Shown: in pieces, positions 1 to 64,000 of the stretch
Numbering within the stretch: position 1 is the stretch's first letter
How the letters are laid out: every line of letters begins with the position of its first letter
Assembly (NCBI RefSeq): GCF_016899855.1
Contig: NZ_JACJJG010000001.1
Location: 62,001 to 126,000 of the forward strand
Source: Marseilla massiliensis
GTDB taxonomy: Bacteria > Bacteroidota > Bacteroidia > Bacteroidales > Bacteroidaceae
Length of the DNA: 64,000 nucleotides
Direction: 5' to 3'
The notes under the pieces: generated by a model
What the model was told of the DNA's origin: nothing
Seen by the model: the letters and a program-made list of their open reading frames with translations, nothing else
Databases searched by the model: none
Translations under genes and position numbers: made by a program

Positions 1-420
1 CACGGATGCCCGGCTATCGTATCATTGTCTACGGAAAGCCGGCAGGCGGTACAATCCGTAACGGATGAATTCGACCGCATTTTACATCATCAGACATTAA
101 TGGAAAATGATTTGCCCTCAGTAGCTCAAAAATTTACCGGTCTTCCTTGGGAAGAACTCATTGGCAGTTCCTTAAACGCAGCGGAAAATGCTGAAGCAGC
201 CTTGGCTATGTATATGACCCGCTTCTTGAAAGAGCATGGCCTTGAAGATTCTTTTGAATCCATCCTGATAGAGATGAGACTTGAGCATCCTCATGTTGAA
301 GCCTCGGATGCGGATAGAACATCGGAAGACAAGAGTTCCAATGCCTCATTCAGCCTCCCCCTGTCGGCTGTTATTCCATTCGGCTCATTAGGGATTGAAA
401 CACGACCCTTTTCAAAATGA
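1..420 (+). CDS. Unknown protein, 5' end outside window
   Basis: The frame is open from the first base of the window, so the visible 139 residues are the C-terminal part of a longer protein; a TTG at 25 is an in-frame candidate start but need not be used. The sequence is acidic and mostly helical-looking, with a Ser/Asp/Glu-rich linker near residues 95-115 and no membrane segment or recognised catalytic motif. The stop overlaps the next ORF by 4 bases, which suggests translational coupling. Its place at the head of a polysaccharide locus resembles that of UpxY/UpxZ antitermination regulators, but I see no NusG-like sequence and cannot assign the family. Confidence 0.6.
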   Translation, partial: HGCPAIVSLSTESRQAVQSVTDEFDRILHHQTLMENDLPSVAQKFTGLPWEELIGSSLNAAENAEAALAMYMTRFLKEHGLEDSFESILIEMRLEHPHVEASDADRTSEDKSSNASFSLPLSAVIPFGSLGIETRPFSK

Positions 421-953
421 AACAAGATTCACAAAAAGAGATGCGCAAGGAGATGTTCGACCGGATGGAAGCCGAATTGCAGAAAACCTGCAAGCCGGAA
501 GAACGGATGTTTGCCTTGCATCCTGACGAAGACCATATCATCGTTTCGCACGCCTTGTTTCTGATGATGAGCAAGCCGTTGGCGGTCAAATTGCCAAGTT
601 TGAAAGGTCGTTACCTGTTGCGCAAGTTGGAGGAAGAGATGCTGACGGCATGCCTGACCGAGTCTGACGGGTTCCCCGAACTGCTGCGTTATTGCAACCT
701 CCTGTACGAAGTCTTTCCTTACGAACTGGCAGCGGCGGCACGCAATGCAGCCATTGCATCCAAAATCAGGAAATTGCAGGCTATCGGAATGGTTGCCGCA
801 GGATATGGCGGTGATATGGATGATGACACAGTGGATGACATCCTTGACGACAGCCTGGGCATAGACTGGCGCATACCGACCGGCAAGGCCCTGCTGAGCG
901 AGAAGGATACAAAGCACCCGCTGCTCAAAGACTTCGAGACACCGTTCATTTAA
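417..953 (+). CDS. Chimeric ORF: unknown N-terminus fused to RfbC C-terminus
   Basis: The protein has 178 residues. Residues 1 to about 141 are a helical, charged domain I do not recognise; the stretch LLRYCNLLYEVFPYELA faintly recalls UpxZ regulators, a weak resemblance only. Residues 142-178 are the C-terminal end of dTDP-4-dehydrorhamnose 3,5-epimerase: SLGIDWRIPTG and LLSEKDTKH match the intact RfbC at 17710-18270 almost residue for residue. The join lies near base 840 and keeps the frame. The fragment lacks the RfbC active site, so no epimerase activity is expected. rfbD and rfbB follow, as they follow a normal rfbC, so this looks like a recombination scar that replaced rfbA and most of rfbC. 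Confidence 0.7.
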   Translation: MKQDSQKEMRKEMFDRMEAELQKTCKPEERMFALHPDEDHIIVSHALFLMMSKPLAVKLPSLKGRYLLRKLEEEMLTACLTESDGFPELLRYCNLLYEVFPYELAAAARNAAIASKIRKLQAIGMVAAGYGGDMDDDTVDDILDDSLGIDWRIPTGKALLSEKDTKHPLLKDFETPFI

Positions 954-958
954 GTTAA

Positions 959-1002
959 AAGTGAAGAGTGAAGAACGAAGAGTGGAGAACGAAGAGTGAA
1001 GA
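959..1002 (+). repeat. GAAGA-rich short tandem repeat
   Basis: About three imperfect copies of a 14-base unit, GTGAAGAACGAAGA, lie in the spacer between the chimeric ORF and rfbD. Similar GAAGAAT-rich spacers occur at 33808-33845 and 36278-36308. No hairpin is formed. Function unknown. Confidence 0.6.
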
Positions 1003-1105
1003 ATCAGAATGCCCCTGTGGTGTCGGAACTTTGATGTATCCGATACGCAAGGCCATTCATTCCTGCAATTATGAATTTAGTATTCCAAAATAAAAAATCA
1101 GGACA

Positions 1106-2017
1106 ATGAATATTTTGGTAACCGGCGCAAACGGCCAGCTTGGCAACGAGATGCGCATAGTAAGCGGACAGACCGCAGACAATTACATATTTACCGACGT
1201 GGTTAACATCGAGGGCGTCGAAACCACGCTGCTCGACATAACCGACGCGGATGCAGTAAGGCGCATCGTGAAGGAAAACGGCGTGCGCTGCATAGTCAAC
1301 TGCGCTGCCTATACGAACGTGGACAAGGCCGAGAGCGACGAGGCTCTCTGCCGTAAGCTCAACGCCGAGGCTCCGAAGATACTTGCCGGGGGCATGAAGG
1401 AAGTAGGCGGCCTGCTCATTCAGATTTCGACCGACTACGTGTTCGGCGGCGACCCGTACAACACCCCGTGCCGCGAGGACCAGAAGGGCACTCCGACGGG
1501 AGTCTACGGCGCTACCAAGCTCGAGGGCGAGCAGAACATCGAGGCCGTAAGCTGCGACCACGTAATAATACGTACCGCATGGCTGTATTCCGAGTTCGGA
1601 AAGAACTTCGTCAAGACCATGCTCAACCTGACGGCCACGAAGCCCAAGCTGAACGTGGTGTTCGACCAGGCAGGCACCCCGACCTACGCCTACGACCTGG
1701 CAGTGGTTATAAAGACCGTGCTTGCCGACTATGCGGCTGAGAATCCGCAGTCGGGCTACAGCAAGACTGGCGTCTACCACTTCAGCAACGAAGGCGTATG
1801 CTCATGGTACGACTTCACGAAGAAGATAGCCGAACTTGCAGGCAACACCGGTTGCGACATCCAGCCCTGCCACAGCGACGAGTTCCCCAGCCCCGTGACA
1901 CGCCCTGCATACTCCGTGCTCGACAAGACAAAGATAAAGCAGGTGTTCGGAGTAAGCGTCCCTTACTGGACCGACTCGCTTAAAATATGTATGGACAACA
2001 TGAAAACTATAAAGTAA
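1106..2017 (+). CDS. rfbD: dTDP-4-dehydrorhamnose reductase (left copy)
   Basis: RfbD/RmlD (303 aa) makes the last step of dTDP-L-rhamnose synthesis, reducing the 4-keto group with NAD(P)H in the cytoplasm. The N-terminus has the Rossmann motif TGANGQLG (residues 6-13) and the short-chain dehydrogenase YGATK motif. It is a full-length paralogue of rfbD at 18283-19194, with clearly similar protein but many silent base differences and a more GC-rich codon choice, so the copies are not a recent duplication. rfbB lies 22 bases downstream. The paired upstream rfbC is only a remnant, so this copy depends on RfbA and RfbC from the right-hand cluster or elsewhere. Confidence 0.92.
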   Translation: MNILVTGANGQLGNEMRIVSGQTADNYIFTDVVNIEGVETTLLDITDADAVRRIVKENGVRCIVNCAAYTNVDKAESDEALCRKLNAEAPKILAGGMKEVGGLLIQISTDYVFGGDPYNTPCREDQKGTPTGVYGATKLEGEQNIEAVSCDHVIIRTAWLYSEFGKNFVKTMLNLTATKPKLNVVFDQAGTPTYAYDLAVVIKTVLADYAAENPQSGYSKTGVYHFSNEGVCSWYDFTKKIAELAGNTGCDIQPCHSDEFPSPVTRPAYSVLDKTKIKQVFGVSVPYWTDSLKICMDNMKTIK

Positions 2018-2039
2018 ACTGATAAAAAAGAAACAAGTC

Positions 2040-3179
2040 ATGGAATTCAAGCGTAACATAATCATCACAGGCGGAGCTGGCTTCATCGGCTCCCACGTAG
2101 TGCGCCTGTTCGTAAACAAGTATCCCGAGTACCGCATCATCAACCTCGACAAGCTGACATACGCCGGCAACCTTGCCAACCTGAAGGACGTGGAGGACAA
2201 GGATAATTACATGTTCGTCAAGGCCGACATCTGCGATTACGGGACTATACAGAAGCTGATGAAGGACTACAACGTGGACGGCATAATCCACCTTGCAGCC
2301 GAGAGCCACGTAGACCGCTCTATAAAGGACCCGTTCACCTTCGCCCAAACCAACGTGATGGGCACGCTGACGCTGCTCCAGGCCGCCAAGGAATACTGGG
2401 AGAGCCGTCCCGAGGGCTACGAGGGCAAGCGCTTCTACCACATCTCTACCGACGAGGTTTACGGCGCGTTGGAACTGACAAACCCCGAAGGCATAGAGTC
2501 GCCGTTTACGACAAAGGCAAGCTCGGAGCATCACCACGCCTACGGTACCGAGTTCTTCACAGAGGAGACTAAGTATAATCCTCACTCTCCTTACTCTGCT
2601 TCAAAGGCAAGCTCTGACCATTTCGTACGCGCGTTCCACGACACTTACGGCATGCCTACGATAGTAACCAACTGCTCCAACAACTACGGGCCTTACCAGT
2701 TCCCTGAGAAGCTGATACCATTGTTCATCAACAACATACGCCACCGCAAGCCGCTGCCGGTTTACGGCAAGGGCGAGAACGTGCGCGACTGGCTCTATGT
2801 AGAGGACCACGCCCGTGCCATCGACCTGATATTCCACGAGGGCAAGACGGCGGACACTTACAACATAGGCGGCTTCAACGAGTGGAAGAACATCGACATA
2901 ATAAAGGTTGTGATAAAGACCGTAGACCGTCTGCTTGGCCGCAAGGAAGGCGAGGACATGGACCTGATAACCTACGTAACCGACCGCAAGGGCCACGACA
3001 TGCGCTATGCCATAGACTCGCGCAAGCTGCAGCGCGAACTCGGCTGGGAGCCTAGCCTGCAGTTCGAGGAAGGCATAGAAAAGACCGTGCGCTGGTATCT
3101 GGACAACCAGGAGTGGATGGATAACGTTACTTCAGGCGACTACCAGAAGTATTACGAGAGTATGTATAAAGGAAGATAA
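2040..3179 (+). CDS. rfbB: dTDP-glucose 4,6-dehydratase (left copy, intact)
   Basis: RfbB/RmlB (379 aa) converts dTDP-glucose to dTDP-4-keto-6-deoxyglucose. It shows GGAGFIGSH at the N-terminus, STDEVYGAL around the catalytic Asp-Glu region and [10 protein letters not shown] with the Tyr/Lys pair. Length is normal for Bacteroidales RmlB, which carries an insertion ([11 protein letters not shown]) before the catalytic Tyr. It is nearly identical in protein to the frameshifted copy at 19220-20358. Since that copy is broken, this gene is probably the only functional RmlB of the locus. It is followed by a sharp fall in GC content into the capsule core. Confidence 0.93.
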   Translation: MEFKRNIIITGGAGFIGSHVVRLFVNKYPEYRIINLDKLTYAGNLANLKDVEDKDNYMFVKADICDYGTIQKLMKDYNVDGIIHLAAESHVDRSIKDPFTFAQTNVMGTLTLLQAAKEYWESRPEGYEGKRFYHISTDEVYGALELTNPEGIESPFTTKASSEHHHAYGTEFFTEETKYNPHSPYSASKASSDHFVRAFHDTYGMPTIVTNCSNNYGPYQFPEKLIPLFINNIRHRKPLPVYGKGENVRDWLYVEDHARAIDLIFHEGKTADTYNIGGFNEWKNIDIIKVVIKTVDRLLGRKEGEDMDLITYVTDRKGHDMRYAIDSRKLQRELGWEPSLQFEEGIEKTVRWYLDNQEWMDNVTSGDYQKYYESMYKGR

Positions 3180-3209
3180 TTTATAAATTATATATAACGT
3201 AAAATAAAA

Positions 3210-3231
3210 GAGTGCATCTTTTGATGCACTC
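3210..3231. terminator. 9-bp hairpin between rfbB and wzx
   Basis: GAGTGCATC and GATGCACTC form a perfect 9-bp stem with a TTTT loop. The + strand is A-rich on both sides, so the U-run needed for intrinsic termination is present only in - strand RNA. On the + strand the hairpin covers GTG 3212 and ATG 3224, which supports ATG 3245 as the wzx start. Confidence 0.45.
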
Positions 3232-3244
3232 AAAAATAAAATAC

Positions 3245-4774
3245 ATGTCTGATACAGTGCAGAATAATAAACGAATAGCAAAGAATACAATACTATTGTA
3301 TATTCGAATGCTATTTATAATGATAATAAGCCTTTTTACAAGCCGTATAAATTTACAATCTTTAGGTGTAGAGGATTTTGGCATTTATAACGTTGTAGGC
3401 GGTGTTGTTGCAATGTTTTCTGTATTCTCTGGTTCATTAGCTACTGCTATTAGTCGTTTTATAACGTTTGAATTAGGCAAAAATAATAAAGATAGATTAA
3501 ACAAGGTTTTTTCAACTGCAGTATCAATACAAATTTTATTGGCTGTATTTATTATCTTCATAGCAGAGATTGCAGGTGTCTGGTTCTTAAACAATAAAAT
3601 GATAATTCCTGAAAATAGGTTACATGCTGCAAATTGGGTTCTACAATTATCAATTTTCTCTTTTGCTGTTAACTTAATTAGTGTCCCATATAATGCTGCC
3701 ATTATTGCACATGAGAAGATGTCAGCATTTGCTTATATAAGCATATTTGAGGTTGTAATGAAGTTAATTATATGTTATTCATTATTCATATCTCCTGTTG
3801 ATAAATTAATAACGTTTGCAGTGTTATTATTTATATTATCTATTAGTTTAAGACTAATATATGGTATATATTGTAAGAAACACTTTGCTGAATGTCAATA
3901 TAATTTAATTTTAGACAAGAAACTTTTTAAAGAAATCGCAGGATTTGCAGGGTGGTCGAGTTTTACGTTAGTTGCATATTCTTTATATAATAGTGGTCTA
4001 AATATTCTATTAAATCTATTTTTTGGCCCTGTCGTAAATGCGGCAAGAGGAATAGCTGTCCAGGTTCAAAATGCAGTTCAGGGCTTTAGTAGAAACTTTC
4101 AAACAGCTCTAAATCCGCAAATTATTAAAAGTTATGCTGAGAAGGATTTAAAAAGAGTATATACATTAATTTTTGCAGGATCTAAATATTCGTTTTTTCT
4201 AATGTTTTTTCTTTCATTACCGATTATTTTGGAAGCAAATATAATATTATCCTTATGGTTAAAAGATGTCCCTGAGCATACTGTTACATTCGTTCGATTA
4301 ATATTGGTTATAGTAACAATAGATTCAATAGGAGGTCCATTGTATTGTGCCCAACAGGCAACCGGAAAAATCAGGAACTTTCAATTAATGACTGGTACAT
4401 TGATGCTTCTTATACTTCCTGTATCATATATAGCATTAAGATTGGGGGCTGAAGCAGAAATTGTATATGTCGTATATATATTAATATTGTCAATAGTTCA
4501 GATATTAAGTATAATTATGATACATAGAATGATAAGGATGCCTTTGAATCTTTATTTAAAAGAAGTTGGATTAAAAATTATATTTGTTGTTGGTACATCT
4601 ATTATATTGCCACTAGTAGCATACAATTATTTTTCTCATGGGATTACTGCTTTTTTCATTGTTTGTACGATATGTGTTTTATCCACTATAGTTTCAATTT
4701 ATTTTTGTGGACTTTCACGAAAAGAAAGAAAAATAGTTAATAATAAGATAATACAAAAAATTAAGCGATACTAA
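3245..4774 (+). CDS. wzx: Polysaccharide flippase Wzx (MATE/MOP superfamily)
   Basis: This 509-residue protein is almost wholly hydrophobic with about 12-14 predicted membrane segments, beginning with RIAKNTILLYIRMLFIMIIS. The LGVEDFGIYNVVGGVV motif near residue 45 is typical of O-antigen and capsule flippases. It would move undecaprenyl-linked repeat units across the inner membrane. I chose ATG 3245 because the upstream in-frame starts at 3212 and 3224 lie inside a hairpin. Codons are far more AT-rich than in the rfb genes before it. The next gene starts on the last base of its stop codon, so the two are co-translated. A Wzy polymerase two genes later completes the Wzx/Wzy route. Confidence 0.88.
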   Translation: MSDTVQNNKRIAKNTILLYIRMLFIMIISLFTSRINLQSLGVEDFGIYNVVGGVVAMFSVFSGSLATAISRFITFELGKNNKDRLNKVFSTAVSIQILLAVFIIFIAEIAGVWFLNNKMIIPENRLHAANWVLQLSIFSFAVNLISVPYNAAIIAHEKMSAFAYISIFEVVMKLIICYSLFISPVDKLITFAVLLFILSISLRLIYGIYCKKHFAECQYNLILDKKLFKEIAGFAGWSSFTLVAYSLYNSGLNILLNLFFGPVVNAARGIAVQVQNAVQGFSRNFQTALNPQIIKSYAEKDLKRVYTLIFAGSKYSFFLMFFLSLPIILEANIILSLWLKDVPEHTVTFVRLILVIVTIDSIGGPLYCAQQATGKIRNFQLMTGTLMLLILPVSYIALRLGAEAEIVYVVYILILSIVQILSIIMIHRMIRMPLNLYLKEVGLKIIFVVGTSIILPLVAYNYFSHGITAFFIVCTICVLSTIVSIYFCGLSRKERKIVNNKIIQKIKRY

Positions 4775-5832
4775 TGAAATATTTAATTGTACAGGATTGG
4801 GCCAGTACACATGGCAATCATGCTGGTATGGTTCATATGTGTAATATGCTTAAGATGAAGTACCCCAATGATTATGAAATAATAATTAAGGGAGTCCCAA
4901 AAGAATTTAAAAATAGTTCAAGTAGATTATACAATAAAATAATAAATCTAGAACAAAAATTTTATCTATATCATACATATTTTTATGAATATAAAAAAAT
5001 ATGTAAAAATATGTTTGATAATTTGACAGACAGAGATTCCATTTTTTTATTAGAATATTGTATGCCTACGACTCCACAGAAAAGATTAGCATACTATATA
5101 AAGAGAAAATTTCCGAATGTTAAACTTTTTGCATTATCACATTTGACTCCGACGTATTTTAGTGATAAAAATAGGTACCCTAAGATTCTTAAAGATTGGA
5201 CTCCTCCCATAGACAAGATGCTTACCTTAGGAAGTTCATTATCGCAATACTTCATGGAAAATAATATACCTAAAGCCAAAATTAGTACAGGTTTTCATTA
5301 TGTAGATTCTGCTTATTATCATAAGCAAACAGAACTACAAGTTTCGAGAAGTCGACTTAAAATAATAATGATGGGAGGTATGCAAAGGAACTATTCAATG
5401 TTAGCTAAACTTTGTGAAATGACTCCATATGTTGATTGGATAATATGTAGAGGTCGAAAACCGGTAGATAAATATTTTGAAAATATACCAAATGCCCAAT
5501 TAAAAGGATTTTTAACAGAAGATGAACTTAAGAATCAGATGGACATTGCAGATATATCATTAAATATAATGGAGGATACTGTTGGTAGTAATGTTATTAC
5601 AACATCTCTGTCTATGGGATTAGCTATGATTTGTAGTAATGTTGGCTCAATAAGAGATTATTGTAATGAAAATAACACTATTTTTTGCGAAAACAATGTA
5701 GATTCATTTATTAATGCTATTGAAACATTAAATTCAGATAAAGATAGGGTTCTTAAAATGAAAAAAGAGTCATTAAAACTATCTCAAATTTTTACGATAG
5801 AAAAATTAAACAATTGGTTCTCTAATATCTAA
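4774..5832 (+). CDS. Glycosyltransferase, GT4-like (GT-B fold)
   Basis: The protein has 352 residues. Its C-terminal half has the layout of group 1 transferases: IIMMGGMQRNYSML, a GRKPVDKY stretch, the LKGFLTEDEL segment, then SLNIMEDTVGSNVITTSL and MGLAMICSNVGSIRDY, where the sugar-nucleotide site is expected. The N-terminal half is divergent (VQDWASTHGNHAGMVHM). It presumably adds one sugar to the lipid-linked repeat unit on the cytoplasmic face. Donor and linkage cannot be read from sequence. It is embedded in the AT-rich capsule operon between wzx and wzy. Confidence 0.75.
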   Translation: MKYLIVQDWASTHGNHAGMVHMCNMLKMKYPNDYEIIIKGVPKEFKNSSSRLYNKIINLEQKFYLYHTYFYEYKKICKNMFDNLTDRDSIFLLEYCMPTTPQKRLAYYIKRKFPNVKLFALSHLTPTYFSDKNRYPKILKDWTPPIDKMLTLGSSLSQYFMENNIPKAKISTGFHYVDSAYYHKQTELQVSRSRLKIIMMGGMQRNYSMLAKLCEMTPYVDWIICRGRKPVDKYFENIPNAQLKGFLTEDELKNQMDIADISLNIMEDTVGSNVITTSLSMGLAMICSNVGSIRDYCNENNTIFCENNVDSFINAIETLNSDKDRVLKMKKESLKLSQIFTIEKLNNWFSNI

Positions 5833-5842
5833 AAATAGAATA

Positions 5843-7051
5843 ATGAATATTTTTGCAGGCTATGGTGTTGGGGATCCTGTTATTTATTGGGTTCTGAGAA
5901 TTCTTTTATTGGGAATTCTTATCTATTGTGGATGGGGCATTTCATATGATAGTCCTAAGAAATTCACAAAATATGCTTGGATTGCTGGAACATTTTATTC
6001 TCTTATTCAAGGATTAAGATGGCTTCGTGGCGCTGATTATCCACACTATTATGACGATATCGTTACACTACTTGGAAAATATCCAGGGGGTATTTCTAAT
6101 GGTGAAGAAACGGTTGATCCAGAGCCATTATATGAATTGTGGTGTAATGTTTTCTATTATTCAGGTCTACCATTTTGGGTCGCGTTTATTATATATTCTG
6201 CTTTATTAATTGGTGGAGTATTCATGATATTAAAGAAAATTCCCAATTGTGCTATATGGGTATTACCTACATTTTTTTTATTAACTCAATCTTCTGAAAA
6301 TATTATTAGACAATACATAGCTATATCCTTCTTACTATATGCAATTTATTTCTATCTGAATAATGATAAGAAAAAAATGATTTATTCACTGGTTGCAATT
6401 ATATTAATTCATTATTCAGGAATTATAGCAATAGTTGTTTTTCTTCTTACAATAGTTCTACCAGAAAAAATATTCAAAGTTCTTGAAAAAAGAAATATGA
6501 TATATATATATATAGGATTGTTTATATTCATATATTTCTTTTGGGACATTTCACAACTTTCAACGTTTGCAGATTGGATTGGGAATAATCTCCATTTATC
6601 TGAAGACTCAAAAGGTGCACATTATATAGATAACGCTGAAAGATGGTTTTCTGACGAAGGTAGTATGTCTGTCGTATTAGGAAATAAAGCGGCAGGTATT
6701 AGTAGGATTAACCAAACAATAACCTTTTTGACATATTCATCCATAATATATTATGGATTTAAATTTATAAGATTAAATAAAAAGTATAGGGTATTTTTTT
6801 ATCTAAGTTATGTGGCAATAATAGTCAAGGCAATTGGGGGTGATATTGAAATGTTTTCTCGAGTTTATCATTGGCTGGTTGTATTTATTCCTTTTTTAAT
6901 TGGATTATATATGGTTAATGGGAATATTAATAAAAATAGTAAATATTGTTTATATGGAATATATGGATTATTCTTTTTATGGTTTGCTTTTCTCGGTAAT
7001 ATATTAACAACGTCTATGTTTGGATATGGTTTTGTATGGGATAAATATTAA
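5843..7051 (+). CDS. wzy: EpsG-family polysaccharide polymerase (Wzy-like)
   Basis: This 402-residue integral membrane protein has about ten hydrophobic segments. The LRGADYPHYYDDI motif near residue 60 and the large loop after the first segments match the EpsG/Wzy family. SQSSENIIRQYIAISFL in the middle (the family's FLR-Q-IA-like segment) supports this. It would polymerise flipped repeat units in the periplasm. Its position within three genes of wzx fits a Wzx/Wzy-dependent capsule. It is AT-rich like its neighbours. Confidence 0.82.
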   Translation: MNIFAGYGVGDPVIYWVLRILLLGILIYCGWGISYDSPKKFTKYAWIAGTFYSLIQGLRWLRGADYPHYYDDIVTLLGKYPGGISNGEETVDPEPLYELWCNVFYYSGLPFWVAFIIYSALLIGGVFMILKKIPNCAIWVLPTFFLLTQSSENIIRQYIAISFLLYAIYFYLNNDKKKMIYSLVAIILIHYSGIIAIVVFLLTIVLPEKIFKVLEKRNMIYIYIGLFIFIYFFWDISQLSTFADWIGNNLHLSEDSKGAHYIDNAERWFSDEGSMSVVLGNKAAGISRINQTITFLTYSSIIYYGFKFIRLNKKYRVFFYLSYVAIIVKAIGGDIEMFSRVYHWLVVFIPFLIGLYMVNGNINKNSKYCLYGIYGLFFLWFAFLGNILTTSMFGYGFVWDKY

Positions 7052-7060
7052 TAAAAAACT

Positions 7061-8032
7061 ATGTGTAAAATGGTGATAAAGAAAATAAAGAGATATATTC
7101 TTGATGAAATAATTCCATTTTTTCAAATGTTATTTTATAATATCATTTGTAAAGGATGGATAGAGTTATTTGGAACTAAAGATAAACGCAAACTTAAATA
7201 TAACATTTCATTATGTCTCATTTTTAAGAATGAAGCACCATTCTTAAAAGAATGGTTAGATTATCATATAACTGTAGGTGTTAGCCATTTTTATTTATAC
7301 AATAATAATTCTGATGATAATTATTTAGAAGTTATTCAGCCTTATATTGATAAAGGTTTTATTACTTTAATTGATTGGCCTGAAAATAATGCTCAATTTA
7401 AGGCATATAAACATTGTTTTGAAACATATAAAAATCAAACGAATTGGATCTCATTCCTTGATGCAGATGAATTTATTTGCCCAAAATATAGCAATACAAT
7501 TGGTGATTGGTTGGAAGATTTTAGCAAATATCATGCAGTCAATTTGCATTGGTTAATGTTTTGCACTGGAGGAAAATTAAAACATGATTACACAAAAAAT
7601 GTAATTGAACAATATTATTCTTGTTGGGAAAATTTAAGTCCTCATGGTAAATGTATAATTAATACCCGATTTGATATAGCAAACTTTGATACTTGGTATG
7701 TTCATCATCATACATATATGTATCGTAAATTATTTGGTATTAAAATTATTATTCCAGCAATAAACCAATTTGGATATATGTGTATAGTTGATCATACTTG
7801 GGGAGGCGGTAAAAACAAATTAAATAAATCTACAATACAGATAAATCATTATTTTACAAAAAGTTGGGATATTTGGAGTTCTAAGATGCAAAAAACAGAT
7901 GTTTATTTTAAAAATAATCCAAAATCAGATATAAAATATTTTTATCGATATGAGAATAGATGTGTAAGTAGAAATTATACGATACAAAGGTTCTATATAA
8001 AGATGAAATTAATGCAAGGTATTATTCAATGA
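7061..8032 (+). CDS. Glycosyltransferase, GT92/GT2-like
   Basis: The protein has 323 residues. After about 45 N-terminal residues come YNISLCLIFKNEAPFLKEWL, HFYLYNNNSDDN and WISFLDADEFI, the signature of the Glyco_tranf_2_4/GT92 group, with DADEF as the likely metal-binding motif. A WYVHHHTYMYRK segment follows. It is presumably cytoplasmic, adding a sugar to the lipid-linked unit. A second ATG lies three codons in. Its stop overlaps the next start as ATGA, indicating translational coupling. Confidence 0.75.
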   Translation: MCKMVIKKIKRYILDEIIPFFQMLFYNIICKGWIELFGTKDKRKLKYNISLCLIFKNEAPFLKEWLDYHITVGVSHFYLYNNNSDDNYLEVIQPYIDKGFITLIDWPENNAQFKAYKHCFETYKNQTNWISFLDADEFICPKYSNTIGDWLEDFSKYHAVNLHWLMFCTGGKLKHDYTKNVIEQYYSCWENLSPHGKCIINTRFDIANFDTWYVHHHTYMYRKLFGIKIIIPAINQFGYMCIVDHTWGGGKNKLNKSTIQINHYFTKSWDIWSSKMQKTDVYFKNNPKSDIKYFYRYENRCVSRNYTIQRFYIKMKLMQGIIQ

Positions 8033-8997
8033 CAGAAATATTAAATAATTCATTAGATTACTATATTGGACATTCAACAAATTTTGAAGAACGTATGAAA
8101 GCTTCTTCAGGTGGAATAGGTTCTGCTATTACACGATATTTGTTGTCAAAGACAGAATTTAAGACAAGTATAACCTTATTTTATGATTCTAAAAAATGTT
8201 CATATCAACCCAAATTAATTTTTTCTCCAAACGAAATAAATGTTTGTGGTAGTGTATATCAAGATATTGATATTGCGACATTTTTGAAAAAGAATATAGA
8301 AAAAGTAAAATCGGGAATTGTCTTGACATGTCCACCATGCCAGGTATCAATAATTAGAAATTTATTAAGTGAAAAAAAAATTCCACATTTTATAATGTCT
8401 TTTTGTTGTTCAGGACAAACTACAATAGAAGGCACATGGTGTTATTATCGTTTTATTGGGATTGATAAAACACAAATTGTTAACATGCAATATCGTGGTA
8501 ATGGTTGGCCAAGTGGTATTCAAATTAAATTAAAAAATGGAAAAAATATTTTTTATAAGAATTATACGAATCCATGGAAATTAATTCATCAATCCCTATT
8601 ATTTAGACCTAAGCGCTGTCTTTTCTGTAAACGAGATACAGGTCATAATGCCGACATTTCTTTAGCAGACCCTTGGTTGGATGAATATAAATCAAATGAT
8701 AATGTAGGTAATACTTTATTTATGGTTAATACGGAATTAGGCCGTTTAATTTTTAATAATCTTAAGAATGATAAAATTATTGATATAGTTAAATCAAATT
8801 ATGATGAGTATGCAAAAGCTCAATATACAAATATCCAGAAAGAATTTTTTGTAACAAACAATATTAAATATATAAAAAAGCTTTCAGATATTATATATAT
8901 TAAATGGTATCGTAAGATAGTAACATCAAGTATTTTTTCTATGAATATTCATATAAAATTCATGCATTTGTTAAAATTTATGTATAAAAGTAGATGA
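8029..8997 (+). CDS. FrhB/FdhB C-terminal-like protein without ferredoxin domain
   Basis: This 322-residue protein resembles the coenzyme F420 hydrogenase/dehydrogenase beta-subunit group found in many Bacteroidales capsule loci. It has the ASSGGIGSAITRYLL motif near residue 25, TCPPCQVSIIRNLL, and the cysteine motif CLFCKRDTGHNADISLADPW. It lacks the N-terminal pair of 4Fe-4S cysteine clusters that the relative at 13494-14678 has, so it may be a naturally short form or partner with another electron carrier. The role in polysaccharide synthesis is not established; these proteins often sit beside pyruvyltransferases, as here with 9118-10272. Confidence 0.72.
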   Translation: MTEILNNSLDYYIGHSTNFEERMKASSGGIGSAITRYLLSKTEFKTSITLFYDSKKCSYQPKLIFSPNEINVCGSVYQDIDIATFLKKNIEKVKSGIVLTCPPCQVSIIRNLLSEKKIPHFIMSFCCSGQTTIEGTWCYYRFIGIDKTQIVNMQYRGNGWPSGIQIKLKNGKNIFYKNYTNPWKLIHQSLLFRPKRCLFCKRDTGHNADISLADPWLDEYKSNDNVGNTLFMVNTELGRLIFNNLKNDKIIDIVKSNYDEYAKAQYTNIQKEFFVTNNIKYIKKLSDIIYIKWYRKIVTSSIFSMNIHIKFMHLLKFMYKSR

Positions 8998-9117
8998 AAA
9001 TTATTTACTCTCATAGGGTAAAGAATTGTCAAAACACGCTTTTCTAAATTAGATGTTTTTGTATTTTTATTAGTAAGCATACAAAAGTTGTTATAAATTT
9101 GATTTTAAGACGAAAAA

Positions 9118-10272
9118 ATGAGGAAATATAAAAAATATGTTGATATTTCAGGATTTGATATAAACCAAGAAAATCGAGGAAATGCGGCATTAAGTTATGG
9201 GGCAATATCATTTCTTATGGAAAGAGGCCTACTGAGAGATGATCAAGATTTAATTGTTTTTCAATATTATAGGAATCCATTTAAGGCAAAACATTTACGG
9301 CTATATAAAGAAGATGTTGACATAAACAATGTAAAGCGAAAGTATTACATTGTACCGGTGTTTGGTATAGAGAAATGGCTCCTTATGAGATTTGGCATTC
9401 TACTTCCATTTACTAGATACGGAAAGATGATGAGGCAGGTTCAATATGAAGCTGCTGATTATGGAGGTGACGGGTTCTCTGATATCTATGGAGATAGATT
9501 ATTTATTAGCCGTTTATACCAAACAATTCCATTTATGGCTGCTAAGGTTCCGCTTGTAATACTTCCACAGACAATAGGACCTTTCACTAAAAATTATAAT
9601 AAAGAAATAGCCATTAAAATTCTGAAATATGCAGATAAAGTTTTTGTCAGAGATAATAAATTCGAAAATGAGCTTAAATTGTTAAACATAAAATATGAAA
9701 GGACAAAAGACTTATCAGCTTATATGAAACCTCAGAAATGGGATATTAATATAAAAAATAATGCTGTAGGAATAAATATTAGTGGCTTGGCTTATTTTAA
9801 TTGTTTTAAAGGTTTAGAGAATCAGTTTGATATGTATCCTATTCTGATAATGAGAATAATTGAATTATTTAGATTAAAAGGATGCAATGTATATTTGATA
9901 CCACACTCATACAGATGGTCTAAACCAAGTAAAGATAACGATGACTTACTTGCATGTAGAGATGTGTACAATAAGATTAATAATAATAAAAATGTTTTTC
10001 TAATTGAAAAAGATTTAACATCTCCTCAAGTAAAATATGTCATTAGCCAAATGAGTTATTTTATTGGAACTAGAATGCATGCAAACTTTGCTGCAATTTA
10101 TACCAATGTTCCTGTTTTTGGTCTTGCATATAGTTATAAATTTAAAGGAGCATTCGATTCAAACGGTCTTGATGGTGAGGCTCAAACTGTAATGATTAAT
10201 AATATTACAAATGACAAAATCGATCAGATAATCGAAAAAATAAACAATCATTATACAAGATCTATAAGATAA
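9118..10272 (+). CDS. Polysaccharide pyruvyltransferase family protein
   Basis: The protein has 384 residues. Family features are the N-terminal NRGNAALSYGAISFL, AADYGGDGFSD, LVILPQTIGPF, the central RDNKFENEL and the C-terminal FIGTRMHANFAAIYTNVPVFGLAYSYKFKG. Members transfer pyruvate from phosphoenolpyruvate to make ketals on capsular sugars, though some relatives do other transfers. It starts after a 120-base AT-rich gap in which I see no gene. A second, more distant family member lies at 12347-13507, so two sites might be modified or one may have another role. Confidence 0.8.
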   Translation: MRKYKKYVDISGFDINQENRGNAALSYGAISFLMERGLLRDDQDLIVFQYYRNPFKAKHLRLYKEDVDINNVKRKYYIVPVFGIEKWLLMRFGILLPFTRYGKMMRQVQYEAADYGGDGFSDIYGDRLFISRLYQTIPFMAAKVPLVILPQTIGPFTKNYNKEIAIKILKYADKVFVRDNKFENELKLLNIKYERTKDLSAYMKPQKWDINIKNNAVGINISGLAYFNCFKGLENQFDMYPILIMRIIELFRLKGCNVYLIPHSYRWSKPSKDNDDLLACRDVYNKINNNKNVFLIEKDLTSPQVKYVISQMSYFIGTRMHANFAAIYTNVPVFGLAYSYKFKGAFDSNGLDGEAQTVMINNITNDKIDQIIEKINNHYTRSIR

Positions 10273-10315
10273 AAATTCTACTACTTATCTATAGTTAATT
10301 AAAGCATATATTTAC

Positions 10316-11401
10316 ATGGCAGATAAACGAGTAATAGCTATTCATCTCCCTCAGTTTTATCCGTTCCCTGAAAATGATGAATGGTGGGGTAAAGGTTTTA
10401 CTGAGTGGCGTAATGTAGCTAAAGCGAAACCGAGATTTTGGAGGCATTACCAACCACATATTCCTGCAGATTTAGGCTTTTATGATTTGAGATTAAAAGA
10501 AGCTCGCATTGCTCAACAAAAACTTGCAGAACAGTATGGTATATTTGGCTTTTGTTATTACCATTATTGGTTTAATGGAAAACTCATAATGGAAAAGCCT
10601 GTAGAGGCTATGTTAAAGGATAAGGATGAAACTTTTCCATTCATGCTTTGTTGGGCAAATGAGAATTGGTCAAGAAACTGGTCAGGAGGTTTCAATAAAA
10701 CATTAATAGAACAGCATTATAGTGAAGAAGATGACATCAAACATTTTAATTATTTGTTGTCATATTTTAAAGACCCAAGGTATATAAGAGTGAATGGGAA
10801 ACCTGTGTTTTGTGTCTATAAAGCCCATCTGTTCCCTGACTTTGAAAAGACTGCTCAGACATGGCAGAAAGAGGCAAGTAAATATGGATTTGAACTATAT
10901 ATTTGTCATTTTGAAGCGGGTGAGTCACGTAATAAGAAGTATATGACTCCTACCGTAAATGCAGCAGTGGAATTCCAACCGATGTATTTAGGAAAATTTG
11001 GACGTTATTCGAACATTCTTTATAATCTTTCAAGAAGATGTCTCCACAAAGAACTTTTCAATAAAATAGTCAATTATAAGAAATATGTGGATTATCAATG
11101 TAAGCAGGTAATAAATATAGATTACAAAAGATATCCAAGTTTGTGTCCATCATGGGATAATTCACCAAGACGTGTAAATGGACATTTCTTTGCGTTTACT
11201 CATAATACACCAGTGGCATTCAAAAAATGGTTTGAACATGTTTATACTTCATTCAAACCTTTTTCTAAAGAAGAAAATTTTATTTTCATCAATGCATGGA
11301 ATGAATGGGCAGAGGGAAATCATCTTGAACCAGACTTGAAAAATGGGACTGCATTTTTAGAAGCTATAAAAGAGGTAATTGATGCAAATGAGAATGTATG
11401 A
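10316..11401 (+). CDS. WbsX-like glycosyltransferase / GH99-like protein
   Basis: The protein has 361 residues. It opens with VIAIHLPQFYPFPENDEWW and GKGFTEWRNVAKAKPRF, then FGFCYYHYWFNGK and FMLCWANENWSR, and ends with FIFINAWNEWAEGNHLEPD: the full signature of the Glyco_transf_WbsX family. The family shares a fold with GH99 endo-mannosidases and is common in O-antigen and capsule clusters, where a transferase role is assumed. The stop overlaps the next start by 4 bases (ATGA). Confidence 0.85.
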   Translation: MADKRVIAIHLPQFYPFPENDEWWGKGFTEWRNVAKAKPRFWRHYQPHIPADLGFYDLRLKEARIAQQKLAEQYGIFGFCYYHYWFNGKLIMEKPVEAMLKDKDETFPFMLCWANENWSRNWSGGFNKTLIEQHYSEEDDIKHFNYLLSYFKDPRYIRVNGKPVFCVYKAHLFPDFEKTAQTWQKEASKYGFELYICHFEAGESRNKKYMTPTVNAAVEFQPMYLGKFGRYSNILYNLSRRCLHKELFNKIVNYKKYVDYQCKQVINIDYKRYPSLCPSWDNSPRRVNGHFFAFTHNTPVAFKKWFEHVYTSFKPFSKEENFIFINAWNEWAEGNHLEPDLKNGTAFLEAIKEVIDANENV

Positions 11402-12354
11402 AAACAATTGATGTAAGTATTGTGATTGTTTGTATGAACAATCTAAAAAATTTATATCCATGTTTAAATAGTATTTTAAAGAATACGACAGTAAATTATG
11501 AGGTCTTCGTTGTTGCTTTTCTTTTTTCAGATGAAAACTTGCAAAAGCTTCGTTCGGATTATCCTACAATAAATATTATTATTAGTGACAAGTTACGTGG
11601 TTTCTCGGAGAATAATAATATTGCATTGAAACAGGCTGTCGGAAAATATTGTTTTATAGTAAATGATGACACTTATTTTTCCGATCATGTTATTGATAAT
11701 CTTGTTGAAGACTTTAACAAAGTAAATGATGATGTTGCTATAATAAGTCCTGTGACGTTAAATGTAGATGGTTCAGTTCAAAGGTGTGGAAAACCGAAAT
11801 ATAATTTATTTACATATTTGTTGTATTGGATGAAATTAGTTGGCATTTATGAAAATAAATCGAAATATACTAATGGTAAGGGCTTATTTCAAACATATAA
11901 TATTTCGGGAGCTTGTTTTTTAATTAAGACCGATATTTTTAAAAATATTGGGTGGTTTGATGAACGATATTATTTCTGTCCTGAAGATATCGCACTTTCC
12001 ACTGTTTTAAATGAGAATGGATATAAATGCTATGTCGATTCAACGATAAGACTAACGCATACAGGTGGCGGGAGTTGGTCGAAAACTATGTATGCGACAA
12101 AACCGGCTCAAATTAAAGGTGAAATAATTTTCTATGGTCAAAAATCATTGTTTCATAAAATTGCAGTCAGACTAATACTTTTAATATTTCTCCCAATTTA
12201 TAGTTTATTGTGGAAAATATTTTACATGTTTAGAAAAAATGAAAAGTCAAAAATCTTTTGTAGGGCTTATTTAAATGGAATTAAAGCAATATTAACTAGA
12301 AAAACTCCTAAAGAATTGTTTATTCAATTTTATAAAAACAATAAAAATGCGTAA
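11398..12354 (+). CDS. Family 2 glycosyltransferase
   Basis: This 318-residue GT-A protein begins IDVSIVIVCMNNLKNLYPCLNSIL and carries GFSENNNIALKQAVGKY and FIVNDDTYF, with NDD in the DXD position. WFDERYYFCPEDIALST is the typical acceptor-site motif of the rhamnosyltransferase-like branch. Hydrophobic residues at about 255-275 may anchor it to the membrane. Given the rfb genes it could transfer rhamnose, but this is inference. It overlaps the downstream gene by 8 bases. Confidence 0.82.
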   Translation: MKTIDVSIVIVCMNNLKNLYPCLNSILKNTTVNYEVFVVAFLFSDENLQKLRSDYPTINIIISDKLRGFSENNNIALKQAVGKYCFIVNDDTYFSDHVIDNLVEDFNKVNDDVAIISPVTLNVDGSVQRCGKPKYNLFTYLLYWMKLVGIYENKSKYTNGKGLFQTYNISGACFLIKTDIFKNIGWFDERYYFCPEDIALSTVLNENGYKCYVDSTIRLTHTGGGSWSKTMYATKPAQIKGEIIFYGQKSLFHKIAVRLILLIFLPIYSLLWKIFYMFRKNEKSKIFCRAYLNGIKAILTRKTPKELFIQFYKNNKNA

Positions 12355-13507
12355 AATAGGTCTTGTTTCTGTACATAATCCAAATTATGGTAGTCTGTTG
12401 CAGACATATGCCCTTCAGACATATCTTAATGAAATAGGTGTAAACAATGAAATAATATTGTATACCAAAAAGAATGATCTTCGACAAATACGTAGATTGA
12501 TGAACGTTCAGTTGGTATTAATGAAATGGAGAGTGGTATATCGTGACATCTATTGCAGATTCTTTTATCCTGATATAGCAAAATCATTCTCCTTGAGAAT
12601 GAAAGCGTTTGAAAATTTCAAGAAGAAATATTTTAAGTTTTCACCTAATCATATTGGATGGAAAGATTTGTTGACCACGAATCAGGATTATGATACATTC
12701 ATTATAGGAAGCGACCAAGTATGGAACCCTATTAATATTGGAACTGATTTTTTTAACTTGTTATTTACAGAAGATGATAAATACAGAATTTCATACGCTT
12801 CAAGTTTTGGCGTTTCAAGTATACCTAACTCACAAATAAAGAAGACCAAGCAATATCTTGAAAGAATACAATGCCTTTCAACACGAGAGAAAACCGGAGT
12901 TGAAATTATAAAAGACTTGACCGGAAGAGATGCGGAATTGGTCTGCGATCCAACTCTTTTAGTAAATAAAGACCTGTGGGATAGGCTGAAAGGTGAAAAA
13001 CGTTTTATTAATGAGAAATATATTTTCTGTTATTTTTTAGGGAATAATCCTGAACATCGTGATTTTGCCAATAGATTCAAAGCCAAAACCGGCTATAAGT
13101 TGGTTGCACTTCAGCATTTGGATGAACTTATTCTATCAGACATTAATTTTGCTGACATTAAGCCCTTTGATGTCGGTCCCGCCGAATTTGTAAACCTTAT
13201 CAGTAACGCTGAGTTTGTACTAACAGACTCGTTCCACGGGACTATTTTTTCTTTGTTGTACCATAAACGTTTCTTTACATTCTCTAGATTTGAATCGTCC
13301 TCAAAAGGTTCTACAAATTCACGTGTGGTTTCTTTACTGGAAATGATGAATGTTAAAGGACATCATATTAAAGCAACACAAGCTATCGATGATTGCCTGA
13401 AGGCTGAGATTAATTTTGATTTAGTTGACAAAAAAATAGAAGCATTCCGACAAAAAAGTCGAGAATATCTGCATAAAGCATTGACAAATAGAGATGATAA
13501 CAATTAA
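12347..13507 (+). CDS. Polysaccharide pyruvyltransferase family protein (second)
   Basis: The protein has 386 residues. It starts with KIGLVSVHNPNYGSLLQTYAL, followed by FIIGSDQVWNP, ISYASSFGVSS, a predicted strand VCDPTLLV, and the C-terminal FVLTDSFHGTIFSLLYHKRF, which is the PS_pyruv_trans signature. It is only distantly similar to the protein at 9118-10272. The gene overlaps the following FrhB/FdhB-like gene by 14 bases; this pairing recurs widely and suggests that the two proteins act together. Confidence 0.82.
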   Translation: MRKIGLVSVHNPNYGSLLQTYALQTYLNEIGVNNEIILYTKKNDLRQIRRLMNVQLVLMKWRVVYRDIYCRFFYPDIAKSFSLRMKAFENFKKKYFKFSPNHIGWKDLLTTNQDYDTFIIGSDQVWNPINIGTDFFNLLFTEDDKYRISYASSFGVSSIPNSQIKKTKQYLERIQCLSTREKTGVEIIKDLTGRDAELVCDPTLLVNKDLWDRLKGEKRFINEKYIFCYFLGNNPEHRDFANRFKAKTGYKLVALQHLDELILSDINFADIKPFDVGPAEFVNLISNAEFVLTDSFHGTIFSLLYHKRFFTFSRFESSSKGSTNSRVVSLLEMMNVKGHHIKATQAIDDCLKAEINFDLVDKKIEAFRQKSREYLHKALTNRDDNN

Positions 13508-14678
13508 AGATAAAACCGATTGTTCTGGTTGCTCCGCATGTTATGCCGTTTGTCCCAAACATTGCATAACCATGTGCCCTGACAAGGAAGGATTTTTATA
13601 TCCAACCGTTGACACAAATCTATGTATAGATTGTGGAGCGTGTGACAAAGTTTGTCCACTCATGAAACCTTTAGTCATAAATAATGGAAATACATCGGCG
13701 TTTGCCGTACAAAATAAAGATGAATCTATTAGGATGCAAAGTGCCTCAGGTGGTGCATTTTCTGCATTCGCAACAGTTGTATTAAATAAAGGTGGAATTG
13801 TTTTTGGTGGATGTTTTGATAAAGATTTCAATGTTTGCCATGATAGTGTATCTACAATAAATGATTTAAAAAAACTTCGGTGCTCAAAATATGTACAAAG
13901 TGACATGGGAAATACTTTTTCCAAGATTAAATCACTTTTAAAGGAAGGTCGCTTAATACTATTTAGTGGAACTCCATGTCAAGTGGAGGGATTAAATTCT
14001 TATTTAAAGCGGAAATATGATAATCTCATAACCCTGGACTTGGTGTGCCGTGGCACACCAAGTCCAGGGTTATGGAAAAAATATTTGGCGTGGCACTCTG
14101 CAAAAGAAAAATCTCCTATAACTTATGTATCTTTTCGAAATAAACATTTTGGCTATGCCGGTTCTACAATGGCCATAGGATTTAAAAATGGAAAGATAAA
14201 ATATCAAAGCCGTGCAATACAGTTCTTTAAATATACTTTTTTCCAAGATTTGAATAGTCGCCCATCGTGCTTCAGATGCCATTTCAAAACCATCCAGCGA
14301 AACGCCGACATCACTTTATATGATTGTTGGCACGTAAATGCCTTTAGCAAGGATATGGATGATGACCGCGGCACAACTATGGTATTATTACATACAGAAA
14401 AAGGTGAAAACCTTTTCAATGAAACAAAACCTTTTATTCGGTTTAATAAAGCTGACGTAGAAAAAGCCATTAAACTGGATGGTATTATGGCAACACAATG
14501 TACTGTACCTAATCCACAAAGAGAACAATTTTTTAAAGATGCACAAGATATACCGTTTGAACAATTAATAAAAAAATATTTTCCGTTATCCATCAAGAAA
14601 CAATGTATTCAATGGTTAAAGCCTGTCATATATAAATTAGGCATACTTAATCATCTCAAACGTTTCATTTCAAAATAA
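13494..14678 (+). CDS. FrhB/FdhB-like protein with 2[4Fe-4S] ferredoxin domain
   Basis: The protein has 394 residues. Residues 9-53 hold two ferredoxin cysteine clusters, CSGCSACYAVCPKHC and CIDCGACDKVCP. The SASGGAFSAFATVVL segment, FSGTPCQVEGLNSYL, LVCRGTPSPGLW and CHFKTIQRNADITLYDCW follow the FrhB/FdhB_C pattern. It is therefore likely an iron-sulfur flavoprotein-type oxidoreductase, with substrate unknown in capsule loci. The codons for the LVCRGTPSPG region form a perfect inverted repeat (separate entry). It is coupled to the upstream pyruvyltransferase gene. Confidence 0.8.
   Translation: MITIKDKTDCSGCSACYAVCPKHCITMCPDKEGFLYPTVDTNLCIDCGACDKVCPLMKPLVINNGNTSAFAVQNKDESIRMQSASGGAFSAFATVVLNKGGIVFGGCFDKDFNVCHDSVSTINDLKKLRCSKYVQSDMGNTFSKIKSLLKEGRLILFSGTPCQVEGLNSYLKRKYDNLITLDLVCRGTPSPGLWKKYLAWHSAKEKSPITYVSFRNKHFGYAGSTMAIGFKNGKIKYQSRAIQFFKYTFFQDLNSRPSCFRCHFKTIQRNADITLYDCWHVNAFSKDMDDDRGTTMVLLHTEKGENLFNETKPFIRFNKADVEKAIKLDGIMATQCTVPNPQREQFFKDAQDIPFEQLIKKYFPLSIKKQCIQWLKPVIYKLGILNHLKRFISK
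14027..14074. repeat. Perfect 23-bp inverted repeat with 2-base loop, inside a CDS
   Basis: Bases 14027-14049 and 14052-14074 are exact reverse complements around the central GT. The arms run outward from CTTGGTGTGCC / GGCACACCAAG at the centre. The repeat lies inside the FrhB-like gene, encoding LDLVCRGTPSPGL, a conserved part of that family. The RNA would form a very stable hairpin and the DNA a cruciform. Confidence 0.95.
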
Positions 14679-14731
14679 GAAACACCATAAATTCAGATTT
14701 CTTTTGTTCCGATATTAACACACAAATATTT

Positions 14732-15844
14732 ATGAAAAAGATAAAACTCTGTTATGTCATTTCCTCCTTAAGTAATCAAGGCCCACCAAATGTCCTGTAT
14801 AATATCATTCGCTACATGGATTTTAACAGGTTTGATGTTAGCATCATCACCATGGTGCCTGAACAGAAAATATCAAGAATAGAGGAATTCAAAGCATTAC
14901 CTATAAAAGTTGTACAAATGTCGCCCGACAAATTCCTCAATCCGGTTTCAATGTTTCTGACACTTCGAAGAAAGGTTAAAGAAATTGACCCGGACATTCT
15001 TCATACGCATTGCCCACGTTCCATGTTTCTAGTGCCATTCCTATCCAAGCGATATAAAAAAGTAGAAACTGTCCATATATATCCAGGCATTCAACAAAAA
15101 GTAATGTATGGAAAGATAAAGGGTACCATCGTAATAGCATTAAGCCATTTCTTTACAAAAAGAATGGACTTACCAATCGCCTGCTCGGAGAGTGTGGCTC
15201 AAAGCTATTGGGATGAACAGCATTTCAAAATGCTGGCAATACCTAACGGATGCTCATTACCGATATGGAAAAGAGATCTTAAACAGAAACAAGAATTGCG
15301 CAAGCAATTAGGACTAAAATCAGATTTGAAATATTTTATATTTGTAGGACGCTTTTCGCAAGAAAAAAATCCAGATCTGATTATACGGGCGTTTGAAGAA
15401 ATTCACAATAAAGATATTGGCATAATCTTGCTTGGTGATGGTGCTTTATATAGCACATTAAAAATGCATGAGAATGACAATATATTAATTCCTGGCTTTA
15501 AAAGTAATGTTTATGATTATCTTATTGCTGCCGACTACTATATCTCAGCGTCAGATGTGGAAGGATTGGCCAATACATTGCTTGAAAGCATGACTGTCGG
15601 GCTTCCATGTGTTCTTTCAGACATACCATCGCATCGGGAAGTGATAAAGAAGGCAGAAAGTCCAATTGGATATACATTTGACAATCGCAACATAGAAGAT
15701 TTGAAGACAGCGATTGATAAAATCCTGAAATTAGATTATGAATCGACTTCAAAGTACATTCAACATCTGTTTCAAAAACATTATACGGCACAAAGTATGT
15801 CAGAAAAATATCAAGATGCGTATATTAAATTATTAAAGAGCTAA
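14732..15844 (+). CDS. Glycosyltransferase family 4
   Basis: The 370-residue protein has a typical GT-B layout. The N-terminal YVISSLSNQGPPNVLYNIIRYM is the acceptor-side glycine-rich loop, DILHTHCPRSMF lies mid N-domain, and the C-terminal domain has FIFVGRFSQEKNPDLIIRAF, GDGALYSTL and the EX7E motif region SDVEGLANTLLESMTVGLP. It would transfer a hexose or similar sugar in the cytoplasm; the donor is not readable. It begins 53 bases after the FrhB-like gene, with a 113-base AT-rich spacer before the next gene. Confidence 0.88.
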   Translation: MKKIKLCYVISSLSNQGPPNVLYNIIRYMDFNRFDVSIITMVPEQKISRIEEFKALPIKVVQMSPDKFLNPVSMFLTLRRKVKEIDPDILHTHCPRSMFLVPFLSKRYKKVETVHIYPGIQQKVMYGKIKGTIVIALSHFFTKRMDLPIACSESVAQSYWDEQHFKMLAIPNGCSLPIWKRDLKQKQELRKQLGLKSDLKYFIFVGRFSQEKNPDLIIRAFEEIHNKDIGIILLGDGALYSTLKMHENDNILIPGFKSNVYDYLIAADYYISASDVEGLANTLLESMTVGLPCVLSDIPSHREVIKKAESPIGYTFDNRNIEDLKTAIDKILKLDYESTSKYIQHLFQKHYTAQSMSEKYQDAYIKLLKS

Positions 15845-15957
15845 TATTTTTACCAAAGTTTTTTGTTGAAAACTTATTCTATATAGCTGCGCATTATTGA
15901 GAGCTGACATTTTGAATTTCGTATAAAGATACAATACTTTATCAGATTTTTCTTTTC

Positions 15958-16767
15958 ATGACACAAATTTCTATTATCACTGTAGGCATGAATCATCTTT
16001 CATACCTAAAGCCGATGTTGGCTTCTGTGTATGGAGACAACAAGCCCGAAACTCCATTTGAGATGATATATGTTGACAACTGCTCAACAGACGGCAGCGT
16101 TGAATACATTAAAGCAAATTATCCGCAAGTGAAGGTTATTGTAAATACTGAGCCATTAGGGTTTGGTGAAAACAATAATAAAGGAGTGTTCGCCTCTACT
16201 GGTAAATACATCGCAATAATCAATCCAGACATCGTGATGCACCCCGGAAGCTTGGACAAGCTTTTCGATTTTGCCGAAAGTCATCCTGACGTGGGAATCG
16301 TTGTACCTAAACTTTTAAATCCTGATGGTTCGTTGCAATATTCAGTAAGAGGATTTATTTCATTAAGTATCCTGTTGGCGCGAATACGGACAAAAGGGAA
16401 AGATAATGTTGATGATAAAGAGGTTGATAAATATTTGTGCAGGAACTTGGATTATAGCAAGACACAAGCCGTAGATTGGGCTATAGGTGCGGCATTTTTC
16501 CTATCAAGAGATATGTTTGCAGAGCTTGGAGGTTTTGATTTAGATTATTTCTTATATATGGAAGATGAAGATATTTGCTTACGTTCATGGAAACTAAACA
16601 GACCCGTAATCTATTATCCGGAAGCGGTTATGACTCATAATCATTTACGAGGAAGTTCTAAATTAGGAAAAAAGACTTTGTTTCATCTGAATAGTATGAA
16701 GACATTTTTTCGGAAACATGGATTTCATGTGCCGAGTTTCAGAAGTTCATTCAAAGGCATTTTGTAA
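15958..16767 (+). CDS. Family 2 glycosyltransferase (rhamnosyltransferase-like)
   Basis: The protein has 269 residues. ISIITVGMNHLSYLKPML, IYVDNCSTDGSVEYI, GFGENNNKGVFASTGKYIAIINPDIVM and DLDYFLYMEDEDICLRSW give the full GT2 pattern with the DXD-type NPD motif and the acceptor motif EDEDICLR. This branch contains many rhamnosyltransferases, and it lies immediately before the dTDP-rhamnose genes, so a rhamnose donor is plausible but not proven. Base composition begins to rise here towards the rfb genes. Confidence 0.87.
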   Translation: MTQISIITVGMNHLSYLKPMLASVYGDNKPETPFEMIYVDNCSTDGSVEYIKANYPQVKVIVNTEPLGFGENNNKGVFASTGKYIAIINPDIVMHPGSLDKLFDFAESHPDVGIVVPKLLNPDGSLQYSVRGFISLSILLARIRTKGKDNVDDKEVDKYLCRNLDYSKTQAVDWAIGAAFFLSRDMFAELGGFDLDYFLYMEDEDICLRSWKLNRPVIYYPEAVMTHNHLRGSSKLGKKTLFHLNSMKTFFRKHGFHVPSFRSSFKGIL

Positions 16768-16796
16768 TTAGATAACACCAACTAACTTATATAAAT

Positions 16797-17705
16797 ATGA
16801 AAGGAATCGTATTGGCCGGTGGCAGCGGTACACGGTTGTATCCTATCACCAAGGGAATTAGCAAGCAGCTTATTCCAATTTTCGACAAACCGATGATTTA
16901 CTATCCCATCTCGGTGCTGATGCTTGCTGGGATAAGGGAGATACTGATAATCTCGACACCTTACGACTTGCCTGGTTTCAAGCGGTTGCTGGGCGATGGA
17001 AGTCAATTCGGAGTGAAGTTTGAATATGCAGAACAGCCGTCGCCGGACGGACTTGCACAGGCGTTCATCATTGGAGACAAGTTCATCGGGAACGACTGCG
17101 CCTGCCTTGTATTAGGTGATAACATCTTCTACGGTGCCGGACTGACCGCAATGTTAAGGCAAGCCGTAGCGGATGCCGAGGAGAACGGCAAGGCTACGGT
17201 ATTCGGCTATTGGGTAAGCGACCCAGAACGTTACGGCGTGGCGGAGTTTGACAAGGAAGGCAACTGTCTGAGCATCGAGGAGAAGCCGGAACACCCGAAG
17301 AGCAATTATGCCGTGGTAGGACTCTATTTCTACCCGAACAAGGTCGTGGAAGTTGCCAAGCATATCAAACCATCCGCTCGTGGAGAACTGGAAATAACCA
17401 CTGTGAATCAAGAGTTTCTGCATGACAATGAATTGAAAGTGCAGACGATGGGTCGTGGCTTTGCTTGGCTAGATACGGGCACACATGATTCCCTTTCCGA
17501 AGCATCGACATTCATTGAGGTACTGGAGAAACGCCAAGGATTGAAAGTGGCTTGTTTAGAGGGAATCGCTTATCGGAAAGGTTGGATTACGGCAGAGAAA
17601 CTTCGCGAGGTGGCCCAACCGATGCTGAAGAATGATTATGGGAAGTATCTGCTTTCTGTCTTGGACGAAAAAGAAGAAACGTTGGAGAAAAACTTGGAGT
17701 ATTAA
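16797..17705 (+). CDS. rfbA: Glucose-1-phosphate thymidylyltransferase
   Basis: RfbA/RmlA (302 aa) makes dTDP-glucose from dTTP and glucose-1-phosphate, the first step to dTDP-rhamnose. Residues 4-16 are [13 protein letters not shown], the nucleotidyltransferase P-loop, followed by [16 protein letters not shown] and [13 protein letters not shown] with the metal-binding Asp. Length and ending are normal. It is the only rfbA seen in the window, so the left rfbDB pair also depends on it. rfbC follows 4 bases downstream. Confidence 0.95.
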
Positions 17706-17709
17706 GAAC

Positions 17710-18270
17710 ATGGAAGTAATCAAGACAGAGATAGAAGGCGTGGTCATCATCGAGCCACGCATATTCAAGGACGCAAGAGGTTATTTTTTCGAGAGCTTCT
17801 CGCAAAGAGAGTTCGATGATAAAGTCGGTCATGTGGAGTTCGTTCAGGACAACGAGAGCATGTCGTCCTACGGCGTGATGCGCGGTCTGCATTTCCAGCA
17901 TCCGCCTTTCACACAAGCAAAACTGGTGAGGTGCGTAAAGGGGAAAATGCTTGATGTAGCCGTTGACATACGCAAAGGTTCGCCGACATACGGCAAGCAC
18001 GTGGCGGTAGAATTGACCGAGGACAACCACAGGCAGTTCTTCATTCCGAAGGGCTTTGCCCACGGTTTCGCCGTGCTGAGCGAGACGGCAGTGTTCCAAT
18101 ACAAGTGCGATGAGTTCTATCATCCAGAAGCGGACGGCGGCATAAGCATTCTTGACGGCAGCTTGGGCATTGACTGGCGCATACCGACCGGGCACGCTAT
18201 ACTTAGCGAAAAGGACACAAAGCATTCCTCATTAAAGGACTTTGAATCTCCTTTTGTTTATTCAAAATAA
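17710..18270 (+). CDS. rfbC: dTDP-4-dehydrorhamnose 3,5-epimerase (intact)
   Basis: RfbC/RmlC (186 aa) epimerises C3 and C5 of the 4-keto sugar. The cupin-type fold is shown by EPRIFKDARGYFFESF, MRGLHFQHPP and FIPKGFAHGFAVLSE, with the catalytic His in RGLHFQ. I chose ATG 17710 because it gives the standard MEVIKTEIEGV start 4 bases after rfbA; the open frame extends upstream into rfbA. Its C-terminus, SLGIDWRIPTGHAILSEKD, is the segment that reappears fused to another protein at 840-953. Confidence 0.94.
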   Translation: MEVIKTEIEGVVIIEPRIFKDARGYFFESFSQREFDDKVGHVEFVQDNESMSSYGVMRGLHFQHPPFTQAKLVRCVKGKMLDVAVDIRKGSPTYGKHVAVELTEDNHRQFFIPKGFAHGFAVLSETAVFQYKCDEFYHPEADGGISILDGSLGIDWRIPTGHAILSEKDTKHSSLKDFESPFVYSK

Positions 18271-18282
18271 CGAAATGCCATC

Positions 18283-19194
18283 ATGAACTTACTTGTAACA
18301 GGCGCAAACGGCCAACTTGGCAACGAGATGCGCATCATCAGCAAAAAGACGAACGACAGCTACATCTTTACGGATGTTGTCGAGGTTGAGGGTGTCGAGA
18401 CGACTATTTTGGACATCACCGATGCCGAAGCGATAAGACGTATCGTCAGGGAAAAAGATATACGGTGCATCGTCAACTGCGCCGCTTACACCAACGTGGA
18501 CAAGGCGGAGAGCGACGAGGCACTGTGCCGGAAACTGAACGCTGACGCCCCAAAGATACTTGCTGAAGCAATGAAGGAAGTTGGAGGACTGCTCGTGCAA
18601 ATCTCAACCGATTATGTTTTCGGCGGAGACCCGTACAACACGCCTTGCAGAGAGGACCAGAAAGGAACACCAACGGGAGTGTACGGCAAGACAAAACTTG
18701 AGGGCGAGGAGAACATCAAGGCGATAGGTTGCGATTACGTCATCATACGCACGGCATGGCTTTATTCCGAATACGGCAGGAACTTCGTAAAGACAATGCT
18801 CAACCTTACGGCGACCAAGCCAAAGTTGACTGTTGTTTTCGACCAGGTGGGGACACCGACTTACGCTTACGACCTTGCGCTTGTCATTCAGACAGTGCTT
18901 GCAGACTATGAAAAAGCGAACCCGAAAGGCGGATATTCTAAGTGCGGCATCTACCACTTCAGCAACGAGGGCGTATGTTCTTGGTTTGATTTCACGAAGA
19001 AAATAGCCGAGCTTGCCGGAAACACGTCTTGCGACATTGAGCCTTGCCACAGCGACGAGTTCCCAAGTCCCGTCAAGCGTCCTGCATATTCGGTGCTTGA
19101 CAAAACGAAAATAAAGGAAACTTTCGGGCTGAAGATACCCTATTGGACAGACTCATTGAAAGTCTGCATGGAGAATATGAATGCCCTAAAATGA
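18283..19194 (+). CDS. rfbD: dTDP-4-dehydrorhamnose reductase (right copy)
   Basis: This is a second, full-length RfbD/RmlD (303 aa) with TGANGQLG at residues 6-13, STDYVFGGDPYNTP and the YGKTK catalytic motif. It matches the left copy along its whole length with scattered substitutions and heavy silent divergence. It is in order after rfbA and rfbC with a 12-base gap and is followed 25 bases later by a broken rfbB. Confidence 0.93.
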   Translation: MNLLVTGANGQLGNEMRIISKKTNDSYIFTDVVEVEGVETTILDITDAEAIRRIVREKDIRCIVNCAAYTNVDKAESDEALCRKLNADAPKILAEAMKEVGGLLVQISTDYVFGGDPYNTPCREDQKGTPTGVYGKTKLEGEENIKAIGCDYVIIRTAWLYSEYGRNFVKTMLNLTATKPKLTVVFDQVGTPTYAYDLALVIQTVLADYEKANPKGGYSKCGIYHFSNEGVCSWFDFTKKIAELAGNTSCDIEPCHSDEFPSPVKRPAYSVLDKTKIKETFGLKIPYWTDSLKVCMENMNALK

Positions 19195-19219
19195 TAACGA
19201 CAACAAAAATATAAACGAC

Positions 19220-20358
19220 ATGGAATTTAAAAGAAACATCATCATAACAGGTGGAGCGGGTTTTATCGGAAGCCATGTGGTGCGCCTGTTCGTAAACAAA
19301 TATCCTGAATACCGCATCATCAACTTAGACAAGCTGACATATGCCGGCAACTTGGCTAATCTGAAAGATGTGGAAGACAAACCGAACTATACTTTCGTAA
19401 AAGCCGACATCTGCGAATACGGAACGGTGAAGGCATTGCTAGAGAAGTACAACGTTGACGGGATAATCCACCTTGCGGCAGAGAGCCACGTTGACCGAAG
19501 CATAAAGACCCGTTCACTTTTGCACATACAAACGTTATTGGTACGCTGACGTTACTGCAAGCCGCAAAGGAATACTGGGAGAGCCGCCCCGAAGGATACG
19601 AGGGAAAGCGCTTCTATCATATCTCGACCGATGAGGTTTACGGTGCGTTGGAGCTAACGAATCCCGAGGGAACAGAGTCGCCGTTCACCACTAAAGCATC
19701 GTCGGAGCACCACCATGCTTACGGAACGGAATTCTTTACCGAGGAGACGAAATACAATCCCCATTCTCCCTACTCTGCATCGAAGGCAAGTTCAGACCAT
19801 TTTGTCCGTGCTTTCCATGACACATACGGTCTGCCGACAATCGTAACCAATTGCTCAAACAACTACGGACCATACCAGTTCCCGGAGAAACTGATACCTT
19901 TATTTATCAATAACATCCGCCATAAGAAACCGCTGCCTGTCTACGGGAAGGGCGAGAACGTGAGGGACTGGCTGTATGTCAAGGACCACGCAAGGGCGAT
20001 TGACCTCATTTTCCATAATGGCAAAATAGCAGACACCTACAACATCGGTGGCTTCAACGAGTGGAAGAACATCGACATCATCAAGGTGGTGATAAAGACC
20101 GTTGACCGTCTGCTCGGAAGAAATGAGGGCGAGGACATGGATCTCATCACCTACGTTACAGACCGCAAAGGCCACGATATGCGTTACGCCATCGACTCAA
20201 GGAAACTTCAACGTGAATTGGGTTGGGAACCGAGCCTGCAATTCGAGGAAGGCATTGAAAAGACAGTCCGCTGGTATCTTGACAACCAGGCTTGGATGGA
20301 TAACGTGACAAGCGGCGACTACCAACGGTATTACGACGGGATGTACAAGAACAGATAG
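19220..20358 (+). pseudogene. rfbB: dTDP-glucose 4,6-dehydratase (right copy, frameshifted)
   Basis: The frame starting at 19220 gives a perfect RmlB N-terminus (ITGGAGFIGSHVVRLF through SHVDRSIK) and then leaves the family at 19507. The family sequence resumes in another frame and runs to 20358 with [19 protein letters not shown] and the normal C-terminus. Aligning with the left copy shows one missing G: the left gene has AAAGGACCCG where this one has AAAGACCCG. Apart from this base the gene is complete, so it is a very recent mutation or a sequencing error. The left rfbB could complement it. The truncated product keeps only the NAD-binding part. Confidence 0.88.
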
Positions 20359-20394
20359 TACACAAATAAGAGTCAAAATAAAATAAACGCTATT

Positions 20395-20431
20395 TAGAGG
20401 GAGGCAATAACATAATATTACCTCTCCTCTA
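20395..20431 (+). promoter_or_regulatory. Imperfect hairpin abutting the yjbH start
   Basis: TAGAGGGAGGCAATA and TATTACCTCTCCTCTA are nearly complementary and end one base before the ATG at 20432. There is no T-run, so it is more likely to affect translation or mRNA stability than to be a classical terminator. Confidence 0.4.
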
Positions 20432-21313
20432 ATGAAATATATCAGTAAATGTGCATTTCATTCAAATGCAATAAACATAGTCACAACAGGCTATGCAAAG
20501 AAAACATGGCCGATAATTTTCTTCCTTCTACTCCTTGCAATGGGAGACAAGATCCATGCCCAAGCCATGTATGGGACAACCGGACTGCTCCACGCTTCCA
20601 CAGCCGAAATGCAACGTGACAAGACAGTAATGGCTGGTGGCAACGTATTACATCTTACACCGTTGCATTACTTCAACAGCAACGAAATAAAATACACGTT
20701 TAACTATTTCTTGAACATCAGTATTTTCCCGTGGTTGGAAGTGGGCTACACCTGCACCATCAACTATGCAGAGCATGGTTCGACTTATTTTCCAGAAAGT
20801 GTCTGGGGCAAATATTCCAATCAAGACCGCGCTTTCTATGGCCGTCTACGGTTGTGGAAAGAAGGTTGGTGGAAGCCATGGACACCACAGATTGTTTTTG
20901 GTGCGAACGACCCGGGTACACATGAAAGCGCCGGTGGAGGGGGTATAGGCAGTCGGGACAGCAATGGAGGCAACTGCTGGTTTACCCGGTGGTATCTTGC
21001 GAGCACAAAGCACTTCACCTTTGAAAACATAGGTACGTTTGGAGTACACTTGTCATTCATTTGGGACAGAGGATTGAGAGTGGAGCATAAGAACAGCCCC
21101 GCAGGTGGCTTGAACTTCAGACCGAACTTGCCCGACGACGGATTCTGGCGCAAAGCGGTGAACGGACTGAACCTGATGGCAGAATATGACTCTCGCACTT
21201 TCAATGTTGGCGGCACATATTCCATCTGGAAAGACCGGATCAACCTTGTGGCAGAACTGAACGGCGGCAAGTATTTTAGCGGTGAGGTTTATTTCAAGGT
21301 GTGTTTGAAGTGA
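20432..21313 (+). CDS. YjbH-like exopolysaccharide outer-membrane protein (short form)
   Basis: The protein has 293 residues. An N-terminal hydrophobic segment, WPIIFFLLLLAMGD, ends at HAQA, a likely signal peptidase I site near residue 44. The mature part is rich in aromatic residues and alternating strands, starting YGTTGLLHASTAEMQRDKTVMAGGN, which matches the YjbH family that forms outer-membrane barrels linked to exopolysaccharide. It is much shorter than enterobacterial YjbH, as is usual in Bacteroidales capsule loci. It is the last gene of the polysaccharide cluster; a defence-like operon starts 28 bases later. Confidence 0.72.
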   Translation: MKYISKCAFHSNAINIVTTGYAKKTWPIIFFLLLLAMGDKIHAQAMYGTTGLLHASTAEMQRDKTVMAGGNVLHLTPLHYFNSNEIKYTFNYFLNISIFPWLEVGYTCTINYAEHGSTYFPESVWGKYSNQDRAFYGRLRLWKEGWWKPWTPQIVFGANDPGTHESAGGGGIGSRDSNGGNCWFTRWYLASTKHFTFENIGTFGVHLSFIWDRGLRVEHKNSPAGGLNFRPNLPDDGFWRKAVNGLNLMAEYDSRTFNVGGTYSIWKDRINLVAELNGGKYFSGEVYFKVCLK

Positions 21314-21341
21314 ATGACATGCTAATGTCGTTAGGGGTAAT

Positions 21342-23303
21342 ATGGCCTACCCCTCGATTATTGGATTTTATAAAACTTTCAACCAAGAATTATATTCCAT
21401 GAATAAAGAAAAGAGACTCGAAATATTCAGGTCCATTCAGAAACTGGGGTCTATCTGGGGAAAGGCGGATTGTGTGGAAATGCTCGAAAGCATTTGGAAT
21501 CTTCACCTGTTCACATCGGAAGATCCAAGGTTTAAAGACGCATACGGGGATGCTGTTCAACATTTGAGGAATAATGATGACTGGGATGAGGAATATACTT
21601 TCTTAACCAGGTTTGGATTGCTAACTTCCAACGATGAAGTATTCCACAAGTTTCTTAATGCTGTTGTTTCTAAAAATGCCAGAAGTTCCAAGGAGGAAAT
21701 AGAGCGTTATGTGGATACATTAAATCCGTTGTTGAGAAATGAAGGCATTGAATACAGATTGCAAGATAAAAGGGAAGAACTTCCAATCTATGAGATTGAA
21801 GAGTTAAAAGACAATGTGGAAGAACACCCCCGCGATATTGCCAAAAACCATATCAGCTTCTATGTCAACAAAACTCCATCATCGTTTCCAGCTCTTGTGC
21901 TTTATAGTGACTTATGGGATGATTATAGCAGAAAAACACGTTTCCAACTCTATTATATGCAGAACGTGAATGTGCAAAGTGTGGAGATTGGTTCTGTGAA
22001 AATCATGCACGCCAATGAATTTGTGACCAAGAATGTCATTCCACAATGTTTTTTCGAACTATCGGAAGAATTCTGTTCCGTCGGACAAGAAGTGGAATAC
22101 TACAAAAATATCAAGGAACAGTTCCCTGAAAATTACAAGGTCATCTTGTATGCCTTGCGGGATGCCGCCTACTTTTCCATCATAGCCGACCGCTACCAAC
22201 ACACCATATCTTTCCAAAAATCCTTGCTGAGATATCCAGACGCATTGAAAGCATTCAGGGATGCACATGGTATTATGGAGGGAATTGACATGAGCAACAG
22301 GTATAATTTTACTCTGTACGCGAAGAGGCCATACTTTGACAACGTGGTAAATGTGGATATGAGTTTCGGCGACTTGGATGGTAAGGACAATCTCAACAGA
22401 ATAAAAGCCTTGATAGGCGAGAATGGTTCGGGCAAGTCATCGGTGCTTTACTCTCTTGCCAAAGCATTGCATGACAGAGATGAGACGGTTTTCGAGAATG
22501 GCAAAATTCCAGACTTTTCAAAGGTGATAGCCATTTCTTACAGCATTTTTGATAAGCTCTTTGAACTGACCCACAAATCTTCCTTTAACTTTGTTTATTG
22601 CGGATTGCGTAATAGGGATAATGAGCTGATAACTGAAAAAGACAAAAAGGAACGGTTTGAGATCTCTCTTGAAGAGATAGTATATAAGGAGCGTACCTCT
22701 GATTATCACAGCACTTTAACAGAAGTGGTGAACGAAGAACTTTTGAATGAAATATTTCTGAGTAGGGAAAATATCGACAAGAGGAAGTTTCATGGGATTA
22801 TAAGTAAAATGAGTAGCGGACAAGCGATGATTACGTCAATCATTACAGAATTGTATGCCCATATCCGTGAAAATTCACTCATACTCTTTGACGAACCTGA
22901 AGTGCATCTCCATGCCAACGCGGTCACAGAACTTGTCCGGATTCTATTCGAAATCTGTAATGAATTCAATTCGGCGTGCGTGGTCGCGACGCACTCTGCG
23001 GTCGTCCTGCAGGAACTTCTTGCAAGAAACGTGATTGTGCTGGAACAGGATAAGGTCACCAAAGAACGCCGAACCAGACTTATGAACACAGAAACACTTG
23101 GCGAGAACCTGACTACCATCACAGAAGATGTGTTCGGACGTTCAACAATAGACAAACATTATGGATATGTCATTCGGCAACTTGTTCGTAAGGGTAAAAG
23201 TATGGATGATATAGAAAAAATATTGAAGTCGGAGGAGTTACCGATGAGTTTGAATCTCTATATGTACATAAGAAGGCAAATGGAAATAAAAGCTGATGAT
23301 TAA
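21342..23303 (+). CDS. AAA/ABC-type ATPase, Septu PtuA-like
   Basis: The protein has 653 residues. About 340 residues of unrecognised N-terminal sequence precede an ABC/AAA15-type ATPase: Walker A GENGSGKSS at 359-367, signature-like MSSGQAMITS, Walker B LILFDEPEVHLH with Asp517-Glu518, and the ATHSAVV H-loop. The gene overlaps the following HNH gene by 8 bases. An OLD/AAA15-like ATPase with an HNH partner is the layout of Septu (PtuA-PtuB) anti-phage systems, where the ATPase is thought to sense infection and control the nuclease. An alternative start is ATG 21399. The long N-terminus is larger than in the typical PtuA I know, so it may be a distinct subtype. Confidence 0.75.
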   Translation: MAYPSIIGFYKTFNQELYSMNKEKRLEIFRSIQKLGSIWGKADCVEMLESIWNLHLFTSEDPRFKDAYGDAVQHLRNNDDWDEEYTFLTRFGLLTSNDEVFHKFLNAVVSKNARSSKEEIERYVDTLNPLLRNEGIEYRLQDKREELPIYEIEELKDNVEEHPRDIAKNHISFYVNKTPSSFPALVLYSDLWDDYSRKTRFQLYYMQNVNVQSVEIGSVKIMHANEFVTKNVIPQCFFELSEEFCSVGQEVEYYKNIKEQFPENYKVILYALRDAAYFSIIADRYQHTISFQKSLLRYPDALKAFRDAHGIMEGIDMSNRYNFTLYAKRPYFDNVVNVDMSFGDLDGKDNLNRIKALIGENGSGKSSVLYSLAKALHDRDETVFENGKIPDFSKVIAISYSIFDKLFELTHKSSFNFVYCGLRNRDNELITEKDKKERFEISLEEIVYKERTSDYHSTLTEVVNEELLNEIFLSRENIDKRKFHGIISKMSSGQAMITSIITELYAHIRENSLILFDEPEVHLHANAVTELVRILFEICNEFNSACVVATHSAVVLQELLARNVIVLEQDKVTKERRTRLMNTETLGENLTTITEDVFGRSTIDKHYGYVIRQLVRKGKSMDDIEKILKSEELPMSLNLYMYIRRQMEIKADD

Positions 23304-24153
23304 CTTCAAACATTATAGTGAGGATGCCTTTACACTCTATAAGGATGCAGTTGAGCGGAAAACGGGCCATGGTAAGGATGGATTAAAACGGATAGAGGAA
23401 AAGGTGAAATCTGCTTATGATAGTTACGATTCTGCATTTGGTCAAAAACATGTGCATACATTATTGCCCTCTGATTTGTTCTCAGAAGAGGAAAAAGAGT
23501 TATTGGAGGGGATGTTTGATAGTGACAATAAAATCGTGAGAACCATTCGGAAATGGATAGATGCCAATAATAACAGAACTTATCTGAACAGGTGCCCTTA
23601 CTGTACCTTAAATGCGGCCAACACAACCGAGCATATCCTACCCAAGTCTTTTTATGAGGAGTTTGCGGTGCATGCTTTAAACCTTATTCCCTGCTGTTCC
23701 GAATGCAACTCCAAGAAAGGTGATACCTTTAAGGACAGAAGTGGGAACCCACTGTTTTTGAACTTCTATTATGACATATTGCCAAAAAAACAGTATTTAT
23801 TTGTGGATTTGTCATTTGACGGAAAGGGTGTCGTGAACTTCAACTATCGCTTGGATAATATTAATCATATAGATGTCAGGTTGTTTTATTTGATTTGTAG
23901 GCATTATGAGAAGTTGGATTTGCTGAAAAGGTTTAAGACGAAAGCTATCTCTGAATATCCTGAAATTGAAAATAGTTTGCGAGCTTTTTGGCCTCATGGG
24001 AATATTGATGCATTCATGGCCAATCTGAAAATGAAGGCACTGCTGGATGCTAAGAGTTATGGGTATAACTACTGGAAAGTAGTGTTGTATCTTGCCCTTG
24101 CAGATTCAAATGATTACAAAGCATATTTGGATGGAATCAAGAAAAGACGTTAG
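23296..24153 (+). CDS. HNH endonuclease, Septu PtuB-like
   Basis: The protein has 285 residues. Residues 100-141 form a zinc-supported HNH module: CPYC (100-103), TEHILPKSF with His113, and LIPCCSECNSKKGD with Cys134/Cys137 and Asn138. These are the expected metal and catalytic positions. The start ATG lies inside the last codons of the ATPase gene, so the two are translated together. It is expected to cut nucleic acid (DNA, or tRNA as in some relatives) once released by the ATPase. The C-terminal 140 residues are helical and unrecognised. Confidence 0.78.
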   Translation: MINFKHYSEDAFTLYKDAVERKTGHGKDGLKRIEEKVKSAYDSYDSAFGQKHVHTLLPSDLFSEEEKELLEGMFDSDNKIVRTIRKWIDANNNRTYLNRCPYCTLNAANTTEHILPKSFYEEFAVHALNLIPCCSECNSKKGDTFKDRSGNPLFLNFYYDILPKKQYLFVDLSFDGKGVVNFNYRLDNINHIDVRLFYLICRHYEKLDLLKRFKTKAISEYPEIENSLRAFWPHGNIDAFMANLKMKALLDAKSYGYNYWKVVLYLALADSNDYKAYLDGIKKRR

Positions 24154-24156
24154 GTT

Positions 24157-25110
24157 GTGCGAATGAAACTGATTATCATATACATATTATTATTCGTTGG
24201 TTGCATTTTGCTGTCGTTTAAATTCCTTTACGAAAATGTACCAAGCTCAGAATCCGATATGCTGGTCAGATTATATTACATCGGAGGTGTTGTCAGCGGT
24301 ATTTTTGCATTCGGCGCGTTTTTCGTAGCTATTCTAACCTATCACAATCAAAAGAAAACCGGAGATCTACAGCGGTTTGAGACCACACTGTTTAATATGT
24401 TGCAACTCCAACAACAGATTACCAATGAACTTCGGTATGAAGATACAGAGCCTGACAGGAATCCTAACCATGAAGAAAACACCGGTTGGAGAACCATTGA
24501 AAAACGTGGAAGGGATATTTTCGAACATTTCTGGGTTTCCAAATGGTTCAGTTTTAGAGAAATCATCGATGGTAAGATTTCTCTTGATGAAAAATCTTGG
24601 TATGAAGGAATGATGAACGTCTTGATGAGCAGGGGCTCTGAAGCGTATAATCAATTAACCGAAATAACCACTTTCGATCATTATTTCAGACATTTATACA
24701 GAATTATCAAATTTATCGATAAGAACAAGGCACTCAATGACAAAGAAAAATATGCTTATATAAGCATTGTAAGGGCTACATTGTCAAGATTTGAATTAGT
24801 CTGGCTGTATTATAATTGCCTTTTCGGTGTGGGTAAACCAAAATTTAAGCCACTAATAGAAAAGTATGCGTTGTTGAAGAATCTGCGGGATGAGTTTCTC
24901 ACAATCAGTAAAGATGTGATTGAAAAAGACTATTTTCGGAAATATCAAATGATAATTGACGATTACCTGAATTATCTGACCATAGACAAGAATGATACGT
25001 CAAAGTATTATATCGGTGCATTTTACAATTCAAGGGATAAAGAAAGTTTTTTTAAGGTCATAGAAGATTTCAAAAGCTGTCCTGCCGCAAAATTGGACAA
25101 AGAGAGTTGA
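24157..25110 (+). CDS. putAbiC-like membrane abortive-infection protein
   Basis: The protein has 317 residues. Two membrane segments near the N-terminus (about residues 4-24 and 40-62) are followed by TYHNQKKTGDLQRFETTLFNMLQLQQQI, which resembles the putative phage abortive infection family (putAbiC). The rest is helical and probably cytoplasmic. It starts 3 bases after the HNH gene (GTG 24157 or ATG 24163). Position suggests a membrane-acting third component, or a separate Abi gene sharing the operon; no enzymatic motif is visible. Confidence 0.65.
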   Translation: MRMKLIIIYILLFVGCILLSFKFLYENVPSSESDMLVRLYYIGGVVSGIFAFGAFFVAILTYHNQKKTGDLQRFETTLFNMLQLQQQITNELRYEDTEPDRNPNHEENTGWRTIEKRGRDIFEHFWVSKWFSFREIIDGKISLDEKSWYEGMMNVLMSRGSEAYNQLTEITTFDHYFRHLYRIIKFIDKNKALNDKEKYAYISIVRATLSRFELVWLYYNCLFGVGKPKFKPLIEKYALLKNLRDEFLTISKDVIEKDYFRKYQMIIDDYLNYLTIDKNDTSKYYIGAFYNSRDKESFFKVIEDFKSCPAAKLDKES

Positions 25111-25136
25111 TAAACTCTTATAAATCCCTTACCATT

Positions 25137-27425
25137 ATGTTGCGTAAATACCAACATAACATAAAGCAGTCTCTTATTTCTGAATGGGAAAAGCACAATA
25201 GCATTATGGTGCAAATGCCCACGGGAACAGGCAAGACACACCTGCTTGCCTCGGTCATATCCGACCATTTGGAGAAAACCGGAGGCAAGGCCGTGTGGAT
25301 TGTCGCCCATCGGCGGGAACTGGTAGAGCAGATAGAGGAAACGGTCGCGCAGTACAGCATCCGGAAAGAGGACGGGCTGGTCAAGGCTATGTCCATCCAA
25401 TGGCTGTCAAGGCATTGGGAGGACGTGGATGATGAAAGGCCGAGCCTGATTGTGATAGACGAAGCCCATCATGCATTGGCGGAAACCTACCAGGAACTGT
25501 GGCTACGCTATCCTGAAGCGAAGAAATTAGGTATGACCGCCACACCTTGCCGACTGAACCGCAAGGGGTTCACGGACTTGTTTGACACGCTCATCACATC
25601 GGACAGCATAGCGGACTTCATCCGTCAAGGGTGGCTTTCGCCTTTTGATTATGTATCCATACGTCCAGACAGTGAAGACCAAAAGCTAATAGACTGTTTG
25701 GAAAAACGTGGGGCGGACGGAGATTTCCAAGTAAAGGAGATGGATACCGTGCTGAATAAACGGCCAAGCATCGAGAGACTGTATGAAAGCGTAAGACAAT
25801 ACGCCGACGGAAAGAAAGGCATAATCTATGCAATAAGTATCAGCCACGCACGGAATATCGCGGAATATTACAAGGGACACAGAATGAACGCCGTCGCCAT
25901 AGACAGCAAGACACCTGCAAAAGAGCGAAAACGACTTGTAGAGGATTTCCGGCAAGGCGGAATACAGGTACTGGTCAATGTGGATGTGTTCAGCGAGGGG
26001 TTCGATTGTCCGGACGTTGAGTTCGTGCAAATGGCTCGGCCGACCCTTTCGCTTGCCAAATACCTGCAGCAAGTAGGACGCGGACTGCGCAAGACAGATG
26101 GCAAGGAAACCTGCATGTTGATAGACAACGTGGGGCTGTACCGTCTGTTCGGGTTACCAACAGCTTACCAGGACTGGCAGGCCATGTTCGAGGGACGGTT
26201 GGCAGGAAAAGGTTATCTAACCGCAAACGCGAGGAATGTTTCCTGTATGGCTGCCGGGCAACTGAAAGACGAGACATTAAATGCGGACGGTTTACTGGAA
26301 ACGATTGTATCGCACGGACAGTTGATGGATTACCTGCAAAGCGGTTCTTCCCGGTTTGATAATGACGCTTTGCAAGCAGAAGCCCTGAAACCATATAAAG
26401 ACCGTCAAAGTGGGCTTTGGGGATTGAAGCAAGGACAGACTATCACAACCAAAGCGCAATACCGCACCGTATTTGACGTGAAAGACAATTTTGCAGCCGT
26501 AAGATTCGAAGACAACCGGGTCGGCATCGTGGATGGAAACGGGAACATACGGATGAAGCTCAACCGGTATCGGTACATAAAATTCCTGCCGGACGACATT
26601 GTAGCCGTGACGGACAATACCGGACATACATTTTACATTGATTTGAAAACAGCCAAACTGTATAACGGGAAACCGGAAGTGCTGAAATACGGGAGGATTG
26701 AGATGCTGAGGGTCGGAATGGTGTATTATAGCCGCACCAAGAATGTCTATAAGAGTCCGTTGGGAATAAACAGTTTTGACTTGGTGCCACGTGGCTTCTA
26801 TTTGCGGATTTATACAAGTCTGACCGACAACTGTAAGTTCAGACACATAGACAGCGAGGATGCTTTCCTTCATCAGGATTGTGTGTGCATCCTGGCGAAT
26901 GACGAAGAAGAATACTATGGATTCTGCGGCGAACTGGTAGACGGCAGCATCGTGATTACGGACGGAAAGGGAAATTACTACCATGCCATGGACGGCAAGG
27001 AGAAGCAATACATCGCCTGCGAGCACCCAAAGACACAAGACGAGGATTTTGATGTGGCGGTGTCACGACTGAAAGCGGAAGCCGAGGCGAGAGCCGCTAA
27101 GATGAAAGCGGACCATCAACGGGAAAAAGAAAAGAAACAGCAGATGCGACTGGCTAAAATACAAGATGCCGTTCCGTTCCAATCGGGATTGAAATGGGGG
27201 CTGAGAGCAGGCAGCCGCGTCATCGTGCCGCCCATTTACCGCAGCATACAGAACCCCGTGGGCAACTATTGTGTCGTGGAAACCAATCCCCGTCAATGGG
27301 GCATCATCAGGCTGGACGGCAAGGTAGTAGTGGAGGCACGGTACACGAATGTGGAGATAAGCAATGGCGGGACAGCCCGGTTGACCGTCTTCCCTGGCAT
27401 AACAAAGACGGTGAATTTAAAATAG
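25137..27425 (+). CDS. SF2 DEAH helicase with C-terminal WG-like repeats
   Basis: The protein has 762 residues. Helicase motifs run in order: QMPTGTGKTH (Walker A, 28-34), AHRRELVEQ, VIDEAHHAL (DEAH, 108-111), MTATPCR (133-137), NVDVFSEGFDCPDV and QQVGRGLRK (motif VI). From about residue 425 come repeats such as SGLWGLKQGQ, NRVGIVDGNG, LKWGLRAGSRVIVPPIY and RQWGIIRLDGKVV, like WG beta-repeats. A charged coiled coil (about 635-680) lies between repeat blocks. ATG 25137 is preferred over the TTG at 25107. It is co-directional with and close to the Septu/Abi genes, so it may be part of the same defence unit, or a mobile-element helicase. Confidence 0.8.
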   Translation: MLRKYQHNIKQSLISEWEKHNSIMVQMPTGTGKTHLLASVISDHLEKTGGKAVWIVAHRRELVEQIEETVAQYSIRKEDGLVKAMSIQWLSRHWEDVDDERPSLIVIDEAHHALAETYQELWLRYPEAKKLGMTATPCRLNRKGFTDLFDTLITSDSIADFIRQGWLSPFDYVSIRPDSEDQKLIDCLEKRGADGDFQVKEMDTVLNKRPSIERLYESVRQYADGKKGIIYAISISHARNIAEYYKGHRMNAVAIDSKTPAKERKRLVEDFRQGGIQVLVNVDVFSEGFDCPDVEFVQMARPTLSLAKYLQQVGRGLRKTDGKETCMLIDNVGLYRLFGLPTAYQDWQAMFEGRLAGKGYLTANARNVSCMAAGQLKDETLNADGLLETIVSHGQLMDYLQSGSSRFDNDALQAEALKPYKDRQSGLWGLKQGQTITTKAQYRTVFDVKDNFAAVRFEDNRVGIVDGNGNIRMKLNRYRYIKFLPDDIVAVTDNTGHTFYIDLKTAKLYNGKPEVLKYGRIEMLRVGMVYYSRTKNVYKSPLGINSFDLVPRGFYLRIYTSLTDNCKFRHIDSEDAFLHQDCVCILANDEEEYYGFCGELVDGSIVITDGKGNYYHAMDGKEKQYIACEHPKTQDEDFDVAVSRLKAEAEARAAKMKADHQREKEKKQQMRLAKIQDAVPFQSGLKWGLRAGSRVIVPPIYRSIQNPVGNYCVVETNPRQWGIIRLDGKVVVEARYTNVEISNGGTARLTVFPGITKTVNLK

Positions 27426-28028
27426 TCCCGAAGTTTATCTGATGCTATTTTTACATCTCCACTTTATTTGTTATTATTGCATTAAATTCAACCATTAAAG
27501 AGAATAATATGATAACCAAAAAAACGAAACAGATATGCCTGACAACCTGAAAACGGGCATCGAAAGCCTCTCCAGGCTTTTCAAAGGATGACGTGCGTGT
27601 GCATTACAATTCCGACAAGCCTGCCACCGTGCAGGCATTGGCATATACGCAAGGAACATACATCCACGCGGCTCCTGTCCAAGAACGGCATTTACCACAT
27701 GAGGCATGGCACGTGGCTCAACACAAGAAAAGCCACCCCTAAAGGTGGCTGTCTTGCTGAACGTGTCCTTGTCGCTACCGAAAACGGAGAATAAGTCAGG
27801 ACACGGAATATTACATTAATGTAATGATAGTGGGATGCCGAAGCTGCGGATGAATGAAAAGGTTTCCTCCAATCCCGTTGAGGGTTTCTCACCGGAAAAT
27901 ACGGGACTTCCGCTGGATGAGCCCTAACCAGATATGAATCCGTACACCTTCTCCTGAATTTGCACGGAACATCCGCTTGTTTAATGTCGCTACCCCCATA
28001 GTCCGACACTGCAAAATTATAAAAAATC
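27426..28028. other. Low-coding gap holding a DUF4157 fragment
   Basis: No intact gene is credible here. The left part contains the broken DUF4157 gene described separately. A short hairpin (AGCCACC / GGTGGCT, 27731-27750) overlaps its end. From 27751 to 28028 I see no gene; a - strand open frame there has implausible composition. A TAATTTTG sequence on the - strand (28012-28019) fits the Bacteroides -7 consensus but faces no clear gene. Confidence 0.5.
27535..27742 (+). pseudogene. DUF4157 (eCIS-core-like) fragment, frameshifted
   Basis: The first frame from 27535 reads MPDNLKTGIESLS, then hits a stop near 27588. Shifting frame at 27587 gives DDVRVHYNSDKP, QALAYTQGT and HLPHEAWHVAQ, then a stop at 27740. 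Together these are the core of the DUF4157 domain, whose family consensus includes HEAWHVVQQ, a zincin-like HExxH variant. Only the roughly 65-residue core survives and the normal C-terminal toxin or effector part is absent. Such domains occur in effectors and toxins associated with contractile injection systems and other conflict systems. It lies between two defence-like genes, so it is probably decayed cargo. Confidence 0.75.
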
Positions 28029-29075
28029 ATGGATTATCCAATAGAAATAACAGGAAAAACGATAAAACAGGTCACTAAGCTGAACTTATCCAACCTTGGA
28101 CTGACTGAAATTCCCGAAAATATTTTTCTTTATACGAATTTGACCAAACTGACACTAAGCGGCAATCAAATACGGAACATACCGAAAGACATCTTAAAAT
28201 TAAGGAAGTTGAAAACCATCGACTTGTCTAAAAACGAGATCAAGACATTGCAAAGCGCCTTGTTCAAACTGCCGAATTTAAGGACACTCAATCTTTATTG
28301 TAATAACATTACCGCTTTACCGAAACAGTTTTATGACTCTTCTATAACGTGCCTGATAGCCGGTCACAACAGGCTAACGGCGGTGGATTTTAAGAAACTG
28401 CACAACATCGAATCGTTAGACTTGACATACAACCAATTAACCTCCATTCATATAGGAGCGGAAGCCAAGGAGTTGAAGGTGTTGAGAATTAAAGGAAATC
28501 CTTTGGAAAATTGTTCTATAGACCAAGCTGTGAGAAATCAGTTAAGCTACATAGACGTTGACATTAATAAATATATCAATAATAAACTATCCATCATGAA
28601 AGCAGCAGAAAGTATCGTTAAAAAAGATACAGGAATTCATCACATATTTATAAGTTACTCACACGATGATGCCAAATGGCTGGAAAAATTGAAGAAACAC
28701 CTGAAGGGGCTGAAAAACTATTATGATTTTGATGAATGGGACGACCAAAGGCTCAAGGCCAGCGATGAATGGGAAAAGGAAATATCAGAAGCGTTGGAAC
28801 GTTCAACAATAGCCATCTGCCTTGTGTCCGCTTCATTCATGGCTTCCGACTATATTATGGGAAACGAACTGCCACCCTTGTTCAATAAGGCCAATCATAA
28901 CGGCACAAAAATAATACCTTTGATGGTCAGTGCCTGTGGCGTATTTGAAGACTGTTGGCTGTCAAAATATCAAGCTGCAGGCAGCCCGCAAAAAACTCTT
29001 TCCGAATGTACGGACGCAGAAGTCGAACGTCGACTGGCAAATTTGACGATAGCCCTCAAAGAACTGATCAAGTAA
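28029..29075 (+). CDS. LRR-TIR fusion protein
   Basis: The protein has 348 residues. Residues 15-165 hold about six leucine-rich repeats of the L..L.LS.N.L..IP type (LTKLTLSGNQIRNIP, LKTIDLSKNEIKTL, LESLDL-like units). After a short helix, residues 203-345 form a TIR domain: HIFISYSHDDAKWL (205-218), a DFDEW segment (233-237), ICLVSASFMASDYIMGNEL, with Glu280 at the position of the catalytic glutamate of NAD-cleaving TIR domains. No signal peptide or membrane segment is present, so it is cytoplasmic. Recognition by LRR and NAD depletion by TIR is the expected logic, by analogy with bacterial TIR defence proteins. It has its own terminator and no tight operon partner. Confidence 0.85.
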   Translation: MDYPIEITGKTIKQVTKLNLSNLGLTEIPENIFLYTNLTKLTLSGNQIRNIPKDILKLRKLKTIDLSKNEIKTLQSALFKLPNLRTLNLYCNNITALPKQFYDSSITCLIAGHNRLTAVDFKKLHNIESLDLTYNQLTSIHIGAEAKELKVLRIKGNPLENCSIDQAVRNQLSYIDVDINKYINNKLSIMKAAESIVKKDTGIHHIFISYSHDDAKWLEKLKKHLKGLKNYYDFDEWDDQRLKASDEWEKEISEALERSTIAICLVSASFMASDYIMGNELPPLFNKANHNGTKIIPLMVSACGVFEDCWLSKYQAAGSPQKTLSECTDAEVERRLANLTIALKELIK

Positions 29076-29095
29076 TCCCACTATATTAAAGAACT

Positions 29096-29142
29096 AAATG
29101 CCATTCCCTATTCCTGTTATCAGGAACAAGGAGTGGCATTTT
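29096..29142 (+). terminator. Intrinsic terminator after LRR-TIR gene
   Basis: AAATGCCATTCC pairs with GGAGTGGCATTT, with an inner TTCCTG/CAGGAA stem and a TTAT loop, followed by TTTTCTTT. The hairpin begins 21 bases after the stop codon. Confidence 0.8.
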
Positions 29143-29257
29143 CTTTATCCGGCCATTCATATATAAAATGTTCATTGTTGAATACATTAAAATATAATAT
29201 ATTTTTTACTTTCTGGAACTTTTCATCAAAAGGATTACAGCATTGTACAACCAATGC

Positions 29258-29374
29258 TTAACACAAGGTCGGTAGCTCACGTTCAATCTGTTCCATCAAC
29301 CGTTTATACGAGCACTTTCTCTCCCTTTCATCAATCAGTGACACTCGTCGAGAGAGGTACAAGTCATATTTGCC
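29258..29374 (-). pseudogene. Short remnant ORF, unknown
   Basis: On the - strand an open stretch encodes KYDLYLSRRVSLIDERERK followed by CSYKRLMEQIERELPTLC and a stop. It looks protein-like and charged but has no start or upstream continuation. The rest of the 29143-29491 gap shows only AT-rich sequence. Confidence 0.3.
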
Positions 29375-29491
29375 TTAATTTTGCGCGAGAAAATCAACAG
29401 AAATATCTTTAAGGAGAAAGGCAAAATACAAGCAGGATTTCTTGCATAAATGGAAAAGATTGTTTAACTTAGTAGTCTAATAATCAAAGGT

Positions 29492-29875
29492 ATGGAGTAC
29501 ATTGTATTACTGGCTTTTGCCTATATTCTTTTGAAATTGTGCGGGAAAATGCTAAGGCATTTCCTATCGCCGGAGACAACCGCTTTCTGGTTGGTTGCCA
29601 TCGGGTTGTGCCTGTTCGGGTTGGAATGGGCCGGATTATTGTTGATAGTGTGGCGGTACATTGTGATACCGATTGGAATATATTATGAGAGGCATCCGGG
29701 GCGCAGGTATAACAGGAAAAGCCATGGAAATTCAAATATCAACCGGGCGGTCATGTGGCTGATACCCGTGTTCTGGCCGTTCCTGATAGCAAGGATGTTC
29801 TTGTCGGAAAAGACCTATAAGCCGGGGATGAATGAATATGACTACGAGCAGTTCTTAAAAGGAAATGGAAAGTAA
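29492..29875 (+). CDS. Unknown membrane protein
   Basis: This 127-residue protein has three hydrophobic stretches (about 1-17, 30-65 and 85-105): YIVLLAFAYILLKLCG, AFWLVAIGLCLFGLEWAGLLLIVW and AVMWLIPVFWPFLIARMF, with a basic loop RHPGRRYNRKSHGNSN between. I do not recognise the family. It converges on the M23 peptidase gene with only 2 bases between the stops. It may be the first gene of the mobile element on this side. Confidence 0.6.
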   Translation: MEYIVLLAFAYILLKLCGKMLRHFLSPETTAFWLVAIGLCLFGLEWAGLLLIVWRYIVIPIGIYYERHPGRRYNRKSHGNSNINRAVMWLIPVFWPFLIARMFLSEKTYKPGMNEYDYEQFLKGNGK

Positions 29876-29877
29876 GC

Positions 29878-30534
29878 TCAGCCGATTGCCAGACGTGCCA
29901 ATGCTTCTTCACGGGTTTCCTTAATCAACTGAAGCAAGATGGCCGGGTCAATGTGCTTCTTGCCGTATTTGGCGGTGATGTGCAAGTGCGGACCGGTACT
30001 ACGCCCCGTGTTGCCACTGATAGCCACTACTTCTCCTGGTAAGACCTGTGCGCCTTTCTTTACCAATGTCTTTGAAAGATGGCAATAGCTGACGGTGTAG
30101 TCACCGTGACGGAGGACAATGTAATTGCCAGAACGCTTATCAGAAGATACTTTTATGACCTCGCCAGGCATCATGGCATAGACCTCCTCGCTGTTTGCCC
30201 GCAAGTCCAACCCTTTGTGGTTGCTACGTTTGCCTGTAAAAGGATCTTTGCGCCTTCCAAAAGGTGAAGTGACTATGATTTTCTTCAAAGGGTAAGACAC
30301 GCTCATATAACAGCCTATCCAATGGCTCCGCATTTCATCTGGCTGTTTCCCTGCCATCGAAGTAAAGGAAACAAGTTTGTCTGCCTCTCCATCTCCGGGG
30401 AGGCATTTTGTTTCTGTAGGCTCGACCACTCCCTGCATTTTGTACAGTGGCTTGCTATATGCAATGGTATGGAACTGTGCTTGTAAGGACAAGCAACAGA
30501 ATGATAAAGTGAGTAATAGCCATGACTTTTTCAT
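29878..30534 (-). CDS. M23-family peptidoglycan endopeptidase
   Basis: The protein has 218 residues. I start it at the internal ATG giving MKKSWLLLTLSFCCLSLQAQ, a clear signal peptide cleaved near LQAQ; the open frame extends 15 codons upstream without a signal. The catalytic domain has NHKGLDLRA (His and Asp zinc ligands), RHGDYTVSYCHLSK and PHLHITAKYG (the HxH motif), so all LytM/M23 zinc residues are present. It should cut cross-linking peptides in the periplasm. Conjugative elements often carry such an enzyme to open the wall for the transfer channel. It is transcribed away from the + strand transfer-type operon. Confidence 0.85.
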   Translation of the reverse strand: MKKSWLLLTLSFCCLSLQAQFHTIAYSKPLYKMQGVVEPTETKCLPGDGEADKLVSFTSMAGKQPDEMRSHWIGCYMSVSYPLKKIIVTSPFGRRKDPFTGKRSNHKGLDLRANSEEVYAMMPGEVIKVSSDKRSGNYIVLRHGDYTVSYCHLSKTLVKKGAQVLPGEVVAISGNTGRSTGPHLHITAKYGKKHIDPAILLQLIKETREEALARLAIG

Positions 30535-30640
30535 GGCACAAAAGTAATATGTAGATGCGTATAAAGGGAAGAATGGCAATGGGAATGGTCATATTATAAG
30601 ATATTATAGGGAATCAGACCTACGAATCGGACTTAGAGTG

Positions 30641-30959
30641 TCTATAAAGTCAAAGCTGACCGAGGAAGTGCAACCCGACTATGTGGTGTTGACGTTACCC
30701 ATCGGCAAGACCCATCAAGAAAGACCCATCAAGAAAACCCATCAAGAAGGACTTGATGAGAGCGTTAATACTGGATTTCTGCAAAGAGCCCAAAAGCTTT
30801 TTGGAAATAATGAATTTGCTCAATTTGAAAGACAGGGTAAACTTCAAGCGAGTGTATATTTCTCCCTTGATTGCGGAAGGTTTGCTGTCAATGACAGAAC
30901 CCGACACCCCAACCAGCAGAAACCAAATGTATGTGGCAGCCAAGGCTGAAAAGTCCTAA
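30641..30959 (+). pseudogene. C-terminal remnant of RecG-like ATP-binding regulator
   Basis: Two overlapping frames contain the tail of a family whose C-terminus is a winged helix. The first reads TEEVQPDYVVLTLPIG then a KTHQE-type repeat; the second, from ATG 30753 or just before, reads MRALILDFCKEPKSFLEIMN, LNLKDRVNFKRVYISPLIAEGLL and EPDTPTSRNQMYV. These match the ends of Fic/RecG-like regulators carrying an AlbA_2 domain. No N-terminal ATPase or AlbA_2 domain is present upstream, so it is a decayed fragment. The linker contains three copies of ACCCATCAAGAA within 40 bases. Confidence 0.6.
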
Positions 30960-30990
30960 TTGCACCTGTAAACATAACCACCTATACCCG

Positions 30991-31032
30991 AATGGGGCTT
31001 CCCAAGGCACGTTCATGCCGGGAAGCCCCATT
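30991..31032 (+). terminator. Strong 13-bp hairpin
   Basis: AATGGGGCTTCCC and GGGAAGCCCCATT are exact complements with a 16-base loop that itself contains GGCA/TGCC. The sequence after it, CTTCGTTTGG, is only mildly T-rich. It separates the decayed RecG-like fragment from the operon starting at 31177. The rest of 31033-31143 shows no gene. Confidence 0.7.
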
Positions 31033-31143
31033 CTTCGTTTGGAGTCTGATTGACAGTATGATTTTTCTCTTCAGCTATAAATAAACCAAAATCTGAGCAT
31101 TTTTCTGCCCAGCTTTTACTTTGCTTCATTCTACCGCCTTACA

Positions 31144-31177
31144 TTTGTCCAAGTGTAACAACTATAATTTGGACGAA
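31144..31177 (+). promoter_or_regulatory. Inverted-repeat operator/promoter candidate before the long + operon
   Basis: TTTGTCCAA (31144-31152) and TTGGACGAA (31169-31177) are inverted copies with one mismatch. They flank TATAATTTG, close to the Bacteroides -7 consensus, and the right arm runs into the ATG at 31177. A repressor dimer here could control the whole downstream gene series. Confidence 0.4.
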
Positions 31178-31941
31178 TGAACAGATACAAATTCTCGGAA
31201 GAGGAAGTACCCTACGGTACTCTCGAACAATTCGGGCTGACAAGGGAGATGGTTGGTGACCTGCCGGTGGATGTACTGCAAGCCATCCAATCAGGCCGCC
31301 GCTCACCCGTTTTGCCCATCCGTGCGGATGATTCGGAAGGCAACACCATCCATGCAAGAACTCGCTTCTCGTTGGTGCGGCGTGAGGACGGCACAGCCGA
31401 CGTGTTGTTTTACCCAGTACTGGTAGAAAGCCGGCTGGAGCGTTTCAGCGAAGAACAAAAACAACGTCTGCTGGAAGGAAAGGCAGTCATCGCACCGATG
31501 CAGGACAACAACGACAATCCCGTGCAGGCATTCCACCAGATCGATTCCGGCACGAAGCAAATCCTCTCCGTACCCACGCCCGTCATCGGGCGCAACCTGC
31601 AAATCATAGCCGACGAGTTCCACCTCTCCCATGCGGAAATCAACTGCCTGCAAGTGGGCGAACCGCTAACCGTGGCTGAGGGCGACGACCTGATGACCAT
31701 CGGCATTGACCTGAACGAGCCGACCGGCATCTTGGTATGTGTGGGTGACGGCGTACAATGGAAACAGGAAGCGAAACGCGAGTGGGACAAGTATAACTTC
31801 GGCTGTTTCGGCTGCTGGGTGGCAGACGGCGAAGGCGGACTTGACTATGTGCATGAGGACGACTACACCGAAGAAATGTGGAACGAGTTGAAGCGGAGCA
31901 GCCAGCGCAGGATGCAGAACGCCAACACTCCCAAAATGTAA
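31177..31941 (+). CDS. DUF4099 domain-containing protein
   Basis: The protein has 254 residues. The start YKFSEEEVPYGTLEQFGLT and the VLQAIQSGRRSPVLPI region match the DUF4099 module found repeatedly in Bacteroidales mobile elements, often next to DUF3945. No membrane or catalytic motif is visible, and the protein is probably cytoplasmic. It is the first gene of the + strand series and lies immediately downstream of an inverted-repeat operator candidate. Function unknown. Confidence 0.75.
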   Translation: MNRYKFSEEEVPYGTLEQFGLTREMVGDLPVDVLQAIQSGRRSPVLPIRADDSEGNTIHARTRFSLVRREDGTADVLFYPVLVESRLERFSEEQKQRLLEGKAVIAPMQDNNDNPVQAFHQIDSGTKQILSVPTPVIGRNLQIIADEFHLSHAEINCLQVGEPLTVAEGDDLMTIGIDLNEPTGILVCVGDGVQWKQEAKREWDKYNFGCFGCWVADGEGGLDYVHEDDYTEEMWNELKRSSQRRMQNANTPKM

Positions 31942-31947
31942 GGCATC

Positions 31948-32172
31948 ATGGCAAAGGAAGAATACTATCCGGAAGAGACCCTCGTGGAAAAGGTGCAAAG
32001 CGGTGAGTACGGTTGGAAAGACTATGTATGGTACCATTCGAGGGAGTGGAGAACAGAATACGAAAAGTACTGCCGCCTGCGTGACCTGCCAATGGACGAC
32101 GACACCGCCTTGCGCTTCCTCGACATGAAGCAGGAGGAGATGGAAACGGCACTCGCCTACGGCGATGCCTGA
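31948..32172 (+). CDS. Small acidic hypothetical protein
   Basis: The protein has 74 residues (MAKEEYYPEETLVEKVQSGE), is acidic and rich in Trp/Tyr, with no recognised family. It lies 6 bases after the DUF4099 gene, so it is part of the same transcript. It may be a small partner of its neighbours. Confidence 0.65.
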   Translation: MAKEEYYPEETLVEKVQSGEYGWKDYVWYHSREWRTEYEKYCRLRDLPMDDDTALRFLDMKQEEMETALAYGDA

Positions 32173-32203
32173 TGAGCATATAACCGCATGACAACAATAT
32201 GAA

Positions 32204-33805
32204 ATGAGCATACGAAAGAACACTAACCCACGCCCTTTGGAACTGCCGCCGGAGATGCGAGACCTGCTGGCCCGCAACGGCATGAGGGGGCATATAGCAG
32301 GAAGCAGCGAGGGTTTTGTCCTGATTGTGCAAGGACATGATTCCCCGTTGCTTTCCTATCCCATCACCGAAAAACAGCTGCAAGCACTGACCGACTGGGG
32401 TACGAATTACGCAAACCGAAAGTGCTATAACACCTTCGCAAGTATTGTGGCGGCGGACTTCGACCTGCCCAGGGATTTCGTACACGCACGGAATGCCAAC
32501 GGACGGGTGGCCATGGGCTTACACGGCTACCGTATCGGCGCTGGTGAATACGGACGATCAGGTTGGGCGCATCCCATGTACCGCCACCCATGGGGAGCGT
32601 GTTTTCTCGGCTGGACACCCCGGCAGCAGGACGGCTTCCACCTGCGGCGCATAGGCGGCAACCTCTATTTTCCCGGCGCACCGATAGTGCCTAACCGCCC
32701 CGACGGACGCATGAAACCCGGAGAACTGCAAAGCGGCGGTTATGGTTTCTACTACAAGGGGCAACCCACCACGACAGTAGCCGGACAGGATGTGTTGGAG
32801 GAACTGGAAACGGTCATCACACCTTTGCAACCCAAGCCACGACCCACCGAACCGGCCAAGCCTTACCACACGCTCATCACTTCCCCCGTCTATTTCACCA
32901 ACGAGAAATGGCAGGAATGCTTAGCGAGCCACGGCATACTCATAGATTCCGAGCGCAAGACGCTGACCATACAGTCTTCCTCCGTCTCTGCCGATTTGCA
33001 GTATGACCTGAAAGACGAAGAATTGGCAGCTTTGACCAACAACTCTGCACAGGATGTGCCGGTGGAAAAACGGCTGGAAATCATTAATGGCATCATCAAG
33101 GAGGATTTTTCCGCACCTATCACAATGGACATGTTGAATAGTGACAAGATGATTGCCATCGAACTGCATCCGGCGGTCAAGGAAGACTTGGACCGCCAGC
33201 TTTCCCAAGTGGGGCAAATAGAGCAAGGCGGGCAAGGGCAATATGTCAATGAAGGCCTGTACGTAGAGCCTGAAGAAAGGGTACTGCCCAAGGGAACGGT
33301 GGTGATGTACGGTAACGACCTCGCCTACATCAACCCGGACAAGGGCTGGTTCCGAGAGGGCCGGCATGGACGGGAGGTGACCGTGGACGAGATACGGGTA
33401 GAACCCACCGAAACTGAGGGCAAGTACCGCATGACCGCCGTCATAGACGGCGAAGCAGTGAGCCACGAAATCACCCAAAAGCAATATGACAAGTTCATGG
33501 CCATTGATGACTACCACCGGCTGAAACTCTTTTCCAAGATATTCGGAGAAGTGGACATGAAGTCTAGGGACAACGTGCCGTTGGGAACGAAAATCGGGGC
33601 GGCTTTGTTGGCGGGCGTAGCCGTCATGGGCGAACTGGGCCGTGGACCACGCCCCGACATTTACCTGGAAAGGCATGGCCCTCCACCGCCTCCCCGGTGT
33701 TACTTCAAGCCCGGAGTGGACACCCCTATGGACGTGGCGGCACGCAATTATGAAGCAGCCGTGAACACGGAACGGATGCAGCATGAAATGAGACATGGAA
33801 TGTGA
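32204..33805 (+). CDS. Element-borne hypothetical protein, DUF3945-like
   Basis: The protein has 533 residues. The N-terminal 190 residues (TNYANRKCYNTFASIVAADF, a Trp/His-rich block) are unrecognised. The middle, from about residue 225, contains DUF3945-like text (FTNEKWQECLASHGILIDSE, YDKFMAIDDYHRLKLFSKIF). A short hydrophobic segment (GAALLAGVAVMG) near residue 465 may be a membrane anchor. It sits between DUF4099 and the Toprim gene. Function unknown; presumably element maintenance or transfer. Confidence 0.6.
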   Translation: MSIRKNTNPRPLELPPEMRDLLARNGMRGHIAGSSEGFVLIVQGHDSPLLSYPITEKQLQALTDWGTNYANRKCYNTFASIVAADFDLPRDFVHARNANGRVAMGLHGYRIGAGEYGRSGWAHPMYRHPWGACFLGWTPRQQDGFHLRRIGGNLYFPGAPIVPNRPDGRMKPGELQSGGYGFYYKGQPTTTVAGQDVLEELETVITPLQPKPRPTEPAKPYHTLITSPVYFTNEKWQECLASHGILIDSERKTLTIQSSSVSADLQYDLKDEELAALTNNSAQDVPVEKRLEIINGIIKEDFSAPITMDMLNSDKMIAIELHPAVKEDLDRQLSQVGQIEQGGQGQYVNEGLYVEPEERVLPKGTVVMYGNDLAYINPDKGWFREGRHGREVTVDEIRVEPTETEGKYRMTAVIDGEAVSHEITQKQYDKFMAIDDYHRLKLFSKIFGEVDMKSRDNVPLGTKIGAALLAGVAVMGELGRGPRPDIYLERHGPPPPPRCYFKPGVDTPMDVAARNYEAAVNTERMQHEMRHGM

Positions 33806-33851
33806 TTCAACGAAGAGCGAAAAATTAAGAATGAAGAATTGAGAACCAATC

Positions 33852-35102
33852 ATGGCAGAACTGACTTACGAGGATTACAAGAGGAGGCTGAGCATACAGG
33901 AACTGTTGGTGGACGCAGGCTATCGGCTGAACCGCCGTGACGGCCTGCGCTATCCGTCGTATGTGCGCATTGACAGCGATGGGCGGCGTGTGCGAGGAGA
34001 CAAGTTCATCGTCACGGCCAACGGCTTCTGTTGTTTCCAGCCGCCCGAACGCAAGAATTACAATGTCATTTCCTTCATCAAGGAACATCCCCACTTTTTT
34101 GCCGAATACACTCCGGGGATGTCCGCCGACCGGTTGGTCAACCTCGTATGCCGCCGTCTGCTGAACGAGCCGCAAGAAATCCGTGAAACAAGGATATTCA
34201 ACCCTGGCAAGGAGGGCAAACCGTTTGACATGGATGAATACGACCTGCAAGCCTTCCGCATGGACGATTGGGAGAGCCAAAAAAAGTTCTATCCCTATTT
34301 CAAGAACCGGGGCATTGACCTTGACACCCAACGCGCCTTTTGCAGTCATTTCTTCCTTGCCTCCAAGCACCGGACGGACAGCAAGGTATTTATCAACCTC
34401 GCTTTTCCATTGTCACTGCCCGCATGGCCGGGCAAACAGATTGTCGGCTTGGAAGAACGCAGCCGCCCCAATGCGGAGGGCAAGACCGCCTACAAGGGCA
34501 TGGCGGCAGGGAGCAACGCCACCAAGGGAATGTGGATAGCCCAGCTGAACAGCCACCGCAGTGATGTCGGTTTCAACATCCCGTTGTCAGGCGTGAAAGA
34601 CGTGTACTGGTTTGAGAGTGCCTTCGATGCGATGGCGTTCTACCAAATCGAAAAGAAGGAAACTGTGGCATACGCCGACTTGGGAAATGCCGTATTCGTT
34701 TCCACGGGAGGCACGCCGAGCATCAGGCAGTTTGCCGGGATGCTGGAACAGACCCCTGATGCCAACCACCACCTCTGCTTCGACCGCGACCAGGCGGGAC
34801 AGCTCTATGCCGTGAACTTCGCCTTGCAGATGAACGGACGGGTATTCAACACACACATGACGAAGAAAGACACCTTGGTGGTGACTGACCTAACCGGGAA
34901 ATACGGAAGGACGGAACTGGACGTTCGCACATTTGACTTTGAAGCTATTTGCAAGGAACTTGGCTTGGAGAAAGGACGCATTGCCTACCGTCCACCCAGC
35001 GAGGGCTACAAGGACTGGAACGACCAACTTATGGGCAAACGGATGGATGAGGATAAGGAACAAGAAAATACGGAAGAACGACAAACCCGATTCAGACGAT
35101 GA
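33852..35102 (+). CDS. Toprim/DUF3991-type primase-like protein
   Basis: The protein has 416 residues. The N-terminus (SIQELLVDAGYRLNRRDGLRYPSYVR) resembles the degenerate zinc-ribbon region of mobile-element primases. The centre has a Toprim-like core: KDVYWFESAFDAMAFYQI with the conserved Glu, VSTGGTPS and HHLCFDRDQAGQLYA with the DxD. It may prime DNA synthesis of the transferred strand. It overlaps the next gene by 4 bases (ATGA). Confidence 0.75.
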   Translation: MAELTYEDYKRRLSIQELLVDAGYRLNRRDGLRYPSYVRIDSDGRRVRGDKFIVTANGFCCFQPPERKNYNVISFIKEHPHFFAEYTPGMSADRLVNLVCRRLLNEPQEIRETRIFNPGKEGKPFDMDEYDLQAFRMDDWESQKKFYPYFKNRGIDLDTQRAFCSHFFLASKHRTDSKVFINLAFPLSLPAWPGKQIVGLEERSRPNAEGKTAYKGMAAGSNATKGMWIAQLNSHRSDVGFNIPLSGVKDVYWFESAFDAMAFYQIEKKETVAYADLGNAVFVSTGGTPSIRQFAGMLEQTPDANHHLCFDRDQAGQLYAVNFALQMNGRVFNTHMTKKDTLVVTDLTGKYGRTELDVRTFDFEAICKELGLEKGRIAYRPPSEGYKDWNDQLMGKRMDEDKEQENTEERQTRFRR

Positions 35103-35605
35103 CACAAACTACTTCACAACCGCCATTTACGCGACCCGACACCCTGCAACTGCGGCCACGGACGTTGCAGTTTTTTATCGACAACCTGCCGTTGCTGACG
35201 CTCGACCTGTGCGGTTACGCTTGTGCCGGGATGGACGGAATGCTGTTCAAGGGATTGTTGCTTTGGTTGTCAGTGGCCATGTCGTTGGTCTTGGCTTACC
35301 GTTTTATCTACCTCAAACGCATGATTTACCGCATTACGGACGAACAACTGATATACGAGCACGGGGTGATTACCCGGAGCAGCGATTATGTGGAACTATA
35401 CCGGGTGGTGGATTTCGCCGAGCGGAGCAACCTGCTGCAACAGCTTTGCGGACTGAAAACCGTGAGCGTCCATTCGGGCGACCGCACCACGCCCCGGCTT
35501 GACATCATCGGCATGGACATGAACAATGACCTGGTGTCTGTCATCCGTGGACGGGTGGAATTGAACAAACGAAGAAAAGGAATCTATGAAATCACGAACC
35601 GTTAA
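35099..35605 (+). CDS. PH-domain (bPH2) membrane protein
   Basis: The protein has 168 residues. Two membrane segments occur at about 30-48 and 52-70 (LLLWLSVAMSLVLAYRFIYL), followed by a YdbS-type bacterial PH domain: RMIYRITDEQLIYEHGVITR, ELYRVVDFAERSNLLQQL and CGLKTVSVHSGDRTTP. It probably sits in the inner membrane with its PH domain in the cytoplasm. It overlaps both neighbours (4 and 20 bases), so it is firmly in the transfer-type operon. Confidence 0.8.
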   Translation: MTQTTSQPPFTRPDTLQLRPRTLQFFIDNLPLLTLDLCGYACAGMDGMLFKGLLLWLSVAMSLVLAYRFIYLKRMIYRITDEQLIYEHGVITRSSDYVELYRVVDFAERSNLLQQLCGLKTVSVHSGDRTTPRLDIIGMDMNNDLVSVIRGRVELNKRRKGIYEITNR

Positions 35606-36278
35606 GATACTGACTATTGTATTTGCCTTGTGCTTCAGTATCAGTGTACAAGCGCAATACGTGCAGACCAATCCTTTGGAATGGCTGGCCCTGGCGGAAG
35701 GCAACGAGGCCATCAACGGCCAGATACAAGACCAGATAGAGGGGCAGACCAAGACGGCGGTCTTGCAAAACACCATAGCCGCCGAGTTCAACCGTATCCA
35801 CGAATGGGAACGGAAGTACAACGATTACCTGCAGACGGTGGAAGGTTATGCCTCCTCCTTGAAAGCAGCCACCACCCTGTATGAGGACGGGGTGCGCATC
35901 TTCATCACCCTCGGTAAGCTGCGCAAGGCCGTTACCAGTAATCCGCAGGGCATTGTCGCCACGATGAGTATGAACAACCTCTACATTGAAACGGCTACGG
36001 AATTGGTTTCAGTTTATACGCTGCTCAGGAATGCCGTGGCCACAGGAGGCCTGCAGAATATGCTGACCGGGGCGGAACGGAGCGAAACCCTCTGGGCTTT
36101 GTCCGACAGGTTGGACGCTTTCAGCAAGAAACTGCACTTGTTGCATCTGAGCATACGCTACTATACGATGACCGATGTATGGAACAATGTTACCGCCGGG
36201 ATGATAGACAGGAGCAACGGGGAAGTTGCCCATGCCGCCTTGGACAGATGGCGAAGGGCGGCAAGGACTATCCAATGA
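35586..36278 (+). CDS. Secreted TrbJ/TraI-like transfer protein (paralogue 1)
   Basis: The protein has 230 residues. The signal peptide TVKILTIVFALCFSISVQAQ is followed by a helical mature protein with IHEWERKYNDYLQTVEGYASSL and a RLDAFSKKLHLLHLSIRYYTMTDVWNNV segment. The layout recalls periplasmic TrbJ/VirB5-like or Bacteroidales TraI proteins. The next gene is a divergent paralogue with the same ending (YTSLADVWATI, RAAMRRWRR). It probably contributes to the conjugation apparatus in the periplasm. Confidence 0.65.
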   Translation: MKSRTVKILTIVFALCFSISVQAQYVQTNPLEWLALAEGNEAINGQIQDQIEGQTKTAVLQNTIAAEFNRIHEWERKYNDYLQTVEGYASSLKAATTLYEDGVRIFITLGKLRKAVTSNPQGIVATMSMNNLYIETATELVSVYTLLRNAVATGGLQNMLTGAERSETLWALSDRLDAFSKKLHLLHLSIRYYTMTDVWNNVTAGMIDRSNGEVAHAALDRWRRAARTIQ

Positions 36279-36309
36279 AGAATGAAAAATGATGAATGAA
36301 GAATTAAGA

Positions 36310-36993
36310 ATGGCAGAGATAATGAGACACATCGTGATAATGGGCTTGCTGCTTGTTTGCTCGTTGCAATTAAAGGCACAAATCGACCCGACCCTGGCCG
36401 GGATGGTGTACCTCTATACCGAAAAGGCGGAAGACCAGTTGAAAGCACAGGAGCGGGCGATGCTGATGCAGACCACCGGGCATATCTGGACACGGGAGGA
36501 AGTGGAAGGCACGACGGACATCCAACGGAAGTTCAACGACTACCTCGATTCTTTCCGCGACATCATCAGCTATGCGGCACAGATATACGGCTTCTACCAC
36601 GAGGTAGGCAAACTGGCCGAAAATATGGGGAGCCTGAACGACCAATTGCGCAGCCATGCGGGAAACGCCATTGCTGTGGCACTCACCCCGAACCGCAACC
36701 GCATCTACCAAGAGCTGATATTGGGCAGCGTGGAAATCGTGAACGACATCCGGCAAGTATGCCTGAGTGACACCAAGATGACCGAGAAGCAGCGGATAGA
36801 ATTGGTGTTCGGCATCCGGCCGAAGCTGAAAGCGATGAACCGGAAACTGCGCCATTTGACATTGGCGGTGAAATACACCTCGCTGGCCGATGTGTGGGCG
36901 ACCATCGATGAAGGGGCAAGGCCGCAGAAAGCGGACAAGGCGGAAATAGCCCGTGCCGCCATGCGCAGATGGAGAAGAAACGGAGATTTATAA
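36310..36993 (+). CDS. Secreted TrbJ/TraI-like transfer protein (paralogue 2)
   Basis: About 227 residues. I place the start at ATG 36310 or 36322 because both give a clean signal peptide (MRHIVIMGLLLVCSLQLKAQ); upstream in-frame ATGs lie in a GAAGAAT-rich spacer. The mature part has KFNDYLDSFRDIISYAAQIYGF and RKLRHLTLAVKYTSLADVWAT, parallel to the previous gene (KYNDYLQTVEGYASSL, IRYYTMTDVWNNV). Tandem duplication followed by divergence is the simplest explanation. Likely a periplasmic channel component. Confidence 0.65.
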   Translation: MAEIMRHIVIMGLLLVCSLQLKAQIDPTLAGMVYLYTEKAEDQLKAQERAMLMQTTGHIWTREEVEGTTDIQRKFNDYLDSFRDIISYAAQIYGFYHEVGKLAENMGSLNDQLRSHAGNAIAVALTPNRNRIYQELILGSVEIVNDIRQVCLSDTKMTEKQRIELVFGIRPKLKAMNRKLRHLTLAVKYTSLADVWATIDEGARPQKADKAEIARAAMRRWRRNGDL

Positions 36994-37027
36994 ACGGATG
37001 GAAACAACTACAAAATAAGTATAGAAT

Positions 37028-37663
37028 ATGGCAGGATGGGCAAGAATACTGGGTTTTGGCAAAAAACTGGTCAACAACTCCGCCACCCGCTCATTAGGCG
37101 GTGCGGTAGTGCATCCCCAACGCACCCTAGCCGGATTAGGCCATGCCACCAAAACGGCTGTTGTCGGAGGCGGCATGGGCTACCTTGCGTGGGAGAATAT
37201 CGTGAACGACAAGCCGGTGGTGCGCACCGTGGCCGACGTGCTGGTCGGCGAGGAAAATGTGGACAAAGGAGTGGAAATGGCCGGACAAGCCGCCGACCGT
37301 GTGGAACAGGCTGTTGACCAAGCCGGTGAAGCCCTGCAAGGCGTAAAGGAGGGCGTTTCCACCATGAACCGGACATGGGGAGGCATCGGAACATTCTTAG
37401 GCAACCTGACCGGTGGGAACGGCTTGGATATGTTCGGCAATTTCTTCTCCAACTTGGGGAAAGGAAACGTGTCGGGCTTGGGAATGCTCGGTTTGGTGGC
37501 TTCCGCCTTGCTGGTGTTCGGCCGTTTCGGCTGGTTGGGCAAGATAGGCGGCCTGCTGTTGGGCATGATGCTTATAGGCAATAATTCGCGGATAGAGCAG
37601 AAACAACCAGCAGGGCAAACGCCGCAGGAGGAGCAAGGACGACAAGGAGGAATACGAAGATAA
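37028..37663 (+). CDS. Unknown glycine-rich membrane protein
   Basis: The protein has 211 residues. Hydrophobic segments occur at about 45-60 (TAVVGGGMGYLAW) and 150-185 (SGLGMLGLVASALLVFGRF, LGKIGGLLLGMMLIG). The middle holds a QAADRVEQAVDQAGEALQGV amphipathic helix resembling phasin-type or apolipoprotein-like helices. No family recognised. It is placed between the TrbJ-like pair and the M23-like gene. Confidence 0.6.
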   Translation: MAGWARILGFGKKLVNNSATRSLGGAVVHPQRTLAGLGHATKTAVVGGGMGYLAWENIVNDKPVVRTVADVLVGEENVDKGVEMAGQAADRVEQAVDQAGEALQGVKEGVSTMNRTWGGIGTFLGNLTGGNGLDMFGNFFSNLGKGNVSGLGMLGLVASALLVFGRFGWLGKIGGLLLGMMLIGNNSRIEQKQPAGQTPQEEQGRQGGIRR

Positions 37664-37702
37664 AAAAAGAAGACAAAAGAGAAAATTGACAATATCGAGA
37701 AT

Positions 37703-38838
37703 ATGGACTATATACAGGAAATGAACCTCGCTTCCGCCAGCGGCTACTGTATGCCGTTTGAGGAGCGTGACGGAGAAGTGAAGCTGCTCTTGGGCTATGG
37801 GGAACAGACCCACCCTAAGACCGGCGGAAAGTTTTTCCACCACGGTGTGGATTTCGGCACACACCGGTACATACTGGCTGCGGTGGCCGACGGCGTGGTG
37901 ACGGGCATCGGGAGCAACCCCACGCACGGGCTGTTCCAAGTGACCCGGTACGGCAAGTATGAAGTGACCTCCGCCCATCTGGCAAGGGCGATGGCTCCGT
38001 TCGGGGCAAAGGTAAAGGCAGGTAGCGTGTTGGCCATCAGCGGCGACCTGCTCCATATGGAAGTGCGGTATGACGGGGAAGAAATCAACCCCATCGACTT
38101 CCTCGCCATGCTATACGGCAATTTGAGGATGATGCGGCAGCAAGGACATACCGGGATGCCCGATTTCGAGACTATCGAAATGGACATCCCCACGGACTAT
38201 GACGATGACCAGGATGAGGTGGAGGAACTGATGTTGCGCTTCTACCCGGACTACCTGTCTGAAATAGGCAGCGGGATGTACCGTGTGCCGGAGCATACCG
38301 CCCAGTCCTTGCGCAACATCTTCTCCTTGTCGGCCATCCGTAACTATTTCTACGAGGTGATACCCTCATTGGCCAACCCGCTCGGCATCGGCACACGCGC
38401 CATGCCCATCGCCGCCAAGGTGCAGAACCTGCTGATAAGCGACTTCCTGAACTATTTGGCGTTCCGTCACGGGGTGTTCCTCTCCACCTTGGACGGAAAC
38501 GGTAAAAAAAAAGACTTGACGAAGCGGTAGCCGCCATCGGCATCACCGACCCGCTAGCGAATTTAGAGATTGACGTGTGCAGTTTCGACATACCCAGATT
38601 AGTGACCGTCTATCCCGACCGCGCCGGACTAAGGTGGTGGACGAAGGCCTGGTTCAACAACAAGGAGGAAGGGGAAGCCTCGGTGGAAATCAACCGGCAG
38701 ACGGCGGTGGGCTTCATCCGCGATGAGATAGCCAAGGACGCGATGCTGGAGAAATACTACCCCAAGCAGATGGAGGCCTGCCGCCACGCGATAGAGCAGA
38801 CAAGGGAACAACTGATGAAACAACTGAACATCACATGA
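37703..38838 (+). CDS. Degenerate M23-like protein split by -1 frameshift at A9 run
   Basis: The first frame (37703-38530, 275 aa) has an M23-like domain: FFHHGVDFGTHRY, VTSAHLARAM and SGDLLHMEVRY, where the final HxH is HME, so zinc binding may be lost. It then reads GGT plus nine A at 38504-38512 and stops at 38528-38530. The -1 frame continues LDEAVAAIGITDPLANLEID through PRLVTVYPDRAGLRWW to 38838, where the next gene starts with ATGA overlap. A -1 slip on A-AAA-AAA would yield one 378-residue protein. It could be programmed frameshifting, transcriptional slippage, a phase-variable tract, a mutation or a sequencing error. Confidence 0.7.
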
Positions 38839-40631
38839 GCAACGGAATACGACATGACGGACGGTTCGCCGAGGTGGAATACTGCCTGCAAAGCTACTTC
38901 GACACTTATCTGGTGGCTGTCATGCAGGACGTAAAGGACTACATCGGAAAGAAACAGGCGGAGGAAATAGGCGAATACACCATGAGTCCGGCAGGACTGC
39001 TGGGCAGTCTTGCAAGCGGAGCCACGGAAATGCCCGACAACACGCTCCGACACCTGCGGCTCACGGGAGAATGGAACAGCAAGACCGCCGAGGATTATGT
39101 GGAGATGTGCAGGGAAAGGATTGCCGGAAACGAGGACATCGCCTCCGACCTCACCCTGCTTGCCGGGGAATGGCGCAATGCGGTCGTGGCCGAGATAGGC
39201 AGGGAACGGTATGACAGCCTCTCGGCCCGATTAGGGGGCGACCTGGCTTTCGCCTATGTGGACTACCGCATGGAACAGCTGATGATAGACCGTATGGTGG
39301 CCGAGCGGATGCCCAAGTCATCGGTGGAATACGTGCTTCGCAAGGGTATGGAGGGCAGCCTGTTCGGTTTCGCCGACTCCCTGATGAAATCTCCCCTGCA
39401 ACAGGAAATCGACGCAAGAAGCGAAGCCGCCTACAAGCCGTCCAAAGGGGAAAGGGCAGCCGGACGTGGCGTTTCCCTCGTGGCGGATGCCGCAGCCACT
39501 GGCGGCATCACCTCATGGACAGCACTGGTCGGGACTTTGGGTCTGGAAGCCGTTTCCTACGGTGTGGAACGGTATATCGACGGCGATAAAGAAGGAGGTG
39601 TAAAAGTGCCGACCGTGGAAGAGTGCATCAGCCGTGGCGTGTTCGGTGCGGAAGGCAACGTGTTCACGGGCTTCCGCCAAAAAGGGAAGCAAATCGTTTC
39701 CTACGAGAATGACTATGTACTTTCCGTCAACAGCCGGCTGGTAAAGCCCATGGGCATCCTCACGGAAAAACCGTTATGGGCGGATTATTCGGAACAATAC
39801 AAACTACCCCATATGGATCTGAAATCATTTATTCCGGAAAACAAGCGCGATGACGAACGCTACAAGGACGTGCCGATGATTGTCGCGCCGGGGCATGAGG
39901 AGGAATACCTCCGGACCTTGGCCGAACAGGAAGAAGCGCAGAAGAAGAAAACAGGAACCGCGCAATCGGAAAGCGAAGAACAACACCCTGGACAACAGCC
40001 GCAACAGGAACAAACACCGGAAAGCGGCCAGAACGAAAACCAGCAACAGACCAATGAGAGCGGTTGGGATTCCTTTCTGAGGACATTCGGGTTGGACGGG
40101 CTGGACGGCGTGGGCAAGAACCTGGGCTATGTGGTTTCCATGCTCCCCGATGTGCTGATAGGCTTGTTCACCGGTCATACAAAATCTTTCGGGGTAAAGG
40201 ACAGTCTGTTGCCCGTCGCTTCCATATTGCTGGGCATGTTCGTCCGTAATCCCTTGCTGAAAATGGTATTGATAAGCATGGGCGGCTTGAACCTGCTCAA
40301 CAAGGCCGGGCAAGAAGCTCTTGACAAGCAAGAAGAAACACCTACCAGACAGCTATACAAGCCTTATCCCGATGAACAACTGAACGCAAGGCTCGCCAAT
40401 CCCGTGCTTCAAGGCGACCACCTCTTTATGGAAATCAACGGTGTGCCGTGCAGCGTCCTGTTGCCACACAATGCCGCCGAAGCCTGCCGGGAGGGGGCAT
40501 TGCCGATCAATACCCTTGCCAATGCCGTGTTGGCCAAGCATGAGCAAACCAAGCGGATAGCCCAAGGGAACTTTAGTGCCTCGGAGCAGGCATTGGAGGA
40601 AGGCAGGGAAAGGACATTTGGTATCAAGTAA
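38835..40631 (+). CDS. Large hypothetical element protein with C-terminal membrane segments
   Basis: The protein has 598 residues. The N-terminal half is soluble and helical, with a small-residue stretch around 220-245 (SLVADAAATGGITSWTALVG). A low-complexity Gln/Glu linker (about residues 375-412) leads to segments LGYVVSMLPDVLIGLFTG, LLPVASILLGMFV and LLKMVLISMGGLNLL. The C-terminal 100 residues resemble the DUF4099/DUF3945 style (YKPYPDEQLNARLANPVLQG). Function unknown; it probably works with the preceding cell-wall protein, to which it is translationally coupled. Confidence 0.6.
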   Translation: MSNGIRHDGRFAEVEYCLQSYFDTYLVAVMQDVKDYIGKKQAEEIGEYTMSPAGLLGSLASGATEMPDNTLRHLRLTGEWNSKTAEDYVEMCRERIAGNEDIASDLTLLAGEWRNAVVAEIGRERYDSLSARLGGDLAFAYVDYRMEQLMIDRMVAERMPKSSVEYVLRKGMEGSLFGFADSLMKSPLQQEIDARSEAAYKPSKGERAAGRGVSLVADAAATGGITSWTALVGTLGLEAVSYGVERYIDGDKEGGVKVPTVEECISRGVFGAEGNVFTGFRQKGKQIVSYENDYVLSVNSRLVKPMGILTEKPLWADYSEQYKLPHMDLKSFIPENKRDDERYKDVPMIVAPGHEEEYLRTLAEQEEAQKKKTGTAQSESEEQHPGQQPQQEQTPESGQNENQQQTNESGWDSFLRTFGLDGLDGVGKNLGYVVSMLPDVLIGLFTGHTKSFGVKDSLLPVASILLGMFVRNPLLKMVLISMGGLNLLNKAGQEALDKQEETPTRQLYKPYPDEQLNARLANPVLQGDHLFMEINGVPCSVLLPHNAAEACREGALPINTLANAVLAKHEQTKRIAQGNFSASEQALEEGRERTFGIK

Positions 40632-40649
40632 CAACATAATCTGAAAAAA

Positions 40650-43286
40650 ATGAGCAAGAATAAAAGTCCTCAAGAGAAAGCCGCAGTGGAAAGGGAAAAG
40701 GAACTGCTGTCAGGCGCATTAAACGGAGCGGCAAGCAGCGGCGGCTACTGGCTGAACGCTTCGGGCAGGACGGCTCCCATGTTTTACCCGAAAGGCCCTG
40801 AAGTTAGTCCATTCAACGCTCTCATACTCGCTATGCACACCGACCGTGGAGGTTACAAGACCGCCCGTTATTTCTCGTTCAACGAGGCCAAGAAATACGG
40901 ACAAGCGGTGCTGCAAGGTGAAAAAGGTGTGCCCTTCCATTGGTACAAATGGGAGAAGTATGTTAACCGCAACGACCCGAACGACACGATGTCGAGGGAG
41001 GATTACCTCCGGATGGACAAGGAAGAGCGGAAACAATACAAAGGAGTGCGCAACCGGGAGATACGCATCCTGTTCAACGTGGACCAGACCACGCTGCCCG
41101 ATTCCAATCCCGAAACCTACCGTGCCCTACTGGAGAGCCATGGCGGCATCAACGACCGGGGCAACCTCAAGGCGGAAGAGCGGCAGTTGCGGAACGCCGT
41201 CAACCATTTCGTGGCGCAGGTCAAGGAAAACCTCGTACCTATCCGCAAGGACGGCACAGGCATACCCCGTTACGACACCGCCAAGGATGCCGTCTATATG
41301 CCAGACCAAAAGCATTTTGCCTCTTACCCCGACTATGTGCAGGAATTGGTGCGCCAAGTGGCAAGTGCCACCGGGCATCAGCAACGTCTTGCCCGTGAAG
41401 GCATGGTGATGCAAGGCGGCAAGGCACCTTCGGAAGATGCCGTGAAATATGAACGACTGGTGGCTGAACTCGCCGCTGGCGTGAAGATGTCGGAGTTCGG
41501 TCTGCCGGCCAAGATGTCAGCGGAGAACCTGCCTTTGGTGGAATACTGGACGAAGGAACTGCACGAGAACCCAATATTGCTGGAAGCCATCGAAACGGAC
41601 GTGAACAATGCCGTGGAGGTGATGCGCAAGGCGGAGCGTGGCGAGAAGATAGAATACGCGGCCTTGCGGGATCACAAACGCACCACCGAACTGCGCGAGA
41701 AACAGAAGCCGCAAGTAGATTCAAGGGAGAGCGCCATCCTGCTCGACATCATCCGTAAGGGAGGCATGGGCGTGGACAGCCGCAATTTCGCCTCTCCCGC
41801 CGAGAAACAGGGCTTCATGGAAAAGTTTAGTCTGGGCTTTTATGACAAAAAGGTGGAAGAAGCATTGTCGAGGGTACGTGACGAAGACCCCGAAGTGGTG
41901 GAAATCGCCTTTACCGAAGCCGCCAATTACGGCACCCAGATGGCGGAGTCCTGCAAGGAGTACATTCCTGCCGAGTGGAATACCAAGGGCAGCTATGCGG
42001 TGTCTGACAGCTTGGAAGGGATACCCGACCGCTCCACCAAGGAGATGGTCATCGTGCGCGACAAGCAGACGGGCCTCGTGGATGTCGTGCTGCCTGGCGG
42101 GGCGTTGGAAGGTGGCCATGTGGTCTTGCCCGACGGTGACAAACGTCCGTACAGCCTGACACCGGACGAGGTGATGAGTGCCCAAGAACGGTCGGAACGC
42201 GGGGCAAAGGCGGTGACGAACAACCTGCCCGGCTTCTCCAAGCCACGCATCGAGAGTGCCTTGCGGGCGCAAGGCGCTGCATTCGTCCGTTTCTTTAACA
42301 AGGACGGCTTACTGGGTTTCCGTCCCGATGACAGCTACTTTGAGGGCAAGGAGGTAACTACGGCCAAATTAGAGGGCAAGGAACTGCGGACACTTTCGCA
42401 CATCGATGTGTCCGAGGCGGTGAAAAACGCGACCACCGTGCAGTTCGACCGCATACAGATGCTGCGTGACGATGACGGGCGGTGGGCGTTGTACCTTAAA
42501 CCACAGGGAGAGGCGTCATTCAGCGTCTATCCCGACAAGGAGGATGTCAACCGTTTCTTCACCACCATCAAGCAAGGGCAACAGGAAGCGTCCGCCGAAG
42601 TCCGCCGCAGCTTGGCCAATAAATACTACGCCTTGGCGCAGAATAAGCCGGAACTGAAAACGGACTTGTTCGCTGGTCACACCGAGAATGCCGACCTGTC
42701 AAGGATTAAAAGAGTGAATATTTTCCGCACTAAGGACGAGCGCATCCTCTGCGCCCCGGTCATTGATGGCGTGGAGAAGGTACAGCCGAGGCTGGTGACG
42801 CCCCAACAGTGGCAACGGATGTGGGCGGCGGAGGATATGGCCGAATACAAAACTAATCTGGCAGGCATGCTCTTTGCCGATGTGTTGCAACAGGCAAACG
42901 CACAAATCCAGTCACAGGAATCCAAACAAGGAGAACAAACCAACATGGCATCTGAGGCCACCGCCAAAGGACACTCTTTCACCCCGTCCATGCAGGAACA
43001 GTTCGGCCAACTTAAATCCAAACACCCAGATGCTTTGCTGCTGTTCCGGACCGGCGACAACTATGTGGCCTACAAGGAGGATGCACAGACCGCCTCACGG
43101 ATATTGGAACTTGATGTGGAACAGGGAGATAAGGCGGATACCGTTTCATTCCCCTTCGTGGATTTGGACACCCATCTTCCCAAACTTATCCGTGCAGGGC
43201 AACGGGTAGCAATTTGTGACCAATTGGAAGAATCCAAGCAAACGGTAAGCCATGAGAATGAGGCACGTGTGGGGCGTGGGAGATAA
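40650..43286 (+). CDS. ArdC-like / MutS domain I fusion protein
   Basis: The protein has 878 residues. Near the N-terminus, YFSFNEAKKYGQAVLQGEKG, VPFHWYKWEKYV and ILFNVDQTTLP parallel the ArdC-type N-domain of the protein at 45458. The middle (about 200-760) has several DUF3945-like units. The last 110 residues, MQEQFGQLKSKHPDALLLFR through VAYKEDAQTASRILEL and LPKLIRAGQRVAICDQLEE, are a close match to MutS domain I, which in MutS binds mismatched DNA. No MutS ATPase follows. It may bind DNA during transfer or protect incoming DNA; this is inference. Confidence 0.7.
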   Translation: MSKNKSPQEKAAVEREKELLSGALNGAASSGGYWLNASGRTAPMFYPKGPEVSPFNALILAMHTDRGGYKTARYFSFNEAKKYGQAVLQGEKGVPFHWYKWEKYVNRNDPNDTMSREDYLRMDKEERKQYKGVRNREIRILFNVDQTTLPDSNPETYRALLESHGGINDRGNLKAEERQLRNAVNHFVAQVKENLVPIRKDGTGIPRYDTAKDAVYMPDQKHFASYPDYVQELVRQVASATGHQQRLAREGMVMQGGKAPSEDAVKYERLVAELAAGVKMSEFGLPAKMSAENLPLVEYWTKELHENPILLEAIETDVNNAVEVMRKAERGEKIEYAALRDHKRTTELREKQKPQVDSRESAILLDIIRKGGMGVDSRNFASPAEKQGFMEKFSLGFYDKKVEEALSRVRDEDPEVVEIAFTEAANYGTQMAESCKEYIPAEWNTKGSYAVSDSLEGIPDRSTKEMVIVRDKQTGLVDVVLPGGALEGGHVVLPDGDKRPYSLTPDEVMSAQERSERGAKAVTNNLPGFSKPRIESALRAQGAAFVRFFNKDGLLGFRPDDSYFEGKEVTTAKLEGKELRTLSHIDVSEAVKNATTVQFDRIQMLRDDDGRWALYLKPQGEASFSVYPDKEDVNRFFTTIKQGQQEASAEVRRSLANKYYALAQNKPELKTDLFAGHTENADLSRIKRVNIFRTKDERILCAPVIDGVEKVQPRLVTPQQWQRMWAAEDMAEYKTNLAGMLFADVLQQANAQIQSQESKQGEQTNMASEATAKGHSFTPSMQEQFGQLKSKHPDALLLFRTGDNYVAYKEDAQTASRILELDVEQGDKADTVSFPFVDLDTHLPKLIRAGQRVAICDQLEESKQTVSHENEARVGRGR

Positions 43287-43317
43287 CAGGGATTATTGAC
43301 AATCAAAAGATTCAAAT

Positions 43318-44787
43318 ATGGGTAAAAGCAAGAACGAAATATATGCGGAGCAATACGCCAAATGTGCGATGGAGCAGATGCGCCGCTACGGAATACCGGC
43401 CTCCGTGACACTGGCGCAGGGCATATTGGAAAGCAGCAACGGCGAAAGCACTTTGGCAAAGAAAGAGAACAACCATTTCGGCATCAAGGCCACGCAAGGC
43501 TGGTTGGACGGTGGCGGCAGGTATGGCTTGTATACAGATGACAAACCCAATGAGAAGTTTTGCAGCTATGACAGCGTGGCCGCTTCCTACGAACACCATT
43601 CCCGTTTCCTGGCAGAGAACAAACGGTATGCCGGATGTTTCAAGTTGCAAGCCGATGACTACAAGGGCTGGGCGAAAGGGTTGGAACAGGCGGGATATGC
43701 CACGGGAGGCAACTACGCTGCCTCGCTCATTGGCATCATCGAGCGGAACGGGCTTGACAAGTACGACCGCATGGTAATGGAAGAGATGCAAGCACAAGGC
43801 CGGACACCTGGCGAGGACAGGGAAAGCCACCTTACCGAAGAGGGCAAAGGTTATGCCTTTCCATTGGAACGTTTGGAGTTTCTGTTGGTGACTGCGCCGT
43901 TCGGCGGACAACGCAGCATCACCCTGCAAACAGACCATGAAGCCGTTTTGGCCACGGAAGACAATGGCAAGGTGGTGGCGGTGGACACCGGTAAATCACT
44001 GACGGTAGAGTATGCACGGACAGACGGCACCACCTATCAGGTCAGCTACCAAGACTTGGCAAACACGAATGCCAAAGTGGGCGATACGGTAAACGCCGGA
44101 CAGCAGGTAGGCGTGTCGGGGGACAACCTTCAATTCGGTGTGGTGCAAATCTCCACGGACGGCAGCAGGCGTAACATCGATCCTGCAGCATACTTGGCCG
44201 ATGTCGCCCAAAAGGGGAACATCAACCTGCAACTGATGTATGAAGGCAAGGACTTGATGGAAAAATACAAGGCTGCTGATGGTGCGGCCATCAACACAAC
44301 CCTGTCACCGGAAGAATGGATGAAAAAGTTGCTTTCCTCGGAGGACAGTGGTGCACGTCTTGGCTACGGCACTGATCCCGTAGTGGAGATGGCCATTACG
44401 ATGTTCACTTCGCTCATGGCATTGGCCATGCAGATTGACAACAAGGATGAACAGATGAAAGTGGCCACCGAAGCGGCCTTGGGCAAGCGCATCGACCTTT
44501 CGGCATTGCTGCCCGCCTGCAAGGAATGCGTGTTGGAGATACAGGACGGCGGCCGCCCCATCTTGCATATGGACAATGGCAGCGGAATCTTCTCGCACGA
44601 ACTGACCGCATCGGAGATGAACCGCCTTTCCCTTGTCCTTTCCGATACGGGTACCACAGCAGAGCAGAAACGCATCCAAGTGGTGGCGATAGTGAACAGC
44701 ATCGCCCTATCCGGCCAAGTGGCACAGAACTATGAGCAGGGAATGGAACAACACAATGGTCAAGGCGAGAACCTGCAAATCAGATAA
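43318..44787 (+). CDS. GH73 glucosaminidase with degenerate LytM domain
   Basis: The protein has 489 residues. Residues 1-155 are a GH73/LytG-type lysozyme domain: YGIPASVTLAQGILESSNGE with the catalytic Glu, ENNHFGIKA, and DSVAASYEHHSRFLAENKRY. Residues 185-295 look like an M23/LytM domain (LVTAPFGGQRS, KVVAVDTGKSL, VGDTVNAGQQVGVSGDNL), but the expected zinc HxH is replaced by FGVVQ, so it may be structural. There is no signal peptide, so export must use the transfer machinery. It probably remodels peptidoglycan for the conjugation channel. Confidence 0.8.
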   Translation: MGKSKNEIYAEQYAKCAMEQMRRYGIPASVTLAQGILESSNGESTLAKKENNHFGIKATQGWLDGGGRYGLYTDDKPNEKFCSYDSVAASYEHHSRFLAENKRYAGCFKLQADDYKGWAKGLEQAGYATGGNYAASLIGIIERNGLDKYDRMVMEEMQAQGRTPGEDRESHLTEEGKGYAFPLERLEFLLVTAPFGGQRSITLQTDHEAVLATEDNGKVVAVDTGKSLTVEYARTDGTTYQVSYQDLANTNAKVGDTVNAGQQVGVSGDNLQFGVVQISTDGSRRNIDPAAYLADVAQKGNINLQLMYEGKDLMEKYKAADGAAINTTLSPEEWMKKLLSSEDSGARLGYGTDPVVEMAITMFTSLMALAMQIDNKDEQMKVATEAALGKRIDLSALLPACKECVLEIQDGGRPILHMDNGSGIFSHELTASEMNRLSLVLSDTGTTAEQKRIQVVAIVNSIALSGQVAQNYEQGMEQHNGQGENLQIR

Positions 44788-44837
44788 AAGACAGAATAGC
44801 GAAATAACGAATACATCACCAATAAAGGATAACAATT

Positions 44838-45455
44838 ATGATCAAATGCAATGTGACAATCAACGGCACGGTCAGCCGGGCGGCGACGGTGCGGACCAAC
44901 AGCGAGGGACAATCGTTTATCTGCCTTACCGTCAAGGCAACCATTCCCGCCAAGTCGGGTGCGGGCAAGCAAGTGGAAATCTCCGTATCAATGGACGGAG
45001 AAGAAACAGATACCACCTCGTATGCCGTGGGTGCAAGGGTGGAAATGCAGGGTACGCTTACTTTCCGTAAGCGTAGCGACAACCTATACTTGAATTTCCA
45101 TGCCGAAGCAGTGGATTTTGCCCCTGTATCCGACAAGGACAGCATAACGGGCGACATTGAATTTCGCGGCACCATCGGCAAGCAGGTGGAGGAAAAGACC
45201 GACAAGAAAGGCGGCAAGTATCTTGTATTCTCGGCTTTCAGCACCGAGAAAGACGGAGAAGCCTTCGCTTTCACTTGGGTGCGTTTCATCCGTTTCTCGG
45301 CAGAGCGGGAGACTTTCCTTGCACCTAAGACGGGTATAACAGCCAAGGGCAAGCTAGAATTGTCAGCCTACCTTGACAAGCTCAACATCGCTTGCCGGGT
45401 GGAAGAGTTGGCTGAATGGGTAAAAAAGGATAATAACTATCAAACCCAGGAATAA
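44838..45455 (+). CDS. SSB-like protein with two OB folds
   Basis: The protein has 205 residues. Residues 1-95 (MIKCNVTINGTVSRAATVRT, KQVEISVSMDGEET, VEMQGTLTFRKRSDNLYLNF) and 100-190 (GDIEFRGTIGKQVEEKTDKK, YLVFSAFSTEKDG, ITAKGKLELSAYLDK) each look like an SSB/OB domain, an uncommon tandem layout. The acidic C-terminal tail tip of bacterial SSB is missing. It likely coats single-stranded DNA entering the recipient. ArdC follows 2 bases downstream. Confidence 0.75.
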   Translation: MIKCNVTINGTVSRAATVRTNSEGQSFICLTVKATIPAKSGAGKQVEISVSMDGEETDTTSYAVGARVEMQGTLTFRKRSDNLYLNFHAEAVDFAPVSDKDSITGDIEFRGTIGKQVEEKTDKKGGKYLVFSAFSTEKDGEAFAFTWVRFIRFSAERETFLAPKTGITAKGKLELSAYLDKLNIACRVEELAEWVKKDNNYQTQE

Positions 45456-45457
45456 GC

Positions 45458-46642
45458 ATGGCAAAGAGGAATGATTACCACAGGGATGGTCCGTCAGCCG
45501 AAGACCGGGCGTTGGAACGTTTCACGGAACTGATGATCGAGAAGATTTCCACCCTGCAAAAGGACTGGTCGAAACCTTGGTTCACGGCGGGCATGATGAA
45601 ATGGCCGAAGAACCTTTCGGGCAGGGAGTACAACGGGATGAATGCTCTGATGTTGGCATTGGAATGTGAGAAAAGGGGGTATGAGCTTCCCGTGTTCTGC
45701 ACCTTCGATGCGGCCTTGTCGCTCAATTACAGCAAGAAGAAGGACGGCTCGCGGCAGCCTTTGCTGGATGAAAACGGAGAGAAGCTGTCGTTGGTGTCCG
45801 TGCAGAAAGGCGAGAGATCCTTCCCGGTTTTTATCACCACCTTTACCGTGGTGGACAAGGAAACGAAAGAGAAAATCAAGTATGAGGACTATAAAAGGCT
45901 GTCCGATGAAGAAAAACAGCGATATTCGGTTTATCCGAAGATGAACGTATATAACGTGTTCAATGTGGACCAGACCAACCTCCGCGAGGCTCGTCCCGAA
46001 CTGTACGAGAAGATTCGGTCTGCCAATGAACTGAAACCGCCCGTAAAATTGGACGGCGAGTCATTCTCCTTCGCCCCGTTGGACGAGATGGTGGACAAAG
46101 GACTGTGGGTATGTCCTATCCGCCCCATGCATCAGGACAGGGCGTATTACAGCATCAGCAAGGACGAAATTGTCATTCCTGAAAAGGCGCAGTTCGTGAA
46201 CGGGGAATCCTATTACGGCACCATGCTGCATGAGATGACCCATAGTTCCGGACATGAGAGCCGGTTGAACCGCTTGAAACCCGCTGCATTCGGGTCGGAG
46301 GAATACGCAAGGGAGGAATTGGTGGCCGAGCTGGGTAGTGCGCTGTTGGCTTCACGTTATGGTATGGCAAAGCAGGTAAAAGAGGAGTCGGCGGCTTACC
46401 TGAAGTCGTGGCTGGGCAGCCTAAAAGAGTCGCCGGAGTTCCTGAGAACGACCTTGTTCGATGTAAAAAGGGCGACCTCGATGATTTCGCAGCAGATTGA
46501 GGCCGTACAGGAGCGCATCGAAGCCAAGCCGGACATCATGGATGTGGACGGCGACGGGAACACACAAGAAGTGGCTCATGAGGAACGAGAGCTTGTGGGT
46601 ACGGTGGCGGAGGAACACGTGCCGTACCGACGGGGACGGTAA
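45458..46642 (+). CDS. ArdC-like antirestriction protein with zincin domain
   Basis: The protein has 394 residues. The N-domain has WSKPWFTAGMMKWPKNLSGR, YNGMNALMLALECEKRGYE and NVFNVDQTNLREARPELYE, the ssDNA-binding ArdC module. The C-domain carries YYGTMLHEMTHSSGHESRLN with the HExxH zinc motif, then YAREELVAELGSALL. Such proteins protect incoming conjugative DNA from host restriction; the metallopeptidase may act on host proteins. It is the last gene of the + strand series and is followed by a hairpin. Confidence 0.85.
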   Translation: MAKRNDYHRDGPSAEDRALERFTELMIEKISTLQKDWSKPWFTAGMMKWPKNLSGREYNGMNALMLALECEKRGYELPVFCTFDAALSLNYSKKKDGSRQPLLDENGEKLSLVSVQKGERSFPVFITTFTVVDKETKEKIKYEDYKRLSDEEKQRYSVYPKMNVYNVFNVDQTNLREARPELYEKIRSANELKPPVKLDGESFSFAPLDEMVDKGLWVCPIRPMHQDRAYYSISKDEIVIPEKAQFVNGESYYGTMLHEMTHSSGHESRLNRLKPAAFGSEEYAREELVAELGSALLASRYGMAKQVKEESAAYLKSWLGSLKESPEFLRTTLFDVKRATSMISQQIEAVQERIEAKPDIMDVDGDGNTQEVAHEERELVGTVAEEHVPYRRGR

Positions 46643-46670
46643 AAGGGAAGCGGTCTCATAAAGGTACGGT

Positions 46671-46703
46671 CGGCAGGGTGGATTTGTTTGCTCCACCCTG
46701 CCG
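46671..46703. terminator. Bidirectional hairpin between convergent genes
   Basis: CGGCAGGGTGGA and TCCACCCTGCCG form a perfect 12-bp stem with a 9-base loop between ardC (+) and the next gene (-). There is no strong T-run on either side. Confidence 0.6.
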
Positions 46704-46730
46704 GCAGTTACCAATGTTGATGCATCCGTG

Positions 46731-47201
46731 TCAGAAATGATAGCGGATGACACCGCCGAAGAAAAGTACCGTTCCTTCCTCCAACCCGCTGACCCAGGAC
46801 ATGAAGCCGGCCGATAGCATGGGTTCGCCGTCGATGAAAAACCTGATGTTCGTATCCAGCGGATTTTCAATCTCCCTTTTCAGCCAGTATGCCTCTCCGA
46901 CGAACTTGAATACGTTTTCGGATGACACTTTCACGGCCTTGCCGTGGATGCGGGCCACCCACTCTTCCGTCCACTTGCCGATGCCGCCGTTATACCGCAG
47001 GGAATTTTCGTCGATGGGCGTGAACATCCCTTCGGGCAGTATGCAGCTGCAGAAATCCTCAATCACGATTTTACGGTATGCTTCCAGGACTTCCGAACAA
47101 TAGTCGAAGAAGCCATAACCGCCTTCATACAACGTGAGCGCGTTTATGAAATCCTCCTTGCCGATGACTTCCGTTCCGATTTGAATGATGTTTGAGTACA
47201 T
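46731..47201 (-). CDS. Hypothetical protein behind leader a
   Basis: The protein has 156 residues (MYSNIIQIGTEVIGKEDFIN) and no recognised motif or membrane segment. The C-terminal part has FFIDGEPMLSAGFMSWVSGL. It is preceded by one of four related structured leaders, starting about 35 bases upstream of the ATG. Apparently transcribed alone. Confidence 0.65.
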   Translation of the reverse strand: MYSNIIQIGTEVIGKEDFINALTLYEGGYGFFDYCSEVLEAYRKIVIEDFCSCILPEGMFTPIDENSLRYNGGIGKWTEEWVARIHGKAVKVSSENVFKFVGEAYWLKREIENPLDTNIRFFIDGEPMLSAGFMSWVSGLEEGTVLFFGGVIRYHF

Positions 47202-47235
47202 GGTTCTTGTTTTTATTAGTTGGACATTGTGTGCA

Positions 47236-47432
47236 TTCCCTGTTGTCCGGGCTTTCCGCCCTTACCGCAAGGACATTTTACGTGCGGATGGAAACGGCAG
47301 GACAGGGAAACAAAGGCAAGCAATCTCGAAGGATAGTATGGCGGTGCTTGACGTGTTTCCCATGCCGTAACTTTGCACTGGAAAATGGGGCGGCAAGAAT
47401 GGGCGTATGGCAAAATCCAATAAGGTATAAAA
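47236..47432 (-). promoter_or_regulatory. Structured leader a (repeat family)
   Basis: Read on the + strand, TTCCCTGTTGTCCGGGCT begins 36 bases beyond the start codon, followed by hairpin-forming CGGGC/GCCC-type sequence and ATTTTACGTGCGGATG, ending with GGTATAAAAGG at 47423-47433. Leaders b, c and d share the first and last elements. A second TATAAAAGG lies at 47460-47468. On the - strand the end motif reads CCTTTTATACC and may be part of the promoter. Confidence 0.5.
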
Positions 47433-47485
47433 GGATTGGTCAAAACAATATATAAAAGTGTATAAAAGGGTGCTGCGGCATGGAA

Positions 47486-47520
47486 AGCCTATGGGAAATC
47501 GGCAGGGCTTCCCATAAGCT
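47486..47520 (-). terminator. Hairpin after YubB-like gene
   Basis: On the + strand AGCCTATGGGAA and TTCCCATAAGCT pair over 11 of 12 positions. It lies 15 bases beyond the stop codon of the - strand gene at 47535, so it probably ends the clamp-YubB transcript. Confidence 0.55.
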
Positions 47521-47534
47521 GTCCTTGCGGCTCA

Positions 47535-48113
47535 TCACACCACATTGTATTGGTACAGGTAGCAGTAATTGTCCGTCCCTGCCGATTTCCACTGTCGGTT
47601 GAGGTCGCCCAAGTCCTTTTCGGAGCAGATGGCGCAACCGCACATTCTCGACACCCAGTCAAGGGTTTTCTCCAAGCAGGGGAAATATTCGGTCACGTAC
47701 CCGTCATCGGGAAAGTGCGCATCCACGGCGTACCTGTCCTTGAAATAGCGGCCCTCGCTGTCGTTGGTCTCGTAAAAGTCCATCATCGGTTCTTCGGAAA
47801 TGTAATAGTAAGTCAAGGAGGGGAACTTCTCGCAGATGAAGTCGTAGGTCTCGATGCAGGGCGCCCATGCGGTTTCCGTTTCCATGCGCAAGACATTCCC
47901 CTGGCATTGCAAGGACATCCATGACCCACGGCAATAGGTATTCTCCCACTTGCCGCCCAAGGCTTCGACAAGGCAACCCAACCAGTTTGTGCCAAAACCG
48001 TTTTCAACCAATGGAGTTTTGCGCCTTTCCAACTTTTTCATCGTTTGGTAAAGGGTCTTGATTTCTTGCTTGTCACCCTCGAATACGAGGGCTGTTGAAC
48101 ACCAATTAGGCAT
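47535..48113 (-). CDS. YubB/Api92-like (DUF1281) protein
   Basis: The protein has 192 residues and begins MPNWCSTALVFEGDKQEIKT, the hallmark start of the DUF1281/YubB family with a ferredoxin-like fold. The family's conserved aromatic features appear as WAPCIETYDFICEKFPSLTY and YYISEEPMMDFYETNDSEGRY. Such genes are common on phages and conjugative elements, with function unknown. It lies downstream of the clamp gene and is probably co-transcribed through a 77-base gap holding a hairpin. Confidence 0.75.
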   Translation of the reverse strand: MPNWCSTALVFEGDKQEIKTLYQTMKKLERRKTPLVENGFGTNWLGCLVEALGGKWENTYCRGSWMSLQCQGNVLRMETETAWAPCIETYDFICEKFPSLTYYYISEEPMMDFYETNDSEGRYFKDRYAVDAHFPDDGYVTEYFPCLEKTLDWVSRMCGCAICSEKDLGDLNRQWKSAGTDNYCYLYQYNVV

Positions 48114-48152
48114 GATTGTAAATGATTTTAGTTATACATTATGTTTGGATGG

Positions 48153-48181
48153 GGTACAGGGCGTTAGGAACACCCTATACC
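48153..48181 (-). other. Intercistronic hairpin
   Basis: On the - strand GGTATAGGGTGTT and AACGCCCTGTACC pair over 13 positions with two G-T pairs and a 3-base loop. Both wobbles are favourable only in - strand RNA. It separates the clamp stop from the YubB-like gene and may tune expression between the two. Confidence 0.45.
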
Positions 48182-48190
48182 TTTTGTCGT

Positions 48191-49312
48191 TCACTCAGGC
48201 AACATCATCGGCATCAGCAGAGCCAAGTGTTCCGACTGCACATCGCTTGAAACGGGTTCGATGATGGCGGCACGGCAGGCTTCGCTCATGCGGAAACGCA
48301 CTTCGGCTGTATCCATGTTCTCCAATATCATCTTGAGGTTCTCTGCGTGGAAAGCGATACGGACTTCATCGCCTTGGTAAGTACAGAACACGGTTTCTTC
48401 GGCCGATGTGGCATTGTCAAAATCATGCCCTGTGAGGAGCAAGGCCATGCCCGAAAAGGACAACACAAGCTGGCGGCTCGTCCTTTCCGCGAATACGCCT
48501 ACGCGACGGATGGCAGACAACAGGGCTTGGCGGTCGATGGTAGCTTCCTTGTTGCTGTTGGTGGGAACAATGGCATTGTAGTTGGGGTATGTTCCCTCTA
48601 TCAGCCGTGTGCTGAAACTGTCCGTGTCGGTCTTGAACACAATGTTCCGCCCGTTGTATTCCACTTCCACGCTACCCTCCTTTTTATGCAACAACAACTT
48701 GACAATCTTTGCTGCCTTAGCCGACAAGACGAAACGGCAATCATCCGCATTTCCTGCCAAGGGATAGGTGTTGCGCACCAACTTATGCCCATCGGATGCG
48801 GCACACTCCAACTTACCATCGGAAATAGTGTAGTTTATCCCTGTCATCACGGGGCGCAAGGCATCGTAAGAAACGGCAAAGAGCGATTGGTCAATGGAAT
48901 TGCACAATGTGGCTGCGTCCATGTCGAAACGAATGTCACTCTCGTTTTGCATCATGGGATATTCATCGCTGCCAAACCCTGCCATGCCGTAATGCCCGTT
49001 CAAATAGTTGATGGTCACACTTTTGTCCTTATCGTCAATGGTAAAGGTAATCGGTTGTTCGGGCAGGTTCCTCACTGCGTCCAACAAGGTGGATGCCGTG
49101 ATGCACACTTTGCCTGCTCCCTCCTGTCCTGTGATATCCAGCGAGCCGTGCCATACACATTCCAGGTCGGAGGCGGTCACTTCCAGCGGTGCGTCCTCTT
49201 TCACTTCCAGCAAGAACGTGGAAAGGATGGGCAGTGCCGGTTTGTTGTTCATTACTTTGGCCATTGTAGCCAGTTTGTTTGCCATTGCGGTTGATGATAC
49301 TGTAAATTTCAT
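48191..49312 (-). CDS. dnaN: Sliding clamp (DNA polymerase III beta subunit), element-borne
   Basis: The protein has 373 residues, the full three-domain length of beta clamps. Typical segments: MKFTVSSTAMANKLATMAKV, PALPILSTFLLEV, LLDAVRNLP, YPMM, YDALRPVMTGI, ASDGHKLVR, TRLIEGTYPNYNAIVP and ending LALLMPMMLPE, close to the conserved YLIMPMRL tail. It should encircle DNA and bind polymerases. Being inside a mobile element it is probably a second copy rather than the host gene. It is preceded by structured leader b and followed by the YubB-like gene. Confidence 0.88.
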   Translation of the reverse strand: MKFTVSSTAMANKLATMAKVMNNKPALPILSTFLLEVKEDAPLEVTASDLECVWHGSLDITGQEGAGKVCITASTLLDAVRNLPEQPITFTIDDKDKSVTINYLNGHYGMAGFGSDEYPMMQNESDIRFDMDAATLCNSIDQSLFAVSYDALRPVMTGINYTISDGKLECAASDGHKLVRNTYPLAGNADDCRFVLSAKAAKIVKLLLHKKEGSVEVEYNGRNIVFKTDTDSFSTRLIEGTYPNYNAIVPTNSNKEATIDRQALLSAIRRVGVFAERTSRQLVLSFSGMALLLTGHDFDNATSAEETVFCTYQGDEVRIAFHAENLKMILENMDTAEVRFRMSEACRAAIIEPVSSDVQSEHLALLMPMMLPE

Positions 49313-49328
49313 AATGAGAATGTTTTTG

Positions 49329-49618
49329 TTTCCCCTGCTTTCGGGCTGTTTGCCCTTGCCCGGAGGAAGTTATTTTTCGGTGCAGGATGAGCCGTCCGCC
49401 TATGACGCAAACTTTTTGGCAGGAATACGCTTTGGACAAAGGAGAAAGGAAGATTCCTGTCATCGGGAACAACCGCTTAGTCCGGCCTTTGTCCCAAAAG
49501 TTTTCGGCATCAACAGCGGGCGACTGAACTTCGCACCCGAAAATACGCCCGGCGGCAAGGGTATGGCGCGAGTGGTAAAAAGTCTGTATAATCGGATGAC
49601 TGTCTGTATATAAAAGGA
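49329..49618 (-). promoter_or_regulatory. Structured leader b (repeat family)
   Basis: On the + strand: TTTCCCCTGCTTTCGGGCTG near the clamp start codon, TTATTTTTCGGTGCAGGATG, then GGAATACGCTTTGG (49422-49435), GAGAAAGGAAGATTCC (49443-49458) and TATATAAAAGGATGGCAAAG (from 49607). The middle motifs recur in leaders c and d. No open frame in it is convincing. Confidence 0.5.
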
Positions 49619-49720
49619 TGGCAAAGTGGAAGTGTTGATTTGACATTTTCTTGAAAACCCGTTCCACAAAATATCGGTTTTATTATTTTTGCAGTCATTT
49701 ATGCAGGCAAATAAGAGTAT

Positions 49721-50036
49721 ATGGAACGGTTTATCATCATAGTGTTGCTCATTCTGATACTGTCACTTACATGGTATTGGAGAAGAAAGCTGGGCGAAGC
49801 CTATTGTGCCGCCGCCCAATATGAGCCTACTTTGGAACTGCGCAGGGAGTTCAGCCGCAAGGCTGTGTTGGCGGGCAATCAGGAAGCGAGGTAGATTTTC
49901 CCCATCACCGTTGCGAGGTTTGCTGCCGACCATCAGCCACCCAAAAGTGTTCAAAAAGAAGAAAATCCCATGCGTATTCACGGACTATTACTTCCAGTCA
50001 AGGTACAACCCATACCTAAGCGAAGCACAAAAATAG
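49721..50036 (+). pseudogene. Small broken membrane-protein gene
   Basis: ATG 49721 gives a 57-residue frame, MERFIIIVLLILILSLTWYW then RRKLGEAYCAAAQYEPTLE, with one membrane helix, ending at TAG 49892. Beyond the stop the same frame stays open for about 60 bases, and another frame then gives KKKKIPCVFTDYYFQSRYNP and ends at 50036. Together they look like one protein of about 105 residues interrupted by a stop and a frameshift. A TATTTTTG (49684-49691) upstream fits the -7 box. It might instead be a real 57-residue peptide. Confidence 0.4.
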
Positions 50037-50145
50037 TTCTGCCAATCCTTGATCATCCATACCAACGTCGTAAACGGGTATCTATGATGAAGAGTCGGAA
50101 GACATTGATTAGACGCCTGACAGGACGATTATTTATGTGAACAGC

Positions 50146-50274
50146 ATGATTAACTTGTGGTATGGCAAAAGGAATGGGAAGTATGTAGTGGTAAAAAAGG
50201 AAGTCTTGCCGTTAGATCCGGAGAGCGACAAACCATGCAGCGACGACTTGTCGGAATTTGACTTGCGGATATAG
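50146..50274 (+). CDS. Possible 42-residue protein
   Basis: ATG 50146 starts MINLWYGKRNGKYVVVKKEV followed by a Asp/Glu-rich tail ending FDLRI. The composition is protein-like and the reading is short but clean. It is followed by a hairpin of GGCCG/CGGCC type (50279-50300). The remaining bases of 49895-50366 hold nothing else I can support. Confidence 0.35.
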   Translation: MINLWYGKRNGKYVVVKKEVLPLDPESDKPCSDDLSEFDLRI

Positions 50275-50366
50275 AACAGGCCGACTTTCACAAGCCGGCC
50301 TGCCCTTAAAACAGTGGTTCGATTTGATCGTGAATCCCCCTGTCAAGAATAAAACAAAACAAAAAC

Positions 50367-51833
50367 CTAATCAGTCGTGTTCGTTACAGGAAACAACAGC
50401 CTTACACAAGCATTGCGGTTGGCTTCTACGGGCTTGTAATCGTCGATACCACCGGCTGAAACAGTTTCTATCCTGTCGGCATCCACGCCACGCTTTCGCA
50501 ACTGTCCGGCCATGTATGCGGCACGTCTTTGAGACAAGCCGTTGTTGATGGCATCGTTGCCTGTCGCACTGTCTGCCGCACCGATGATTTGGACGCGCAG
50601 CCCGTGCTTTTGGGCAATCCGGGCGATGCCGTCCAAATTGACCAACTGCGAATAGTCAGTAAGCCTGTCGGTGTCCAGCACGAAGAAGAAATAGATGGGC
50701 GGGCCGATATATCTACCGTCCACAGGCAAGGATGAAACAATGGAATCGTTGCCTTGAAACGAACCATCACTTCTATAATTGGAAACCTCGCCGTATGCCA
50801 TATAAACTGTGTCCTTGCTGTGGATAAAAGTGCTGTCGCCTTTATGTGTGTCCATGTCTGCTTGGGCATCGCGCAGCCTTGCACGAAGCGAGTTCAATCC
50901 GCTGTAATCATTCTTGGGATAGCCGGTAGACAAGCCTTTGCCATCACGTCTATCTTTTATCGAAGAAAGCCTGTCCGCATACTTGTCAAGCAGTCCTTCC
51001 AACTTCAATATCTTCTCCAATTCGGCAATGATGCGGATGCTCATGCCATTCTTCTGCCTGAACCGTTCATTCTCACCGCGCAAGCTGTGGACATAATCGG
51101 TTAACCGCTCGTTACGCTTGATGTAAGGGGAGGCATTAACCACGCGCTTCCAACCTCTCTTGCCGATTGTGTAAGAGAATCCGGCGGTCAGCGACAACAT
51201 ACGGTCGCCCCACCTGTTGCCTGCGCCCATGCCGTCAAAGTCCTTGAAGGTGGTGGCGCAACCAAGTTCAGCGGTGAGGTGCAGGCGGTCGGTCAGACGG
51301 TATCGTCCTTGCACCCCGTAAGAAACGGCAAAGGGTTGCCGGTCGAGTTCGTCATTATGCAGGATACCCAAGCCGACGTAAGGAACCAAGTCCCAACGGA
51401 AATCCTCTTTGGGACATGAGAGGCCCGACAATACATTCCACATCAAGTCGGCATGGAGATGCTGGAAGTTTCTTGATTCAAACAGGGCATCCTTGAACTG
51501 CAAACCTTGGAAGGCAGCTCTCACACCTATGGCAGGCGTGAACCACTTGCCCGCAGAAACGGACAATGCTGGTCTCGTGCGGTCAAAGATGTCACCGCAG
51601 CCAAGCGGCGAACCGACAAAAGCCGACACACCGCCGGACACGTTCACGAACCAGTTTCCACGCCAAGGAGAAACCTCCACGGCATTCTCCAAATAGATCG
51701 GCTCCAACGGTTTCAGCCATTCCTCCCATTGTGGTAGGATCTCCCATCGGATAGTATCCGTCATGGGAACATTGTACGCCCTTGCCATGAGCGGCAGGGA
51801 CAATACGGATAGCAATAAAAATCTTCTTATCAT
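50367..51833 (-). CDS. OmpA-family outer-membrane protein
   Basis: The protein has 488 residues. The signal peptide FLLLSVLSLPLMARA is followed by a barrel-like region (GGVSAFVGSPLG, SAGKWFTPAIGVRAAFQGLQ, a series of alternating strands up to about residue 230). A helical linker (NERLTDYVHSLRGENERFRQ) leads to an OmpA C-domain, FFFVLDTDRLTDYSQLVNLD through LRVQIIGAADSATGNDAINN and LSQRRAAYMAGQL, which binds peptidoglycan. It may anchor a transfer structure to the wall or alter the recipient surface. Apparently monocistronic. Confidence 0.85.
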   Translation of the reverse strand: MIRRFLLLSVLSLPLMARAYNVPMTDTIRWEILPQWEEWLKPLEPIYLENAVEVSPWRGNWFVNVSGGVSAFVGSPLGCGDIFDRTRPALSVSAGKWFTPAIGVRAAFQGLQFKDALFESRNFQHLHADLMWNVLSGLSCPKEDFRWDLVPYVGLGILHNDELDRQPFAVSYGVQGRYRLTDRLHLTAELGCATTFKDFDGMGAGNRWGDRMLSLTAGFSYTIGKRGWKRVVNASPYIKRNERLTDYVHSLRGENERFRQKNGMSIRIIAELEKILKLEGLLDKYADRLSSIKDRRDGKGLSTGYPKNDYSGLNSLRARLRDAQADMDTHKGDSTFIHSKDTVYMAYGEVSNYRSDGSFQGNDSIVSSLPVDGRYIGPPIYFFFVLDTDRLTDYSQLVNLDGIARIAQKHGLRVQIIGAADSATGNDAINNGLSQRRAAYMAGQLRKRGVDADRIETVSAGGIDDYKPVEANRNACVRLLFPVTNTTD

Positions 51834-52006
51834 ATTATCAGCATATTTGTTTTCGACTTACAAAAGAAATGATTCGCCACGTCTGCAAAGAGGCTTTCTT
51901 CCTCTTTCAACTCCCGCTTAACAAGAATTTCAGTCACGGCGATTTACCATACTGTCAATCATACTATAAGTCAGATATAAGTGATGACAAAAAGTCTCTT
52001 GGCCTG

Positions 52007-53467
52007 TCATTTCCTGCGGACGTTCTTGCCTCCTTTGGGCTTCATCATCCGGCTTGCCTGTATCAGGCAGCGTCTTGCCCAGGCCCGGTCGTCCTCGTCC
52101 TCTTTCCGTCCCCAAGGCAGGTCATTGTCACCACCTCCACCGCCGTGGCTTTCGGCAAATGTCGTGGCCAAGTCCACATAGTTCGCAAAGAGGTAGATGG
52201 CACATTTGAAGATGTCCTCGCCACGTTCGGCCACATCTTTCAGCAGCGTGCCGTCGAACAGATTTTGTCCTTCGCCGTCCAATGCTGGAAGCAATGACTT
52301 GAACTCGTTCAGTATGTCGCCCAACAGCGCATCGGCCAGCCGGTAGCGCACCTGATGTTCCAAGTCGTAGGTCGCAGCTTTGAGCTCTCGCCGGTATTCA
52401 ACCGCACGTTCACGTGTTTCTTCCTCTATCTGTCTAAGTTCGGAAAGTTGTCTGTTCGCTTCTTCCAATTTGCCGCGTTTGTCGGTGAGATTATCAAGCA
52501 CTTTCTGCAAGTCAAGGTCGAGTTTGCTTATCTTCTTGCGCAATTCCTCCGAATCGCCACGGCTCGCTTTCAATTTTTCCGCAAGGGCTTCCATCTCGGC
52601 AATCATCTGCTTCTTTTTCTCCTCTAAGTTGACGGTCATCGTGCCCAGTCCTTTCACCCGTTTCTCGGCAAAACGGATGTCGGCAAGCAACTCGCCGAGC
52701 AACTTCCTGTTGTTCTCAACCTGTTCCTCCAGGGTCGTACATTCCTCGCTCAACGCACGGCGGTATTCCTCCGTGGTCCGGTGTTTCGCACCGCTTAAGG
52801 CGATGCTCGTGCCTCGTTTCATGCCCCACTTCTCGTTCACCTTGGCGAACTCGTCATGATAGAAATAGAAACGTTGTTTGGAGTCGTATTTGTTGCCTCC
52901 GAAAACCTTGTTGTAGGAAATCCTGCCGCGTGGATCCATCGGTATCACGGAGCAGTGCACATGGGGGTTCAGCTCGTCAAGGTGTACATAGAAACCGACG
53001 ACGTTATCTTCGCCCCAGTGTTCACATGCAAACCTGTACACGTCCTGCGCCCAACGCTCTATGTCCTTGTTGCGACAGATATGAGAGTTGTCCGCCCCGT
53101 GCGTGAAGTTCACTCTCTGGTTGCCGAAGGCGAGCTGGTGCATCCGCTCCCTCGAACCGCCGAAGATGATGTTGGCTACAGTGCGGAACCCCGGCTCGGA
53201 GAGTCCCTCGTTGGGATCCTTGATGCCACGGGATTGCAGGGATTCCGCCATGCGTTGCCCGATAGACTTGGACTTATCCACGGGCACAACTTTCCCGCCC
53301 TTGACTATTTCAAAGTTGAGCCGTTCGCGGGTGCGGTCATAATTGCCGTGCCTCGTCGCCCATTCCCAACCTCTTTCCGTCCAGTTGCGCTGGTGCTCGT
53401 TGCTCTGGCCATCGCTCATGCCCTTTCCGGGCCTGATGTCAAATACCTGTTTGATGCTTTCTGCCAT
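52007..53467 (-). CDS. MobV-family relaxase (Mob/Pre)
   Basis: About 486 residues from the ATG giving MAESIKQVFDIRPGKGMSDG; the open frame extends 17 codons further without typical sequence. The relaxase signature FYVHLDELNPHVHCSVIPMD carries the HxDExxPHxH metal motif of the MobV family. A long coiled coil spans about residues 265-380. The C-terminal 100 residues are variable, with a Gly-rich stretch. It would nick oriT and lead the strand into the recipient; the likely oriT is the hairpin array just upstream of its start. Confidence 0.9.
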   Translation of the reverse strand: MAESIKQVFDIRPGKGMSDGQSNEHQRNWTERGWEWATRHGNYDRTRERLNFEIVKGGKVVPVDKSKSIGQRMAESLQSRGIKDPNEGLSEPGFRTVANIIFGGSRERMHQLAFGNQRVNFTHGADNSHICRNKDIERWAQDVYRFACEHWGEDNVVGFYVHLDELNPHVHCSVIPMDPRGRISYNKVFGGNKYDSKQRFYFYHDEFAKVNEKWGMKRGTSIALSGAKHRTTEEYRRALSEECTTLEEQVENNRKLLGELLADIRFAEKRVKGLGTMTVNLEEKKKQMIAEMEALAEKLKASRGDSEELRKKISKLDLDLQKVLDNLTDKRGKLEEANRQLSELRQIEEETRERAVEYRRELKAATYDLEHQVRYRLADALLGDILNEFKSLLPALDGEGQNLFDGTLLKDVAERGEDIFKCAIYLFANYVDLATTFAESHGGGGGDNDLPWGRKEDEDDRAWARRCLIQASRMMKPKGGKNVRRK

Positions 53468-53518
53468 ATAATCCGGTCGTTTTTTACAGCTTGCTGCCGC
53501 CCCCGGCGGTTCCTGCAT

Positions 53519-53641
53519 TTTGCCCCTTTAAGGGCAAAGTGCGTATTAGGCTACGCAGGCAGAGCCTGTCTTCGTGGGCAAGCCCTGTCGTCAGGGTCGG
53601 AGGTCAAGACCTCCGTTAATACCCATCCCGTCTGTCGGGAT
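53519..53641. other. Six-hairpin array: oriT candidate
   Basis: Six adjacent short perfect inverted repeats occupy 123 bases: TTTGCCC/GGGCAAA (53519-53538), TGCGTA/TACGCA (53540-53557), CAGGC/GCCTG (53556-53568), CCCTG/CAGGG (53583-53596), CGGAGGTC/GACCTCCG (53598-53615) and ATCCCG/CGGGAT (53625-53641). The array lies between the relaxase start and the next gene, both on the - strand. MobV relaxases nick within or beside such repeats. The nic site itself cannot be identified here. Confidence 0.6.
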
Positions 53642-53688
53642 ACCATGCACTTGGTTTGACGAAACTCAGCGCGGGGGAAGCAAGACGT

Positions 53689-54531
53689 TTAAACTTGGTT
53701 ATCTGTTCCACCTGTGGACTTGGTTCCCTCGTGCGGTTTAAGTCCGTTATGGGGCTTTTCTTGCGTTATAAAGGGAAGATAATACTGCAGAATGATGTCG
53801 GCCGTTTCATCGCCGCTACAAGTGGCTTGCGCTTTCAGTGGGGTCTCAGCCTCAATGAGCCGCAGTCCGGCAAGCGTCAGCCGCTGAAGGAAACACGCAA
53901 GGTCTTTGCCGCATTCTTCCAAGAACAGCCGTTCAAGGGCTTCATTCACCCGTGTGTTGGCTGGAATGATGCCTGTGCGTTGGAGGATGGTATGGGCTAT
54001 CAGCTTATGCAGACGTTCGCCTGTGGATGCTTGCCGGTCGGAGCGTTTGCCTGTCGGTTCGGTTACGAACAGCTTGTCAGTTTCGGTTATGAAGTGTACA
54101 AGCATTTCCACCCATTCTTCAATGGTGAGGTATCCACACAGCCAGCGGTTCAAGAGCAGTTCCTCCTCCGACAACAAAGGGGTATTTATGTGTCCGTCTT
54201 CTGGCAATACACAAGTCATCGAGAGGATGAAATACCCACTGCGTCCTGTAACTTTGGCGACTTCCGATAATTCCAATTCGGTGAGGAATTTGCGCACCGT
54301 GTTACGATGCCAGTTCCAATGCTTGGCAAGCCCGCTGACCGTCAATGCCACCTGCCCTTGCGGCAAAGGCTTGGCGATGGCTGGGAACTCTTTCTTGTCC
54401 TTAGTAGAGAGGTCTAACAAGTTGCGGAACGCCGCCAGTTTCGAGTGCTTCTCGTTCGATTCGGGATTGAGGAATGCAAGCAATCCGCTGTCAATTAGGA
54501 TGCGGCATCTTGCCGCTTTTTCTTCTTTCAT
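53689..54531 (-). CDS. Winged-helix DNA-binding protein upstream of relaxase
   Basis: About 280 residues from MKEEKAARCRILIDSGLLAF; 11 further upstream codons are open. A helix-turn-helix is visible at about residues 80-115 (ALTVSGLAKHWNWHRNTVRK then FLTELELSEVAKV), followed by RSGYFILSM as a wing. The C-terminal two-thirds is helical and unrecognised. It may be a relaxosome accessory or local regulator. A 14-base palindrome upstream of its start is a candidate binding site. Confidence 0.6.
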   Translation of the reverse strand: MKEEKAARCRILIDSGLLAFLNPESNEKHSKLAAFRNLLDLSTKDKKEFPAIAKPLPQGQVALTVSGLAKHWNWHRNTVRKFLTELELSEVAKVTGRSGYFILSMTCVLPEDGHINTPLLSEEELLLNRWLCGYLTIEEWVEMLVHFITETDKLFVTEPTGKRSDRQASTGERLHKLIAHTILQRTGIIPANTRVNEALERLFLEECGKDLACFLQRLTLAGLRLIEAETPLKAQATCSGDETADIILQYYLPFITQEKPHNGLKPHEGTKSTGGTDNQV

Positions 54532-54593
54532 TCTTGGGGCTGTTTTAAGCGTTATTCTGTTCAATTGAGTAAAAATGGAATGGCAGGGGAAGG

Positions 54594-54607
54594 ACTTACA
54601 TGTAAGT
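54594..54607. promoter_or_regulatory. 14-bp palindrome, operator candidate
   Basis: ACTTACATGTAAGT is a perfect palindrome 63 bases upstream of the start of the winged-helix gene (- strand), in the 100-base gap between two - strand genes. It may be a site for the adjacent DNA-binding protein. Confidence 0.45.
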
Positions 54608-54631
54608 AATGATTCCGACAGCCTAAGTTCC

Positions 54632-55123
54632 TTATGACCATTTATAATAGGTGTCTACAATGCTATGAGGAAACTCCAAATAGTCATCCAACGTGTCAGG
54701 AAATGTGTTACGAGCCACCTGCGAGGGATAAAACACGGTGCCGAATACGACTGTGGCCAACGTAATGCCAAGGGGCAGCATATGCGGTACGAAGAGCAGG
54801 ATTACCGCTGCCATTGCCGCCCAGGAAAGGTGATGCTTCCGTTGCAGGAAGTCAAACGCCCGTTCCGTGTTTTTGTGGGAATACAGGGCCAAACAGGCAA
54901 TGGATGACAAGGCCAGTTCATGGACATTCCCAAAGAAATTCAGATGGTAGAAGTGGAACACCATGAGGGTGGCGAGCATTCCTAGCGTATAGCATCTGCG
55001 GAAGCTGCGCCTCCAAGCCATGCGCAAATAAAACTGGAGCATGGCAGGGCGTTTGCTCTTGTAGAGAAACGGCACGGCGGCATATGCAAGGATGTAAAGC
55101 ATATAAAGGATTGGAATAATCAT
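54632..55123 (-). CDS. Unknown integral membrane protein
   Basis: The protein has 163 residues with about four membrane segments: IPILYMLYILAYAAVPFLY, CYTLGMLATLMVFHFYHLNF, ELALSSIACLALYSH and LSWAAMAAVILLFVPHMLPL continuing into ITLATVVFGTVFY. No family recognised. It is in a run of - strand genes beginning at 57092, probably co-transcribed with the two soluble proteins upstream. Confidence 0.6.
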   Translation of the reverse strand: MIIPILYMLYILAYAAVPFLYKSKRPAMLQFYLRMAWRRSFRRCYTLGMLATLMVFHFYHLNFFGNVHELALSSIACLALYSHKNTERAFDFLQRKHHLSWAAMAAVILLFVPHMLPLGITLATVVFGTVFYPSQVARNTFPDTLDDYLEFPHSIVDTYYKWS

Positions 55124-55141
55124 TATCTTGTGGTTTAAGGG

Positions 55142-55492
55142 TTACAGTTCAAGTTCCAAGTTGATGAGTTTGTGCGAGGCGAGGTGGATGATGTCCTCCG
55201 CGTCCTGCATGGAAAGCGTGCCCAGCCTGCAGCGTTCCTTGAAGCCCGGCCGCCGTTTGAGCGAGTTCACCGCACGGTCAAGACGGTATTCGGGAATATC
55301 CCACACATGCCCTTTGGGGTATGCGCCATGTGCCGTCCGTGCCACCAAGGAAAGCACCCTGCAACGGACGGGGTGCAGCCCTCCGCCGGAGTGCAGCATG
55401 AAGTTGCACTCACGGTCTGTATCCAGCACGTCCACCCAAGTGCGGCATTCATGGATGGTGGCGGCGAGTTGCCTGTACAGGACTTCCTTCAT
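55142..55492 (-). CDS. Hypothetical protein
   Basis: The protein has 116 residues (MKEVLYRQLAATIHECRTWV) and is basic in its C-terminal half (SLKRRPGFKERCRLG). No recognised family or membrane segment. Its start overlaps the upstream gene's stop by 4 bases (ATGA), so the two are translationally coupled. Confidence 0.6.
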   Translation of the reverse strand: MKEVLYRQLAATIHECRTWVDVLDTDRECNFMLHSGGGLHPVRCRVLSLVARTAHGAYPKGHVWDIPEYRLDRAVNSLKRRPGFKERCRLGTLSMQDAEDIIHLASHKLINLELEL

Positions 55493-55941
55493 AGGCAGAT
55501 GAAGTCTTTGAGCAGTTCCTCTTCCTTGACGGCGTACAGGAGTTTGCCGCCATTCGCCACTCTCGCAAGCTCCTCGCGGAGTTCGCTGCCCATCACTTCC
55601 AATGAATCGTAGAGGGTCACATAGAGCGTATCACACTCGATGCGGTCGTCGGCTTGCGCGTTCAACTTGTGCATGTGGCCGAAGCGGGGATTGGAGTAAG
55701 CACAGCACCGCTGGCCGAACGGGGTGTCTTTGCTCGGCACATGGTGGTAAAGGAGTTCCAGCTCCATCTGGTCCTCCAGCTCGTCGATAAGTTCCTCGAT
55801 GGGATAAACTTTGGGCAGGCGGAAAGTGAGCAAGGCGTAATCCTCGTACACCTCCGCCCCTTGGAAAAGGCTTTGTGAAACCAACGCCGGCATCTGCAAG
55901 GATGCCAACGTTACAAAACGGTCAATTTGTTCTTTCTGCAT
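55489..55941 (-). CDS. Hypothetical protein
   Basis: The protein has 150 residues (MQKEQIDRFVTLASLQMPAL), is acidic with alternating strands and helices, and contains CDTLYVTLYDSLEVMGSELR. It is unrecognised and coupled to the 116-residue protein downstream. The pair is typical of conserved small gene sets on Bacteroidales elements. Confidence 0.6.
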   Translation of the reverse strand: MQKEQIDRFVTLASLQMPALVSQSLFQGAEVYEDYALLTFRLPKVYPIEELIDELEDQMELELLYHHVPSKDTPFGQRCCAYSNPRFGHMHKLNAQADDRIECDTLYVTLYDSLEVMGSELREELARVANGGKLLYAVKEEELLKDFICL

Positions 55942-55988
55942 ATAGTTGTAGTATGTTTGATTAGTTTCGGAATCGTTGGGGACAAGAT

Positions 55989-57092
55989 TTATTCATATCC
56001 CAAGATGAATGTTTTGATCAGCAGCGCGGGTAACCCGTCGGCATCCAGCGGAAGATCCGACTCTTCCAATTTGTCCAAAGCCTTGGGTGTCATTTCCGCA
56101 AGCTTTTCCATTGTCCGCATCTGTTCCTCGTCCATGAGTGCGTAAGCAAAGCCGTCCAATGAAATCCACGGTTGAAGAATCATCCACAGGTAGGCTGTAG
56201 CCTGCCCGTTATCAACCCGATGTAAACGGTGCAGACTCTCCAGACAGGCTTCCGCATTTTGCAACAACCGTCTGTTGTTACGCATCGCCAGCAGTATGAC
56301 AACTTCTGATTTACCGAACACGGGATATTCATCGGCTGACAGGCTGATAATTCCGTGCATCACCTCGCCCGTTTTCTTTGTAATATCGTCAAGCGGTATG
56401 TTGCCAGTGCTCAATGTTGATAGATGGAGAAGAAACGAGCGGAAAGCCACATCCTCATTTCGTAGGAAGTCAATGGCATCATGCTTGGTGCGGATGCCTT
56501 TAGCAAGTGAGCCATCCAGCAATCGGTTGTATTTGCCGATAACTTCTTTCGCGCTTCCTTTCAAAGGAGCGGCTGTACCGGCATCGTGGTAGAACAGATG
56601 GACGGAAGCCACTAACTTTTGAGACACTGAATCCATCTCTATGTCATTCAATCCTCGCACCACGGCAAGGTAGTCGGAATAGCTCCACGTTCGGCTGTCA
56701 ATCAAGCGAGACATTTGAAATTTGATGGAATCCCCAATGGAAATATGCCTGGCATCGGCATGGGCAGTCGTGTCACTTTCTAAGGTTGCCGAAACGGCAG
56801 TCTTCAATTTGCGCCATTCCTGTACCAGTGATATAAGTTCTTCCACGTTCAAGGCCTTTTTTGACTTGATTATCGTGAACAATTCGTTATAAGAGACCAA
56901 GGCATCGCCTATTGAACTGGGGGAATCATTGGAAACAGGTTGGCAACTTGCCAGCAATGTTGCCATAAAAGACAAAATGAAGATTAAAGTATGATTTTTT
57001 AGAGTCGGAAAGACATGGCATTTTCCACTCATAAAGTGCAGAAATTTTGTTGGCCATTTGGTGGCTGGTTCATCCGATAGTATCCGTTTCAT
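55989..57092 (-). CDS. Putative lipoprotein
   Basis: Up to 367 residues. A hydrophobic segment, TLIFILSFMATLLASC, ends in a lipobox with Cys at about residue 50, so the mature protein would be lipid-anchored. The ATG at residue 21 gives a more normal signal length than the first ATG, but a - strand TAATTTTG (57118-57125) sits suitably for the first. The mature part is helical (LNVEELISLVQEWRKLKTAV) with no recognised domain. Function unknown; perhaps surface exclusion or a channel accessory. Confidence 0.6.
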   Translation of the reverse strand: MKRILSDEPATKWPTKFLHFMSGKCHVFPTLKNHTLIFILSFMATLLASCQPVSNDSPSSIGDALVSYNELFTIIKSKKALNVEELISLVQEWRKLKTAVSATLESDTTAHADARHISIGDSIKFQMSRLIDSRTWSYSDYLAVVRGLNDIEMDSVSQKLVASVHLFYHDAGTAAPLKGSAKEVIGKYNRLLDGSLAKGIRTKHDAIDFLRNEDVAFRSFLLHLSTLSTGNIPLDDITKKTGEVMHGIISLSADEYPVFGKSEVVILLAMRNNRRLLQNAEACLESLHRLHRVDNGQATAYLWMILQPWISLDGFAYALMDEEQMRTMEKLAEMTPKALDKLEESDLPLDADGLPALLIKTFILGYE

Positions 57093-57117
57093 CTTGGCAA
57101 ATTTGATTTTGACGGTG

Positions 57118-57125
57118 CAAAATTA
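57118..57125 (-). promoter_or_regulatory. -7 box for the lipoprotein gene
   Basis: TAATTTTG on the - strand exactly fits the Bacteroides -7 consensus TAnnTTTG and lies 26 bases upstream of the first ATG. No clear -33 element was found. Confidence 0.4.
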
Positions 57126-57410
57126 TACCTTGCAGGCCATAATACCATATCTCTCCTACAACATTATCCATTCTTAGAAAATCATACTCCAAGTATGGTT
57201 TTTGTATTTGTCTGTCAGCCAGTTAGTGGCTAAAATGTGCTATAAAAAAGGAAATGATTGCGAGAACAGGAATTTATGGAATTACAGCTATTCAAACGTA
57301 AATAATCAGCCCGGACATTTGCCACAACAAACAGGCAACACCCAAACTGGACAAAGAGCCAAACAGGTGACATATGAAAAGAGAATTAAATTGGAAATTC
57401 AGCTTGGAGA

Positions 57411-57443
57411 TGCAGGTTTTATCCTGCAAAAATCATACTTTTG
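57411..57443 (+). promoter_or_regulatory. Promoter with internal inverted repeat for recombinase-like gene
   Basis: TACTTTTG (57436-57443) matches TAnnTTTG and lies 30 bases before ATG 57474. Just upstream TGCAGG/CCTGCA (57411-57428) forms an inverted repeat where a repressor could block the promoter. The rest of 57093-57410 contains a short hairpin, CATACT/AGTATG (57183-57197), with following T residues, and no credible gene. Confidence 0.45.
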
Positions 57444-57473
57444 CAGTCAGAATTAAATTTGGACTTAAACTAT

Positions 57474-58076
57474 ATGGCTAAGATTGGTTACATGCCGTAT
57501 CTTCCCAAGTATGCGGAGGGAGCGGCTGATAGGAAGTGGATGGAGGATTTCGGCTGTGAGAACATCGTGGAAGAACAGCCGGTTGAAGGAGCGTACCGCT
57601 TGGGGTGGGACAGACTTTTGGCAAACATTGGCAAAGGCGACACGTTGGTCATATCTAAATTCGCCCATGTTGTCAAGGGAGCAAGGCAGTTGTCATTCTT
57701 TTTGGAACTCTGCCGGATAAAATCCGTGCGCCTTGTTTCCTTGCATGACGGCATTGATTCAGGCAATGAACTGTTCCCGGAAACCAAAGTGTCTGATGTA
57801 TTGAGTATGGTGGCCAAGCTGCCCGAAGAAGCCAACGCCGTGCGCAAGATGGTTTCCAAACCGGGCAGGCTGACAAAAGGGATTAAAGTGCTTTCACAGG
57901 CTGCATACGGTCGAATGGAAAGGAAGAAACTGGTGGTAAACATGTACAAATGCGGCTATACCATCGAGGACATTTGGAAATCCAGCGGTTTCCGAAGCCG
58001 CAGTTCCATCTTCCGCGTATTGAAGGATGCTGGAGTGGAGTTGAAACGTTCCCGAAACAAGATGAAAGACAACTAA
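57474..58076 (+). CDS. Serine recombinase-like protein lacking catalytic residues
   Basis: The protein has 200 residues. The fold is that of the resolvase/invertase N-domain: AKIGYMPYLPK, FGCENIVEEQPVEGAYRLGW, GDTLVISKFAHVVKGARQL and SLHDGIDSG. The canonical catalytic Ser of YARVS is Leu10, and the DRLxR motif reads AHVVK, so strand cutting is not expected. A C-terminal helix-turn-helix (about 155-190: YTIEDIWKSSGFRSRSSIFR) remains. It is probably a DNA-binding regulator or architectural protein derived from a resolvase. I start at ATG 57474; an upstream TTG adds nothing. Confidence 0.8.
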   Translation: MAKIGYMPYLPKYAEGAADRKWMEDFGCENIVEEQPVEGAYRLGWDRLLANIGKGDTLVISKFAHVVKGARQLSFFLELCRIKSVRLVSLHDGIDSGNELFPETKVSDVLSMVAKLPEEANAVRKMVSKPGRLTKGIKVLSQAAYGRMERKKLVVNMYKCGYTIEDIWKSSGFRSRSSIFRVLKDAGVELKRSRNKMKDN

Positions 58077-58121
58077 AACAGGGGTTAGAAAAGATTTTAT
58101 AATAGGACTGTGCGCAAGTGT

Positions 58122-58147
58122 GATGGGACACCCATTGGCATCCCATC
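58122..58147. terminator. Hairpin between convergent genes
   Basis: GATGGGA and TCCCATC form a 7-bp stem with a 12-base loop between the recombinase-like gene (+) and the - strand small-protein operon. Confidence 0.45.
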
Positions 58148-58159
58148 CACTCAGAAAAG

Positions 58160-58504
58160 TCAAGCGGTCTGCTTTTGCCGCGCCAAGGTGTTTCGGACGG
58201 CATCGTTCACTTGCATCAGCCAAATGTGGCTACCGCATGGAAGTTGCTGTTCGTCCAAGATAAAGGGCAGGGAATGGTCTGCCACTTGTACTTTCAACCG
58301 TTCTCCGTCAAAGCTAAGCCCTGTTAGCGTTCTGCTGCGTGTGCGACCGTCTTCGTCAGTCCAACCCATGCGGATATCACCGCCCAATGGCACGGATTGG
58401 AGTTGCCCCTCTTGAATTGTTTGCTTGACGGCTTGCAGGGCGTTGTGCTTCATGCTGTCAAGGACAGCCCCGATGGATTGGGGCGTAGATGTTCTTGTAA
58501 TCAT
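58160..58504 (-). CDS. Small element protein, last of five-gene operon
   Basis: About 114 residues from the ATG giving MITRTSTPQSIGAVLDSMKH, 11 bases after the preceding stop. It contains RMGWTDEDGRTRSRTLTGLS and LPCGSHIWLMQVNDAVR, an alternating-strand pattern with no recognised family. The longer open frame starts inside the previous gene. It belongs with the next four - strand genes upstream. Confidence 0.6.
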   Translation of the reverse strand: MITRTSTPQSIGAVLDSMKHNALQAVKQTIQEGQLQSVPLGGDIRMGWTDEDGRTRSRTLTGLSFDGERLKVQVADHSLPFILDEQQLPCGSHIWLMQVNDAVRNTLARQKQTA

Positions 58505-58515
58505 AAGTTGTCCGT

Positions 58516-58869
58516 TTATGAAAAACATTCCTTCCAAAGAAACCGTTGATACTCGGCTTCGTCCTTGCCCCGCTCGATGGCTTCATCAATGACACGGCCA
58601 AGTTCGTCGAAATACACTTCCTCGCCGATGCACTCTGTGCCGGCATAGTTCTGCAAATAAACCTCGTAGTAGTCCAATGCGTTGTAAGCGATGATGACAT
58701 TGCCACTGAACAACCGTCCTTGCACATGGAATTTAAGGGCTGCCATGCCCTTGTATTCCGTTGCCACAAAATTTTCGATGCCCCATGAACGAATGACATT
58801 CAACGGGGTCATGCCCACCAGTTGGTCTTTGATGGTATTCGCCATCTGCAATACAAAATCTTTATCCAT
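58516..58869 (-). CDS. Small hypothetical protein
   Basis: About 117 residues (MDKDFVLQMANTIKDQLVGM). Features include GIENFVATEYKGMAALKFHV and YYEVYLQNYAGTECIGEEVY, similar to small acidic element proteins of unknown role. It is fourth in the operon starting at 59751. No membrane segment. Confidence 0.6.
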   Translation of the reverse strand: MDKDFVLQMANTIKDQLVGMTPLNVIRSWGIENFVATEYKGMAALKFHVQGRLFSGNVIIAYNALDYYEVYLQNYAGTECIGEEVYFDELGRVIDEAIERGKDEAEYQRFLWKECFS

Positions 58870-58886
58870 ATTCAATTTTATTATGA

Positions 58887-59213
58887 TTAGTCAAAATTTT
58901 CTTCTTCCTCGATGATTACATGGACGCTCCTTTTGCCATAGATGCGCCAGAATGCTTGCACTATGATGTCAAACAGTCTGTCGCTTTCCGTGTACCCAAT
59001 GTCCAGCTCCTTCGTCCAATAGTCGAAGCTGAAATCAGCCGTTTCGCCCGAATAACGGTCAGCCGTGTTGTAAACCGTTACATCCACATAGTCGGTCGTG
59101 CCACTTTGTAGGCTTACCAAATGCCCATAATAACAGAACTCCATGTTGTTGGAGGGGCTGGTGGTAATTTTCTCCGCCAGCCTGCGAATGTAATTGTATC
59201 TTTTCCTGTTCAT
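58887..59213 (-). CDS. Small hypothetical protein
   Basis: The protein has 108 residues (MNRKRYNYIRRLAEKITTSP), with a basic N-terminus and acidic C-terminus (VIIEEEENFD). It shows the strand pattern DYVDVTVYNTADRYSGETAD. Unrecognised. Its ATG overlaps the upstream stop by 4 bases. Confidence 0.6.
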   Translation of the reverse strand: MNRKRYNYIRRLAEKITTSPSNNMEFCYYGHLVSLQSGTTDYVDVTVYNTADRYSGETADFSFDYWTKELDIGYTESDRLFDIIVQAFWRIYGKRSVHVIIEEEENFD

Positions 59214-59452
59214 AGCGGCACCATTTCATCAATTCCTACCGTAAACCCATAGCCGTCCTCCGTGCGGAACTCATACAGCCGTTCAAGGTCGTGAAGCACT
59301 TCGCCTTTGCCGAAATTCTCTATTGCTCCCTCTATCTCCACATTCATGGCGGCTTTCGCACGTTCAAGGGTGGCATACAAGGCATGGCAGTCTGACACGC
59401 AGTCATTTTGTTCAATCAAGGTGTAAACCAGATACACAGCGTTCTTTTCCAT
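59210..59452 (-). CDS. Small hypothetical protein
   Basis: The protein has 80 residues (MEKNAVYLVYTLIEQNDCVS), acidic, with a beta-alpha pattern and ALYATLERAKAAMNVEIEGA. Unrecognised. It is second in the operon and coupled to the next gene by an ATGA overlap. Confidence 0.6.
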   Translation of the reverse strand: MEKNAVYLVYTLIEQNDCVSDCHALYATLERAKAAMNVEIEGAIENFGKGEVLHDLERLYEFRTEDGYGFTVGIDEMVPL

Positions 59453-59463
59453 AGTCCAATGTT

Positions 59464-59751
59464 TTAGATGTGTGGGATATAATGTCCGTTCTCTTCCAAG
59501 TAAGCCACGATGTCTTTTGCTTCCTCATGCGATGCACGGTTGCGGTCATCATACCGCCTTTTGTCATCGGCTATCACCACCAGGCACTCCTTCAATAGCT
59601 TATAGAGTTTTTGCTGCAAAGTCGGGTGCATCAGTGGGATGGAGGCGGCAAAGGTTGCATAGTCAAAGCCGTAGTCGTTCAACGCATTTTCCACCTGCAT
59701 GGCAAGGCGGTACTCTTTCGTTTCTTTGAGGTTGTCAAATTTCTTGTTCAT
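59464..59751 (-). CDS. Small hypothetical protein, first of five-gene operon
   Basis: The protein has 95 residues (MNKKFDNLKETKEYRLAMQV), helical and charged, with VVIADDKRRYDDRNRASHEE. Unrecognised. It is directly downstream of structured leader c, so this leader would control all five small genes down to 58160. Confidence 0.6.
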   Translation of the reverse strand: MNKKFDNLKETKEYRLAMQVENALNDYGFDYATFAASIPLMHPTLQQKLYKLLKECLVVIADDKRRYDDRNRASHEEAKDIVAYLEENGHYIPHI

Positions 59752-59775
59752 ATCCGTAGATGTTTAAGTGAAACT

Positions 59776-60012
59776 TTTCCCTTTCATCGGCTCCTTTCCC
59801 CGAAGCCTGTTTGGGATTTACGGATGCTTGGTCCGGACATCGGTCCTGCTTCACCTGACGCTTTTTCTTGCCGAATACGCTCCGCAGGAGGAAGATTCTG
59901 CAAGAAATCCATTTCAAAGCGTGACAGGTCAAGCGCGATGCCCGACATTCGCAGCCGGAAAGCCAAACAGTGAGGGACAAGAGCGAAATGCCATGCAGAC
60001 AGGTATAAAAGG
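59776..60012 (-). promoter_or_regulatory. Structured leader c (repeat family)
   Basis: On the + strand: TTTCCCTTTCATCGGCTCC, then GAATACGCTCCG (59873-59884), GGAGGAAGATTCTGC (59887-59901) and AGGTATAAAAGG at 60001-60012. The order and spacing follow leaders b and d. The open frames across it differ between leaders, so it is unlikely to be coding. Confidence 0.5.
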
Positions 60013-60158
60013 AGCAGTGGTTGGCTATGAGAAGATAAGGGAATTAGGCAAGTATAACAGGGATAAAACCGGGTAAAGCAAGTGCTATAAGTGGAACCAG
60101 GCTGGGTAGTCCATACAGGGAGGCCGTACTCCGACCTCTCCCACATGGATTTTCTTTG

Positions 60159-60428
60159 TCAGAACCATTCGAGATTATCCCTCCTTAGCTCCTCCACCAG
60201 CTCTTTGTCGGGCAAGGCAAGGGTACGCTCATCGGTGAAGAAAAAAATCTCATCGTAGATGTCCGATGCTTCCTTACTGGTAAATTCCTCGTTCTCGTCC
60301 TCGAAACTGCCGGGGTGCAAAGCATCAAGCAGGGCTGTGCTGCCTATAATCAGATATTCGCCTTGGTTGTCTTTCACCATGCGGCATGGGTACTCCACAC
60401 CGCCAAATTCAATATTCGCTGTAATCAT
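60159..60428 (-). CDS. Small hypothetical protein, third in SLOG/PRTase operon
   Basis: The protein has 89 residues (MITANIEFGGVEYPCRMVKD), acidic, with an alternating-strand N-half and a helical C-half ending DNLEWF. Unrecognised. It is 21 bases after the SLOG gene and followed by a weak GGGAGG/CCTCTCC hairpin (60117-60141), so it closes the operon. Confidence 0.6.
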   Translation of the reverse strand: MITANIEFGGVEYPCRMVKDNQGEYLIIGSTALLDALHPGSFEDENEEFTSKEASDIYDEIFFFTDERTLALPDKELVEELRRDNLEWF

Positions 60429-60449
60429 ACGTTTGTATGGTTAAATGGG

Positions 60450-60938
60450 TTAGTATAAATTGGTTATCTCCAAATTCATGCGCTTTGCCCTGCGGCAAGT
60501 ATAGAACGTGCCGCCTTTCGGCTCGCCATTGTAGTAGGCGATGATGTGGCTGGCTCGCTCCAGCATATAGTCGTTACGCCGAAGGAAACAGCCGTCAAAG
60601 TAAGTTTCGCTCAAGCATACCATATCGTCAGCCTTGCCAAGAATGGAACGATACCTCTCTTTGTCCGCAGGGTTGAACTTGCAGGATTGCCCACGGAAAG
60701 GAATGACGGCTGTCAGCCGGATGTCGGAATAGTCGGCTTTCATCGCCAACAGTGTTTCAGCCGCAAGCATGTCAAAGCCTGCCGCCATGCCGCAAAGGAA
60801 GTGGCGGATGCCCGAATGGTAGCAACCCGTGATTGCCCTTTCAAGATTGGTTTTCAACTGCTGTCTGTCCTTGTAGCGGATAAAACGGTGTCCTGTGAAC
60901 GCTGCCGTCTTTGTAATGTCTGTCCGTATCATCATCAT
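60450..60938 (-). CDS. SLOG-superfamily (YpsA/DUF1273-like) protein
   Basis: About 162 residues. KTAAFTGHRFIRYKDRQQLK is the typical start of the YpsA/DUF1273 group, followed by IRHFLCGMAAGFDMLAAETL (glycine-rich nucleotide-binding loop), AVIPFRGQSCKF and ASHIIAYYNGEPKGGTFYTC. SLOG proteins bind nucleotides or related ligands and are frequent in conflict systems and competence (DprA). I chose the ATG at 60938 because it overlaps the upstream stop as ATGA. It is coupled to a phosphoribosyltransferase. Confidence 0.82.
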   Translation of the reverse strand: MMMIRTDITKTAAFTGHRFIRYKDRQQLKTNLERAITGCYHSGIRHFLCGMAAGFDMLAAETLLAMKADYSDIRLTAVIPFRGQSCKFNPADKERYRSILGKADDMVCLSETYFDGCFLRRNDYMLERASHIIAYYNGEPKGGTFYTCRRAKRMNLEITNLY

Positions 60939-61492
60939 ACCTTGTAGAATGTCTTTGCCAAGAACAAACCGCCCAACACGTTTGCCCCACACGCTTCCAA
61001 GTTGTCGGCTGTGGTGGCATAGGATATGCCTTTGGTGATGATGTCGTCAAAGAGCAACACATCTTTGCCCTTGAAGAAATCAGTGTCATAGTCTGCCATT
61101 TGTGCCGTCCGAGCCTCGGTTTCGTCCTTTCGGTGTTCGTGTACTGCCAACCGTCCTGCCGACACCTGCATATGGGGATAGCCGTTGATGGCATGGGTGA
61201 GTTCGCATACCCTTTCCGAAAAACGCTTGTAGCGCAGTTCGTTCTTCTCTTGCGTTGATGCAGGTACACAGGTGAATACGATGCTTGTGAGCCGACTGCC
61301 GAAAAGTTCTTGCAAGTGTCTGGCAGTCATTTGGGCTACTTGCTCGTATGCCCGTCCGTCCTTGAAATTCCAAATGGTCTGCCGGTCAGCCTTTTGCTGC
61401 TCACCCACGTTCTTGATGCGTACAGGATAGTATTTCATCAGCCACACCATTATTTTGTTCGCCTGTCCTATTATGTTTTTGTCCATCGCCAT
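60935..61492 (-). CDS. ComF-like phosphoribosyltransferase
   Basis: The protein has 185 residues. The PRPP-binding motif KDVLLFDDIITKGISYATTA lies near residues 145-165, and FTCVPASTQEKNELRYKRFS resembles the ComF flexible-loop region. The cysteine zinc ribbon of ComF is missing. A nucleobase or nucleotide reaction with PRPP is expected, and the substrate is unknown. It is first in an operon with SLOG and an 89-residue protein and is preceded by leader d. Confidence 0.8.
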   Translation of the reverse strand: MAMDKNIIGQANKIMVWLMKYYPVRIKNVGEQQKADRQTIWNFKDGRAYEQVAQMTARHLQELFGSRLTSIVFTCVPASTQEKNELRYKRFSERVCELTHAINGYPHMQVSAGRLAVHEHRKDETEARTAQMADYDTDFFKGKDVLLFDDIITKGISYATTADNLEACGANVLGGLFLAKTFYKV

Positions 61493-61513
61493 TAATATTG
61501 AGGGTTTAACTTC

Positions 61514-61762
61514 TTTCCCTGTCTTCGGCTTCCTTACAAGCCTGCATCGGGGTTATTTTTCTGCCCCGTCAATGGGCAAAGGACAACCGGCAAATCCGGT
61601 GGTGGAAATACGCTTTCAGTGCAGCGGAAAGGAAGATTTCCACCAACCACCCGTGGCGGCTTGCCGGATTTGCAAGGATTGGACACGGCCTGTTAGTTTT
61701 GCAGGAAAATAATCCGAAGCAGGTGCAGAAACCGCAATGGCATCAGACAAGTATAAAAGGTG
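61514..61762 (-). promoter_or_regulatory. Structured leader d (repeat family)
   Basis: On the + strand: TTTCCCTGTCTTCGGCTTCC, GGTTATTTTTCTGCCCC, GAAATACGCTTTC (61605-61617), GCGGAAAGGAAGATTTCC (61624-61641), and AGTATAAAAGG at 61750-61760. It contains ACCGGCAAATCCGGT (61586-61600), a near-perfect hairpin. It lies immediately upstream of the phosphoribosyltransferase gene. Confidence 0.5.
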
Positions 61763-62254
61763 GAGCGTTTTGTAAAAGGGATTCGTCGATAAAACTGGAC
61801 TATAACAGTATTCCGGCTTGGGTGGGTCAAACAAACCCTGCTAGGCAGACAAAAGAGGACGCTTGTTGGGCGGGGGACAGGCATACGAGGTTGTTTCAGC
61901 AAGGCTGAAGTTCCCGTGTGCCTGCCAAGGACAACGTGCGTCCGTCTGTCCTCCTTGTGTGGGTCTGCCCAATGGACAGACGTGCGTAAGAACAGGCTTC
62001 CGCTGATTATTCCGGGTCGGGAAACCGGATATGCTTGGTATAAAGGAAGATGGCAAAGTCCATATAAAAGGCAGGGAAAATACAAGTGGCGGAAACCGCA
62101 GGTATAAATTGCTTTGGGCAGCTATATATAATAGGTATAGGGCAGCTTGTCTCCCGTCGGCTTGGGCTGCCAACAAAGACAAGCTCTGGCAAATGGGAAA
62201 ATCCCCTGCCGTGTTTCTCAACAAAGCAGGGGAAAGTGTCAAATATGAAGTTGG
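61763..62254. other. Non-coding, structured gap
   Basis: No convincing gene. Features seen are GTCTGTCC (61942-61949) and GGACAGAC (61974-61981) as a spaced inverted repeat, each next to an ACGTGCGT direct repeat, and two more TATAAA-type motifs (about 62038 and 62062) with GGAAGATGGCAAAG between them, recalling the distal end of leader b. Confidence 0.4.
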
Positions 62255-64000
62255 CTATGCCGCCGGTACTGCCACTGGCTCGGTGCCTGGTGTCGGTACG
62301 GTTGGGCGTTCCGCTTCTTCAAGGGTGCGGTTGATGCGCTCCTCCAATTCCTTACACTCCTGTTTGAGCCGTTTCAGTTCTTCTTCCTTGCTCCAACGCC
62401 GTGCCATCACTTGTCGCAAGGTGGTGATTTCTTCCTCCAAATGTTTTTGCCGCTCGGCTTGGCGTTCCATTAGCTTGGGTATGTTTTCCAAAGTGGTCTG
62501 TGGGAACACCGCAGCCGCCGCAAAACTTGGTGGCAATGAGCCGGACTTGCCGCACTTGTATTTCAAGCCGCTCTTGCCCTCCACGAAAAACGTGTTGCGG
62601 TCAAAGCTGCCGTCAAGACGGTACTCGCTGCGCACCAACAGCCGTAAGCCATTGTAACTGCCAACGGACGTAAAGTCGCCACGGTGTTTCCTTGAAATTG
62701 AATGCAAGGCTCGTCCTGTTTCTTCGGCTGTCAGTTGGGCATTGCCGTTTACCTCAATGCTGCAATCCTCCTTACGGCTGTTGAAATACTCCCAATCTTC
62801 TGTCATGCGCCCGATGTTGCGCTTGCAGTTGTCAATCTCTTGACGGTTGCTCTCCGCCTTACGTTCCGCACGGTAACGTTCCTTGTTGCAAACTGCCTGT
62901 TCCTTTTCCAACTGCATAATCTTGTTGTCGAGCTTCGCCTTGTCCAAAAGGTCGGTGTTGCCCGAAAGGATGGCCACGAACTCGGCAAAATTCATGCCTG
63001 TGTCCTCGTCCATACCGTCCTCGTCTATGCGGCGCACGGCTATCGTGCCGTTGTTGATTTGGTTGATGAAAAGCTGCTTGTTGCGCAAGAGGTTGAACTT
63101 GTAGGCATCCAAGGTCTTTTCCGTGCCGTAGATGATGATGTCAACCACGTTGCCGCCCCACTGCTTCACGGTATTGCCTTTGCGTACCGCCCGACCGTTG
63201 CGTTGCTCCAAATCGGCCGGCCTCCAGGGTACCTCCAAATGATGCACCGCCACTGCCCTCTGTTGGGCATTCACACCTGTGCCGAGCATGGAGGTAGAAC
63301 CGAACAGCACACGGATAGTGCCGTTGTTCATGCCCTCAAAAATCTTCTTCCTTGCCTTTTCGGTCTTGGCGGTTTGGATGAATTGTATCTCATTGGCCGG
63401 AACACCCATTGCAACCAACTTGTCCTTGATGTCTTGGCAAACATTCCACTCATTAGGCTTGTAAGTGGAAAGGTCGCTGAAAACGAACTGTGTACCACGG
63501 TGAGCGTTTGATTTCACATAATACTCATAGATGGTCTGTGCGCAGCGTGAGGCTTTGTTGGCAGGGTCATCGCTGAACTGGTCACTCAACAGACGCATAT
63601 CCAACGCCATCTTCCTTGCCACGTTAGTAGCAATCAGCATCTTTGCCTTGTCCATGTGTTCGGGCGCAGGGGCTTCCAAGCCCAAATCCGACCATTCACC
63701 GCTGTTGGCAAAACGTACCAACCGTTCTATCATCGCCTCCTGTTCCATGGTCGGTTTGTCCGAAAGGAAACGCACGTTCTTGTCGGGGATATCAAGATTT
63801 ATCATTTCTGCCGTGCGGTAATCCGTGATTTCACGCAGGAAAGCCGCCAATTCCGGCACTTTGATGTAGGTACGGAAACGCTCTTTGCGTTTGATAGAAC
63901 CTGTCACGTTCAACTCGTAGTCAGTCGTTTTCTTAGTAAATATAGCAGCCCATGCGTCAAAGCAACTCACACGCTGCTTGGCAAGCTCTTTCGGGCGCAG
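62255..64000 (-). CDS. C-terminal part of giant SNF2-like helicase (N6-methylase-type element protein)
   Basis: The frame stays open to the right edge, giving 581 residues of a longer protein. FGSTSMLGTGVNAQQRAVAV and LEVPWRPADLEQRNGRAVRKG are SF2/SNF2 helicase motifs V and VI (arginine finger in QRNGRAVRKG). After residue 340 come coiled coils (KRLKQECKELEERINRTLEE) and a Pro/Thr-rich tail. Bacteroidales elements carry very large proteins that join an N-6 adenine methylase and such a helicase; the N-terminal part is outside the window, so the methylase is only presumed. Probably protects or processes transferred DNA. Confidence 0.85.
   Translation of the reverse strand: MRPKELAKQRVSCFDAWAAIFTKKTTDYELNVTGSIKRKERFRTYIKVPELAAFLREITDYRTAEMINLDIPDKNVRFLSDKPTMEQEAMIERLVRFANSGEWSDLGLEAPAPEHMDKAKMLIATNVARKMALDMRLLSDQFSDDPANKASRCAQTIYEYYVKSNAHRGTQFVFSDLSTYKPNEWNVCQDIKDKLVAMGVPANEIQFIQTAKTEKARKKIFEGMNNGTIRVLFGSTSMLGTGVNAQQRAVAVHHLEVPWRPADLEQRNGRAVRKGNTVKQWGGNVVDIIIYGTEKTLDAYKFNLLRNKQLFINQINNGTIAVRRIDEDGMDEDTGMNFAEFVAILSGNTDLLDKAKLDNKIMQLEKEQAVCNKERYRAERKAESNRQEIDNCKRNIGRMTEDWEYFNSRKEDCSIEVNGNAQLTAEETGRALHSISRKHRGDFTSVGSYNGLRLLVRSEYRLDGSFDRNTFFVEGKSGLKYKCGKSGSLPPSFAAAAVFPQTTLENIPKLMERQAERQKHLEEEITTLRQVMARRWSKEEELKRLKQECKELEERINRTLEEAERPTVPTPGTEPVAVPAA

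What the first reader, a model, noticed from the sequence alone, without database searches (positions are those of the whole stretch)
28029..29075. LRR-TIR fusion: a sensor-effector protein in plant-like domain pairing
Six or so leucine-rich repeats are joined directly to a C-terminal TIR domain that keeps FISYSHDD and a glutamate at the catalytic position (Glu280). LRR sensing and TIR NADase signalling are standard in eukaryotic immunity but the direct fusion in a 348-residue bacterial protein, with no NTPase between, is unusual. It has its own terminator and sits in a defence-like island.
Basis: partly seen in the sequence, partly recalled or inferred. Interest (0 to 1): 0.75.

Follow-up and report, generated by a model that had tools for sequence, protein, structure and literature searches.

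The report
Small bacterial LRR-TIR candidate defence protein
A bacterium carries a small protein that joins a leucine-rich-repeat recognition part directly to a TIR enzyme part; relatives, several of them beside phage-defence or phage genes, suggest a rare and simple anti-phage alarm that has not been tested experimentally.

Summary
Window 28029-29075 (+) is an intact 348-aa ORF: about seven N-terminal leucine-rich repeats, then a TIR domain, no NTPase, no hydrophobic membrane stretch. Glu280 aligns with the glutamate of plant TIR NADases and is present in 53 of 53 TIRs examined. It is not 'plant-like': plant TNLs run TIR-NB-ARC-LRR; this is LRR-TIR.

Five loci (window, G787, G1312, G1277, G1195) lie near Abi-type, PtuAB-like, phage or integrase genes; neighbours are mostly not shared. 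One genome of the same family joins a related LRR front end (43% identity over 173 aa) to a SEFIR domain matching the anti-phage bSEFIR profile at 1.5e-69. That apparent effector exchange is the best evidence that the LRR half is sensor/regulator and the TIR half effector.

Best reading: a one-gene NAD-cleaving abortive-infection receptor. Trigger, NADase activity and protection are inferred. TIR-LRR association in bacteria was mentioned in 2019. New variant of a known kind.

The parts
28029..29075 (+). LRR-TIR gene, 348 aa
   Evidence: relatives
28068..28508 (+). leucine-rich repeats, residues about 14-160, about 7 repeats (count and limits by eye): proposed sensor
   Evidence: LRR_8, LRR_4, LRR_1; related module joined to a SEFIR domain in G121
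28509..28640 (+). repeat cap and linker, residues 161-204; codons 141-202 have dN/dS 0.34 against 0.09 for the TIR
28641..29072 (+). TIR domain, residues 205-348: proposed NAD-cleaving effector
   Evidence: TIR_2, TIR and ThsB-type profiles; AF2 model of the domain with a TIR-like fold
28866..28868 (+). codon of Glu280, predicted catalytic glutamate
   Evidence: aligned with the DEL glutamate of plant RPP1 TIR; 53 of 53 TIRs
29097..29140 (+). terminator-like hairpin with T-rich tail
   Evidence: z -7.5; not listed
28330..29200 (.). divergent patch against Marseilla L002 (limits approximate): dS 0.75 in codons 141-348 against 0.03 in codons 1-100; 2 of 603 bases differ upstream, 16 of 416 downstream
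21342..24153 (+). neighbouring PtuA-like ATPase (AbiJ_NTD3) and HNH pair, PADLOC PDC-M01A/B: island context, not claimed as partner
24157..25110 (+). neighbouring putAbiC/AbiP-like protein with a hydrophobic N-terminal stretch: context
25107..27425 (+). neighbouring RadD-like helicase with a sub-threshold WG-repeat match: context; also beside the gene in Marseilla, no match near the other homologues

Best explanation
A single-gene cytosolic immune receptor of the abortive-infection type. The LRR solenoid binds a phage protein (or a host protein altered by infection); binding or clustering brings TIR domains together, which completes the active site around Glu280, and NAD+ is cleaved, stopping the infected cell. 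Shown by sequence here: domain order, conserved glutamate, a TIR-like fold in a moderate-confidence model of the domain, no NTPase, no hydrophobic membrane stretch, mobile or defence surroundings of several relatives, no partner gene found travelling with the family, and a related protein with the same kind of LRR front end on a bSEFIR-type effector. Inferred: ligand binding by the LRR, oligomerisation, NAD+ cleavage, growth arrest, phage protection.
For: Glutamate in 8 of 8 LRR-TIRs (read off the alignment) and 53 of 53 TIRs recruited by a TIR profile; a profile of six TIRs aligned to plant RPP1 (7crb) puts it on the DEL glutamate. TIR-only AF2 model (pLDDT 65, pTM 0.59) aligns to TIRs: 4c6t_A (RPS4/RRS1 entry) Z 13.5, rmsd 2.7, 131 aligned; BtTir 7uxr_B Z 11.4; SPARTA 8qlp_A Z 11.0. 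Effector exchange: G121 LRR 43% identical over 173 aa, C-terminus bSEFIR 1.5e-69, its LRR grouping with those of the window, Marseilla and G232 at 96/96 in a tree of 9; in the 399-genome search the next LRR protein scored 40 bits against G121's 125. Contexts: G787 in a prophage-like region, with a virion/tape-measure-type protein on one side and AbiH and an integrase on the other; G1312 with AbiH, FRG/PDC-S15 and another TIR protein; G1277 with AbiJ_NTD3-Abi_C, a second Abi_C gene and SocA/Panacea; window with PDC-M01A/B; G1195 with an integrase about 4 kb away. Purifying selection on TIR codons (dN/dS 0.09).
Against: No activity, expression or phage data. Full-length model unusable (pLDDT 51, pTM 0.39), so domain arrangement is unknown. 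The TIR model is only moderate: best Foldseek E is 1.6e-4, and non-TIR flavodoxin-like folds also match (dehydroquinase and lumazine synthase; 3hly_A at Z 9.9). No named defence gene was found beside the G232 homologue (judged by eye), and G528 lies near a contig end with a start that may be truncated, so defence context is not universal. PADLOC gave no family for the two AbiH proteins and the second Abi_C protein, which only Pfam calls. LRRs are generic; a swap of effectors does not prove sensing. The 53 TIRs were recruited with a profile that contains the glutamate. Some TIRs with this glutamate make signals rather than deplete NAD.
Confidence: 0.55

Rival explanations
1. Signal-maker, not executor: the TIR makes a cyclic ADP-ribose-type messenger, as ThsB does, that activates a separate effector elsewhere in the genome.
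For: Best PADLOC match of the TIR is ThsB (4.9e-16); two further TIR_2 proteins and a SLOG protein lie on contig C282.
Against: No ThsA among the six neighbours scanned. STALD search of the own genome found nothing, but its control rang nowhere, so it does not show absence. The only SIR2_2 match lies in a 1180-aa frame on another contig. No partner found travelling with the homologues.
Confidence: 0.2
2. Regulatory or scaffold protein: LRR-TIR used for protein-protein interaction without an enzymatic role.
For: No activity shown by any search here; that TIR domains can be scaffolds is established knowledge (recalled).
Against: Glu280 in 8 of 8 and 53 of 53; a related LRR carries another NADase-class domain.
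Confidence: 0.15
3. Half of a two-gene system with the upstream RadD-like helicase.
For: Helicase is adjacent in the window and in Marseilla.
Against: About 600 bp between them; no match to the helicase in the fetched flanks of G232, G528, G787, G1312, G1277 or G1195 at E 1e-6.
Confidence: 0.06
4. Secreted factor acting on an animal host.
For: LRR-only matches to type III effector models (XopAC 1.7e-14, XopL 1.3e-12), far below their curated cut-offs.
Against: No N-terminal hydrophobic segment; relatives lie in a prophage-like region and among Abi-type genes; the LRR similarity is generic.
Confidence: 0.04

Closest known systems
bSEFIR anti-phage protein (PADLOC PDLC03957)
   Same: The G121 relative has a related LRR module followed by a SEFIR domain that matches this profile at 1.5e-69; SEFIR systems are cited as NAD+-depleting (PMC12774641, one passage).
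   Different: The window protein carries a TIR, not a SEFIR (bSEFIR match only 0.039).
Thoeris ThsB
   Same: TIR domain of the same broad class (4.9e-16).
   Different: No ThsA among scanned neighbours; only the TIR part matches, the LRR part does not.
Bacterial TIR-NLR (P4-satellite system) and plant TNL receptors
   Same: A TIR joined to a recognition region; TIR-NLR protects against phages (PMC9122126, passages).
   Different: That architecture has the TIR at the N-terminus, an NTPase, then repeats (PMC9153377, passages); here LRR-TIR without NTPase.
LRR-Roc-COR-TIR (Roco) proteins in the same phylum
   Same: LRR first, TIR last; their TIRs fall in the same poorly resolved part of the TIR tree.
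   Different: The two scanned are 877 and 1079 aa with Roc and COR domains between.
Animal Toll-like receptors
   Same: LRR then TIR order (recalled).
   Different: Membrane receptors (recalled); here no hydrophobic segment and an NADase-type glutamate.
Bacterial TIR-LRR mentioned in PMC7145615 (Chloroherpeton, Rhodopirellula)
   Same: Earlier mention of TIR and LRR association in bacteria (passage).
   Different: Those sequences were not compared here; the passage gives no function.

Membership tests
TIR domain family (NADase type) | TIR sequence profile and fold | tested here: met
   TIR_2 6.9e-16, above cut-off; model of the domain aligns to TIRs, best Z 13.5
TIR domain family (NADase type) | catalytic glutamate | tested here: met
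   Glu280 by alignment
TIR domain family (NADase type) | NAD+ cleavage | not testable with these tools
   needs an enzyme assay
Thoeris | ThsA partner next to ThsB | tested here: not met
   six neighbours scanned with PADLOC, seven with Pfam: no ThsA
Thoeris | ThsA anywhere in the genome | tested here: inconclusive
   STALD none, control silent; one SIR2_2 match in a 1180-aa frame
TIR-CBASS | SMODS-type nucleotidyltransferase in the genome | tested here: not met
   0 of 1 genome, control ringing in 3 of 14; other nucleotidyltransferase families not searched
TIR-CBASS | SAVED or STING sensor on the TIR protein | tested here: not met
   none in Pfam; the PADLOC SAVED_TIR match (1.3e-9) covers only the TIR part, 205-301
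TNL / NLR receptors | NB-ARC or NACHT NTPase | tested here: not met
   no NTPase family in the protein
bSEFIR | SEFIR domain | tested here: not met
   window protein 0.039 only; met by the G121 relative
Toll-like receptor | signal peptide and transmembrane segment | tested here: not met
   maximum 19-residue Kyte-Doolittle 1.46, inside the TIR; N-terminal maximum 0.13; membrane-type neighbour 2.64; simple hydropathy only
Compact LRR-TIR group described here | LRR then TIR in one ORF of 331-405 aa (first start codon), glutamate present | tested here: met
   8 sequences

The most novel reading that the evidence does not exclude
A minimal cytosolic pattern-recognition receptor in bacteria: an LRR that binds a phage protein directly and switches on a fused NADase without any NTPase or messenger, with a modular back end (TIR or SEFIR) exchanged between relatives and alleles shuffled by recombination inside the gene.
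Probability: 0.35. Interest if true: 0.75.

Novelty: new variant of a known kind. Interest (0 to 1): 0.5.

Why it matters
The TIR defences in the review passages I read (PMC10952713) are switched on by a partner, a messenger or an NTPase-containing receptor. A direct LRR-TIR fusion would be a very small one-gene receptor whose trigger can be sought with phage escape mutants, and the natural TIR/SEFIR exchange on related LRRs makes the sensor/effector split directly testable. It would also bear on how LRR-plus-TIR receptors could arise more than once.

Tried and rejected
Full-length AF2 with 6 sequences (A4): pLDDT 51, pTM 0.39, not used. TIR-only AF2 (A9): moderate, used for fold only; no claim about active-site geometry.

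Viral contigs: the 3 hits share one stretch; the two whose ORFs I listed lie in an integrase-type protein, judged by eye, and I take the third as the same. Scans with A1 and P0003 confirmed none. A TIR-only scan gave 4 loci with no LRR hit in the same ORF; only found three of these contigs again. Plasmids: 63 records matched, 0 cover 80% of the query; the 40 listed are LRR-side or TIR-side matches. Phages: 3 matched, all LRR-side.

Search for other effectors on the LRR cap (A6) in 277 genomes: 3 matched, the known G787 and two weak partial ones (G842, G1611), not followed.

Single origin of the fusion: the TIR tree needs 2 changes for the 8 rows (shuffled mean 7.7, 0 of 500 as low); one clade is not rejected (AU p 0.483) and not shown.

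Helicase partner, Thoeris, CBASS and host-directed effector were considered and placed as rivals or failed membership tests.

Rows dropped before the tree and the E280 count: L053_p31 (fragment), L133_p3 and L133_p166 (weak, 1e-7 and 2e-6), whose glutamate I did not examine; hits with under 80 profile positions or i-Evalue above 1e-5 were also left out. The neighbour comparison left out the window/L002 pair.

LRR and TIR in L036 and L077 were assigned with the window's two halves by phmmer, and L101-L103 by full-length profile match and alignment; none of these five was run against Pfam (L036 and L077 were, which failed).

Papers: PMC9153377, PMC13142454, PMC8195603, PMC11249213, PMC9092222, PMC12774641, PMC11559045, PMC9122126, PMC10952713, PMC7145615 and PMC7159879 were seen as passages only; all others as search listings. 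That I saw no experimental report of a bacterial LRR-TIR defence rests on the listings (searches listed 20 of 21, 12 of 17 and 15 of 19) in an open-licence library only.

Full report
What is there. The window encodes an intact 348-aa protein at 28029-29075 (+). Pfam finds LRR_8 (1.6e-18), LRR_4 (6.2e-17) and TIR_2 (6.9e-16, residues 206-303), and no NTPase. By eye there are about seven repeats of 21-24 residues. Hydropathy shows no signal or membrane segment (maximum 1.46 inside the TIR, N-terminal maximum 0.13; the neighbouring putAbiC-type protein gives 2.64). A hairpin with a T-rich tail follows the gene (z -7.5). The opposite strand of the gene is broken by stops in the frame looked at.

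Surroundings. Upstream lie an ATPase with an AbiJ_NTD3 domain and an HNH protein (PADLOC PDC-M01A 9.7e-117 and PDC-M01B 7.7e-69), a putAbiC-type protein (3.5e-24) and a RadD-like helicase. Downstream genes include a Toprim protein, two ArdC-type anti-restriction proteins and cell-wall hydrolases, which suggests a mobile element; I identified no integrase or transfer gene. A 12-kb block of it is 95.7% identical to Marseilla massiliensis DNA, so a related host in Bacteroidota is likely (inference).

Relatives. Marseilla massiliensis An819 (Prevotellaceae) has an 86% identical protein beside the same helicase. Searches of whole genomes gave six more with both domains in one ORF: G232 (399 genomes), G528 (393 genomes; seen), G787 (395 genomes; seen), and G1312, G1277 and G1195 (251 genomes; 4 full-length matches including G787). 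The session counter stood at 1,439 genomes. Query models and thresholds differed and at most 30 loci per call were fetched, so six is a lower bound. By first start codon the eight are 331-405 aa; identity to the window protein outside Marseilla is 28-39%. The G528 protein may be cut at its N-terminus.

Glutamate. E280 is the same column in all eight LRR-TIRs (read off the alignment) and in 53 of 53 TIRs recruited from the fetched loci; the recruiting profile contains the glutamate, so this is not free of selection. The profile of six TIRs aligns to plant RPP1 TIR with this residue on the plant DEL glutamate; that the plant residue is catalytic is recalled. The TIR-only model (pLDDT 65, pTM 0.59) aligns best to TIRs: 4c6t_A (Z 13.5, rmsd 2.7, 131 aligned), BtTir (Z 11.4) and SPARTA (Z 11.0). 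Foldseek E-values are modest (best 1.6e-4) and non-TIR flavodoxin-like folds appear too. The full-length model was unusable.

Effector exchange. In G121 (same family) the LRR is 43% identical to the window's over 173 residues, but the C-terminus is a SEFIR-type domain (Pfam SEFIR 1.5e-11 and TIR_2 6.2e-18; PADLOC bSEFIR 1.5e-69). In the search that found it the next LRR protein scored 40 bits against 125. In a tree of nine LRR regions G121 falls with the window, Marseilla and G232 at 96/96. LRRs are repetitive and the tree is small, so this is good but not conclusive evidence for a swap.

Islands of the relatives. G787: prophage-like region with a virion/tape-measure-type protein (PHROGs), AbiH (3.1e-21) and an integrase. 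G1312: AbiH (5.6e-28), FRG/PDC-S15 (5.8e-87) and another TIR protein. G1277: AbiJ_NTD3-Abi_C, a second Abi_C gene and SocA/Panacea, with a resolvase-like gene judged by eye. G1195: a phage-type integrase about 4 kb away. G232: among genes that look by eye like a conjugative element, no named defence gene. G528: near a contig end, no named defence gene. PADLOC found no family for the two AbiH proteins and the second Abi_C protein. Apart from the LRR-TIRs themselves and the G121 protein, neighbour comparison of nine loci gave three cross-locus matches: AbiJ_NTD3 of G1277 against the window ATPase (30% over 116 aa), one G528-G1195 pair (34% over 99 aa), and the G232 LRR-TIR against a G1312 neighbour (31% over 113 aa), probably through a TIR-like part. 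The two AbiH proteins did not match each other at 1e-6. I read the gene as self-contained.

Evolution inside the gene. Window and Marseilla differ at 2 of 603 bases upstream, dS is 0.03 in codons 1-100 and 0.75 in codons 141-348, and 16 of 416 bases differ downstream. A jump in synonymous divergence points to recombination with another allele rather than selection alone. Within that part the TIR is under strong purifying selection (dN/dS 0.09) and codons 141-202 less so (0.34). Other divergent stretches occur in the same block (about 25-27 kb and 35.5-36.5 kb), so patchy exchange is not special to this gene.

Mechanism. The best-supported reading is a one-gene abortive-infection receptor: the LRR recognises an infection-associated protein, TIRs associate, NAD+ is cleaved. 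Thoeris fails on the neighbouring partner, with the genome-wide test inconclusive; CBASS fails on SMODS and sensor; NLR on the missing NTPase; TLR on the missing membrane segment.

Novelty. TIR-LRR association in bacteria was mentioned in 2019, together with TIR-NB, for two species (PMC7145615, passage), and TIR fused to repeat sensors is a recognised architecture group (PMC9153377, passage). What appears new is a homologous compact LRR-TIR group with mobile or defence surroundings in several members and the SEFIR counterpart; the listings I saw held no experimental report that I recognised. New variant of a known kind.

Noticed in passing
G000 contig C282 (L136:2756-11481): A sugar-nucleotide (rml-type, by eye) cluster is followed by a ThsB-like TIR protein (2.8e-47), a SLOG protein, Nmad2, an HMUDK_hel (5-hmdU kinase-type) protein, a thymidylate-synthase-like protein and a ThsB_TIR protein: a possible defence cassette.
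   Followed up: partly
window 40650-43283: 878-aa ArdC-type anti-restriction/metallopeptidase protein with a C-terminal MutS domain I match (6.6e-20).
   Followed up: no
window 19220-20355: A gene that looks by eye like rmlB is split into two ORFs (109 and 236 aa), while a similar one at 2040-3176 is 379 aa long; frameshift or sequence error.
   Followed up: no
window 27426-28028: 600 bp between helicase and LRR-TIR without a convincing gene, 2 of 603 bases different from Marseilla.
   Followed up: no
window 35500-36500: Another divergent stretch (8-11%) against Marseilla between stretches at about 1%.
   Followed up: no
L143 (2224-4854, -), L146 (1729-4965, -): LRR-Roc-COR-TIR proteins in the same phylum with TIRs in the same open part of the TIR tree as the window's.
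   Followed up: partly
G000 contig C210 (L151): SIR2_2 domain (1.4e-23) in a 1180-aa frame, perhaps a large SIR2 defence protein.
   Followed up: no
L133:10660-11514: A second TIR-like neighbour of the G1312 LRR-TIR (weak profile hit 2e-6), so three TIR-type genes may lie in one island.
   Followed up: no
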